Below, piece by piece: positions 1 through 39,487 of a stretch of DNA of 39,487 nucleotides. The position numbers and the translations under genes were made by a program. The notes beneath the pieces were generated by a model. It saw only the letters and a list, made by a program, of their open reading frames with translations, was not told the origin of the DNA and did no database searches. Source of the DNA: Acidobacteriota bacterium (lineage in GTDB: Bacteria; Acidobacteriota; Terriglobia; Acidiferrales; UBA7541). The number at the start of each line of letters is the position of its first letter. Within the stretch, counting starts at the first letter, position 1. The stretch is taken from positions 1 to 39,487 of the forward strand of contig QHYU01000146.1 of NCBI GenBank assembly GCA_003224235.1, written 5' to 3'.

Positions 1-77
1 TGGCGCGCCCGGAGAGATTCGAACTCCCGACCTTCTGGTTCGTAGCCAGACGCTCTATCCAGCTGAGCTACGGGCGC
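1..77 (-). tRNA. tRNA-Arg (anticodon ACG)
   Basis: Read on the minus strand this is a complete 77-nt cloverleaf with encoded CCA (complement of positions 1-3). The acceptor stem GCGCCCG pairs with CGGGCGC, the discriminator is G, and the 7-nt anticodon loop CTACGAA presents ACG. tRNA-Arg(ACG) reads CGN codons after A34 is deaminated to inosine by TadA, whose gene lies at 11637 in this window. The gene ends exactly at the window edge, so nothing downstream of CCA can be seen. Confidence 0.97.
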
Positions 78-265
78 GCCGTTTGCGCCCCGGATGCTTT
101 TGTGGGGCGCGGCGTTCCAGAAATACTAGCATGGCCAGTTGGAGGATGGAAGTTGGAGGTTGGTGCGCACCGTGAACAATCGCGCAGAGAGATCCTTGGC
201 CCGAGAAGAGTCTTTGATCGGCTGGCTCGGCACGACAAGAAGGATCGAACTGCCTTGGTTTGGGA

Positions 266-313
266 GTGAAAAGAAGAAGACCCCGGGCTCTTCAGGGGGG
301 TGAAAGCCCGGGG
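266..313 (-). terminator. Rho-independent terminator for the two small minus-strand genes
   Basis: A perfect 9-bp inverted repeat (281-289 with 305-313, CCCCGGGCT/AGCCCGGGG) encloses a 15-nt loop. On the minus strand it is followed by a T-rich run (TCTTCTTCTTTT, 280-269). It lies about 50 bp after the stop of the gene at 364-561, in the right place to end that transcript. The stem is strong but the T tract is interrupted by C. Confidence 0.65.
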
Positions 314-363
314 CCGGGGGGTTGAGACAGAGGCAGGGCCGGAAGAAACTCTTTTGTACAGCG

Positions 364-561
364 CTAATCCATCGAGGGCGAAACTAACAAGCAGAGCCTG
401 CGCAGCTCCTCGTAGGTGAAAGCCATCGGCGCGCTGGGGTCGTTTTTCTCTACCAGGCCGAGGCTGGACAGGCGCGAAAGCCGCCGGAGCTCCGCGATCC
501 TCAAACCGAGCAGGACGGCTGCGGAGCGCTCGTCAATGCGTTTTTGGTGATTCCCATCCAC
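364..561 (-). CDS. small MerR/HTH-like protein, 65 aa
   Basis: A 65-aa product from a GTG start. Residues about 11-35 (RSAAVLLGLRIAELRRLSR) resemble the helix-turn-helix start of MerR/excisionase-like proteins, and residues 47-58 (AFTYEELRRLCLL) resemble the second recognition segment seen in that fold. No effector domain follows. A weak purine-rich stretch (GAGAAG) lies about 10 nt before the start. It follows the gene at 589-795 after 27 nt on the same strand and precedes a terminator, so the two probably form a small operon. A DNA-binding role is inferred from the helical pattern; I do not recognise the family by name. Confidence 0.6.
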   Translation of the reverse strand: MDGNHQKRIDERSAAVLLGLRIAELRRLSRLSSLGLVEKNDPSAPMAFTYEELRRLCLLVSPSMD

Positions 562-588
562 GGTCGTGACTTCTCTTCTTTACTTTAG

Positions 589-795
589 CTAGGTGATGAT
601 GCTCACCCAATTGTCTTCTTCCACGGCCAGAATCATGGTCTTGTAGATATCCACGTCCCAGCCCTCGCCGATGCGGAAGCGCACCGCGTCGTTCGACTCG
701 CCGACAATTGTTCCCCGGAGTGGCACCTTCAAGTCGCCAGCATTAATTTGCAAGACAACCGATTGGTTCATCCAGAATGCAAAAGGGCTTTCCAT
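589..795 (-). CDS. small beta-rich hypothetical protein, 68 aa
   Basis: I chose the ATG at 795 over an upstream in-frame start at 825 because a GAGGGG ribosome-binding site lies about 10 nt before it. The 68-aa product begins MESPFAFWMN and consists of alternating hydrophobic and polar stretches (VVLQINAGDLKVPL, RGTIVGESNDAVRFRI), as in a small beta-barrel or PilZ-like fold. There is no signal peptide or membrane segment. It is the first gene of a likely two-gene operon with the HTH-like gene downstream. Function unknown. Confidence 0.6.
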   Translation of the reverse strand: MESPFAFWMNQSVVLQINAGDLKVPLRGTIVGESNDAVRFRIGEGWDVDIYKTMILAVEEDNWVSIIT

Positions 796-1008
796 GTCTA
801 ATGCCCCCCTCAGATAGATCCTCAAGCGCGAGATGATTCTGAGCGGGAAGCGGGTGTCGCGGAATGGTACAGAGGCTCTAATCTCCTAGTAGGAAGGTAC
901 TGTTACCCGTTGCGGCACAAGTCCAGGAGGGTGAGAGGTACACGAGTACCAATTCGATGGTTCGTTGGGGCCATTGTCGAAGTCCAAGCGATTCGACATG
1001 TTAGGTGC

Positions 1009-1929
1009 ATGAGTGCAATTTACCGCGCCCTGATCGAACCGCTGCTGGACCAAGTCCGCCGCATCCCAAAGCGCCGCGAGAGTCCCGCTCCAGATGGGCT
1101 GGGAGTGGCGCTGGGCGGGGGGTTCGCGCGCGGGTTCGCGCACGTGGGCGTGCTCCAGGTACTGGAAGAGAATCAAATCCCAATCTCCTACATCGCCGGC
1201 ACAAGTGTGGGTAGCATCCTGGGCGGTGCCTACGCCAGTGGTGTTCCTGTGGCACGGATGGCATCGATCTGCCGCAGCATCCAATTCCGCGATTTTGGCC
1301 GCTGGAAGCTTTCCCGCCTGGGCCTGGCAAGCAATGACCGCATGGCCGAGCTGATTCGACGCTCCTTCATCGCCCTAACCTTTGAAGAGCTGATCATCCC
1401 CACCGCAGTGGTGGCCACCGATTTGGGCACGGGCGAGCCCTATGTGTTCACCAGCGGTGGACTGATAGATGCCATCCGGGCCAGTTGCGCCTTCCCGGGA
1501 ATGTTTGAGCCGGTGCAGGTGGGTGAGCACTGGTTGGCCGATGGGGGCCTGGTGGCTCCCGTGCCCACGCGCCAAGCGAAGGATCTTGGCGCGCGCTGCG
1601 TGCTGGGCGTCTCCGTCGGCTTCAACAACTGGAACGGTAGCGCGCCGGTGAACCTATTTCAGGTGGTGAGCCGGGCCGTCTCAGCAGCACAGAAGCACCA
1701 GACCGAATCATGGTCGTCTTCGGCAGATATCCTGCTCGAGCCGGACGTCCAGCACATCGACTGGGATGAGTTCAATCGCGCCGATGAAGCCATCGCCGCC
1801 GGTGCCGCAGCGGCGCGTGCCGCCTTGCCGCGCCTGCGTCAACTACTGCGCTTGCCAGAGAAAACCAAGCCTGCCGCGCCCGATCGCCCGACCAGCGAGC
1901 CAGGCTGGAACCAAGGGACGGCTCGCTGA
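1009..1929 (+). CDS. patatin-like phospholipase (RssA/NTE-type)
   Basis: A serine acyl hydrolase of the patatin family. Counting from the ATG at 1009 (306 aa), the oxyanion-hole glycine motif GGGFARGFAHVGVL is at residues 36-49, the nucleophile motif GTSVGS places Ser66, and the catalytic Asp is D178 in ADGG. This is the Ser-Asp dyad of bacterial RssA/NTE-like proteins that hydrolyse phospholipid or lysophospholipid acyl chains. No signal peptide is evident, so it is probably cytoplasmic or membrane-associated. The reading frame stays open to a TTG at 910, and ribosome-binding sites are weak for both starts, so the N-terminus is uncertain. The conserved domain starts near residue 29. DedA follows after 160 bp. 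Confidence 0.9.
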   Translation: MSAIYRALIEPLLDQVRRIPKRRESPAPDGLGVALGGGFARGFAHVGVLQVLEENQIPISYIAGTSVGSILGGAYASGVPVARMASICRSIQFRDFGRWKLSRLGLASNDRMAELIRRSFIALTFEELIIPTAVVATDLGTGEPYVFTSGGLIDAIRASCAFPGMFEPVQVGEHWLADGGLVAPVPTRQAKDLGARCVLGVSVGFNNWNGSAPVNLFQVVSRAVSAAQKHQTESWSSSADILLEPDVQHIDWDEFNRADEAIAAGAAAARAALPRLRQLLRLPEKTKPAAPDRPTSEPGWNQGTAR

Positions 1930-2089
1930 CCCGCATCGGAAGTTGGCTCGCCTCAGTGGGCTCATTAGTGATGCTCTGGCAAGAATGCAACGAGAACCCC
2001 GCCGTTTTCTGTTACCGTATAGGGCGGAGTCTTCTGGCTGGCCAGAATGCCGCCGCGCCGGACTCCCACGGTTCTAACGGCGAGGACGC

Positions 2090-2779
2090 TTGTTCGAGTC
2101 TCTCAAACACTTCTTTCACTTTGTCTATGACGTCCAAGGGCTGATCCACTGGGGCGGCACGCTTCTAGTTTGCACAATCGTTTTCATCGAAACGGGATTC
2201 TTCGTCGGCTTCTTCCTGCCGGGTGACTCGCTGCTGGTGACAGCGGGCATCTTTGCCGCCGCGGGGCATCTGGACCTGGCGTGGCTGCTGATTCTGGTAC
2301 CGCTGTGTGCGATCGTGGGCGACCAGGTCGGCTACTGGATCGGAAGGAGGGCCGGCCAAGCGCTTTATCGCCGCCAAGACTCACTGTTGTTTAAGAAGCG
2401 CCATCTCGAGCACGCCCATCGGTTCTACGGAAGGCATGGCGGCAAAACCATTATCTTGGCGCGTTTCGTGCCCATTATCAGGACGTTTTGTCCCCTGGTG
2501 GCCGGTGCCGCGCGGATGACCTATAGCCACTACCTCGCTTACGACGTCTTCGGCGGATTGTTCTGGGTGGGATCGACGGTGCTGGGGGGGTACTTCCTCG
2601 GCAGGCTGGTGGGGCCCGAAATCCTCAGCCGGCGCATCCACTGGGTGATCGCTGTGGTCGTCTTCCTCTCGCTACTACCGGCCATCTTCGGCGTGCTGCG
2701 CGCGAAGTTCCAGAAGCCTCAGAAAGTGACCACCTCTCTTTCCCCGCCCCAACCAGACGCGGAAGCCGGCCAAGACTAG
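2090..2779 (+). CDS. DedA family membrane protein
   Basis: A 229-aa DedA/SNARE-associated family protein (VTT domain). The hallmark segment ETGFFVGFFLPGDSLL lies near residues 30-45, and GDQVGYWIGRRAG and FVPIIRTFCPLVAGAARM follow. These glycine- and arginine-containing re-entrant segments are associated with lipid (undecaprenyl phosphate or phosphatidylethanolamine) flipping and envelope homeostasis. Several hydrophobic helices are visible, including a C-terminal one at about residues 185-203. The start is TTG with GAGGA just upstream. The HAD gene begins 2 nt after the stop, so the two are probably co-transcribed. Confidence 0.92.
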   Translation: MFESLKHFFHFVYDVQGLIHWGGTLLVCTIVFIETGFFVGFFLPGDSLLVTAGIFAAAGHLDLAWLLILVPLCAIVGDQVGYWIGRRAGQALYRRQDSLLFKKRHLEHAHRFYGRHGGKTIILARFVPIIRTFCPLVAGAARMTYSHYLAYDVFGGLFWVGSTVLGGYFLGRLVGPEILSRRIHWVIAVVVFLSLLPAIFGVLRAKFQKPQKVTTSLSPPQPDAEAGQD

Positions 2780-2781
2780 CC

Positions 2782-3438
2782 GTGGCCGAGCTCTCCCGCA
2801 CAAGCCCGCAAGCTCCAGAGTCCTGGAGGGCTGTCAGGGCAATCATTTTTGACATCGGGCGCGTAATCGTGAGCGTCAACCTGAAACGCGCTCTGACCAC
2901 GCTCGGGGGCGGCGCCAACCTCTCTCCCGAGCGAGTCTGGACCACGATCGAAACCGATCCGCGGTGGCGTGAGTGGCAAGAAGGGCGGATCGAGCCGCGC
3001 GAATGGCACAAGCATCTCGCTCGCCGCCTGAAGTCCACGCACACATTTGAGCAGTTCTGCGCAGCGTGGAACAGCGCCCTCGATCTGGAGCCCATCCTCG
3101 GCGAAGACCTGTTCCAGCAACTCGCTCGCCGCCACCGCCTGGTGCTGCTCTCGAATACGGATCCCATCCACGTAGCCTATCTGGAAGCAAATTTTCGTTT
3201 CCCCCGCTACTTCGCCGCTCGGGTCTATTCCTGTGCCGTGGGCGCCTGCAAGCCCGACGCGGTCATCTACAGGCGAGCCATCGTCGAGGCCCGCGCTGCT
3301 CCAGAGCAAGTCCTCTACATCGATGACGCTCGAGAATATGTCGAGGCGGGTCTCCAGGCCGGAATGCAGGCGCATCTCTTCGAGAGCGCCGAGCACTTAC
3401 TCGATATGTTTCGCCGCCAGGGTCATCTGGAGGGATAA
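2782..3438 (+). CDS. HAD-superfamily phosphatase, YihX-like
   Basis: A 218-aa HAD subfamily IA hydrolase with a GTG start 2 nt after the dedA stop. Motif I is FDIGRVIV (D24, with glycine in place of the second Asp, as in the YihX group). Motif II is LLSNTDP, motif III includes CKPD, and motif IV is IDDARE. A small helical cap lies between motifs I and II. YihX of E. coli removes phosphate from alpha-D-glucose-1-phosphate; the actual substrate here cannot be read from the sequence. Cytoplasmic. Confidence 0.88.
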   Translation: MAELSRTSPQAPESWRAVRAIIFDIGRVIVSVNLKRALTTLGGGANLSPERVWTTIETDPRWREWQEGRIEPREWHKHLARRLKSTHTFEQFCAAWNSALDLEPILGEDLFQQLARRHRLVLLSNTDPIHVAYLEANFRFPRYFAARVYSCAVGACKPDAVIYRRAIVEARAAPEQVLYIDDAREYVEAGLQAGMQAHLFESAEHLLDMFRRQGHLEG

Positions 3439-3540
3439 AAGGGCCCTATAGCCCCTCTGCCGTGGTCGTTCAGCCGCGACTCTGAAGTCGCTCGCCCGAT
3501 TCTTGGACAGGCCAACACACCAGTTTCAAGCCGAAAGCAC

Positions 3541-3686
3541 CTAGTGCAAGTAAAGATTCCTAGTACTAGTACTTGTTTTCGTCTTCCGCGGATATTAGGC
3601 ATAAAATAACCATTTTGATTTCAATGGGATACGAGAGATTCGGTGGGCGAAACTTTGGCGTAAGTCTTGCTAGTGCAAGATATAAG
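3541..3686 (+). promoter_or_regulatory. dyad-rich upstream region with a long-spacer promoter candidate
   Basis: The decamer CTAGTGCAAG occurs twice, at 3541-3550 and 3670-3679. The second copy is half of a dyad, CTTGC-TAGT-GCAAG (3666-3679). That dyad lies between a -35-like TTGGCG (3655-3660) and a -10-like TATAAG (3681-3686), a 20-bp spacer. A second inverted repeat, CAAGTA/TACTTG (3547-3575), encloses the palindrome CTAGTACTAG. Together these look like operator sites for the gene at 3713. The regulator is not identifiable. The elements are seen directly; the function is inferred. Confidence 0.4.
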
Positions 3687-3712
3687 CTTCCACTTTTTGT
3701 GGGGGGAGGAAT

Positions 3713-4558
3713 ATGACTGAAGAACGTGAATTTGGGGAAGCGGTACGCGCGGGAACACCCACATGGCTGATTATGGCCATAGTTCTCCTGGGTGCTTTGT
3801 CAGGAATATCGTTTGGACTTGCGTGGAGCGCTTCGAACCAGGCTAGGCAGGCCCAAGAAGTCTTGGGCACTGAAATCAGAACAGTGAAGGAAGGCTTTGC
3901 CAAAGATTCGGGAGCGCTCCAGCAGCGATTGGCGAAGACCGAAGAGGTCAATACCGGGTTGCAGGGGGAACTCAGCCTGGTGACCAAGCGGCTGCGCATT
4001 ACTCAGGGCGAGCTGAAGAAGGCCCGCCAAGAGGCGGCGCAAGCCCGTGAAGAGAATGCAAAGCAAATCGCCGCCATGGACAGCTCCATCAAAGGTGAGT
4101 TGGCCACAAAGGCCAGCGCCGAAGAGGTCAAAGCGGTCAGCAGCGAAGTCACTGTGGTCCGCGGCGATCTCGATACCACCAGGAAGGATTTCCAGATGGC
4201 GCGGAGCGAGTTGGGAACTCTGATCGCCCGCAACCATGACGAGATTGACCAGCTCCGTCGGCTCGGAGAGCGCGAGTACATCGAGTTCTCAGTGCAGGGC
4301 AAGGGCAAGCCGCAAAAGGTCGGCAATATCACCGTCGAGCTGCGCGGGACCAACCCGAAAAACCATCAATTCACCTTAGCCCTGGTGGTTGCAGACCTGC
4401 GTGTGGAGAAGCGCAACCGGACCATCAATGAACCAATCTTCTTTTACACCCAGGGCGCGCGGCAACCCCTCGAGCTGGTGATCAACCAGGTGAGCAAGAA
4501 CAAGGTGCTCGGCTACCTGAGCATCCCGAAGATTAATCAGACGACTTCGGGCAACTAA
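3713..4558 (+). CDS. membrane-anchored coiled-coil protein, hypothetical
   Basis: A 281-aa protein with a strong ribosome-binding site (GGGGGGAGGA directly before AATATG). A short cytoplasmic N-terminus is followed by one transmembrane helix (about residues 18-40). Residues about 42-180 are rich in Glu, Lys, Gln and Ala with few prolines, a long coiled coil. The C-terminal 100 residues (from EYIEFSVQGKGKPQKVGNI) form a beta-rich globular domain. The layout suggests a bitopic protein that oligomerises through the coiled coil. I do not recognise a named family. It stands alone, with its own promoter-like region upstream. Confidence 0.8.
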   Translation: MTEEREFGEAVRAGTPTWLIMAIVLLGALSGISFGLAWSASNQARQAQEVLGTEIRTVKEGFAKDSGALQQRLAKTEEVNTGLQGELSLVTKRLRITQGELKKARQEAAQAREENAKQIAAMDSSIKGELATKASAEEVKAVSSEVTVVRGDLDTTRKDFQMARSELGTLIARNHDEIDQLRRLGEREYIEFSVQGKGKPQKVGNITVELRGTNPKNHQFTLALVVADLRVEKRNRTINEPIFFYTQGARQPLELVINQVSKNKVLGYLSIPKINQTTSGN

Positions 4559-4634
4559 CTGCTAACCGGGCGATTTGCCCCGGACAGATAAAGTGCCTCC
4601 GGCTTCGCGGGGGACAAGTGTCAGAGCCCTATGA

Positions 4635-4696
4635 AGCCGGAGTCGGGGGTAGTTGACGCTGCCATTTTCTTGCCAGGGCGGTGCTGTACTCCGGCT
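4635..4696. repeat. 9-bp inverted repeat in the intergenic region
   Basis: AGCCGGAGT (4635-4643) and its exact reverse complement ACTCCGGCT (4688-4696) are separated by 44 nt, in the leader of the phosphatase-like gene at 4752. It could form a long-loop RNA structure or be fortuitous. No T tract follows, so it is not a terminator. Confidence 0.3.
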
Positions 4697-4751
4697 CGAA
4701 GATTCATAGCGCCCCTGCAGGATTTCCTCGCCGGCCATTTCACCTGAAGCG

Positions 4752-5603
4752 TTGCCGGTGGGCCTCCCAGTCGTGCTGCCTGCTCGACACCTGATTTTCT
4801 CGGACCTCGATGGCACGCTGCTCGATCCCCACACCTCCTCCTGGTCTGCCGCTGAGGAAGCGCTCCAGGAGATTGAGCGGAGGGGAGTGCCTCTGATCTT
4901 CGTCACCAGTAAGACCCGCGCAGAATTGGAAATCCTGCGGCGAAAGCTGTCGAACGCCCATCCCTTTGTCACTGAGAGAGGCGGCGGGATCTTCATCCCA
5001 GAGGGTTACTTCAATCTGCATGTCGAAGGGGCGCAGCGTGTGGCCCGCTATCACTGTGTTTCGTTTGGCCGCCTCTATGCAGAGGTCACCGCGGCCCTCG
5101 AAGCAATTGCCGCAGAGGTGGGAGCCGATGTCGTGGGCTTCCACCAGATGAGCACGCGGGAAATCGCACAGAATACCGGCCTTGGCCGCCGGCAAGCTGA
5201 ACTGGCCCGCCAGCGCGACTTCGACGAGCCGTTCTTCTTCGCCGGCGCCAGCGAGAGTGTAATCAACAAGTTCGTGCAAGCCGCCCGGCATCGCGGAATG
5301 GAAGTCACACAGGCCGGGCGGTTCTGGCATCTTTCTGCAGGCCATGCTGAGGGTCGCGCCGTGACTTACTTGGTGAAGCTCTACCGCACCGCTGTGCGTA
5401 GCCGGTTGCGCTCGGTGGCACTGGGCCATGGTTCAAACCACCTTTCTCTACTTTCGGCCGTAGACCAGGCGATATTGCTACCCCAGCCGGACGGCAGCTT
5501 CGATAGCAGCGTGTTATCGCGGCTACCCCACGTCACCCGGGGCCCGGCCCCCGGCCCCACAGGATGGAACCAGACAGTCCTCCAAGTCTTCAAGAGTCGC
5601 TGA
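4752..5603 (+). CDS. mannosyl-3-phosphoglycerate phosphatase-like HAD protein with altered motif IV
   Basis: A 283-aa HAD subfamily IIB protein resembling mannosyl-3-phosphoglycerate phosphatase (MpgP), which in other organisms yields the compatible solute mannosylglycerate. Motif I is intact (SDLDGTLLD, D18 and D20), motif II is FVTSKTR, and the family segments TERGGGIFIPEGYF and RFWHLSAGHAEGRA are present. Motif IV, usually GDxxND, reads GHGSNH: both metal-binding Asp positions are His226 and His230 (codons CAT and CAC). The motif III Lys position is Arg202. Activity may therefore be lost or changed. The start is TTG or one of the nearby GTGs; the domain begins by residue 14. No mannosyl-3-phosphoglycerate synthase gene lies in the window. 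Confidence 0.8.
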   Translation: MPVGLPVVLPARHLIFSDLDGTLLDPHTSSWSAAEEALQEIERRGVPLIFVTSKTRAELEILRRKLSNAHPFVTERGGGIFIPEGYFNLHVEGAQRVARYHCVSFGRLYAEVTAALEAIAAEVGADVVGFHQMSTREIAQNTGLGRRQAELARQRDFDEPFFFAGASESVINKFVQAARHRGMEVTQAGRFWHLSAGHAEGRAVTYLVKLYRTAVRSRLRSVALGHGSNHLSLLSAVDQAILLPQPDGSFDSSVLSRLPHVTRGPAPGPTGWNQTVLQVFKSR

Positions 5604-5886
5604 GTTACGGCGCAAGTTGGGAAGGCAAGTGGCAGGAGTGGGATACAGATTGCGCATGACAAGCCGCATACGCCACGGCAGCTAAGACCGGATGTGCTGG
5701 TAATACACTTAAGATACAACGGTTAGAAAAGATGGGGCCATCGGGGGAGGTTGGCACGCCAATTGCCCTTGCACCGCCGATTACGCTCTGGAATCGTCCC
5801 TCCGGGGCTCGCAACTTGGGCGCGGGTACTGGCCGGTTTTCTCGAAGCCACGAACCACGTGTGCGCTCACCAGGAGGATCTCCAGT

Positions 5887-6063
5887 ATGTCGCTGCTCCG
5901 CCGACTCACCGTTCCCGCCAGCGAATCGCACCTGGCAGTGGCTTTGGCCTTAGCGGCCGTGGCCATGAGCCTAATGCTGTGGGCCATTCTCTGGCAGTCT
6001 GACATCATTTCCTATCAGCGCGAAGTCATCCGTTGGATGTGGTCGTGGAAGTTCGGCGGCTAG
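5887..6063 (+). CDS. small single-pass membrane protein, 58 aa
   Basis: A 58-aa reading frame with an excellent ribosome-binding site (AGGAGG about 9 nt before ATG). The N-terminus is basic (MSLLRRL), residues about 16-37 form one hydrophobic helix, and the C-terminus is rich in tryptophan and basic residues (REVIRWMWSWKFGG). Positive charges flank both sides, so topology is unclear. No family is recognised. Ribosome-binding site quality and amino-acid pattern are the basis for calling it real. The 283 bp upstream of it hold no other feature I can support. Confidence 0.6.
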   Translation: MSLLRRLTVPASESHLAVALALAAVAMSLMLWAILWQSDIISYQREVIRWMWSWKFGG

Positions 6064-6156
6064 ATTGCCACACGCATAAGAACGTCACTACGGCAAAGAC
6101 CCGTCTGACCTCCCGCCATACTGCGCCGTGATAGCGGCGGAATTCTTCGTGTTTCA

Positions 6157-6185
6157 TTGACAGGTTTGATCTCCGCCTCTACTAT
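6157..6185 (+). promoter_or_regulatory. sigma-70-type promoter
   Basis: A perfect -35 TTGACA (6157-6162), a 17-bp spacer and the -10 TACTAT (6180-6185). Transcription would start near 6192 and run through a leader of about 200 nt to the secreted-protein gene at 6395. Confidence 0.6.
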
Positions 6186-6260
6186 GCAATCGTTCCTGCA
6201 CACCGAGCGTCGTGCAGAAGCTTGTGCGGGTCGTCCGCGAGTCAACAACCGAAGAAGTGA

Positions 6261-6377
6261 ATGAGATTCCCTCTGCAACAACAAATGCAGGAGCACCAGA
6301 GGAACAAGAGCCCGGCAGGAGATGAGGCGCTGGCCCAGCTCTACCTTGCCGGGGAGCCAAATCGAGCAACCCAGTGA
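6261..6377 (+). CDS. possible 38-aa leader ORF
   Basis: An ATG-started frame of 38 codons in the leader of the transcript from 6192. It ends 17 nt before the gene at 6395. The peptide is Gln-rich at its start (MRFPLQQQMQEHQRNK) and otherwise unremarkable. The ribosome-binding site is weak. It could be a translated leader or chance. Confidence 0.2.
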   Translation: MRFPLQQQMQEHQRNKSPAGDEALAQLYLAGEPNRATQ

Positions 6378-6394
6378 CCATCAGGAGCAAGGAA

Positions 6395-6700
6395 ATGAAA
6401 AGATGGAAGGAGAAAGTATTGGTCGTGGCGCTTGCCCTGGCAGCGAGCCCGCTTCTCAGCACCCCCCAAAGCACCACTCCGGGACAGGCCAACACGTCGA
6501 ATCCGCAGACATCCAGCCAGAGCCGGGACCGAGTCCAACAGCAGGAAAGCCAACGGAAGCGGAACAGCCGACGAAGGCAACGGCGAAACCAAAGGCGTCG
6601 CCAGCTCCGGCAGCGGCGCGCACACACCCGCAAGCAACCTCCGAGGCCTGCCTCGAGTGTGCGTCAGGGAACCCCAGCCGAACGCGGGACGAGGATTTAA
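6395..6700 (+). CDS. small secreted Arg/Gln-rich protein, 101 aa
   Basis: The ATG at 6395 has AGGAGC/AAGGAA upstream. The first 25 residues are a classic signal peptide (MKRWKEKV, then VVALALAASPLLS). The mature part is low-complexity: Ser/Thr/Gln-rich first, then densely Arg/Gln-rich (about residues 50-80). The gene has a clear promoter at 6157 and a strong terminator at 6811. A second frame over the same bases, open to 6804, gives a Pro/Ala/Lys-rich low-complexity sequence, so a frameshift after the signal peptide cannot be excluded. Function unknown; an envelope or periplasmic polycationic protein is possible. Confidence 0.5.
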   Translation: MKRWKEKVLVVALALAASPLLSTPQSTTPGQANTSNPQTSSQSRDRVQQQESQRKRNSRRRQRRNQRRRQLRQRRAHTRKQPPRPASSVRQGTPAERGTRI

Positions 6701-6810
6701 GCAAGGCGAGTGTAATCGACTCGCCCAGCAAAGAACCACCACGAAAGGAGAGCCCTCTCTGTTCTTATTTTCAACCGCGAGAATTCGTGCCATTCGGAGT
6801 CTAGAAAGCG

Positions 6811-6848
6811 AATCGGGGAGCCTGGCAGCTCCCCGATTGGCCACTTTT
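6811..6848 (+). terminator. strong Rho-independent terminator
   Basis: A perfect 11-bp stem (6811-6821 with 6828-6838, AATCGGGGAGC/GCTCCCCGATT) with a 6-nt loop, followed within 7 nt by six T residues (6845-6850). It closes the transcript that begins near 6192. Confidence 0.9.
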
Positions 6849-7082
6849 TTGCTGCCGTCGCGGCGTCGTTAGGGCGTCGCCGGCGGCGCGCACCGCATGA
6901 GCGGTGTGTTCAAGTTTGGTTTCGTTCTAAGCCCGGTGGAGTCATCTCTCCTCCGTAGCCTAACTTCATGTCTCTTCTACTCCTGCGCTAGGCCGATTGC
7001 AAGACATAAGATTTCCCGAGAGAAGTAAGAGAAACCCCCCGAACGGGATCGGAAAGGCGCTCGCCGAAATCGGCGGCTGCCG

Positions 7083-7808
7083 CTAGCGGATGAAGAGACC
7101 TTCGCGGAGCTGGTCGCGGCCCACAAAGGTCTTCGAGGAGTGGAACCGGCTGAACAGGTTCTGAATTTCGCGATTCTGAAAGATGCGCTGCGCCGGGAAC
7201 AGGGCAGGAGAAGGAAGGAGCTCGAAGTTCTGGACATTGACGACGCGGTAGCGGAAGAAGCAGTCCGGCTTGCGGCTGTGGAAGATGGCCAGGATGACGC
7301 CGCCCTCTTTGATAAGTTCGGTTAGCCGCGTTACCACACGCGGCACCAACTCGCCGTCCAGATAGTCAAGCAGGTCCCAGGCTAGCACGGCGTCGAAGGT
7401 GTCCGGGGAGTACTGCAAGCTGTTGCTCAGGAAGCGTTCGGCGCGCGCGGCGGGCGTCATCTCCACCGCGTCCATCCCCGGAGCTATCTCACGCAGGCGG
7501 TCCTCCTCAACCCGCAGAAACTCCTTCCAAGCCCCCAGCAGGTCTTCGGTGTACACCTTGAAGCCGCGCTCGACAAAGAAGCTGACCGTGGTCTGCCACA
7601 CTGGCCCAAGATCGAGCAGGCTGCCATTGCCAATGCCGTTCAGGTGCCAGAGGAATTCCTTCAGGCCGTTGGAGAGGCGAACACCTAGCGCATAGGCGGG
7701 GCCGGATCGGTCACCCACCGGGGTGCCAGTGGGGTGTTTGTCTCCACCGGCGCTCGGTGTCGCAGCCTGGCGGTCGTGAGCCACGCGCAACTTGTTCAGC
7801 AGACCCAT
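7083..7808 (-). CDS. SAM-dependent methyltransferase-like protein
   Basis: A 241-aa protein with a class I methyltransferase (Rossmann) pattern. SLLDLGPVWQTTVSFFVERG (about residues 63-82) stands where the SAM-binding motif I would be, followed by KVYTEDL (motif II acidic end) and FDAVLAWDLLDYLDGEL (motif IV/post-motif). The motif I glycine pattern is weaker than the usual DxGxGxG, so catalysis is not assured. The ATG lies 3 nt after the stop of the bactofilin gene, so the two are translationally linked. The C-terminus (about residues 190-241) is conserved-looking and may bind a partner. Confidence 0.7.
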   Translation of the reverse strand: MGLLNKLRVAHDRQAATPSAGGDKHPTGTPVGDRSGPAYALGVRLSNGLKEFLWHLNGIGNGSLLDLGPVWQTTVSFFVERGFKVYTEDLLGAWKEFLRVEEDRLREIAPGMDAVEMTPAARAERFLSNSLQYSPDTFDAVLAWDLLDYLDGELVPRVVTRLTELIKEGGVILAIFHSRKPDCFFRYRVVNVQNFELLPSPALFPAQRIFQNREIQNLFSRFHSSKTFVGRDQLREGLFIR

Positions 7809-7811
7809 GAC

Positions 7812-8333
7812 TTATTCCGGTGAATCCTCGGCAGGGTTGGAGAAGCGTCGCTTGGAATCGGTAGAAGTCGTCATCCCGCCGGCTCGCGCGGCGCGCGCCT
7901 CCTCGGCGCGAACGACATCGATCTTACCGTGAAACACCGCGCCCTCTTCGATGGAAACGCGACGGGTCACAATGTCCCCTTCGGCGTCACCGGTGCGCTC
8001 GATCTGCACCCGCTCGCGGCCACGGAGCGCGCCAGTCACCTTACCCTGCACGGTGATCTCGCGCGCATCGATATCCGCCGTGACGCGGCCATTGGGACCC
8101 ACGGTCAAGTTTCCGTCGGCTAGGCGGATGGTGCCCTTCACCTCCCCATCAATGAAAAGGTCTTCGTTGCCGGTGAGTTCTCCTTTGATGACTATCGCAC
8201 TACTGACATGGCCGGCTGCAGTCCGCGGTTCATTCGGTGACGTGGCCAGGTTCTGCGTCCGCTCGGGCGCTGGGGAAACCACACGATCACCTGGCGTGGG
8301 AGTTGGCTTGGGCTCGTCCTGTTTGCGCCACAC
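7812..8333 (-). CDS. bactofilin family polymer-forming protein
   Basis: A 173-aa bactofilin (DUF583). After a Pro/Thr-rich disordered N-terminus (residues 1-45), the central region carries the repeating short beta-helix pattern (IVIKGELTGNEDLFIDGEV, LTVGPNGRVTADI, ITVQGKVTGAL, VSIEEGAVFHGKI). A charged disordered tail follows. Bactofilins self-assemble into nucleotide-free filaments near the membrane that organise cell shape or envelope enzymes. The start is GTG with GAGGAGG 5 nt upstream. It is the first gene of a two-gene operon with the methyltransferase-like gene and has a good promoter at 8407-8435. Confidence 0.93.
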   Translation of the reverse strand: MWRKQDEPKPTPTPGDRVVSPAPERTQNLATSPNEPRTAAGHVSSAIVIKGELTGNEDLFIDGEVKGTIRLADGNLTVGPNGRVTADIDAREITVQGKVTGALRGRERVQIERTGDAEGDIVTRRVSIEEGAVFHGKIDVVRAEEARAARAGGMTTSTDSKRRFSNPAEDSPE

Positions 8334-8406
8334 AGAAACCTCCTCAAATGGGACGCCCCCGCCTGGGACACCCCCACCTTCAATGAGAGAGGGCTACTGC
8401 CGCGGG

Positions 8407-8435
8407 AATATAGTACAACGCGGCGGGCATGGCAA
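8407..8435 (-). promoter_or_regulatory. sigma-70-type promoter of the bactofilin operon
   Basis: On the minus strand TTGCCA (8435-8430), a 17-bp spacer, then TATATT (8412-8407). Transcription would start near 8400, about 66 nt before the GTG start. Confidence 0.65.
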
Positions 8436-8456
8436 CCTGAATTGGCGACCGGAGGG

Positions 8457-9176
8457 CTATCCCCGTGCCTGAGAGGCAACACTTGCCCTGGAGGCCCAGG
8501 GATAGCACGGCTCCCGCAGGGATACCTGCCGGCCGGCCGCAGGAGATTCTTTATGCCGCAGTTCCCAGAAGGCCACGAGGGTGCCCCATGTTTCGCGGAA
8601 GAAGATCTTGACCCCCTGGCGGGAGTGCCACCAGCCGTCCGGGTCGTAGTAGGTGTCCCGCGCAGGCGTCACCCGCACCTGAACTGCTGGAGGGAAGACC
8701 CGTCGAAAAATGTAGCGCGCGCGCCGGGTGTGATAATTCGAGGTTACAACGACAACGCGACGCCAGCCGCGCTCCACCACGAGCCCTCGCAGGGCTTGCG
8801 CTTCCTCGCGGGTGCTGTCGGATGTATGCGGGAAAACGACTACGGAGTTACCCGGCACACCCCGCTCAAGCAGGTCGCGCCGCATCAACTCCGAGATGCC
8901 AGCGTAGCGTCGAAGCTGGCGCCCGCTGGCGACGACGCGCGGCGCCCAGCCAGCGTGATAAAGCTCGGCCGCCCGCACCGCGCGATCGGCAAGGTAGTTG
9001 TCATCGCTCAGAAGGAGGATGGCGTCGGCGGCTTCCAGCGGCTCGTTTACCACCCAGAACTCCCCCGCAGCTCGCAGTAGCGGTTGCCGCAGCAAGTACA
9101 ACACGCCGCACAACGACAAGAGAGCCAAAAGCAGCACCAGCTTGGAAAGGATCCCGCCGTGCTGGCCGGATGTCAT
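8457..9176 (-). CDS. YdcF/ElyC-like DUF218 membrane protein
   Basis: A 239-aa protein with an N-terminal membrane helix (about residues 10-30) followed by a DUF218 domain: ADAILLLSDDNYLADRAVRAAELY, PHTSDSTREEA and VTSNYHTRRARYIF are the characteristic strands and the STREEA/YHTRR active-site-like segments. Family members (ElyC, SanA, YdcF) act in envelope polysaccharide or peptidoglycan precursor metabolism in an undefined way. Its ATG overlaps the galT stop by 4 nt (ATGA), so it is co-translated with galT. The C-terminal 30 residues look unstructured. Confidence 0.85.
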   Translation of the reverse strand: MTSGQHGGILSKLVLLLALLSLCGVLYLLRQPLLRAAGEFWVVNEPLEAADAILLLSDDNYLADRAVRAAELYHAGWAPRVVASGRQLRRYAGISELMRRDLLERGVPGNSVVVFPHTSDSTREEAQALRGLVVERGWRRVVVVTSNYHTRRARYIFRRVFPPAVQVRVTPARDTYYDPDGWWHSRQGVKIFFRETWGTLVAFWELRHKESPAAGRQVSLREPCYPWASRASVASQARG

Positions 9177-10153
9177 CCCCCAGCGTCCATCTGGCGCAGC
9201 CGCTCGGCGGCCTGCTCAGGCAAGAGATCGTTGAAATAAACTTCCTTGATGCTGTAGGACTTGCTGCGGGTCTGTACGATGGGCAGGATTTCGATGTGCC
9301 AGTGATAATCGTCGACGATGGTCTTCCAATAGTCGGTGAGCTCCCCCTTGGTGTGGATGGTGTTGGGCGCGGTGTGGACCACCAGATGAAAGGCCTGTGA
9401 AACCTTCTCGAGCCGGCGGAGCATGCGGCCGAGCAACGCGGCGAGATGACGGCGGTTGGCGCCCGGACGCGGCTGCTCGAACAGATGGTTGTGCTTGCGA
9501 TTGATCAGCCAGACCTCGTAAGGCACGCGCGCAGCATAGGGACAAAGCGCCACATAATCGCCCTGGCTGTCCACGACGCGCTTACCCTTCCTCTCTTCCT
9601 GCCGCACGATGTCGCAGAATACGCAGCGTTCCTTCTGCCGGAACCACTCCCGCGAGGAGCGCAGTTCGTACAGGATCCGCCGCGGGACGAAGGTAGTGCC
9701 GGTGAGCTGCGAATGAGAGTGCGCCCACTCTTCGCCGGCAAGAGCCCCGCAGTTCTTGAACACGGTGACGTACTTGATTCGCATGTCGCGCTTTAGGTCG
9801 GCGATCCGCGACGCGTAAGCGGCCAGGACCGGCTCGATCTGCTCATCGCTCATCTCGGAAAGTTTCCGGTTGTGCTCGGGGGTCTCCACGATGATCTCGT
9901 GGGCACCCACAGGGCGCATCCGGTCATAGATGCCGTCGGCCTGTCGTCCGGGCTCGCCTTCGATGCGATACAGCGGATTGAAGTGCGGGAGGACGCGGAT
10001 TTGCCAGGGCCCCTGCGGCGGCAACGTCAGCAGCGCCGCATGCTCAGCCTCGTGGCCAGGGCAAAGCAAACATCCGTCCGGAGCAGCCGAAGCCTCATCC
10101 GGGTGGCCCACAACCACCCAACTGCGCGTGATGGGATCCTTACGAAGTTCCAT
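9173..10153 (-). CDS. galT: galactose-1-phosphate uridylyltransferase
   Basis: A 326-aa GalT of the HIT superfamily, the Leloir-pathway enzyme that exchanges UDP between glucose-1-phosphate and galactose-1-phosphate. Zinc ligands CLLC (C28, C31) and a second pair CVFC (C177, C180) are present. The catalytic motif is H145-S-H147-S-Q, where most relatives have HPHxQ; H147 corresponds to the uridylylated histidine. The C-terminal half carries the second HIT-like repeat, with DYHWHIEILP. ATG start in its own promoter context; it overlaps the DUF218 gene by 4 nt. No galK or galE is nearby. Confidence 0.92.
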   Translation of the reverse strand: MELRKDPITRSWVVVGHPDEASAAPDGCLLCPGHEAEHAALLTLPPQGPWQIRVLPHFNPLYRIEGEPGRQADGIYDRMRPVGAHEIIVETPEHNRKLSEMSDEQIEPVLAAYASRIADLKRDMRIKYVTVFKNCGALAGEEWAHSHSQLTGTTFVPRRILYELRSSREWFRQKERCVFCDIVRQEERKGKRVVDSQGDYVALCPYAARVPYEVWLINRKHNHLFEQPRPGANRRHLAALLGRMLRRLEKVSQAFHLVVHTAPNTIHTKGELTDYWKTIVDDYHWHIEILPIVQTRSKSYSIKEVYFNDLLPEQAAERLRQMDAGG

Positions 10154-10193
10154 TTTGGAGGATGCCCTGAGTTAGCTCCATGAAAGAAGCGCT

Positions 10194-10222
10194 CTTATAA
10201 CGCAGTGCGAGGTCACCCGCAA
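10194..10222 (-). promoter_or_regulatory. sigma-70-type promoter of galT
   Basis: On the minus strand TTGCGG (10222-10217), a 17-bp spacer, TATAAG (10199-10194), followed by a leader of about 35 nt to the galT ATG. Confidence 0.55.
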
Positions 10223-10269
10223 GCCGCGAACCTCTGCATTTGTGCGTCGTCAGCAATCAAGAAAAAGGC

Positions 10270-10734
10270 CTATCGGGTGTATCGCGCCGGCGTGGGGCCC
10301 TCTTCAAGCCGGTGGCGGTCCCAAATTGCACCCTCACGGCTGTAACTAGCCATTTCAAAATCCTGCGTCAGCTCGAGGCAATCCGTCGGACAGGCGTCCT
10401 CGCACAGGCCGCAGAACATGCAGCGCGAAGTATCGTAAGTGAACGTGGTCAGAACCTTGCGGCGCGTCGCTTCGTCGCGCTCCCAGCCCACCACGATCAA
10501 GTTTTCCGGACAGGCCAGCGCGCAAAGATTGCAGGCAATGCAGAGCGTCTCGCCGGTTTCGGGATTGTTGTTCAAGCGCGGCGCGCCGCGGTAGCGTTCG
10601 GCCACCAGCGGCCGCTCGAGCGGATACTGCTCGGTGTAAATCTTCTTGGGATTCTGGTAGCGAAAGGTCAGGGCCAAACCTTTGAGCAAATCAACCTGGA
10701 AGATGCGACCCAACAATTCCGTAAGATTCGACAT
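10270..10734 (-). CDS. nuoI: NADH-quinone oxidoreductase subunit I
   Basis: A 154-aa NuoI, the peripheral-arm subunit of complex I that carries clusters N6a and N6b. Two 4Fe-4S motifs are intact: CIACNLCALACPE (C65, C68, C71, C75) and CMFCGLCEDACPT (C105, C108, C111, C115). The N-terminal segment TFRYQNPKKIYTEQYPLERP is typical of NuoI. No other nuo gene lies in the window, so it is separated from the usual operon. It could serve a split complex I or be a second copy. Confidence 0.93.
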   Translation of the reverse strand: MSNLTELLGRIFQVDLLKGLALTFRYQNPKKIYTEQYPLERPLVAERYRGAPRLNNNPETGETLCIACNLCALACPENLIVVGWERDEATRRKVLTTFTYDTSRCMFCGLCEDACPTDCLELTQDFEMASYSREGAIWDRHRLEEGPTPARYTR

Positions 10735-10742
10735 ACGAAGCT

Positions 10743-10771
10743 AGTTTGTGGCCGCGCAGCGGAATTGTCAA
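10743..10771 (-). promoter_or_regulatory. promoter candidate for nuoI
   Basis: A perfect TTGACA (10771-10766), a 17-bp spacer and a weak -10 CAAACT (10748-10743). It ends 8 nt before the nuoI ATG, so the transcript would have almost no leader. Confidence 0.4.
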
Positions 10772-10947
10772 GGCGCGAACGACGCCGCCAACGCCGGCTG
10801 GCGAAGACTGACGAGCTTCCAGCGGGCAGCAGCCAGCCTTCAACGGCGCCAGAGAAGTGCGGTGGGGCCGCCGGCTCAAGCTGCCGCGTTCCTCGGGCCT
10901 AGGCAAGTTGCGGCGAAGCACTGCCCTTCACTGGCCTTTGCGCGCGG

Positions 10948-10956
10948 TGGTAGAAT
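10948..10956 (+). promoter_or_regulatory. extended -10 element, leaderless start of the GNAT gene
   Basis: TG-G-TAGAAT (10948-10956) is an extended -10 element. The hexamer ends 7 nt before the ATG at 10964, so transcription should begin on or next to the start codon. No convincing -35 is present. Confidence 0.5.
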
Positions 10957-10963
10957 CCCGGCC

Positions 10964-11497
10964 ATGGCTACCCCAGCAGCCGGACCACGCCTGACGTTTC
11001 GACCCGCCCGGGACGAAGACGCGCCCGGCCTGCGCGAGATCTTCAACGAAGCCGTGCAGGAAGGCCGGGTGACCTTTGAGACCGAGCCGCGCAGCCTGGA
11101 AGAACAGCGCCGCCTGCTTGCCGGAGCCTCTCAAGATCCGCGACACCCCATCCTGGTGGCCGAACTGCGTGGTTGGACGGCCGGTTGGATCGCCATCGAG
11201 CGCTATGACCGGCGGCCACAGCTCGACGACGTCGGCGAAGTGAGCGTGTTTGTGCGGCGAGAGTTCCGCAACTACGGTGTCGGCCGGCAACTGATGCGGG
11301 CGGTGCAGAACGAGGCGCAGCGCCTGGGCTACCGCAAGCTGGTCGGACATGTCCTGGCCGACAACTACGACAGCCTGCGTCTCTGCCGGGCCACCGGCTG
11401 GCGCGAGGCCGGACGGCACGAGCGGCACGCACGGCGTGAAGGTAGACTCCTAGACGTCATCGTCGTGGAGTATATGGTCGCGGCGCCCGCCAGCTGA
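10964..11497 (+). CDS. GNAT N-acetyltransferase, phosphinothricin-acetyltransferase-like
   Basis: A 177-aa GNAT protein. LTFRPARDEDAPGLREIFNEAV opens the fold; SVFVRREFRNYGVGRQLM (about residues 90-107) holds the acetyl-CoA pyrophosphate loop R-x-x-G-x-G; YRKLVGHVLADNYDSLRLCRATGW is the C-terminal part, as in the PAT/bar and MnaT group. That group acetylates phosphinothricin, methionine sulfone or similar small amines; the substrate here is unknown. ATG 10964 was chosen because the fold starts about 8 residues later and an extended -10 lies just upstream. A longer frame from 10748 has no support. Confidence 0.88.
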   Translation: MATPAAGPRLTFRPARDEDAPGLREIFNEAVQEGRVTFETEPRSLEEQRRLLAGASQDPRHPILVAELRGWTAGWIAIERYDRRPQLDDVGEVSVFVRREFRNYGVGRQLMRAVQNEAQRLGYRKLVGHVLADNYDSLRLCRATGWREAGRHERHARREGRLLDVIVVEYMVAAPAS

Positions 11498-11621
11498 TTC
11501 CATTCATCGGTTCACGAAGTTCCGCTCCTCCACTCATCAAATGTCCAGCCTCTGCCCCTGCCGCGCGCCTCTGCTCTACGCCTTTGCCCTTTGGCTGTTA
11601 GCGCGGCAGTTTGCAGACCCG

Positions 11622-11630
11622 TGCTATCCT
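11622..11630 (+). promoter_or_regulatory. extended -10 element, leaderless start of tadA
   Basis: TG-C-TATCCT (11622-11630) ends 6 nt before the GTG at 11637, the same geometry as at the neighbouring GNAT gene. The start codon would be at the transcript's 5' end. Confidence 0.5.
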
Positions 11631-11636
11631 CAGGCC

Positions 11637-12101
11637 GTGCCCGCGAATGACATTGAGTACATGCGGATGGCGCTGGAAGAAGCGCATGCGGCGGCCCAGG
11701 CGGGTGAGGTCCCTGTGGGCGCCATCTTGGTCATTGACGACCAAGTGGTGGCGCGAGCTTCAAACCGGACCATTACCGACTGCGACCCCAGCGCGCACGC
11801 CGAAATCGTCGCGCTGCGGGCGGCGGCGAAGGAGTTGGGCAACTATCGCCTCGGCGACGCGATGAGCCACGCGACGCTCTACGTGACACTGGAACCCTGT
11901 TGCATGTGCGCCGGCGCCGTGGTACAGGCGCGCATTGCTCGGTTGGTTTACGGCTGCGATGACCCCAAGGGTGGCGCTGTGCGCTCGTGCTTCGCTGTGC
12001 TTGACCATCCGGCGCTCAACCACCGTGTCGAAGTGACCTCCGGGATCCTGCTCGAGGAGTGTGCTGCGACGCTTCAGGCGTTTTTCGCCGCGCGAAGATG
12101 A
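11637..12101 (+). CDS. tadA: tRNA-specific adenosine deaminase
   Basis: A 154-aa zinc deaminase that converts A34 to inosine in tRNA-Arg(ACG). The catalytic motif HAE (H54, E56) and PCCMC (C88, C91) supply the zinc ligands and proton shuttle. GNYRLGDA, TLYVTLEPCCMCAGA and ARIARLVYGCDDPKGGA are typical TadA segments. The GTG at 11637 is preferred over an ATG at 11541, because the upstream 32 codons do not resemble TadA and an extended -10 lies inside them. Its tRNA substrate gene is at 1-77. The 170 bp to the next tRNA hold a short GA-rich stretch (12104-12140). Confidence 0.95.
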   Translation: MPANDIEYMRMALEEAHAAAQAGEVPVGAILVIDDQVVARASNRTITDCDPSAHAEIVALRAAAKELGNYRLGDAMSHATLYVTLEPCCMCAGAVVQARIARLVYGCDDPKGGAVRSCFAVLDHPALNHRVEVTSGILLEECAATLQAFFAARR

Positions 12102-12271
12102 AACAGGGAGTTGAGGATGTAGAGGAAGTAGAGGAAGCAGCAGGCGTGGCAACGCGACGCGATCAAATTGGACGCAACAATCGTGATCGGGCTCCATCCT
12201 TGCCATCTGCGCTGAGCCGTCGATTGCTCAGAGCGGGCACCTCTGATACGCTAAAAGAGGCATTGGGGCGT

Positions 12272-12364
12272 GGAGAGGTGTCTGAGCGGTTGAAAGAGCC
12301 CGCCTCGAAAGCGGGTAGCCTGGCAAAACTGGGCTCGTGGGTTCGAATCCCACCCTCTCCGCCA
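12272..12364 (+). tRNA. tRNA-Ser (anticodon CGA)
   Basis: A complete 93-nt class II tRNA with encoded CCA. The acceptor GGAGAGG (12272-12278) pairs with CCTCTCC (12354-12360), G is the discriminator, the anticodon stem CCCGC/GCGGG encloses CTCGAAA (anticodon CGA), and a long variable arm and canonical TTCGAAT T-loop follow. The last 25 nt recur at 32806-32830 on the opposite strand. More A/T-rich accessory DNA (toxin-antitoxin) begins immediately after it. Confidence 0.97.
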
Positions 12365-12441
12365 TATCTGTAAGTCATTGATTTTCCTTTTCCTCGATTT
12401 CATGGTGTCTGTGCTATGAAGGCTGATCCGTTGTCATAACA

Positions 12442-12487
12442 TGTACGTACAAATGTATTGACATCCCTAGGGTTCCGGAGATATCCT
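12442..12487 (+). promoter_or_regulatory. promoter with palindromic operator candidate for brnTA
   Basis: TTGACA (12458-12463), an 18-bp spacer and TATCCT (12482-12487) form a promoter; transcription would start near 12494, about 13 nt before the brnT ATG. Directly upstream of the -35 is the perfect 10-bp palindrome TGTACGTACA (12442-12451). BrnA is a known autorepressor, so this is a plausible BrnA/BrnTA operator, but that is inference. Confidence 0.5.
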
Positions 12488-12506
12488 GTGTTTGTCGCGA
12501 CTTGCT

Positions 12507-12845
12507 ATGCGATTTACATGGGACAAGAACAAGAACCGGCAAAACCTCCGCAAGCATGATGTTCGTTTTGAAACTGCCGTACTCGTTTTCGACGATCCCT
12601 ATGCGATCACGAAGCGGGATCTCACCTTTGACGATGAGGAACGCTGGATAACGGTTGGAGCTATAGGACCGGGCTCGATTCTATTGGTTGTTCACGCATT
12701 CTATGAGAAACACAACGAAGAAGTCATTCGCATCATCTCAGCTCGCGCCGCTGAGTCCCATGAAAGGAAAGCCTATGAGGAAGCTCACAAAGGAACAGAA
12801 ACGAGACATCCGAGCCATCGCCGCAAGAAAAGACCAAGACATTGA
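12507..12845 (+). CDS. brnT: BrnT family type II toxin
   Basis: A 112-aa BrnT (DUF497), a RelE-like ribonuclease fold. MRFTWDKNKNRQNLRKHDVRFE at the N-terminus, VFDDPYAITKRD, ERWITVGAIG and EEVIRIISARAAESHERKAYEE follow the family order. The helix with RIISAR-(x)n-R/E-Y at the end is characteristic. It is about 20 residues longer than usual because the frame continues through a basic tail (HRRKKRPRH) that overlaps brnA by 71 nt. ATG 12507 was chosen on homology; no good ribosome-binding site precedes it, and the leader is only about 13 nt. Confidence 0.88.
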   Translation: MRFTWDKNKNRQNLRKHDVRFETAVLVFDDPYAITKRDLTFDDEERWITVGAIGPGSILLVVHAFYEKHNEEVIRIISARAAESHERKAYEEAHKGTETRHPSHRRKKRPRH

Positions 12846-13104
12846 TTTTTCGGACGCTCCTCCGATTCTCGATTGGAGCGGAGCCGAAATTGGCAAGTTC
12901 TATCGGCCAACGAAGAAGCCCGTCACCATGCGTCTGGATTCCGACGTCATCTCATGGCTCAAAGCCGATGGCCGCGGTTATCAGACCAAAGCGAATTGGC
13001 TCCTACGACACGCCATGCTTCACTACACCAGAGAGAAGAGTCGGAGCGATCCCGATATCGCCCAGCGGGGTGGCAAGGCCAGACATCAGAAAAGAAAGGC
13101 TTGA
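12775..13104 (+). CDS. brnA: BrnA family antitoxin
   Basis: A 109-aa BrnA antitoxin (DUF4415). The N-terminal half is the toxin-binding segment (DIDFSDAPPILDWSGAEIGKFYRP). The C-terminal ribbon-helix-helix is KPVTMRLDSDVISWLKADG followed by GYQTKANWLLRHAM, the usual BrnA signature. ATG 12775 has AGGA 7-8 nt upstream; an earlier in-frame ATG at 12760 is possible. It starts 71 nt inside brnT in another frame, so expression is presumably coupled. BrnA neutralises BrnT and represses the shared promoter in characterised systems. The 260 bp after it hold nothing I can support. Confidence 0.88.
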   Translation: MRKLTKEQKRDIRAIAARKDQDIDFSDAPPILDWSGAEIGKFYRPTKKPVTMRLDSDVISWLKADGRGYQTKANWLLRHAMLHYTREKSRSDPDIAQRGGKARHQKRKA

Positions 13105-13364
13105 CTCGCGCCTGCCTAGTTCGAATCTGCCTCTTGAACCGTTCCGAGCACGACAGTCGCGTTCCCGCTCGCCTGGCGGAAGACACGGGTTTCCACAGCT
13201 ATCCATCCGTATAAATGTTGCCTGATTTAACTCACAAAGCGATAAGCTGTTCTAATGACAAAAATCCAAGCCCACTACGGCGAAGCCAAACCGATGTGCC
13301 TCTGCATTCGTTGGAGAAGGCTCTCAAAATTCCCCAAGCCATCATGGACAACTACGGCAAAAGG

Positions 13365-14528
13365 CTACTCGCCCTTCTTTGCGGGGCGATGAGGCGCGGC
13401 GGGCAGGGTTTTCAGTTTTTCCTGGGCGAGGGCGCGGTAGGGGCTGTCCATCGACGCTGCCTCGGAGAGCGCTGTGCGGGCCTCCGGGACGCGCTTCAAA
13501 TTCAGCAGCGCGAAGCCCAGGCGGTACTGGTTGCGCGCGTAGGTGAATGGGTCGGACTTGAGCAGCGGCGCGGCGGTGCGGAAGGCTTCCACCGCCTGCG
13601 CGTCGCGCTGACGGTTTATGTGGACCTGTCCGAGCGCCGATAACGCCAGACCCTTCTGAATCGAAATTTGCTTCTGCCACTGCTCGTCAGTGACTCCTTC
13701 GGGCTTGTGCGCCGCGGGAAGCAGGTCGAGCGCCTTCTTCGCGTAGCCCTCCGCCTTGTCCAACTGCTCGCCCTTTTCGCTGAAGTAGTCCGAGAGGAGC
13801 AACAACATACTGAGGTTGTTCGCGTCGCGCGCCAGAACTTTCGCGGCAGCGTCGAGCATCTTGGGATAGTTTTGCGCCAATTGGTAAGTGGTGGCAGCTA
13901 AGGCTTGGGCGTTGACCGTATAGGGCGAATCAGGAAACGCGGCGACGAAACGCTCAAGCATCGCTACTCTGGCGGCAGGTTCGCGAGTCTGGTAGGCAGC
14001 GTTGAAGAGCGAGTACTGCACGTAGTTGATGTTGTCCTGCGCCTCGGCCAGGGCCCTGGCTTTCTGCTCTGCCCACGCGGTTGCGTCAGTGCCCTCCGGC
14101 GGTGGTTGCGCCTTAAAACGCGCCACACTGGCGGCCACGCGCTCACCGGCGGCGAAGAGTTTCCGGGTGTCTGCCTTTTCCTGCGCAGCGCGAACCATGT
14201 TCACGCCGGCCGAGAAATTATCGGGATCCACGCCCAACAACTTTTCGCCGTAATCGTAGGCCCTGTCGTAGTCCTTGGCCGCCATATAATGGGCGATGTA
14301 AAGCTCATAGGCGACCACGGCCATGTCGCCCTTCCCATACTCGGCCAGGAACTTATCGATCAGGGCGAGCTTCTGCGCCGGGTCTGTGGCGGCGTTGATC
14401 TCCGCCAGCGCCTTATCTTCCGGCGTGCCGGCGCCGATCGAGACGCGCTTGCCGATCTGCGCTCCGAGCAGGGGTGCTAGCGCCAAGCTCATGACAACGG
14501 TGACAAGAATCATCAGGGAGCGACGCAT
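13365..14528 (-). CDS. secreted tetratricopeptide-repeat protein
   Basis: A 387-aa protein with a signal peptide (MRRSLMILVTVVMSLALAPLLGAQ, cleavage about residue 23). The rest is helical with TPR-like pairs: DYDRAYDYGEKLLGVDPDN (about residues 87-105), QLDKAEGYAKKALDLLP, ALGQVHINRQRDAQAVEAFRTA and LGFALLNLKRVPEARTALSEAA. Such periplasmic TPR proteins act as protein-binding scaffolds. No enzymatic domain is present. No close neighbours on its strand suggest a partner; the ICMT-like gene starts 134 nt upstream. Confidence 0.85.
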   Translation of the reverse strand: MRRSLMILVTVVMSLALAPLLGAQIGKRVSIGAGTPEDKALAEINAATDPAQKLALIDKFLAEYGKGDMAVVAYELYIAHYMAAKDYDRAYDYGEKLLGVDPDNFSAGVNMVRAAQEKADTRKLFAAGERVAASVARFKAQPPPEGTDATAWAEQKARALAEAQDNINYVQYSLFNAAYQTREPAARVAMLERFVAAFPDSPYTVNAQALAATTYQLAQNYPKMLDAAAKVLARDANNLSMLLLLSDYFSEKGEQLDKAEGYAKKALDLLPAAHKPEGVTDEQWQKQISIQKGLALSALGQVHINRQRDAQAVEAFRTAAPLLKSDPFTYARNQYRLGFALLNLKRVPEARTALSEAASMDSPYRALAQEKLKTLPAAPHRPAKKGE

Positions 14529-14661
14529 GGTTTGCCTCCCATTGCGGAATGCGGGAGCCGACCGGGGGAGAGGATATCAAGACCGAGGCAAGGAGGAAAC
14601 ATCGCGGCTCAACTTGCCGCGCTGAGCAATCGGCCATCGACTGGCTCGAGCAGAAAGATAG

Positions 14662-15246
14662 CTAGCGGTTGCGGGGCCAGGCGCGGAACGGCAGAAACCG
14701 CGGCACGCGCTTGCTGTAGGCGGCGTAGGCGGCGCCGAAGCGCGCGTGGAGCTCTTTCTCTTCAAGCCTAATGGCGGCGAGGGCAAGCAACCACCAGACC
14801 GCCACGATCTCCCAAAGCAGCAGCGTGCCGGCGATCAGGCACGCGCCTAGGACTGAAAACATCATCCCGGAATAGCGCGGATGCCGGACGCGCGCGTAAA
14901 CCCCTTTGGTGAGCAGCTCGCCCTCACCTTTCAGTTCGGCGTGGCCCACCAGGCGCGTTGTGCCCAGCTCGCGCTCGACGCGATAAAGGACGTAGAGGTC
15001 AGCTGCGATCAGCGCGAGGCCCGCCGCTTTTGCCCATGCGGGCGCTCGCCCGCTTAAAAAGAGCCGCTCGTGGAACAGATACACAAAAACGGCAACGCCT
15101 CCCCAGGCCGACAGCACAGCAACCAGGTAAGCGACGCCGATGTGCCGCCGCCAAAACCCCACCAGCGGATGCACGATCAGCCAGAACAAAGGGATGGGCA
15201 ACTGGCATAGCAGAACGATTGCTGCGACCCAGTCGAGCAATCTCAT
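14662..15246 (-). CDS. isoprenylcysteine carboxyl methyltransferase-like (PEMT/ICMT) membrane protein
   Basis: A 194-aa integral membrane protein with about five hydrophobic segments. The C-terminal signature is GVYARVRHPRYSGMM (about residues 115-130), then EEKELHARFGAAYAAYSKRVPRFLP, the cofactor-binding part of the ICMT/PEMT/NnrU group of membrane methyltransferases. The substrate is unknown; bacterial members methylate lipids or small isoprenoids. It lies 54 nt downstream of a small membrane-protein gene on the same strand, possibly co-transcribed. Confidence 0.85.
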   Translation of the reverse strand: MRLLDWVAAIVLLCQLPIPLFWLIVHPLVGFWRRHIGVAYLVAVLSAWGGVAVFVYLFHERLFLSGRAPAWAKAAGLALIAADLYVLYRVERELGTTRLVGHAELKGEGELLTKGVYARVRHPRYSGMMFSVLGACLIAGTLLLWEIVAVWWLLALAAIRLEEKELHARFGAAYAAYSKRVPRFLPFRAWPRNR

Positions 15247-15300
15247 CGCCGTTTCATCTCAGTTCGCTTTGCCGCTCCGACCGAGCAGCCAGCAGGCCGG

Positions 15301-15465
15301 TCAAAAACCGATCAGGCCTTCGACGATCAGCACGCCGCCTCCCGTCAGACACAGAAATCTTGCCCAACCGGCCTCGGTGCCGAACAGGCCCCAGGCCGCC
15401 AGCGCCACGCCGGCGAGCACATAGCCTCCGCGCGCCATTCCACCTAGATTCGGTATGGCCGCCAT
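15301..15465 (-). CDS. small two-helix membrane protein, 54 aa (DUF2892-like)
   Basis: A 54-aa frame with a good ribosome-binding site (GAGGTG 6-7 nt before ATG). Two hydrophobic helices (about residues 13-28 and 38-52) are separated by a short turn. The opening PNLGGMARGGYVLAG resembles the start of DUF2892 inner-membrane proteins (N-x-G-x-x-x-R-x). It precedes the ICMT-like gene on the same strand. The family assignment is tentative. Confidence 0.6.
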   Translation of the reverse strand: MAAIPNLGGMARGGYVLAGVALAAWGLFGTEAGWARFLCLTGGGVLIVEGLIGF

Positions 15466-15634
15466 GCCGCTGCACCTCGCTATCCCGCGGGGCATCTTAG
15501 TCCGGCCGGAGCGGCGGGGCAAACGGATTCGCGCCCATTGACGATTTGGCGTTTTCATTGGACGATGCGGCGGCGAGAGGCTATCCGCAATCGGAGGTCG
15601 GTCGTCAGTTATCTGCAGGCGAAACAAAAGGGCA

Positions 15635-15663
15635 CACCGCAGAGGCGCAGAGAGCGCAGAGGG
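15635..15663. repeat. degenerate GCAGAG-type intergenic repeat
   Basis: Three imperfect copies of (c)GCAGAG lie in tandem, followed by a purine-only run to 15697 that supplies the cupin's ribosome-binding site. A shorter relative (ACGCAGAGGCGCA) is at 27473-27485. I recall similar CGCAGAG strings between genes in several environmental phyla; this was not checked. Confidence 0.4.
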
Positions 15664-15699
15664 AAAAGAGAGAAGAAAGAGAGCACCGAGAGGGAAACC

Positions 15700-16047
15700 A
15701 TGGAAAAGACGTCCTGGGACAAGGTCGAGACCGAGAACCTGAGCGCCAAGATCACGCGCCAGATGTTGAACAGCGAGAATGCCACGGTGGCGCGCATCTT
15801 CCTGGCAAGAGGCGCTATCGTGCCGCGGCACTCGCATGTAAGTGAACAGTTCTCGCTGATCCTGAGCGGGGCGCTGAAGTTCACCTTTGAGGACGGCGAT
15901 GTGGTGGTACGCGCCGGGGAAATGATCTTCATCCCGTCAAATGCGCCGCACGCCGCTGAGGCGCTGGAGGACACGGTGGACCTCGACATCTTCTCGCCCC
16001 GGAGAGAAGACTGGATCCGCAAAGACGACGCGTATCTGCGAGGTTAG
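15700..16047 (+). CDS. cupin-domain protein
   Basis: A 115-aa single-domain cupin. Motif 1 is HSHVSEQFSLILSGALKF (metal ligands H-x-H and E), motif 2 is GEMIFIPSNAPHAAEAL with the last His ligand. ATG 15700 with GAGGG upstream is clearly the start; an open frame extends upstream but is purine-repeat sequence. Small cupins bind metals and act as dioxygenases, isomerases or sensors; the role is not readable here. The SDR gene follows 188 nt later on the same strand. Confidence 0.88.
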   Translation: MEKTSWDKVETENLSAKITRQMLNSENATVARIFLARGAIVPRHSHVSEQFSLILSGALKFTFEDGDVVVRAGEMIFIPSNAPHAAEALEDTVDLDIFSPRREDWIRKDDAYLRG

Positions 16048-16235
16048 CTGAAAGCCGCGAGCTGAAACGTGATTCATGAGATCCGAGCGCTGGCGTAGGA
16101 GAAGCATTCGCCTGTCTGCGCGCGAAATGTCGATCGGGAGAGGACCCGGCGAGAATGCCAGTACCACCACGGCTCAGGCAGCTTCAATCGCCTATGAGCG
16201 TTCAAAAAGACAGGCCGCCGGATAGGAGTAAACCG

Positions 16236-17027
16236 ATGGACCTTGGACTGAAGGGACGTGTGGCGATTGTCGCGGCCGCGAGCAAGGGACTGGGCCGTGC
16301 AGTGGCCGCTGAGTTGGGGCGAGAAGGAGCGCAGGTGGCCATCTGCGCGCGGAATGCGGCGGACCTGGAGCGCGCCGCGAGCAGCATTCGCCAGGCCACC
16401 GGCAATGCTATCTTCTGGCAGGCACTGGACGTCACCGACGCCGCTCGGGTGCAGCAATTTGTGGACGCTGTGGAGAAGCGCTTCGGCCGGGTGGACATCT
16501 GCGTGACCAATGCCGGCGGCCCTCCGGCGAAAACCTTTCTCGAGATTTCGCTGGAAGAGTGGCGCGCGGCGGTCGAACTGACGCTGCTGAGCGCAGTCTA
16601 TTTCGCTCGCGAAGTCCTTCCGCGGATGCGCAAGAACAAGTGGGGGCGACTCGTGACGATCACCTCAATGGCGGTGAAGCAGCCGATCGACGGGTTGCTG
16701 CTCTCGAATTCGATCCGTGCCGCGGTCACCGGCCTGGCTCGCACCCTGGCGAACGAGTTTGGCAAGGACGGCATTACCGTCAATAATGTCTGCCCGGGCT
16801 ATACGCTCACCGAGCGCCTGGACGAACTCGCCGAAAAGCAGGCCAGGGACGCGAGCGTGCCGCGAGAGAAAATCTTTGAGCGCTGGACATCGCAGATTCC
16901 GCTCGGCCGGCTAGCCCGGCCGGAAGAGTTCGCCGCGCTGGTGACATTTCTGGTTTCCGAGCGCGCCAGCTACATCAACGGTACATCTATCACCGTGGAC
17001 GGCGGCTGGGTCCGCAGCTTGCTGTGA
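16236..17027 (+). CDS. short-chain dehydrogenase/reductase with replaced catalytic Tyr/Lys
   Basis: A 263-aa SDR. The cofactor motif is AAASKGLGRAVA (residues 12-23, TGxxxGxG type with Ala at the Thr position) and NAGGP is present. The catalytic Ser is in ITSMAVKQP, but 13 and 17 residues later, where Tyr and Lys should be, the chain reads S-N-S-I-R. YxxxK is thus SxxxR. I recall an FabG-like subfamily with this SNSxR pattern. The C-terminus (VNNVCPGYTLTERL, INGTSITVDGGW) is otherwise standard. Start ATG 16236 with AGGAG 8 nt upstream. The M1 peptidase gene follows. Confidence 0.88.
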   Translation: MDLGLKGRVAIVAAASKGLGRAVAAELGREGAQVAICARNAADLERAASSIRQATGNAIFWQALDVTDAARVQQFVDAVEKRFGRVDICVTNAGGPPAKTFLEISLEEWRAAVELTLLSAVYFAREVLPRMRKNKWGRLVTITSMAVKQPIDGLLLSNSIRAAVTGLARTLANEFGKDGITVNNVCPGYTLTERLDELAEKQARDASVPREKIFERWTSQIPLGRLARPEEFAALVTFLVSERASYINGTSITVDGGWVRSLL

Positions 17028-17125
17028 GTGCAGGATGGCGCCGCAAGCTGACGCTTTCAATTCTTTCAGAATCGTACTCGATTTACCGCCGCCCTGTGCT
17101 TGAGGATCTTTACGGGGGTGCAAGA

Positions 17126-19639
17126 ATGAATCAGCCGTCCGAGTGCGGCCGCACAAATCAATCTCTAAGGCAGCAAGGGAGAGCAGCGGCCCTGCCCAGG
17201 AAACCGCGATGGGCGGTGTTGCTGATGGTCGTCGCGGTGGCGTTTGCGACAGTGGCGCGCGCCGACGAGCCCTACGCGCGCAGCCGGGACTACGATCTGC
17301 AGAACGCGCGGATTGCGCTAAGTTTCAACCTCGACCAGCGCAAGGTGATGGGCGAGGTTACACATACCCTCGCCGTGCTACGCGAAGGAGTGACGCAACT
17401 GGCGTTTGATTCTGTGGCCCTGACCATCACGAGCGTTGCGGTGTCCGGGAAACCGGCGAAATACGTGACAACGGCCACCCAGCTCCAGGTTGCGCTCGAC
17501 CGCCCGGCGAGAACCGGCGACAAGTTCGACGTGACTATCCGCTATGAAGGCCAGCCGGGGAAGGGCCTCTACTTTGTGCTGCCCGACAAGAACTATCCTG
17601 ACCGGCCAAAGCAGGTCTGGACGCAGGGAGAATCCGAGGACACGCGCTACTACATTCCCATTTACGATTACCCGAACGATCGCACCACAACCGAAATGAT
17701 CCTGACCGTGCCCCGCGACTGGGTAACCGTGTCCAACGGCCGGCTGCTCAGCGTCACCGACACCGCCGGCGGAATGAGGACGTGGGACTGGCGGCAGTCG
17801 CAGCCGCACTCCACCTATCTGATCTCGCTCGTAGCGGGAGAATTCGAGGAGACGAAAGAGACCTGGCGCGGCATCCCGGTTACGAACTACGTACCGCGAG
17901 GCCGCGCTGACCGGACCGCTGTGACCGTCGCACACACGCCAAGGATGCTCGATTTCTACTCCGACTTGCTGGGGGTTCGCTACCCCTGGGACAAGTACGC
18001 CCAATCCTGGGTGGACGATTTTGTCGTCGGCGGGATGGAGAACACGAGCGCCACCACCAACACGAGCAGTTCGCTGTCTCACCCGCAGCTCGCCGCGGAA
18101 ACTCTGCAGAAAGCCGACGGCTTGATCGCGCATGAGCTGGCACACCAGTGGTTCGGCGACCTCGTGACCTGCAAGGACTGGGCGAACCTGTGGCTGAATG
18201 AAGGCTTTGCCACATACTTCGAGACGCTCTGGGAGGAGCACCAGTACGGCGCCGACGAGGCCGCCTACAGTCTCTGGCAGAACCGCAACTCCTGGATGAA
18301 CAACCAGCGGCTTTACCCAGTACCCATGGTGAATCGCAACTTCGAGGATGCTACCGAATACGCAGGAAACATTTACGGCAAGGGCGGCTGGGTGCTGCAC
18401 ATGCTGCGGCAGCAACTGGGCGATGCGGAGTTCTACCGCGCCATGAAGCACTACCTGGAGACGAACCGCGGGCAGAACGTGGTCACCGCCGACTTGGTCA
18501 AAGCCATCGAGCAGGCGACCGCCACCAACGTGGACCAGTTCTTCGATCAATGGGTTTACGGTGCCGGTGCGCCCCGCTTCAAGGTGGGTTACACCTACGA
18601 TGAAGCGGCGCGGCAGGTGAAGCTCACTGTCGAGCAGACGCAAAAAGTTGAGGACAGGGTGGGCCTGTTCCGCGTGCCAGTCGAGATGGAAATCACGACG
18701 GCGGCGGACCGAAAGAATTTTCCGATCACTGTGGCGCAAGCGAAAGATACCTTCACGTTTGCCGTCGATGGGCCGCCGCTGATGGTTCTATTTGACAAGG
18801 CTAATAAGGTACTGAAGTCCCTGGAGTTCAATAAGCCCCCGAAAGAGTGGATCTACCAGTTGAGGAACGCGGCGACCGTGCCGGACCGCGCCGATGCCGC
18901 CAAGGCGTTGGGTGAGATGAGACATGACGAGGAGGTAGTGACGGCACTTGGCCAAGCGGCGCTCAAAGATGCGTTCTGGGGAATCCGCGCCGAGGCGCTG
19001 CGCGCGCTCGGCCACATCGGCGGGCCGTCGGCGCAGAAGCAAATCCTGGCGGCACTTGCGAATGAGAAGCCCTGGGTCCGGCAGGTCGCTGTCGAACAGA
19101 TGGGCAACTTCAAGGACGACCCCAGCGTGGCCACTCGCCTGGAGACCATCTTCCGCGAAGACAAAGCGTACCGCGTGCGCAACGCGGCGCTCGCCTCGCT
19201 CGCACAGCAGAAGCCGGCGAACGCAGTGGAGCTTCTGCGCGCCGCCGTAGGCATCGATTCACCCGACGACCGGCTGCGCATTGCGGCCCTGCGCGCATTG
19301 GGCACGTTGGGCGACGATCGCGGTGTGCCGGTACTTGTTGAATGGTCGGCTACGGGCAAGCCTTTTCCCGTCCGCCTCGCCGCCATCACCAGCCTCGGCC
19401 AGCTGGACAGGAAGAACAAGTCGATTACCGAACGGCTGCTGGCTTACATGGCGGAGCCGTATCGCGCGGTGCGCTTCGCCACGATTACCGCTCTCGGCCA
19501 GCGCGGGGATGCGGACGCTGTGGCCCCGCTTGAAGCCCTGCTCAAAAGCGGCGAGTTGAGCGAAAGGCAGGAGCAGGTCGCCCGAGGCGTGCTCGAGCGG
19601 CTCAAGCAGCCGCCCGCCTCCCCCGCGGAGAAAAAATGA
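17126..19639 (+). CDS. secreted M1 family aminopeptidase with C-terminal HEAT repeats
   Basis: An 837-aa zinc aminopeptidase. The signal peptide is near residues 25-45 (WAVLLMVVAVAFATVARA). The N-terminal beta domain is followed by the exopeptidase motif GGMENTS (about residue 301), HELAHQWFG (H336, E337, H340) and NEGFATYFE (E359), which give HExxH-x18-E. From about residue 570 the chain is a run of HEAT repeats (GIRAEALRALGHIGG, WVRQVAVEQMGNF, YRVRNAALASLAQ, LRIAALRALGTLGDDRG, VRLAAITSLGQL, VRFATITALGQRG), an unusual substitute for the M1 C-terminal domain. ATG 17126 has GGGGGTG upstream; the frame is open to 17024. Confidence 0.93.
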   Translation: MNQPSECGRTNQSLRQQGRAAALPRKPRWAVLLMVVAVAFATVARADEPYARSRDYDLQNARIALSFNLDQRKVMGEVTHTLAVLREGVTQLAFDSVALTITSVAVSGKPAKYVTTATQLQVALDRPARTGDKFDVTIRYEGQPGKGLYFVLPDKNYPDRPKQVWTQGESEDTRYYIPIYDYPNDRTTTEMILTVPRDWVTVSNGRLLSVTDTAGGMRTWDWRQSQPHSTYLISLVAGEFEETKETWRGIPVTNYVPRGRADRTAVTVAHTPRMLDFYSDLLGVRYPWDKYAQSWVDDFVVGGMENTSATTNTSSSLSHPQLAAETLQKADGLIAHELAHQWFGDLVTCKDWANLWLNEGFATYFETLWEEHQYGADEAAYSLWQNRNSWMNNQRLYPVPMVNRNFEDATEYAGNIYGKGGWVLHMLRQQLGDAEFYRAMKHYLETNRGQNVVTADLVKAIEQATATNVDQFFDQWVYGAGAPRFKVGYTYDEAARQVKLTVEQTQKVEDRVGLFRVPVEMEITTAADRKNFPITVAQAKDTFTFAVDGPPLMVLFDKANKVLKSLEFNKPPKEWIYQLRNAATVPDRADAAKALGEMRHDEEVVTALGQAALKDAFWGIRAEALRALGHIGGPSAQKQILAALANEKPWVRQVAVEQMGNFKDDPSVATRLETIFREDKAYRVRNAALASLAQQKPANAVELLRAAVGIDSPDDRLRIAALRALGTLGDDRGVPVLVEWSATGKPFPVRLAAITSLGQLDRKNKSITERLLAYMAEPYRAVRFATITALGQRGDADAVAPLEALLKSGELSERQEQVARGVLERLKQPPASPAEKK

Positions 19640-19661
19640 ATCGCGCGCGTCGCCCGCGAGG

Positions 19662-21005
19662 CTATTCCGCGAGGAGCACGCGCAGGTCGCGGAGGTTGTT
19701 GCCGGTGGGACCGGTTTCGATCGCGTCACCCAGCGCTTTGAAAAAGCTGTAGGAATCGCTGCGACGAAAGTAGTCCCGGGGATCAAGTTTGGCCTCGCGG
19801 GCCCGGGCAAGCGTCGCGCCATCGGCGACGGCGCCGGCGGCAGGGCTCGAGCCATCGATGCCGTCGGTTCCGGCGCTGAGCACAGCAATCGGCTCCCCCG
19901 CGATTTTCTCTACGCAATAAAGCACGAAGGCCGCGTTGCGGCCTCCTATCCCGTTGCCGATGACCGGCGAACTCACTTCTCCGTTGGCGAGCACGACGAC
20001 GGGCCAGCCGGGGTAGGACTGTTTGAGTCTTGTGAGTTGTTCCAGCAGATAGTCCGCGGCTTTCGCCAGCGGCCAGTCGTCGGTTGTGTTATCGCAGATG
20101 GCGATGCGGCCGGCAGCCTCTGCCGCGCGATGCGCTTGATGAAACAGATCGTGCATGCCGAGCAGGGTCTGGAAGTATGCGCGGGCAAACGCCGGGTCGC
20201 CCGCCTTCGGAGTTTCCTCGAGCGCGCGGCTCTCGAACTTTGCGCGAATCGAGCTTGGTAGCTTCGGGAGCAGACCGTATTCCTCCACCACGCAATAGGC
20301 GTTAGCAACCGTGGTCGGGTCGGGTATGGTGGGGCCGGAGCCCAGAGCCGACTCGCACCCTTCGGGGACGTCGGTGACGCCATAGCTGATCTTCACCGCG
20401 GGCGCCGCCGCGGCAGCTAGCCGCCCGCCTTTTACCGCGGAGAGATGTTTTCGCACGGTGTTCACCGAGTCGATCGGCGCGCCGCAGGTCACCAGCAAAC
20501 GGTACAGCGTCTGGATGTCTTCGAGTGTAATGTCAGGATAGAGCGGCTGCTCAACCAGCGCCGAACCGCCGCCCGAAAGCAAGAAAATCACCAGCGTGCG
20601 CTCGTCGCAGGTGGCCAGCAAATTGAGGATGGCGCGGCCAGCCGCAAAGCTATCTTCGTTCGGCACTGGATGCCCGCAGAGGAAGGTCCGGAAACCAGGA
20701 AGCGCGCGTGGCGGGCGAGTGGGCGCCGCCAGAATGCCTTCGGGATGGAAGTCGGGCGCGAGCACTTCCATCAAGCCTTCGGCCATGGCGATCGACGCCT
20801 TTCCGAAGACGATGGCATAGATGCGATTGAATTGCGCGAGATTTACTGTCACATCGCCACAGCGGATCAGCGAGCCCGAGCGCCCCAATTTGCGCTGCAT
20901 GGCCGCGGGAATGTCGATGCCAGCGAGCGTTTCGCGGAAGATGTGCTGGGCGAGTTGTTTTAACTGGGGCAAGGTGAATGGCCCTAGATGTGAGCCAGGC
21001 TTCAC
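19662..21005 (-). CDS. gckA: glycerate 2-kinase (GckA type, DUF4147/MOFRL)
   Basis: A 447-aa class II glycerate kinase that phosphorylates D-glycerate, typically to 2-phosphoglycerate. N-terminal DUF4147: IYAIVFGKASIAMAEGL, GHPVPNEDSFAAGRAIL, LLSGGGSALVEQP (the phosphate-binding loop), NTVRKHLSAVKGGRLA and SALGSGPTIPDPT. C-terminal MOFRL: GNGIGGRNAAFVLY and LSAGTDGIDGSSPAAGA. The start is GTG at 21005. It converges with the M1 gene (22-nt gap). With the 2-hydroxyacid dehydrogenase and glcDEF it links glycolate/glyoxylate and hydroxypyruvate to lower glycolysis. Confidence 0.92.
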   Translation of the reverse strand: MKPGSHLGPFTLPQLKQLAQHIFRETLAGIDIPAAMQRKLGRSGSLIRCGDVTVNLAQFNRIYAIVFGKASIAMAEGLMEVLAPDFHPEGILAAPTRPPRALPGFRTFLCGHPVPNEDSFAAGRAILNLLATCDERTLVIFLLSGGGSALVEQPLYPDITLEDIQTLYRLLVTCGAPIDSVNTVRKHLSAVKGGRLAAAAAPAVKISYGVTDVPEGCESALGSGPTIPDPTTVANAYCVVEEYGLLPKLPSSIRAKFESRALEETPKAGDPAFARAYFQTLLGMHDLFHQAHRAAEAAGRIAICDNTTDDWPLAKAADYLLEQLTRLKQSYPGWPVVVLANGEVSSPVIGNGIGGRNAAFVLYCVEKIAGEPIAVLSAGTDGIDGSSPAAGAVADGATLARAREAKLDPRDYFRRSDSYSFFKALGDAIETGPTGNNLRDLRVLLAE

Positions 21006-21142
21006 AGCTGGTCAAGGGTTTCCGGTTTGGCGGACAACTCTCAGCACCTTGGTCCTCTAGAAGCCATCAAGCCATCTCATAAGAAAAGCAAGCTCAGCGG
21101 GCACTTCCTTTTGCTCTTGCCGTTTGCCTTCGCTTCTCTGGC

Positions 21143-21577
21143 TCATGTCTTCTCCAGCGCGGCAGCGCCGGCGCGGGCCACATCGGCGTCTTGGTCTTCA
21201 GTGCCACTGCTTACTCCAATGGCGCCGACGCATTGCCCATCCACTAGCAGGGGGATGCCGCCGCGGATGGGGGTTTGCCGGCCGTGGCTGGCGACGGCAA
21301 GCCCGAGAGAGAGCACCAGGTTCGGCTTATCGCCTTCCATCGCCGGACCGGTTGCCATGCGGCGGATGGCCGCGGATTCGGCCTTGGTGATGGCAACCTG
21401 AATGGAAGACAGCTTGGCGCCATCCATGCGCGCAAAGGCCAGCAAGTGCCCGCCATCGTCCACAACGGCGATATCCATGGGGACACCAATTTCAATCGCG
21501 CGGCGTTCGGCAGCGGCGAGCACCGCCCGCGCGCCTTCCAGGGTGAGCTTTGGATTGTTGCGCGTGACCAGCGGCAT
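21143..21577 (-). CDS. GlcG/HbpS family protein
   Basis: A 144-aa GlcG/HbpS-like protein (DUF336). LTLEGARAVLAAAERRAIEIGVPMDIAVVDDGGHLLAFARMDGA is the N-terminal signature region, AITKAESAAIRRMATG and GGIPLLVDGQCVGAIGVSSGT follow. It lacks a signal peptide. Relatives sit in glycolate (glcDEFG) and other oxidation operons, or bind haem in streptomycetes; the biochemical role is unsettled. It lies between gckA and the dehydrogenase on the same strand. Confidence 0.9.
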   Translation of the reverse strand: MPLVTRNNPKLTLEGARAVLAAAERRAIEIGVPMDIAVVDDGGHLLAFARMDGAKLSSIQVAITKAESAAIRRMATGPAMEGDKPNLVLSLGLAVASHGRQTPIRGGIPLLVDGQCVGAIGVSSGTEDQDADVARAGAAALEKT

Positions 21578-21656
21578 AGTGAGTCCTAGGGCTAGAAACT
21601 AAGCTATTCGGTCTCCTCAATACGGCGGTACTGGCATTGGCATCTCGGGCCAGCTG

Positions 21657-22640
21657 CTATTTCGCCTCCAGCGCTTCGGGGTTTACCGCGTTGGGCGGCC
21701 GGCGGCCGGCAAACAAGGCGATGACGTTTTCCGCCGCCATCGCAGCCATTCTCGTGCGCGTTTCGATCGACGCTGAAGCCATGTGAGGCGCCAGGATGAC
21801 GTTGGATCGTCCCACCAGGCCCGGATGCACTTTCGGCTCGTTTTCAAAAACGTCGAGCGCGGCGCCGGCAATCCGGCGCGCATCGAGCGCGGCAACCAGC
21901 GCGGCCTCGTCCACCACCGGCCCGCGTGAGGCGTTGATCAGAAACGCCGTGGGCTTCATCTTGGCGAACTGTGGCGCGGACATCAGGTGCCGCGTTTCCG
22001 GGAACAGCGGCACATGCAGGGAGACAAAATCGGCTTGCGCGAGCACCGCGTCGCGTTCCATGAATTCGGCGTGCAGTTCCTTCTCGACTTCAGCCGGCAA
22101 GCGCACCGTATCATGGTAGATAACGCGCATGCCAAAGCCGCGCGAGCGGCGGGCCACGGCGCGGCCGATGCGCCCAAGGCCGAGTAAACCCAGCGTCTTG
22201 CCCCAGACGTCGGCGCCGCAGAGCTGGTCGAGGTTCCAGCCCGTCCATTTTCCGGAGCGGACCAATTGGTCGCCTTCGAGCACGCGCCGCGCCACCGCCA
22301 TCAGCAGCAGCCAGGCAAAATCGGCCGTGGTCTCATCGAGCACACCGGGCGTGTTGCTGACCACCACCTTGCGTTGCGTGCAGGCGGCCACGTCGACGTT
22401 GTCGAAGCCCACGGCCACGTTGGCCACGATGCGCAGCTTGGGAGCAGCGGTCAGCAGCTCGTCATTAATCTTTTCGGTGAGCAGACAGATCAGTGCGTCC
22501 TTATCCGCTACGCGCTTCAGCAGCTCGTTCCGTGGCGGGCGCTCCGGGTGATCCCAGTAGTCCACAGCAAAGTGTTCGTCCAGAAGCTTGCGTGGCGCCT
22601 CGAACAGCGGATGAGTAGAGAAAACTTTCGGCTTGCTCAT
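21657..22640 (-). CDS. D-2-hydroxyacid dehydrogenase (glyoxylate/hydroxypyruvate reductase type)
   Basis: A 327-aa NAD(P)-dependent dehydrogenase. NVAVGFDNVDVAACTQR, VSNTPGVLDETTADFAW, the dinucleotide loop LGLLGLGRIGRAVARR, NASRGPVVDEAAL (catalytic Arg), FENEP (Glu) and ILAPHMASAS (His) are all present. This is the catalytic set of the GyaR/GhrB group. It reduces glyoxylate to glycolate or hydroxypyruvate to D-glycerate. It heads the leftward arm (dehydrogenase, GlcG-like, gckA), divergent from glcDEF. Confidence 0.92.
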   Translation of the reverse strand: MSKPKVFSTHPLFEAPRKLLDEHFAVDYWDHPERPPRNELLKRVADKDALICLLTEKINDELLTAAPKLRIVANVAVGFDNVDVAACTQRKVVVSNTPGVLDETTADFAWLLLMAVARRVLEGDQLVRSGKWTGWNLDQLCGADVWGKTLGLLGLGRIGRAVARRSRGFGMRVIYHDTVRLPAEVEKELHAEFMERDAVLAQADFVSLHVPLFPETRHLMSAPQFAKMKPTAFLINASRGPVVDEAALVAALDARRIAGAALDVFENEPKVHPGLVGRSNVILAPHMASASIETRTRMAAMAAENVIALFAGRRPPNAVNPEALEAK

Positions 22641-22675
22641 TCGCGGGCCTCAACTCGATTCAGCGAAGGCGGGAG

Positions 22676-22704
22676 ATTAGCACAGAAGCGCGCAAGGATG
22701 TCAA
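22676..22704 (-). promoter_or_regulatory. promoter of the leftward dehydrogenase gene
   Basis: On the minus strand TTGACA (22704-22699), 17-bp spacer, GCTAAT (22681-22676). The start site would fall near 22669, a leader of about 30 nt. Confidence 0.6.
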
Positions 22705-22748
22705 CGTGGCCGCCGTCGCACCAACAAACGCGATGCGCTGCGGCTGCG

Positions 22749-22777
22749 TTGACTCGGGCGGAGGCCGCGACTATAGT
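22749..22777 (+). promoter_or_regulatory. promoter of glcDEF
   Basis: TTGACT (22749-22754), exactly 17 bp, TATAGT (22772-22777): a near-consensus sigma-70 promoter. Transcription from about 22784 gives a leader of about 93 nt. Its -35 lies 45 bp from the -35 of the divergent promoter, so a single regulator could act on both. Confidence 0.7.
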
Positions 22778-22876
22778 GAACCGAGACTCGCACTAACAGG
22801 CATTGTGCGTAGGAGCCTGGCATGCCATGCCCTGCGAGAGATTCAACGAAAAGAGGGGATAGAGACACGACGTTCG

Positions 22877-24310
22877 ATGGATAAGAAACTCGTTCGCGAG
22901 CTCGAGCAAGCCCTCGGTAAGGACGCTGTGCTCTGGAAGACTGAGGACCTGATGCTCTACGAATATGACGGTTCGGTCGAGCAGGCGCGGCCGGAGTATG
23001 TTGTCTTCCCGCGCTCGACGCGCGACGTCGTGCAGATCATGCTCTTGGCAAACCGCTTCCAAGTCCCGCTGGTAGGACGCGGCGCGGGTACTGGGCTTTC
23101 GGGCGGGGCGCTCGCGCGGCACGGCGGAATTTTGCTGGTCTTTTCGCGGATGAACCGCATCCTCGAACTCGATTTCGAGAACCAGCGCGCGGTGGTCCAG
23201 CCGGGCGTGGTGAATCTCGATCTCACCCGCGCGGTTGAACACGCGGGGCTTTACTTCGCGCCCGACCCCTCGAGCCAGAAAGCGTGCACGATCGGCGGCA
23301 ACGTCGCGGAGAACGCCGGCGGGCCCCACACGCTAGCCTACGGCGTCACGGCAAATCACGTGACCGGCCTGGAGTTGGTGCTTCCGGAAGGCGATGTGGT
23401 CCGCATCGGTGGAAAAGTCACAGACTCGCCAGGCTACGACTTAACCGGCTTGCTGGTCGGCTCGGAAGGCACGCTCGCAATTGTGACCGAAGTCACCGTC
23501 AAGCTCACTCGCCTGCCCGAAGCGGTGAAGACGCTGCTCGCGGTGTACGACGCGGTTGATGACGCCACTGAGACGGTGGCCGAGATGACCGCGCGCGGGA
23601 TCACCCCGGCGGCGTGCGAGATGCTCGACGGCTGGATGCTGCGCGCCGTAGAGGATTTTGTTCACGCCGGCTTTCCGACGGATAGCGCCGCGGTGCTGCT
23701 GATCGAAGTCGAAGGCTTGCGCGAGGGTGTCGAAGCGCAGGCCGATGAGATCTCCGAGGTGTGCCGGCTGCACCATGCGCGCGAGGTCCGAGTTGCGCGT
23801 GATGCTCGCGAACGCGACCTCCTCTGGAAAGGCCGCAAGAACGCCTTCGGCGCTATCGGCCGGCTCTCGCCCACCTACTACGTCCAGGATGGCGTGATCC
23901 CGCGGACCAAGCTGCCGGCCACGCTGCGCCGCATCGACGAAATCGGCAAAACCTACGGCTTCCGCATCGGCAACATCTTCCACGCCGGCGATGGCAACCT
24001 GCATCCCATCATCCTCTTCGACGCGCGGGACAAAGAGCAGTTCGACCGCGCGGTAGCCGCTTCCAACGAGATCATGAAGTTCTGTGTCGAGATGGGTGGC
24101 GCGCTGACCGGCGAGCACGGCGTGGGCATGGAAAAAAATGAGCTGATGCCGCTAATGTTCAGCGAAGCCGACCTCAATCTGATGCGACGCGTGCGCGATT
24201 GCTTCAACCCGGCAGGGCTTCTCAACCCGGGTAAGATTCTCCCGCTCGGCAAGGGTTGCGGCGAGATTCGCGCGCGGCCCCTGCCCGTCTCAGCCACCAG
24301 TCGCGCATGA
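22877..24310 (+). CDS. glcD: glycolate oxidase subunit GlcD
   Basis: A 477-aa FAD-linked oxidase (PCMH/VAO type), the flavin subunit that oxidises glycolate (or D-lactate) to the 2-oxoacid. Features: YVVFPRSTRDVVQIM, VGRGAGTGLSGGALA (FAD phosphate loop, about residues 65-80), PDPSSQKACTIGGNVAENAGG, GLLVGSEGTLAIVTEVT, and C-terminal FHAGDGNLHP and GGALTGEHGVGMEK. ATG 22877 begins the homologous region; upstream in-frame codons contain the promoter. glcE starts 10 nt after the stop. Confidence 0.93.
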   Translation: MDKKLVRELEQALGKDAVLWKTEDLMLYEYDGSVEQARPEYVVFPRSTRDVVQIMLLANRFQVPLVGRGAGTGLSGGALARHGGILLVFSRMNRILELDFENQRAVVQPGVVNLDLTRAVEHAGLYFAPDPSSQKACTIGGNVAENAGGPHTLAYGVTANHVTGLELVLPEGDVVRIGGKVTDSPGYDLTGLLVGSEGTLAIVTEVTVKLTRLPEAVKTLLAVYDAVDDATETVAEMTARGITPAACEMLDGWMLRAVEDFVHAGFPTDSAAVLLIEVEGLREGVEAQADEISEVCRLHHAREVRVARDARERDLLWKGRKNAFGAIGRLSPTYYVQDGVIPRTKLPATLRRIDEIGKTYGFRIGNIFHAGDGNLHPIILFDARDKEQFDRAVAASNEIMKFCVEMGGALTGEHGVGMEKNELMPLMFSEADLNLMRRVRDCFNPAGLLNPGKILPLGKGCGEIRARPLPVSATSRA

Positions 24311-24320
24311 GTGCGGCTTC

Positions 24321-25691
24321 ATGAGCGCAACGCGGACATCTGCCCTGACACGGCTCGAGGGACTCCTCGGCACCGAGCACCTTCTCACCAATCCCACCCA
24401 ACTTGCCGGCTACGAAGTGGACGGCCTGCGACCTGCGGCAGTGGCGCAACCCGGATCGGCCGGCGAAGTGGCCGAAGTGGTGCGCTTCGCCGCAGCCGAG
24501 AAGCTGGCGGTGATTCCCGTCGGCGGGCGAACCAAACTGCGGATCGGAGCGGCGCCACGCCGCTACGACTTGGCCACTGACCTCACGCGGCTCGATGGTG
24601 TGCTCGCATACGATCCGGGCGACCTCACCCTGGGCGTTCAAGCCGGCATTCGCTTCGCGGAACTGAGTCGCGTGCTCGCGGAGAAGCGCCAGTTTCTCCC
24701 GCTGGCGCCAGCATTCGCCGAGCAGGCCACGATTGGCGGCATTCTAGCGACAAACTCCGGCAGCCCGCTGCGGCACGCCTACGGCTCGGCACGCGATTAT
24801 GTGCTGGGGATGGAGTTCGTCACTGGCGAGGGAATCGAGACCAAGAGCGGCGGGCGCGTGGTGAAAAACGTCACCGGCTACGACCTGCATAAGCTGATGA
24901 TCGGCGCGCTGGGCACCCTCGGTGTGATCACGCGCGTCAACTTCAAAACGTTCCCGCTGCCGCATGCGCAAACTACATTTGTCGGGTCGTTTGACAGCGC
25001 GGCCCAAGCTTTGGGGATGTGCCGCGCCATCGCGCAATCGGCGTTGCAGCCACGGCTGGTGGACGTGCTCGATCCAGCCGCGGCGCAAATGATCGACCCG
25101 GCGCACGCGCGCTTGCCAGCCGGTCAATGGTCAGTGGTCGTGGGGGCGGCAGGCGACGAACGCGTCGTGCAGCGCCATGGCATAGACCTCGCGCGTATCA
25201 CGAAAGGGGCGCGCGCAACTGCGTTTGTTGCGCTGACTGATGAGGAGGAGGCCACGCTCCTGGGGCGCATCCGCGAATTCCCGAAGCTCGCGGCAGGGAC
25301 TTCGCCGGCCGCGACGCTCTTCAAAATCAGCGTAGTGTTGGCGCAGATGCTCGCGCTGCTAGAACGCGCGCGCCAAGTGATCCAGCGCAACCAGCTTGCC
25401 TCGATGACGCTGCTGCGGGCATCAGGGATCGTTTACCTGGCGCTGGTGCCCACCGCGCTGGATGCAGCCACACTTGCGCGCCTCACGCAAGCGGCCACGG
25501 AACTCATCCACGCCAGCTCCAACTCCGAGATTGGCGGGCGTCCGGTGATCGAGTGGTGTCCGACGGAGCTAAAAAGCCAGGTCAACGTCTGGGGCCCAGC
25601 GCGCGACGATCTGATGCTGATGCAGCGCGTGAAAAAGGCGTTCGATCCACAGGGAATTTTCAGCCCCGGCCGGTTCGTCGGAGGCATCTGA
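24321..25691 (+). CDS. glcE: glycolate oxidase subunit GlcE
   Basis: A 456-aa second FAD-binding subunit. PAAVAQPGSAGEVAEVVRFA, VIPVGGRTKLRIG, FAEQATIGGILATNSGSPLRH, YGSARDYVLGMEFVTGEG, VKNVTGYDLHKLMIGALGTLGVIT are the PCMH-domain landmarks in order. The C-terminal portion ends with FDPQGIFSPGRFVGGI, as in GlcE/GlcD. It is longer than E. coli GlcE (about 350 aa), mainly in the region after residue 230. Tightly spaced between glcD and glcF. Confidence 0.9.
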   Translation: MSATRTSALTRLEGLLGTEHLLTNPTQLAGYEVDGLRPAAVAQPGSAGEVAEVVRFAAAEKLAVIPVGGRTKLRIGAAPRRYDLATDLTRLDGVLAYDPGDLTLGVQAGIRFAELSRVLAEKRQFLPLAPAFAEQATIGGILATNSGSPLRHAYGSARDYVLGMEFVTGEGIETKSGGRVVKNVTGYDLHKLMIGALGTLGVITRVNFKTFPLPHAQTTFVGSFDSAAQALGMCRAIAQSALQPRLVDVLDPAAAQMIDPAHARLPAGQWSVVVGAAGDERVVQRHGIDLARITKGARATAFVALTDEEEATLLGRIREFPKLAAGTSPAATLFKISVVLAQMLALLERARQVIQRNQLASMTLLRASGIVYLALVPTALDAATLARLTQAATELIHASSNSEIGGRPVIEWCPTELKSQVNVWGPARDDLMLMQRVKKAFDPQGIFSPGRFVGGI

Positions 25692-25695
25692 GGCC

Positions 25696-27030
25696 ATGGT
25701 CGAGGCGGTGAATAAGATCGAGCCGGCGGCGGGTGCAAGCGGGTTCACCGCTTCCGACAACGCTGACAAACTGGCCTACGAAGATTACGCGCGCTGCATT
25801 CACTGCGGACTCTGCCTGAACCATTGCCCAACTTACCGGCTGTGGGGGCTGGAGGCCGATTCGCCGCGCGGGCGCATCCGGCAGATGCTGTTGGTCGATC
25901 AGGGAAAGCTGGAGCTGGGCGATTCGTTCGTCAGGCACATCGATCAGTGCCTGGACTGCCGCGCGTGCGAGACGGCGTGCCCCTCGGGAGTCGAATACGG
26001 CAAGCTGGTGGAAGTTGCGCGGGCGCAGATCGAACAGAACTACCGCCGGCCCATCTTCTCGCGTTTGGCGCGCAGCCTCGTCTTCCGCCATATCCTGCCG
26101 CATCCGCAGCGCATCGCTGCAGCAGCAAGGCTGGTGCGGCTCTACCAGCGCTCGGGGCTGCAGGGCCTGGCGCGGCGTTCGGGGGCGCTACGGCTACTGG
26201 GTCTGGAGCAACGCGAGCGGCTGCTGCCGATGATCGATCGAGAGTTTTTCTTCTCGCGCCTTGGAAGCACATTTCCCGCGCAGGGGAAGCGCCGCGCGCG
26301 TGTGGCGATGTTTGCGGGCTGCGTGGCGCAAGTCGCTTTTTCAGCCTTGAACGATGCGACGATCCGCGTGCTGACTGCAAATGGCTGCGAGGTCGTCGTC
26401 CCTAACGGGCAAGTCTGCTGCGGGGCCCTGGCGGCGCATGCCGGCGTGCGCGACGTCGCGCGACAGCTTGCGCGCACCAACTTGGATGCCTTCCTGGGCG
26501 AGGATTTCGACGCGGTGGTGACCAACGCTGCCGGTTGCGGCTCAACCCTAAAGGAATACGAGCGGCTCTTCGCGCCCGGCGACGCGGCGCACGAGCCGGC
26601 GCGCGCCTTTCAAGAGCGCATGCGAGATGTGACCGAATTCCTGGCCGAAATTGGTTTGGTGGCGCAGCTCTCCGCTGTGCCGCTGCGAGTTACGTATCAA
26701 GACTCCTGCCATCTCGTCCATGGGCAGAAAATCCGTGAGGCCCCGCGGAAACTCATCCGCGCGGTGCCGGGAGTCGAGCTAGTGGAGATGGTGCTGGCCG
26801 ACCACTGCTGTGGCTCAGCGGGAGTTTACAACGTGACGCAGACGGAAGCCTCGCTGGCATTGCTCGAGGAAAAAATGCACGATGCGCGCGCCACCGGCGC
26901 ACAGGCCATCGTCACCGCAAATCCAGGGTGCCTGCTGCAGTTGCGCGCCGGCGCCGAAATCCACCACACCGGACAAGAAGTCCTCCACGTGATCGAACTC
27001 CTTGCCCGCGCGATTGGCGGGCCCATTTGA
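25696..27030 (+). CDS. glcF: glycolate oxidase iron-sulfur subunit GlcF
   Basis: A 444-aa electron-transfer subunit. Two 4Fe-4S motifs, CIHCGLCLNHCPT and CLDCRACETACPSG, lie within the first 100 residues. Two CCG domains follow, with CCGALAAHAG and CCGSAGVYN as the cysteine-rich motifs. It passes electrons from GlcDE to the membrane quinone pool. It starts 4 nt after glcE (GAGG just before ATG) and ends the operon. No terminator hairpin is obvious in the 114 bp before the convergent cupin gene. Confidence 0.93.
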   Translation: MVEAVNKIEPAAGASGFTASDNADKLAYEDYARCIHCGLCLNHCPTYRLWGLEADSPRGRIRQMLLVDQGKLELGDSFVRHIDQCLDCRACETACPSGVEYGKLVEVARAQIEQNYRRPIFSRLARSLVFRHILPHPQRIAAAARLVRLYQRSGLQGLARRSGALRLLGLEQRERLLPMIDREFFFSRLGSTFPAQGKRRARVAMFAGCVAQVAFSALNDATIRVLTANGCEVVVPNGQVCCGALAAHAGVRDVARQLARTNLDAFLGEDFDAVVTNAAGCGSTLKEYERLFAPGDAAHEPARAFQERMRDVTEFLAEIGLVAQLSAVPLRVTYQDSCHLVHGQKIREAPRKLIRAVPGVELVEMVLADHCCGSAGVYNVTQTEASLALLEEKMHDARATGAQAIVTANPGCLLQLRAGAEIHHTGQEVLHVIELLARAIGGPI

Positions 27031-27144
27031 ATTGATGGGCAGGCTTACCGCAGACTTTTGATGAACTGGCGAGCAGCTGGCCGAGGGTTCGTCCAAGGAA
27101 TATATCTTCTCTTATGGGCGGAATCGCAATCAAATTGGGCGGTT

Positions 27145-27405
27145 CTATCTCTCACCGATAAGGTAGCGGCAACCGTTAGAGCCCATGCGGGCGACCGCGC
27201 CGGCGGGGACGTCACAGCGTTCGCCGGCGCGGAACGTGCGTGTCTTCCCGCTCATGGTCAGAGTCATCTCGCCCTCCAAAATGATGTGTGCGGTCTCAGT
27301 GGCGTGCGTGTGGTCAGGATAGGAGGCGTGCGGCTGATCCTGCCACACGTAGGTGCGGGAGAAGCCTTCTTCGCGTAGTTGTTTTTCCCAGTCGCGCGGA
27401 TTCAT
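27145..27405 (-). CDS. small cupin protein, 86 aa
   Basis: An 86-aa cupin. YVWQDQPHASYPDHTHATETAHIILEGEMTL would be motif 1 (ligands in HTH and the later His), and GERCDVPAGAVARMG is motif 2, where the last His ligand is missing (usual PxxxxH reads PAGAVARM). The start is the ATG at 27405; the frame is open further upstream into the neighbouring SDR sequence, which is not coding for this protein. Ribosome-binding site weak. Convergent with glcF. Confidence 0.75.
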   Translation of the reverse strand: MNPRDWEKQLREEGFSRTYVWQDQPHASYPDHTHATETAHIILEGEMTLTMSGKTRTFRAGERCDVPAGAVARMGSNGCRYLIGER

Positions 27406-27470
27406 TTGACTGCTCGCAGACCCAGCGTATGCGGGTCGTTTCAAGAGCCTGAAAACTACTTTGACCCAAC

Positions 27471-27490
27471 AGACGCAGAGGCGCAAAAAG
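27471..27490. repeat. short GCAGAG-type repeat unit
   Basis: AGACGCAGAGGCGCAAAAAG lies just beyond the 3' end of the SDR gene and shares the core CGCAGAGGCGCA with the repeat at 15635-15663. Confidence 0.3.
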
Positions 27491-27502
27491 CAAGTGCCTA
27501 TG

Positions 27503-28288
27503 CTATGACGCGGGACGAAACATGCGCGCCGCGATACGAGTGACCAGGCGGCGCGGCACCAGTCGCTGCGCTTGTGCCCCGAGGTAGTTACCCACGCCGG
27601 AGATGACGCAGCTCTTTCCCCGCGCCAGCGCGCGCAAACCCACTCGCGCGACCTTCGCTGCCGACTCCTGCCGGCCCTTGGTGCGATCGGGCTGGCCGGC
27701 GACCTGATGAAATTCGGTCGAAGTCGAGCCCGGGCAAAGCGCGCAGACACGAATGCCGTAGGGGCGCATTTCTTCGGCGAGCGCTTCGGCGAACACCAGG
27801 TCGAAGGCCTTGGTGGCGGCGTAGGTCGAGATGTAGGGCACGGCTTGGAACGCGGCGGTCGAGGAGACGATCAGGATATTGCCGCGGCGGCGCTCAATCA
27901 TTGCCGGCAGGTAGAGGTGCGTCAAGTGGAGAACCGCGGTGATGTTCACCTGCAGCATCTCGAACTGGTGGGCCAGGGGGATCCTAGGAAACTCGCCATA
28001 GGCGCCAAAGCCGGCGTTGTTCACCAGCAGATCCACCGCGATGCCCTTTCCCTGTGTGAAGGCGAAAATCTCCTGGGGCGCCGACGGCTGTGCAAGGTCC
28101 GCAGTGAGGAGCACGACGCGCACCTCGTGGTTGCTTCGGAGTTGTGAAGCAAGCTGCTCGAGCCGTTCGCGCCGCCGCGCGGTCAGCACCAGATTTGCGC
28201 CACCTGCGGCGAGTTCTACGGCCAATGCCCAGCCGATGCCGGCGCTGGCCCCGGTCACTAGCGCCCACTTACCACGCCATTCACGCAT
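27503..28288 (-). CDS. short-chain dehydrogenase/reductase (DltE/YqjQ type)
   Basis: A 261-aa classical SDR. The cofactor motif is TGASAGIGWALA (about residues 12-23), NNAGFGAYG, and the complete active site VSSTAAFQAVPYISTYAATK (Ser, Tyr, Lys). CALCPGSTSTEFHQVAG and a C-terminal membrane-associating basic/hydrophobic tail (GAQAQRLVPRRLVTRIAARMF) suggest the DltE/YqjQ-like group. The ATG at 28288 has AGGGAGG 4-5 nt upstream, so the longer frame to 28321 is rejected. Substrate unknown. Confidence 0.9.
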   Translation of the reverse strand: MREWRGKWALVTGASAGIGWALAVELAAGGANLVLTARRRERLEQLASQLRSNHEVRVVLLTADLAQPSAPQEIFAFTQGKGIAVDLLVNNAGFGAYGEFPRIPLAHQFEMLQVNITAVLHLTHLYLPAMIERRRGNILIVSSTAAFQAVPYISTYAATKAFDLVFAEALAEEMRPYGIRVCALCPGSTSTEFHQVAGQPDRTKGRQESAAKVARVGLRALARGKSCVISGVGNYLGAQAQRLVPRRLVTRIAARMFRPAS

Positions 28289-28317
28289 GAGGCCTCCCTT
28301 CGGAAGGAAAGATAAGA

Positions 28318-28350
28318 CCACAGATGAACATAGATGGATACAGATAGAGA
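28318..28350. repeat. degenerate ACAGAT-type intergenic repeat
   Basis: Imperfect tandem units: cacAGATgaac, atAGATggat, acAGATag. They lie upstream of the SDR gene. I recall near-identical (aACACAGATg)n strings between genes in unrelated environmental bacteria; this was not checked. Confidence 0.4.
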
Positions 28351-28389
28351 GAAATAGTCAAGACAGAGGGAGAAAACTGAGGCCCAATG

Positions 28390-28629
28390 TTAGGAAGAGC
28401 TCTTCGCGTTGGGCAGAACGGTTTCGCGGAGGCGGATACCCTGCGCTTTGAGGCGGTCGAGCAGGCGTCGCGCCCAGACAAATTCAGCAGCAAGCACGGC
28501 AAGCCCCAGCACGATGGTCAGCCAGCCGGGGCCAGGGGTGACCAGCATGATCCCGCCGGCCAGAAGCAGTGTGAACCCCATCAGAATTTTGAAGAAGCGT
28601 TTAGCCTGCTGAACTGTCTTGAGGAGCAT
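28390..28629 (-). CDS. PGPGW-motif transmembrane protein
   Basis: A 79-aa protein with two hydrophobic segments flanking the family signature TPGPGW (about residues 31-36): KRFFKILMGFTLLLAGGIMLV, then WLTIVLGLAVLAAEFVWA. The C-terminus is basic and cytoplasmic-looking. The ATG at 28629 has GGGGTG 7 nt upstream; a TTG at 28689 would add 20 residues without membrane character. Function of the family is unknown. Confidence 0.8.
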   Translation of the reverse strand: MLLKTVQQAKRFFKILMGFTLLLAGGIMLVTPGPGWLTIVLGLAVLAAEFVWARRLLDRLKAQGIRLRETVLPNAKSSS

Positions 28630-28902
28630 CCCAGACCACCCCGGGTGTGCGGCAGCTTTCTCTGCGGACGCGCGGCCAAGCGACCCCAATCACATTGTAG
28701 CACCCTCAAGTCTTCGATTTAGTGGCGCTCGCCCCGGAATCTAGCCGCTAGTAATCCACGCGAAAGAACCCCATTCTCTTTGCACTTCGGCGTTCCTTTC
28801 TCGGCAGCAGATGAGTTGCGGGCGGGCGCTTGACCGTGTGAGCGCCACAACAGTACCCTTCGTATGCTGTTGCACGATTTCCGGGGGTGAGCCTCTACAG
28901 CG

Positions 28903-31041
28903 ATGCAACGTAACAGCCGATTCCGACGGTTCGGCGTGGCTTGCGTAGTCACAGGCCTTAGCTCCGTCGGAGCTTCACTCTCGGCCTTGGCGCAAGAGCT
29001 CAAGCTCGTGCCCGAGCCGAAACAGGTCGAGCGGCGCGAAGGTGCTTTCCGCGCAGGGCCAGGACTGCGCATTGTCCTGAGCGCCGCGCGCGCTCGAGAA
29101 GACCGCATCGCAGCGGAGATGCTGGCCGAAGAGATCCAAGCAGCCGTGGGGTGGAAGGTCGCCATCACAACCTCGCGCGCGCTGCCGGATTCTACCGGCG
29201 TGATTTATCTGGGACGTGTGGGCGACGACCGCCGCCTGCGAGCTGCCCTGGAAGCCAAGGGGCTCGGCACAGATGAGACGTTCGACCCGCAAGGCTACGT
29301 GCTGGATGCGGACAGCAAGGGCATTCGAGTGGCAGCAACAACCGGGCAAGGCCTGTTCTACGGCGTGCAGACGCTGCGGCAGTTGCTCAGGCCGCGCGAG
29401 GAGAAACGTGCTAGAAAGCAACTCATCTGCCCCGCGGTCAAGATCAGAGACTGGCCGAGCATGCGCTGGCGCGGAGTGCATGACGACATCAGCCGGGGAC
29501 CGGTACCCACCCTCGAGTACATGAAGCAGCAGATTCGGACGATCGCCGAATACAAGCTCAATCTGTTTGCGCTGTACATCGAGCACATATTCGATTATCA
29601 GAACCATCCGCTCATCGCGCCGGAAGAGGGCGCACTCACTGCTAGCGAAGTCCGGGAGCTGGTCGCGTACGCCCGGCGCTATTACGTGACCATCCTGCCC
29701 GAGCAGCAAGCCTTCGGCCATCTGCACCACCTGCTCAAGTATGAAGTCTACGACGACCTGGCCGAAACCCCGCACGGGCACGTGCTCGCGCCAGTGAACG
29801 AAAGATCCTACGACCTGATCCGTGACCTCTACGGAGAGCTGGTGCCGCTTTTCCCCGGGCCGTTCCTTCACATTGGCGCCGACGAGACTTGGGAGCTTGG
29901 CTCTGGGCAGAGCAAAGCCCAGGCCGAGGCAATCGGCTTGGGGCGTTTGTACCTGGAGCACCTCAGGCGCGTCGCGGAGATCCTGAAGCCCTATCACAAA
30001 CAACTGCTGTTCTGGGGCGACATCGCCGTTCGCTACCCAGAGCTGCTTGCCACGCTGCCGAAGGAGATGATCGCGGTGCCGTGGGCCTACGACCCCAGAC
30101 CGAACTTCGACGCATTGCTCAGCCCGTTCAAGAGCGCGGGCCTGGAGATGATTGTCGCGCCCGGGGCGAGCAACTGGAACCGAATCTTCCCCGATCTCGA
30201 CGCGGCCTTGATGAATATTCGGAACTTGAGCCGCGACGGTCAGAAATTCGGCGCGCTCGGAGTGCTGAACACCACCTGGGACGACGACGGCGAGTCGCTA
30301 TTTGCGATGACCTGGCCGGCCCTGGTGTTCGGCGCAGCGTGTTCGTGGCAGGCGGGGGAGTCTTCGATCGAAGCGTTTCAGGCCAAGTATGATTGGGCGT
30401 TCTACCGCAACGAGGATGCCACGTTCCGCGAGGCACTCGCCAACCTCACGCGGGCACATGCGTTGCTGGCAGGCCAGGGCCTCGGCGGCGCCTTCGATGA
30501 CGCCTTCTGGATGGATCCATTCACCGAAGCGGGCGCGCGCTTCACGGAAAAGGCGTTGCCTGTGGCGCACGAGCTGCGGCTCGCAGCCGAGCATGCGCTT
30601 GCCTCGCTCTATCAGAATCGCGCCAAAGCACACGCGCACGCTGGCACGCTGGATGGGTTGATTTTCGCTGCTATGCGCCTCGATGCGCTGGGGATAAAAA
30701 TCCAGTTCGCCAGTGAGTGCAGCCGGTTCTACCGCGATGCGTACGAGAATCGGACCGACCGGGCACGTGTGGGTCGCGACCTGTGGGAGATCACCGGCAT
30801 CAACGGGCGATTGGAAGACCTGCGCGACTCCATCACGCGCCTGCGCGTCGCATATGCCGAGCTTTGGGCCAAAGAGAACCGGCCGTACTGGCTCGGCAAT
30901 GTGCTGGTGCGTTATGACCTCCTTGCGAGCCTGTTTCAAGCGAAGATCCAGTCCTTGCGCGCCGCGCAGTATCTATACCACGAGCAGGGAGCGCTGCCGC
31001 TGCCGGAGGCGATGGGGTTTTTCGCCAAGTCGGAGCGGTGA
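28903..31041 (+). CDS. secreted beta-N-acetylhexosaminidase, GH20
   Basis: A 712-aa glycoside hydrolase. Signal peptide to about residue 30 (ACVVTGLSSVGASLSALAQ). The GH20b domain (about 33-165) contains VYLGRV-like strands and GQGLFYGVQTLRQLL. The catalytic barrel starts at DWPSMRWRGVHDDISRG and carries HIGADETWELG (H323, D327, E328), the substrate-assisted catalytic Asp-Glu pair. The barrel is followed by a long helical C-terminal region (about 490-712). It removes terminal GlcNAc or GalNAc from glycans, chitin oligomers or peptidoglycan fragments. A promoter-like TTGACC (28828) with TACCCT 18 bp later lies upstream. Confidence 0.88.
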   Translation: MQRNSRFRRFGVACVVTGLSSVGASLSALAQELKLVPEPKQVERREGAFRAGPGLRIVLSAARAREDRIAAEMLAEEIQAAVGWKVAITTSRALPDSTGVIYLGRVGDDRRLRAALEAKGLGTDETFDPQGYVLDADSKGIRVAATTGQGLFYGVQTLRQLLRPREEKRARKQLICPAVKIRDWPSMRWRGVHDDISRGPVPTLEYMKQQIRTIAEYKLNLFALYIEHIFDYQNHPLIAPEEGALTASEVRELVAYARRYYVTILPEQQAFGHLHHLLKYEVYDDLAETPHGHVLAPVNERSYDLIRDLYGELVPLFPGPFLHIGADETWELGSGQSKAQAEAIGLGRLYLEHLRRVAEILKPYHKQLLFWGDIAVRYPELLATLPKEMIAVPWAYDPRPNFDALLSPFKSAGLEMIVAPGASNWNRIFPDLDAALMNIRNLSRDGQKFGALGVLNTTWDDDGESLFAMTWPALVFGAACSWQAGESSIEAFQAKYDWAFYRNEDATFREALANLTRAHALLAGQGLGGAFDDAFWMDPFTEAGARFTEKALPVAHELRLAAEHALASLYQNRAKAHAHAGTLDGLIFAAMRLDALGIKIQFASECSRFYRDAYENRTDRARVGRDLWEITGINGRLEDLRDSITRLRVAYAELWAKENRPYWLGNVLVRYDLLASLFQAKIQSLRAAQYLYHEQGALPLPEAMGFFAKSER

Positions 31042-31098
31042 GCCTATTTGCGCGCTATGGCCCACGTCTTCACGGAATAAGAAAGCGCTCACTGTCCA

Positions 31099-31156
31099 AG
31101 CGTCGGCCCTCGCATAGCGGAGGTTAGAGCGTCGGCCCTCGCATAGCGGAGGTTAG
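31099..31156 (+). repeat. perfect 29-bp tandem duplication carrying the ribosome-binding site
   Basis: Two identical adjacent 29-bp units (31099-31127 and 31128-31156), each ending in GGAGGTTAG. The second copy abuts the GTG start at 31157 and supplies its Shine-Dalgarno sequence; the first copy has no start codon after it. Exact identity suggests a recent duplication. Confidence 0.95.
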
Positions 31157-32087
31157 GTGGTGTCCAAAGATACGGTGTATCGTCGCGGCCCAATCGTCGG
31201 CGCGCTCCTGTTAATTGCTTTCGGCGCGCTGTTTCTCTATGCCAACTTCCGGCCGGAGTGGAATCCTTGGCCCCTTGTGTCTCGCTACTGGCCGCTGCTG
31301 CTCATCTTCTTGGGGTTGGTAAAACTGCGGGACCACTTCAGGCTGCGTGGTCGTCCAGAGGCCGCAGGGACCACTGGGCTCACCGGCGGGGCCATTGCTG
31401 TGCTCATCCTTCTTCTCCTCTTCGGCGTCGCTCTCAGCCGCGGGGTCGGCACTCGGCATGAACTCCACCAGGCCGAATCCGTGGAACGCCGGGGCGCGGA
31501 TTCGGTCAGCGTTCTAATAAAAATGCTTGCCGGTGAACTGAGGGTAGCGGGTGGGGCGAATAAGCTGCTGGAGGCTGATTTTTACTATACCGGCGCCGGC
31601 GAGAAACCCAGCGTGGCGTACGACGTGACTGGCAATCAGGGCCGGCTCACCGTAGCGCAGCCTGACGCAGGTATCCACGTGGGTCCAAACACATAACAAC
31701 TGGGATCTTCGTTTAAACAACGACGTGCCCATGGAACTCAAGGTCGAGGTGGGCGCGGGCCAAAGCGATCTCCGGCTTAGGGGCCTTTCCCTGACACGGC
31801 TCGACATTCAGATGGGGGTTGGCCAACTCACAGCGGATCTCACCGGGGACCGGAAGAAGGATCTCGATGCCAAGATTCAGGGTGGCGTGGGGAATGCAGC
31901 TATTCGGCTGCCTAGGAACGTAGGTGTGTGGGTTCATGCCGCCGGCGGTATAGGTGCGATCAACGCGAGGGGCCTCGAGCGGGAAGGAGACGCCTACATC
32001 AACGAGGTGTATGGCAGGTCCGCGGTGACTTTGCGGCTGAACATCGAGGGAGGCATCGGACACATCAATTTTGTGCCGGCAATATGA
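31157..32087 (+). pseudogene. LiaF/LiaI-like membrane protein gene, frameshifted
   Basis: One gene in two frames. The first part (31157-31696) encodes N-terminal membrane helices (GPIVGALLLIAFGALFLYANF, YWPLLLIFLGLVKL, GAIAVLILLLLFGVALS) and the start of a beta domain with ...GIHVGPNT then TAA. The second frame continues with HNNWDLRLNNDVPMELKVEVGAG, natural family sequence, and ends at 32087. Skipping the single A at 31691 joins them (GPN-HNNWDL). The family (DUF5668 helices plus toastrack-like domain) includes envelope-stress sensors. A GTG at 31725 could restart translation of the soluble half. Pseudogene, assembly error or programmed shift cannot be told apart here. Confidence 0.75.
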
Positions 32088-32138
32088 CCGAATCGTGCAT
32101 AACTCGACTTGCCGAAACGTTCGGCGAGTCTCTCTCTA

Positions 32139-32666
32139 CTATTTAAGTCTCTGTAAGCGGGCAGAGAGTTCTGCTACCAAGGCGCCGCGATTGCGCTCTG
32201 TCAGAGTCACCAGTTCAATGTCCGGCCGATCTCGCATGGCCTGAAAAAACGGCAGGCGACCCATTCCCAGCGTAGCCAGCGCACTAACCGGGGAGTCCAG
32301 CACGTCCTCCACGGCACGGCGGAAGCGTCCTGAAGAGCATTCCATTTTACCGATTTCATCTACGACGATGAGATCCACGTCGCGGCGGGCCAATTCCGGC
32401 AGGGCCAAGCGCTCGAAAGCCTCCAGGTTGACACCGTAGCGCCCCACGCGGGCCCGGCTCCGGAATCCCACGCGGGCAAGTTCCTCCCGCTTTCCTTCAA
32501 CGGTGACGATATCAAATCCCACGCGCTGCCCGGCCGAGTCGCGCACTTCCGTTGTGGTGAAGCCAGCGAGGCGGAGCGAGCCATGCAGTTGTTCCACCAC
32601 CCGCTCCAGGAGCGTCGTCTTGCCCACGCCGGGCTTTCCCATTATGAGCAGATTCGGTCCGAGCAC
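32139..32666 (-). CDS. nucleoside-triphosphatase, THEP1 family
   Basis: A 176-aa P-loop NTPase. From the GTG at 32666 (GGAG 9 nt upstream) the protein opens VLGPNLLIMGKPGVGKTTLLERV, with Walker A GKPGVGKTT near residue 11. Walker B and the family motif are DLIVVDEIGKMEC. FTTTEVRDSAGQRVGFDIVTVEG is also typical. THEP1 proteins hydrolyse ATP, GTP and other NTPs; the cellular role is unsettled. The frame is open to 32780, but the extra 38 residues are not family-like and the chosen length matches. It sits just outside the island edge. Confidence 0.85.
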   Translation of the reverse strand: MLGPNLLIMGKPGVGKTTLLERVVEQLHGSLRLAGFTTTEVRDSAGQRVGFDIVTVEGKREELARVGFRSRARVGRYGVNLEAFERLALPELARRDVDLIVVDEIGKMECSSGRFRRAVEDVLDSPVSALATLGMGRLPFFQAMRDRPDIELVTLTERNRGALVAELSARLQRLK

Positions 32667-32805
32667 TGGTGCTATCTCCGGTAGGGAGTCTGGGAAAATC
32701 CTACGCGCCACAGCGTGAGGCCACAAGCGTGTCCAAGGCAATGTCTTGGCGCGGCCCGTCCGAAAAGAGGCAGTTGTCAACTCAACGGAAGCAAGCGAAG
32801 ACGAG

Positions 32806-32830
32806 TGGCGGAGAGGGTGGGATTCGAACC
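32806..32830 (-). other. tRNA-Ser 3'-end fragment (attachment-site scar)
   Basis: These 25 nt, read on the minus strand, equal the last 25 nt of the tRNA-Ser at 12272-12364: T-loop, T-stem 3' side, acceptor 3' strand, discriminator and CCA. Past the T-loop the sequence diverges at once, so it is a fragment, not a gene. This is what an integrating element leaves at the far end from the tRNA. By its orientation, the element would extend rightward from here. Confidence 0.75.
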
Positions 32831-32847
32831 TATGCTGTTTAAGCGAT

Positions 32848-32869
32848 GTTTGCGTTTGCTGGCGTTTGC
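32848..32869. repeat. triplicated GTTTGC next to the tRNA-Ser fragment
   Basis: GTTTGC occurs at 32848-32853, 32854-32859 and 32864-32869, starting 18 bp from the tRNA-Ser fragment. Short repeats beside an att core are typical of integrase arm sites; here that is inference. The stretch 32870-33026 is A/T-rich and holds no gene I can support. Confidence 0.35.
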
Positions 32870-33026
32870 TTCGGTACCACCCTTTAACTTCTTGAAACTA
32901 TTTAAGTTGAGCACCTGTAAACCTCTGTGAACCCTATCTTTGCCCGCAGGGTGAACATCATCAAATCAGCACAAAATGGTAGCAAATGTAGCAAGAATCT
33001 TCGAAAGGATTTGGGCCGACTAGCAA

Positions 33027-33956
33027 TCATATCCGCACTCGCGCCCGGATTTCCTTAGTCTTTTCCGTGAACTTCGGTTCGTCCTTCCAACGGGTTTCTA
33101 TCTGGCGCAAGCGTTTCATAGCATCCGGATCTCCTTTCAATCTCCTGCGGAGCGTCCCACCAGATTTGATTTTGCTCAGGCGATACAGCCACATGTAGTC
33201 TTTATTTTCCTTGTGCGCCGGTCTATGGTCCAGAGCACAACATTTGGGCGAACAGTACTCTTTTCGCCCGATTCTCTCCGGCAACATGAGCTTATCGCAG
33301 CCGAGCCTCTTGCATATTCGGATCGGCAAACGCTTGGGCGGGTCATCAACATATTTGAAAATAAACTTGCAGACGGGGGTCATGATCGACGCGAACCTGA
33401 CCTCTTTGACAAAGTAAAGAAAAGGGCCCTTGTCTTCGTCGAAGTCACCGAGGCTTGCGATAGGATCTTCGTTGTAGTCGATGCGCCAGTCTTCCCCGTG
33501 CGCGTTAACTTCCAAGAATTTGAGAGCCTCGAGTCGTATTTCAGGATGCGATTTCGGCTGGCACAACCACAACAGCAGGTTCTTTAAGGCCTTCTGATAA
33601 TGAGAAGCCAGCGAGATCAGATCCCGCTTTCGCGCACCACTTAGCTCCGAGAGATAGAAGAAGTCATCATTCTTTCCCAGCTCTGACAGCCTAAACTCCG
33701 TCAGTTCGGGGCCGGGCGTCAGTTCATAAAGAACTGTTAACAGATTTGGGTAGGCCTTAGCATCGATGGATAAATCAGCATTCACATACCGAACGATACC
33801 CGTCCAAACGCGATGTTCCTGCCCCGGACCTGACGGATGCAAACTCTCTTCTCGCCGGCGAATCTCCTGCATGAGGGACTCTACCTGGCGCAACGCGGCC
33901 TCCGCCTTGCGGCGCTTGGTCTCATCCACCTGTGGCTGTGATTGTTGTAGCGTCAT
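33027..33956 (-). CDS. accessory protein with C-terminal zinc-finger-like motif, 309 aa
   Basis: I do not recognise the family with certainty. The N-terminus (about residues 10-45) is a charged coiled coil (KRRKAEAALRQVESLMQEIRR). The middle is mixed alpha/beta, with no enzymatic motif seen. At about residues 220-245, RICKRLGCDKLMLPERIGRKEYCSPKC matches a CGNR-like treble-clef pattern, C-x4-C-x(14)-C-x3-C. The rest is basic (RLSKIKSGGTLRRRLKGD), compatible with nucleic-acid binding. It starts at an ATG, divergent from the HTH gene at 34058 across about 100 bp of A/T-rich DNA. Base composition and context mark it as island DNA. Confidence 0.7.
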   Translation of the reverse strand: MTLQQSQPQVDETKRRKAEAALRQVESLMQEIRRREESLHPSGPGQEHRVWTGIVRYVNADLSIDAKAYPNLLTVLYELTPGPELTEFRLSELGKNDDFFYLSELSGARKRDLISLASHYQKALKNLLLWLCQPKSHPEIRLEALKFLEVNAHGEDWRIDYNEDPIASLGDFDEDKGPFLYFVKEVRFASIMTPVCKFIFKYVDDPPKRLPIRICKRLGCDKLMLPERIGRKEYCSPKCCALDHRPAHKENKDYMWLYRLSKIKSGGTLRRRLKGDPDAMKRLRQIETRWKDEPKFTEKTKEIRARVRI

Positions 33957-34004
33957 CCCGACCTGCTCTTATCCGCCTTACAGGTAAGTAGCGTACTCCA
34001 TCAC

Positions 34005-34010
34005 TATAAT
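34005..34010 (+). promoter_or_regulatory. consensus -10 in the divergent intergenic region
   Basis: A perfect TATAAT lies 47 bp before the HTH gene. No good -35 sits at 16-18 bp. The surrounding 33957-34057 is the A/T-rich promoter region between two divergent island genes. Confidence 0.35.
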
Positions 34011-34057
34011 ATTTACAATAGCGAGATTGATTGAGACAATCATGAAGACCCGCGACG

Positions 34058-34330
34058 ATGGACACTATTCAACAACCCGTGCAGCCAATATCGACAATTT
34101 CCGAATCGCTACTATCGCCTCGTGGTCTACGCATCACGCAAGCCGCAAGATACGCAGGCGTCAGTACTTGGTTCATCCGTCAAGCTATCTGGGAAGGCCG
34201 CCTCAAAGCCAGGCGTTGCGGCAAGTTTGTAATCATTCTTCGCGATGAGCTTGACCAGTTCCTTGAGAATCAGCCGCCAGTTGAGCCTTCCTCGGCAGCA
34301 TGGCTTGCCCAGCGCCGCAGTGCCGCATAG
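34058..34330 (+). CDS. excisionase-like helix-turn-helix protein, 90 aa
   Basis: A 90-aa protein with a central winged-helix/MerR-like domain (about residues 24-70): RITQAARYAGVSTWFIRQAIWEG, then RLKARRCGKFVIILRDELDQFLE. This is the pattern of the HTH_17/excisionase family, which bends DNA for integrases or acts as a small regulator. N- and C-terminal tails are short and disordered. It ends 59 bp before the tRNA-Pro fragment at 34390, the position expected for a recombination directionality factor near an attachment site. The cognate integrase is not in the window. Confidence 0.75.
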   Translation: MDTIQQPVQPISTISESLLSPRGLRITQAARYAGVSTWFIRQAIWEGRLKARRCGKFVIILRDELDQFLENQPPVEPSSAAWLAQRRSAA

Positions 34331-34389
34331 GCGCCCTGTGTCTTCCCGGAGCCCTGCCAGCCCCCGAAATTTGAGTAACGCGAATCTAA

Positions 34390-34434
34390 TTCGGGACCAC
34401 GAGGTCGGTGGTTCAAATCCACTTGCCACGACCA
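34390..34434 (+). other. 3' half of a tRNA-Pro (CGG), attachment-site scar
   Basis: The 45 nt begin with the anticodon loop TTCGGGA (anticodon CGG), then CCACG, variable AGGTC, T-arm GGTGG-TTCAAAT-CCACT, acceptor strand TGCCACG, discriminator A and CCA. Each segment has exactly the length found in E. coli tRNA-Pro(CGG). The five bases before the loop (TCTAA) cannot pair with CCACG, so the gene is cut precisely at the anticodon loop. Tyrosine integrases commonly cross over there. The full tRNA is not in the window. Confidence 0.8.
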
Positions 34435-34531
34435 TTCTTTTCGAGGGGCTATCTCGGACTCCTGGTCTTCCTCCACACCACTGTCGGCGAAACTGCGGCG
34501 TTCAACACGAGGGGATTCAGAGAGAAGTTCG

Positions 34532-34558
34532 TGCGTTCGATCCCCACCGCCCCTACCA
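34532..34558 (+). other. tRNA/tmRNA 3'-end-like fragment
   Basis: These 27 nt end in ACCA and contain TTCGATC in T-loop position, followed by CCCACCGCCCCT as a T-stem/acceptor 3' strand. The T-stem has one mismatch (GTGCG with CCCAC). The pattern is close to bacterial tmRNA (ssrA) 3' ends as I remember them. The region upstream does not fold into a tRNA. Identity is uncertain. Confidence 0.4.
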
Positions 34559-34695
34559 GCCTTCTCATTTTCTTCCAAGGACTTGCGAAACCCGCGAGGC
34601 AGCAAAAGGCAGCAGTATGGAGTGGGTAGTGTCGGCCTTCGGATTCGAAGGATCACGGCACGGATGGCAAGCCGACCATGATCACTAGAAGGGAA

Positions 34696-34749
34696 TGGTG
34701 CGACGGAGAGCAGCGGGAACCTCCGACCTGTGGTTCCGGAGACCAGCGC
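34696..34749 (-). other. degenerate tRNA-Arg(CCG)-like 3' half
   Basis: On the minus strand: a stem CTGGT, loop CTCCGGA (anticodon CCG), ACCAC, variable AGGTC, GGAGG, a non-canonical T-loop with one extra base, then CCGTCGC, A and CCA. The anticodon stem pairs at 4 of 5 positions. The T-loop lacks TTCRANN, so it is a decayed copy. Between 34435 and 34947 I see no gene, only these tRNA-like pieces. Confidence 0.45.
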
Positions 34750-34947
34750 CAGAATGCTATGTTGATGATTCTTCTTGCTCGGTCCTGCACCTTGTAGCAC
34801 GGTTTTGTACGGTATTCGGCGCTTATCGGACCCGAATCGGACCCAAGTTTTTGCGCCGCTGGAAAGGCAATTTCGTTTTGTGCAGCCAATAATCGAGCAA
34901 TTTGCAGAAGTCCGTGCTACCCGGAAAAGGGCGAGCAGCCCGCCAAG

Positions 34948-36793
34948 CTACCTTCTGCCGCGGAGCCGACACCGCAGCTTCCGACCAATCGTTTCCACAC
35001 AACTTGGCTGCGCCAACGACATCCTACCGCTGGCTTGAGCAAGACCTCTCCATGGTCTCGCCAGAAGACCCAATAGTTCAGTTGGACGGTAGTTCCTCCC
35101 CGCGCGAAGGATGGAAGAGATGAAAGGCTCCTCTTGCCGGAAGATCCCTCTAAAGTCTTCTTCTTTCTTTGTGGGATGCTTTCTGCCGAAGTCGACTACC
35201 TCAGCGTCGGTTCGCAAGTGGCGAACGCCATCGAGAGAAAGCTCAATAAAGCGTGTACGGTAGTGATCGAGGCCACGTGTCGTGGGCTCTTTGGGAATAG
35301 ACATGAAACCCTCGGCGAGCAGCCGCGCTTTGATGGCTTCAAGATTCTGCCCCGCTTGCAACTGGTTGAGCGATCCGTGTGCCAAGCAAGTTCCGGAATT
35401 GTTGGTGGCGACGAAAGAGTCGTCTCCATAGATCTTAGCGATGAACCCCTCGTTCCACCCCGGGTTCTGGATGTCTCCGAACACCACATAGTTTCGGAGT
35501 GAGCCGAAGGAAGCTGAGGGAGAAAGCAGTGCATAAAACTTGCTGACTCTGGCGCGGTCAGTTGCGGCATTACTCTCAATCTCCCAGTCGGCCAGCAGAA
35601 CCGGTAAACCAGCAAGCTTGGCCAATGAGCGCGGGTCAATCAGTTCGAGCTTCCATGCGTAATGAAAGTCTCGGCTCATCGGGGTGGGGACCTTCGACAG
35701 GGGGACGACGAAAACCTGGTTCGCTTCCGCCAAGATCTCTCCACACAGGGGTTGGCTTTGTTTCGTATGTTGCGGCCCCCGGAGAAGGTTTACGGCATAA
35801 AGAAGGACAAATCCATCTTGGCTGGCTGCGGTCAAAAGAGTGTCGTCCGGTGAGAAGGCGAGGCCCTCGATCGGGAACTGCCCGAACGAAACGAAGGCCA
35901 CTTCCTGAGCCTCACTCAGACTCCAAACGCTGAGGTCTCCGCCGGGGCCATAGCTTCCGCCGCCCAGAGCGAACAGCTTCCCCGAGTGCGCTATCGCCAG
36001 AGCAAACAGACCGCTGCGAAACTGGGAAACTTCGCTCACCGGTTTTGCATCTTCTATATCCCAGACCACGATGGACCTCTTGCCTAAAGATCGCTCCACC
36101 CCCGGCAATGAGATACTTGCCCTGCGGAGAAAAATGGCAAAAGAAGTCTGTTGCCTTTGTCCGCAGGTGCTTCGCTGGCTTCAGGGTTGCGATGTTTCAA
36201 AACTGGATTGCACCTCGCATGCCAACCGCTAAAGACTTTCCATCCGGAGAAAACGAGGCTCCACTGAAGTAATCGGATAGGTGTGTCCGAGCAGCAATTT
36301 TGTTTGCGCGAGCCGATTTCAGGTCGTAAAGGATTACAGCAAAGTCAGAAGAGAATGCCAGTTTGGTGCCGTCAGGCGAAAAGCTCAAGGAGGTGGGAGA
36401 GCCGCCGCGAAAAATGACTGTTTTCAGTCGGCGCCAGGAGCCGACCGCCCAAAGTGTTACGTCGCCGTCGAAGTTTGCTCCGGCGAACAATTTTCCGTCT
36501 GGAGAAAAAGCCACGCGCTTTTCGTGTTCCCCCTTCCCTCTAGCCAACGCGGCTACAACCGTTCGACTTGCAACGTCCCAAACCTTCACTCCTCCCTGCG
36601 TATTCCAACCGTATCCCGCCGCGATCAGTTTCCCATCAAGAGAAAAGGCCACGTCATTCACGCGATCGGGACAGTCAAGCTTGGCCACGAGCAAGTCAGA
36701 AGCGTTAGCCCCGAGCAGTGTCTGAGCGAATAGCGCCCAGAGAAAGACGATCCTGACGGCAGAGGCAAGAGCCCTGGCTGGCAGAGCGCACAC
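34948..36793 (-). pseudogene. secreted WD40-like beta-propeller gene, inactivated
   Basis: Two minus-strand frames make one protein of about 620 aa. The first (to 36197) has a signal peptide (RIVFLWALFAQTLLGANA) and WD-type repeats: VAFSLDGKLIAAG, VKVWDVASRTVVA, VAFSPDGKLFAG, VTLWAVGSWRRL, LSFSPDGTKLAFSS, ASFSPDGKSLAVGMRGAIQF. There TGA (36197-36199) replaces the expected Trp before NIATLKP, a TGG-to-TGA change. About 32 codons on, a run of five G (36099-36103) shifts the frame; with four G it reads LIAGVERSLGKRSIVVWDIED and continues to 34948. GTG 36793 has GAGGTGG upstream. Two lesions argue for a real pseudogene. Confidence 0.8.
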
Positions 36794-37082
36794 AGTTCCA
36801 CCTCGGAAGTGCGTCCCATTGTAGTTAGACACGCGATACACAAGAATGTTTCTCGCGGCGGAAACAGTTTTCGGTCTCTGCTGTCTGCCCTATACCTCAC
36901 TTGCAACGAAATGGCTCGCTCCAAAATCATGTGGTTTCGGCAAGGCGTAAATTGCAAATTGCAGACGCCTTCTGCGGAAAGTCAGTGACTTGGGGCCGGT
37001 CTGCAGGTGCCCCTCTTGGCAGGTGGCATTGGAGCGAGCACAGTGCGCGAATGCCTGCTATCAGTGCGGCGTGCCGTGGGAG

Positions 37083-38394
37083 CTAACCAGTTTCCGTCAT
37101 CTTATGTTTAATGACACGGTGCGTTAATTCGTCCAGCTTATACAGGAGATCGAACTCCTGGTACCCTCCCCAGAATAGCTCGGAGTCATACAAATCCATT
37201 GGCGAGCGGCTCCCTCTGTGCTCCTGTAACGGTGTTCGCGCAGAGTGAACATAAGCGGATCTATATGACCCATAAGCATACCTCAGGAGTTTTTCCGCTT
37301 TTTGGAACTCAGTCTTTCTCAGTACTCCACGAACGCCCCCGAGGATGGCAGATAGGTGGCTCTCCGCATTATGCCCTCTGGGTACGTCGCCGCAGATATC
37401 ACACACTACCTGCCCATGGCAGCGTCTCGGCTGCGGTAGAATCGCTTCAAGCGCTGCCATATATGCCACGACTGCCAATGACTGGGTGTGGTAGGTACGA
37501 GATTGGATTTCGAGAGCTGTGCGGTATGCAGCCAGCGCGGTCAGAAGGCGGACTTTATCGTTCCGTTCTTGATTACCTTCCAAGTTCGCCTCACCTTAGA
37601 GGGAGCACCGCGACGGCAGCCCGGCTTGAATACCACTGGAAGGCTTTAGCTTGGTCTTCCGGTAAGCGCAGGGCGGCGAGTTGTCGCTTTGAATTTGGCC
37701 AGTTTGACTTGACTGAGAAGAGATTTTTCATCGCCCGACAGTACGAGGACGAGAGGAATGTCCAAAAAAGAACTAGCTCGAATTGCGCTTCCCACCCGGC
37801 GGCGATAGCGTCTTGGTCATCCGTCGCCTCTACGCTCAACAAGACGCCGACGCCAGGGTTATGCCCCCAGCCCTTCGTTTCGGCGTCTGGTTCCCGTGGC
37901 AAAGTTACGATATATCCGCCATCACACTCGATGGGTCTATGCGGGTACAATATTTGCGAACCCTCCAATCTGTAAGCGACATCGAACTTCCATATCGTTC
38001 CCGCATTTGCCGATCTTTCCGAAGTTCTAACCACTTCTTCCAGCTTGCGTAAGAGACTGGCCCGTTCATCGTGGGTTGGAACGCGTTTGGTTTGAGGTTG
38101 GCTCAAACTTCCGTCAGTACCCCCGGCAGCCCATACTTCGTTTATGGAGTCGTTTTTCAACATCTTCCAGCCGAGAAAAACAGGGACCCCCGCACCTCGT
38201 GTGTCCCGATCTGCCAGGAAAACGAGCGTGAACTCGCCGTCCCCCCAAGAGGAGCTTTGAGGAGACGCAAACTTGCGTAAGAGGCTCTGGATGTGCCGGG
38301 CAAAGAGGAGCTTCGCCACAGGTCTCACATTCGGCCTTAGACGGGCTACGGCGTTCGAGCCAACCTGCACCCCTCCCAAGAACGACGGCGGCAT
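37083..38394 (-). pseudogene. HEPN-like protein gene split by a one-base shift
   Basis: The 267-aa frame (38394-37591) has an alpha/beta N-terminal domain and ends in a helical segment (AGWEAQFELVLFWTFLSSS...), stopping at AVLPLR-TGA. The next frame (to 37083) is helical and continues naturally (EANLEGNQERNDKVRLLTAL) if one T at the junction (AGG-T-GAG) is skipped. The second part holds a Cys/His cluster (C55, C61, C64 counted from its TTG at 37583) and a HEPN-type motif R-S-A-Y-V-H (R108, H113; Rx4H) in LLRYAYGSYRSAYVHS. HEPN domains with Rx4-6H are RNases in many defence and toxin systems. Joined length is about 437 aa. Two separate genes are less likely, since the second lacks a good start. 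Confidence 0.6.
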
Positions 38395-38905
38395 ACTTTT
38401 CAGATTATCGCACAGGCGTTAACAGAGGTGTGGGTCCCTAACCGACACCTGTTGGTCGGGGGTGAGCTTTGTTTGTAGGTCGCCGGGCACTTGAAGAAAA
38501 ACTCATGTTTTCCGGTTTTCTCCTTTGCAACCCTTCCTTTAGAATTTGGGCCAAGAACTCGGCCGCTAAGGCAACCAGGGCGGAAACGACCGGAGGAGTC
38601 ATGGTGTAGGTACGTCACTCAAATTGAAACGCCGGATGCGTGCCAAAATGGCGTCCGCTATCCTGGCCGCAAGTCACTGATTCCAGGTGTGCGGTGCCGC
38701 AATTTACGCCTTGCCGAAACCCCATGGATCGGGCGAGTCGGTTTCCGTCCACGGGGCAGGGGGAGCAATTCGCTGCAGGAGAGTACCCCGACATCGCGTC
38801 TCTCTGCGTGCTCTAGTTAGGGGCTTTAAAACCGTCGAGCACAAATCAGAAGCGGACTGGACTGCACCGGATCGAGGTTGAAACTCTTCTCCTGTCTATC
38901 TGCCG
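38395..38905. other. 511-bp stretch without a supported gene
   Basis: Short open frames on both strands have no ribosome-binding site or recognisable sequence. A small hairpin (CCGAC/GTCGG, 38443-38457) lies near the 5' side of the HEPN-like gene. The stretch appears to be the right flank of the island; no tRNA-like piece was found here. Confidence 0.5.
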
Positions 38906-38916
38906 TGCTATAGAAT
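38906..38916 (+). promoter_or_regulatory. extended -10 promoter of the DUF3857-type gene
   Basis: TG-C-TATAGAAT offers TATAGA (38909) or TAGAAT (38911) as -10 with a TG extension, the same design as at the GNAT and tadA genes. Here a leader of about 55 nt follows. No -35 is seen at normal spacing. Confidence 0.5.
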
Positions 38917-38922
38917 AGTGGA

Positions 38923-38976
38923 AAGGGGGCCCTACAAGGGGGCCCTGCCCGCGGTCCCCTTGGAGGACGGACCTCC
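38923..38976 (+). promoter_or_regulatory. leader with direct repeat and alternative hairpins over the ribosome-binding site
   Basis: AAGGGGGCCCT occurs twice (38923-38933, 38936-38946). Downstream, GGAGG (38962-38966) can pair with CCTCC (38972-38976) just before the ATG, hiding the Shine-Dalgarno sequence. Alternatively GGTCC (38953-38957) pairs with GGACC (38969-38973), leaving GGAGG in the loop. The two pairings exclude each other. Regulation is inferred only. Confidence 0.35.
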
Positions 38977-38977
38977 C

Positions 38978-39487
38978 ATGTTGCCCTGGCGGAATAGAAA
39001 AGTGGTGAGCGGCCAAAGCGGTCTTCTCCGGAAGATTTCATTCCCAGTTTTCTTCCTTACTTCTCTTGCTCTGCTCGCACCGGCACAAGAAAGCGAGGCG
39101 CCCGCACAGAAATCTAATGACTACGCCGAGGAACCCTACGTCTTTGAGCAGATCCGCGTACACGTGCGGCTGGAGAACGACGGCACGGGGCAGCAGGAAA
39201 CTTACTCGCGCATCCGCGTGCAGAACGAGATCGGTATCCGGGCATTCGGCCAGCTCATCTTCGGTTATAACGCAGCGAACGACCGTCCCGAGATCAAGTT
39301 CGTACGCGTGCATAGGAGACATGAAAGCGTAATCAGCGTCGGGTCGGATGCGGTGCAGGACTTGACGTCGCCGATCACCCAGGTAGCTCCGATCTATACC
39401 GATCTCAGGCAGAAGCACATCACCGTGCCGGGCCTTTCCCCGGGGGACGTTCTTGAATACGCCTTTTCTACTCAAACGTTTGCCCCA
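38978..39487 (+). CDS. secreted DUF3857-type protein, 3' end beyond the window
   Basis: An open frame of 170 codons running off the right edge. Residues 1-37 form a signal peptide (RKISFPVFFLTSLALLAPAQ). The mature part (YVFEQIRVHVRLENDGTGQQ, YSRIRVQNEIGIRAFGQLIFGYN, ITVPGLSPGDVLEYAFS) matches the beginning of DUF3857, a domain that in complete proteins precedes a transglutaminase-like domain. These are periplasmic or surface proteins of unknown function. ATG 38978 was chosen by the signal peptide and the nearby GGAGG. Confidence 0.8.
   Translation, partial: MLPWRNRKVVSGQSGLLRKISFPVFFLTSLALLAPAQESEAPAQKSNDYAEEPYVFEQIRVHVRLENDGTGQQETYSRIRVQNEIGIRAFGQLIFGYNAANDRPEIKFVRVHRRHESVISVGSDAVQDLTSPITQVAPIYTDLRQKHITVPGLSPGDVLEYAFSTQTFAP

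What the first reader, a model, noticed from the sequence alone, without database searches (positions are those of the whole stretch)
32806..34749. Cluster of several truncated tRNA-like 3' ends within 2 kb
Within 1.95 kb there are a tRNA-Ser 3' end (minus), a tRNA-Pro 3' half (plus), a tmRNA/tRNA-like 3' end (plus) and a degenerate tRNA-Arg(CCG)-like half (minus). One element normally leaves one scar. Several scars from different tRNA families suggest serial integrations, or an element that carries an array of alternative attachment sites or tRNA mimics. The last two pieces are less certain than the first two.
Basis: partly seen in the sequence, partly recalled or inferred. Interest (0 to 1): 0.7.

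Follow-up and report, generated by a model that had tools for sequence, protein, structure and literature searches.

The report
Stacked tRNA attachment scars of islands
A 2-kb patch of a bacterial chromosome holds the 3' ends of four different tRNA genes, three of them beside the kind of short repeats that integrases bind: the worn-down ends of mobile islands, and part of the stack also sits inside an apparently intact island of another genus, so such stacks may record how islands change their target gene.

Summary
All four pieces are tRNA 3' ends. They score 40-62 bits; the best score in 60 shuffles of the whole window is 32.8. They are the only non-intact tRNA pieces in 39.5 kb. The third is not tmRNA but tRNA-Lys(TTT), 94%. 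The others are tRNA-Ser (25/25), tRNA-Pro(CGG) (93%) and a worn tRNA-Arg(CCG) (81%). Two end at the T-loop and two at the anticodon loop, the known crossover sites of tRNA-specific integrases. Ser, Lys and Arg each have a significant 10-11-bp direct repeat next to them; the Lys, Arg and Pro flanks recur beside tRNA genes or scars in relatives. The Arg flank ('arm') occurs beside Arg(CCG), Arg(TCT), another Arg, Pro(TGG), Thr-like and Ala-like sequence, so one arm family has changed targets. An excisionase-like gene remains; no integrase does. A relative of another genus carries a colinear stack, selC-Lys-Arg(TCT), just inside an apparently intact 16-kb selC island; another has Pro-Lys. Best reading: a decayed stack of attachment sites, part of it inherited as a unit on a mobile island. 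Scars and tandem islands are known; compact stacks of different targets on one element look like a new variant. Whether the stack still works is untested.

The parts
32806..32830 (-). 3' end of a tRNA-Ser (T-loop to CCA, 25 nt)
   Evidence: 25/25 identical to tRNA-Ser(CGA) 12340-12364 of the same contig and to tRNA-Ser(GGA) C115
32851..32870 (-). 10-bp-period direct repeat AGCAAACGCCAGCAAACGC beside the Ser scar, putative integrase arm-type site
   Evidence: longest such repeat in the flank, not reached in 500 shuffles
33027..33956 (-). 309-aa ORF of unknown function with a weak CGNR-zinc-finger-like stretch, probable cargo
   Evidence: Pfam zf-CGNR E 0.012, below cut-off; no PHROG or NCBIfam match
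34058..34330 (+). 90-aa excisionase (Xis)-like HTH_17 protein
   Evidence: TIGR01764 excisionase family 32.8 bits over cut-off 28.8; HTH_17; phrog_66 excisionase
34390..34434 (+). 3' half of tRNA-Pro(CGG), anticodon loop to CCA
   Evidence: 93% over 45 nt to a relative's gene, 87% to own gene C61
34435..34490 (+). conserved flank 3' of the Pro half
   Evidence: window 34390-34490 is 81% over 102 bp to the region starting in an intact tRNA-Pro of G053; flank score 29 against shuffle maximum 16
34524..34558 (+).
   Evidence: 94% over 35 nt; the gene is intact in G001 C42
34559..34690 (+). Lys-side arm with direct repeat GGCAGCAAAAGGCAGCA (34598-34614)
   Evidence: conserved next to Lys scars in G070, G011, G027, G025 and next to an intact tRNA-Lys in G013; repeat P = 0.004
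34696..34744 (-). decayed 3' half of tRNA-Arg(CCG)
   Evidence: 82% over 49 nt; score 30.5 against shuffle maximum 13
34753..34860 (-). Arg-side arm with 11-bp-period repeat GGGTCCGATTCGGGTCCGAT (34825-34844)
   Evidence: family of about 19 copies in G000, G001, G006, G009, G011, G017, G037, G067, G068, G070, next to different tRNAs; repeat not reached in 500 shuffles

Best explanation
The patch is the decayed remains of integrative islands that were inserted by tyrosine integrases into different tRNA genes. Each layer is a tRNA 3' end (crossover plus identity block) next to arm-type integrase binding sites. The layers are stacked: Ser at the left, Pro, Lys and Arg at the right. SHOWN: the four tRNA ends; their T-loop or anticodon-loop end points; direct repeats beside Ser, Lys and Arg; flanks shared with scars or intact tRNA genes of relatives; one arm family next to several tRNA targets; an excisionase-like gene but no integrase; a colinear Lys-Arg stack just inside an apparently intact selC island of another genus and a Pro-Lys pair in a further genome. 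INFERRED: that the right-hand stack came in as a unit on one island; that stacks arise when an island acquires a new target (new integrase/att module or off-target insertion) and keeps the old attachment site near its end, or when islands pile up and excision between like sites removes the bodies; that nothing here is active now.
For: Pieces and chance level. Pro and Arg begin at the anticodon loop, Ser and Lys at the T-loop, the two attP classes of Islander (PMC4383910). Period-10/11 direct repeats beside Ser, Lys and Arg; the selC island of G070 carries the same repeat type at both ends, GGCGGCAAAAGGCGGCA beside selC and GGCGGCAAAAAGGCGGCA between integrase and selC scar, and its selC arm is homologous to its Lys arm (score 28, shuffle maximum 15). 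Arg-type arm next to Arg(CCG) in G000, G001 and G067, Arg(TCT) in G070, an Arg in G011, Pro(TGG) in G037, Thr-like in G006 and Ala-like in G067, all above shuffles. Lys-type left arm directly before Lys scars in several relatives. Window 34532-34856 aligns colinearly over 329 bp (64%) with G070 C78. That stack lies between intact selC and a 24/24 selC 3' end 16 kb away, preceded by an integrase (PF00589 70.5 bits) and an HTH_17-type protein (by sequence). Pro-Lys in the same orientation in G027. Foreign att features are about 5.5 times denser within 500 bp of Lys scars than elsewhere in 18 loci (4 vs 7, P = 0.014, window excluded). The sister species lacks the patch at this NTPase gene and has an intact tRNA-Arg(CCG) with a convergent integrase 15 nt away.
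Against: No integrase and no intact target tRNA lie beside the patch, so island boundaries cannot be drawn. The sequence between Pro and Lys is not conserved between window and G027 (score at shuffle mean), so that pair could be independent. The colinear Lys-Arg match is only 64%, and the tRNA at the Arg position differs (TCT versus CCG). The Pro flanks show no significant direct repeat. The Ser scar has no arm match elsewhere and is inverted relative to the nearest tRNA-Ser. The P = 0.014 rests on four events and on loci picked by Lys hits.
Confidence: 0.75

Rival explanations
1. Independent serial integrations and deletions: each scar was left by a separate island; nearness reflects an insertion hot spot, not inheritance of a stack.
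For: Scars of a single type are common in the order, and same-target tandems occur (tRNA-Pro with four further halves in G054; two Pro(TGG) scars 12.9 kb apart in G037). The Pro-Lys spacer is not conserved.
Against: Colinear Lys-Arg stack in another genus inside an island; Pro-Lys in the same order and orientation in G027; enrichment of foreign att features near Lys scars.
Confidence: 0.3
2. A functional multi-target attachment array: the element keeps several tRNA 3' ends so that different integrases, its own or others', can insert or mobilise it.
For: A stack is retained inside an apparently intact, integrase-bearing selC island; arms with recognisable direct repeats persist beside Ser, Lys and Arg.
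Against: No integrase in or beside the window; the Arg half is decayed (81%); the Pro arms lack the repeat; no excision or use was tested.
Confidence: 0.12
3. Assembly artefact: short repeats (tRNA 3' ends) joined unrelated contigs of a draft genome.
For: The own genome breaks at repeats of this kind: contig C122 ends inside tRNA-Lys(TTT) and C131 has a gap at tRNA-Arg(CCG). The Ser piece is exactly a 25-nt repeat.
Against: Flanks of Lys, Arg and Pro are diverged homologues of flanks in other genomes, and Lys-Arg is colinear in an independent genome without N runs there. Three of the four pieces are diverged from the intact genes, so they are not exact-repeat joins.
Confidence: 0.04
4. tRNA-like structures or mimics with an RNA function, or chance similarity.
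Against: They are halves or shorter; two are on the opposite strand from the other two; no Rfam match; end points and flanks fit attachment sites; scores far above shuffles.
Confidence: 0.02

Closest known systems
tRNA/tmRNA-targeted genomic islands with displaced 3' tDNA fragments (Islander, PMC4383910)
   Same: 3' tRNA fragments marking island ends, T-loop and anticodon crossover classes, tyrosine integrase, tandem arrays
   Different: Islander resolves tandem arrays at one tDNA, each island with its own integrase (125 tandems of >=2, 4 of >=3); here four different tDNAs leave scars within 2 kb and no integrase is left
tRNA gene fragments as attR remnants (PMC9897764)
   Same: partial tRNA genes left by integrative elements; N runs in assemblies also split tRNA genes, as at C131 here
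   Different: the examples read there are single fragments; here a compact stack of different isoacceptors
ssrA-specific tandem islands of Dehalococcoides (PMC3146451)
   Same: many scars from serial integration, some islands without an integrase (cis-mobilizable elements suggested)
   Different: one target (ssrA) and a CcrB-like (serine-type) integrase; here several tRNA targets and tyrosine integrases
Accretion and cis-mobilizable elements (composite genomic islands)
   Same: island bodies joined end to end and shortened by recombination between att sites
   Different: accretion normally uses one att specificity (own knowledge); here specificities differ and bodies are nearly absent

Membership tests
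tRNA-targeted integrative island remnant (attachment scar) | 3' tRNA fragment matching a tRNA gene well above chance | tested here: met
   40-62 bits against shuffle maximum 32.8
tRNA-targeted integrative island remnant (attachment scar) | fragment begins at the anticodon loop or T-loop crossover site | tested here: met
   Pro, Arg at the anticodon loop; Ser, Lys at the T-loop (classes)
tRNA-targeted integrative island remnant (attachment scar) | arm-type integrase sites flanking the core | tested here: inconclusive
   period-10/11 direct repeats beside Ser, Lys, Arg, not beside Pro; integrase binding itself cannot be tested here
intact tRNA island | integrase gene within the element | tested here: not met
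   PF00589 hits in the genome are on other contigs; only a Xis-like gene here
intact tRNA island | cognate intact tRNA gene at the other end, same orientation | tested here: not met
   only tRNA-Arg(ACG) and an inverted tRNA-Ser on the contig
tandem accretion array | repeats of one att specificity, each bounding an island | tested here: not met
   four different tRNA families
tmRNA (ssrA) scar | piece 3 matches the ssrA 3' end | tested here: not met
   tRNA-Lys(TTT) 94%; own tmRNA no better than shuffles
functional multi-target attachment array | integrase-dependent use of more than one site | not testable with these tools
   needs an experiment

The most novel reading that the evidence does not exclude
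Integrative islands of this bacterial order keep an ordered, layered series of attachment sites for different tRNA genes at one end, outermost the present target and inward former targets, so that the end of an island is a readable record of integrase target switching and may still let other integrases move the island.
Probability: 0.2. Interest if true: 0.75.

Novelty: new variant of a known kind. Interest (0 to 1): 0.5.

Why it matters
How tRNA-specific integrases change their target gene is, as far as I know, poorly documented. Here one recognisable arm family is found next to several different tRNAs, and stacks of old sites persist inside islands. If stacks are inherited, the order of targets an island lineage has used could be read from sequence, and programs that pair one tRNA with one like fragment would miss or misplace such islands.

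Tried and rejected
Rfam with relaxed thresholds does not see the pieces. tmRNA identity of piece 3 rejected. The 25-bp Ser repeat with the intact tRNA-Ser at 12272-12364 as attL/attR of one island: rejected, inverted orientation. Arms as translated integrase tails with the bodies cut off: considered, but no integrase was found beside most Arg-type arms in the loci examined; read as arm-type sites instead. Loss of functional tRNA-Lys(TTT) and tRNA-Arg(CCG) from the genome: rejected, their 5' halves lie at a contig end and at a scaffold gap. The 309-aa ORF found no relatives in genome contigs. Arm patterns and a Pro-Lys pattern are absent from viral contigs; an exact Lys-arm pattern is absent from genome contigs.

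Full report
WHAT WAS CLAIMED.

THE OBSERVATION. The window is most of contig C128 (41,066 bases) of a 4.57-Mb draft genome. With 3' halves of the genome's own tRNAs, plus Lys(TTT) and Arg(CCG) from the sister species, blastn finds in the window only the two intact tRNA genes and four further pieces: Ser 32806-32830 (-), 25/25; Pro(CGG) 34390-34434 (+), 87%; Lys(TTT) 34524-34558 (+), 94%; Arg(CCG) 34696-34744 (-), 82%. With a wider library Pro rises to 93%. Scores are 40-62 bits; the best in 60 dinucleotide shuffles is 32.8, and the clustering has P about 5e-4 under uniform placement. Piece 3 is tRNA-Lys, not tmRNA: the gene is intact in the sister species, and against the own tmRNA the piece scores no better than shuffles.

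WHAT THEY ARE. Pro and Arg start at the anticodon loop; Ser and Lys start at the T-loop. These are the two crossover classes of tRNA-specific islands (Islander lists 2083 anticodon and 1836 T-stem sites, PMC4383910). Ser, Lys and Arg have an 8-9-bp direct repeat of period 10-11 next to them, rarely or never reached in shuffles of the same flank (0, 2 and 0 of 500); the Pro flanks do not. Such repeats are what integrase arm-type sites look like; binding was not tested. Between Ser and Pro lie a 309-aa ORF without clear family and an excisionase-like protein above the TIGR01764 cut-off. No integrase is on this contig.

THE ARMS ARE FAMILIES. The Arg-side flank (34753-34860, minus) belongs to a family of about 19 copies in ten genomes of the order. 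Directly after it come tRNA sequences above shuffle level: Arg(CCG) in the window, in further contigs of the own genome and the sister species, and in G067; an Arg in G011; Pro(TGG) in G037; Thr-like in G006; Ala-like in G067; and 15/15 nt of Arg(TCT) in G070. Some copies have no tRNA after them. So one arm family has been used with several targets. The Lys-side flank occurs next to Lys scars in G070, G011, G027 and G025 and next to an intact tRNA-Lys in G013, where a second Lys 3' end lies 2.4 kb on; a left Lys arm precedes Lys scars in further genomes. The Pro piece with 55 bp downstream matches the region starting in an intact tRNA-Pro of G053 (81% over 102 bp). The sister species has an intact tRNA-Arg(CCG) with a convergent 390-aa integrase (PHROG integrase E 1.2e-42) 15 nt from its end.

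THE STACK IS NOT UNIQUE. Window 34532-34856 aligns colinearly over 329 bp (64%) with contig C78 of G070, another genus: Lys end, Lys arm, Arg core, Arg arm, same order and orientation, with Arg(TCT) in place of Arg(CCG). There the stack lies just inside an intact selC gene. On the same strand 16 kb away are an integrase (70.5 bits to PF00589), an HTH_17-type protein beyond it (by eye), and a 24/24 selC 3' end; the selC arm repeat occurs at both ends, and no N lies in the selC-Lys-Arg stretch. This is an apparently intact selC island that carries Lys and Arg sites near its end; the contig has short N runs elsewhere. G027 has Pro then Lys in the window's order, 115 against 117 bp apart, but the spacer is not similar. 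G009 has an Arg-type arm, then a Lys arm and Lys end within 250 bp. In 18 loci chosen by Lys scars, window excluded, other att features are about 5.5 times denser within 500 bp of the scar (4 against 7 elsewhere, P = 0.014; few events).

HOW IT PROBABLY CAME ABOUT. Shown: attachment scars, changed targets of one arm family, a mobile island that carries a similar stack. Inferred: an island took a new target and kept the old site near its end; the window's right-hand stack (Pro, Lys, Arg) came in on such an island or was built by islands landing beside each other; excision between like sites and deletion removed the bodies. The Ser scar marks a further element on the left. The sister species lacks the patch beside the same NTPase gene.

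DRAFT-GENOME CAUTION. The functional tRNA-Lys(TTT) and tRNA-Arg(CCG) are not complete in the assembly: one is cut by a contig end, the other by a scaffold gap. This fits repeats breaking the assembly. The patch itself has no N run, and three of its four pieces are diverged, so a false join is unlikely except perhaps at the Ser piece.

COMPARISON WITH THE KNOWN. Displaced tRNA fragments, tandem accretion and many-scar loci are known (PMC4383910, PMC9897764, PMC3146451). What I did not find described in the papers searched is a compact stack of attachment sites for different tRNAs, part of it carried inside an island. That search covers only open papers.

VERDICT. Observation confirmed; interpretation partly supported; new variant of a known kind; interest 0.5.

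Noticed in passing
G000 C69:11644-11736 (L043): A Ser-like long-variable-arm tRNA with a GTT (Asn) anticodon, followed about 25 nt later by another tRNA-like 3' end that the tmRNA model also hits.
   Followed up: no
G000 C209:25066-25151 (L044): A Leu-like tRNA body with a GCC (Gly) anticodon.
   Followed up: no
G000 C231:20542-20614 (L046): A degenerate tRNA-Arg(ACG)-like sequence, probably another scar or pseudogene.
   Followed up: no
L110 (G067 C4) 8206-8320: A Gly(CCC)-like anticodon part joined to a Lys-like 3' end and the Lys arm: possibly a hybrid made by insertion of a Lys-type element into another tRNA.
   Followed up: partly
L112 (G054 C95) 5573-12302: Intact tRNA-Pro followed by four Pro 3' halves; the stretch holds heavy-metal-type genes and no integrase found, a likely non-autonomous tandem island.
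   Followed up: partly
G035 C2:377631-407548 (L192, L193): tRNA-Arg(CCG) and an identical 46-nt scar 30 kb away in the same orientation, integrase fragments at both ends: a likely island with a second one behind it.
   Followed up: partly
window 34270-34800 (-): A 176-aa open frame runs through the Arg and Lys arms and the antisense of the Lys and Pro pieces; probably spurious, the kind of frame that could mislead annotation.
   Followed up: no
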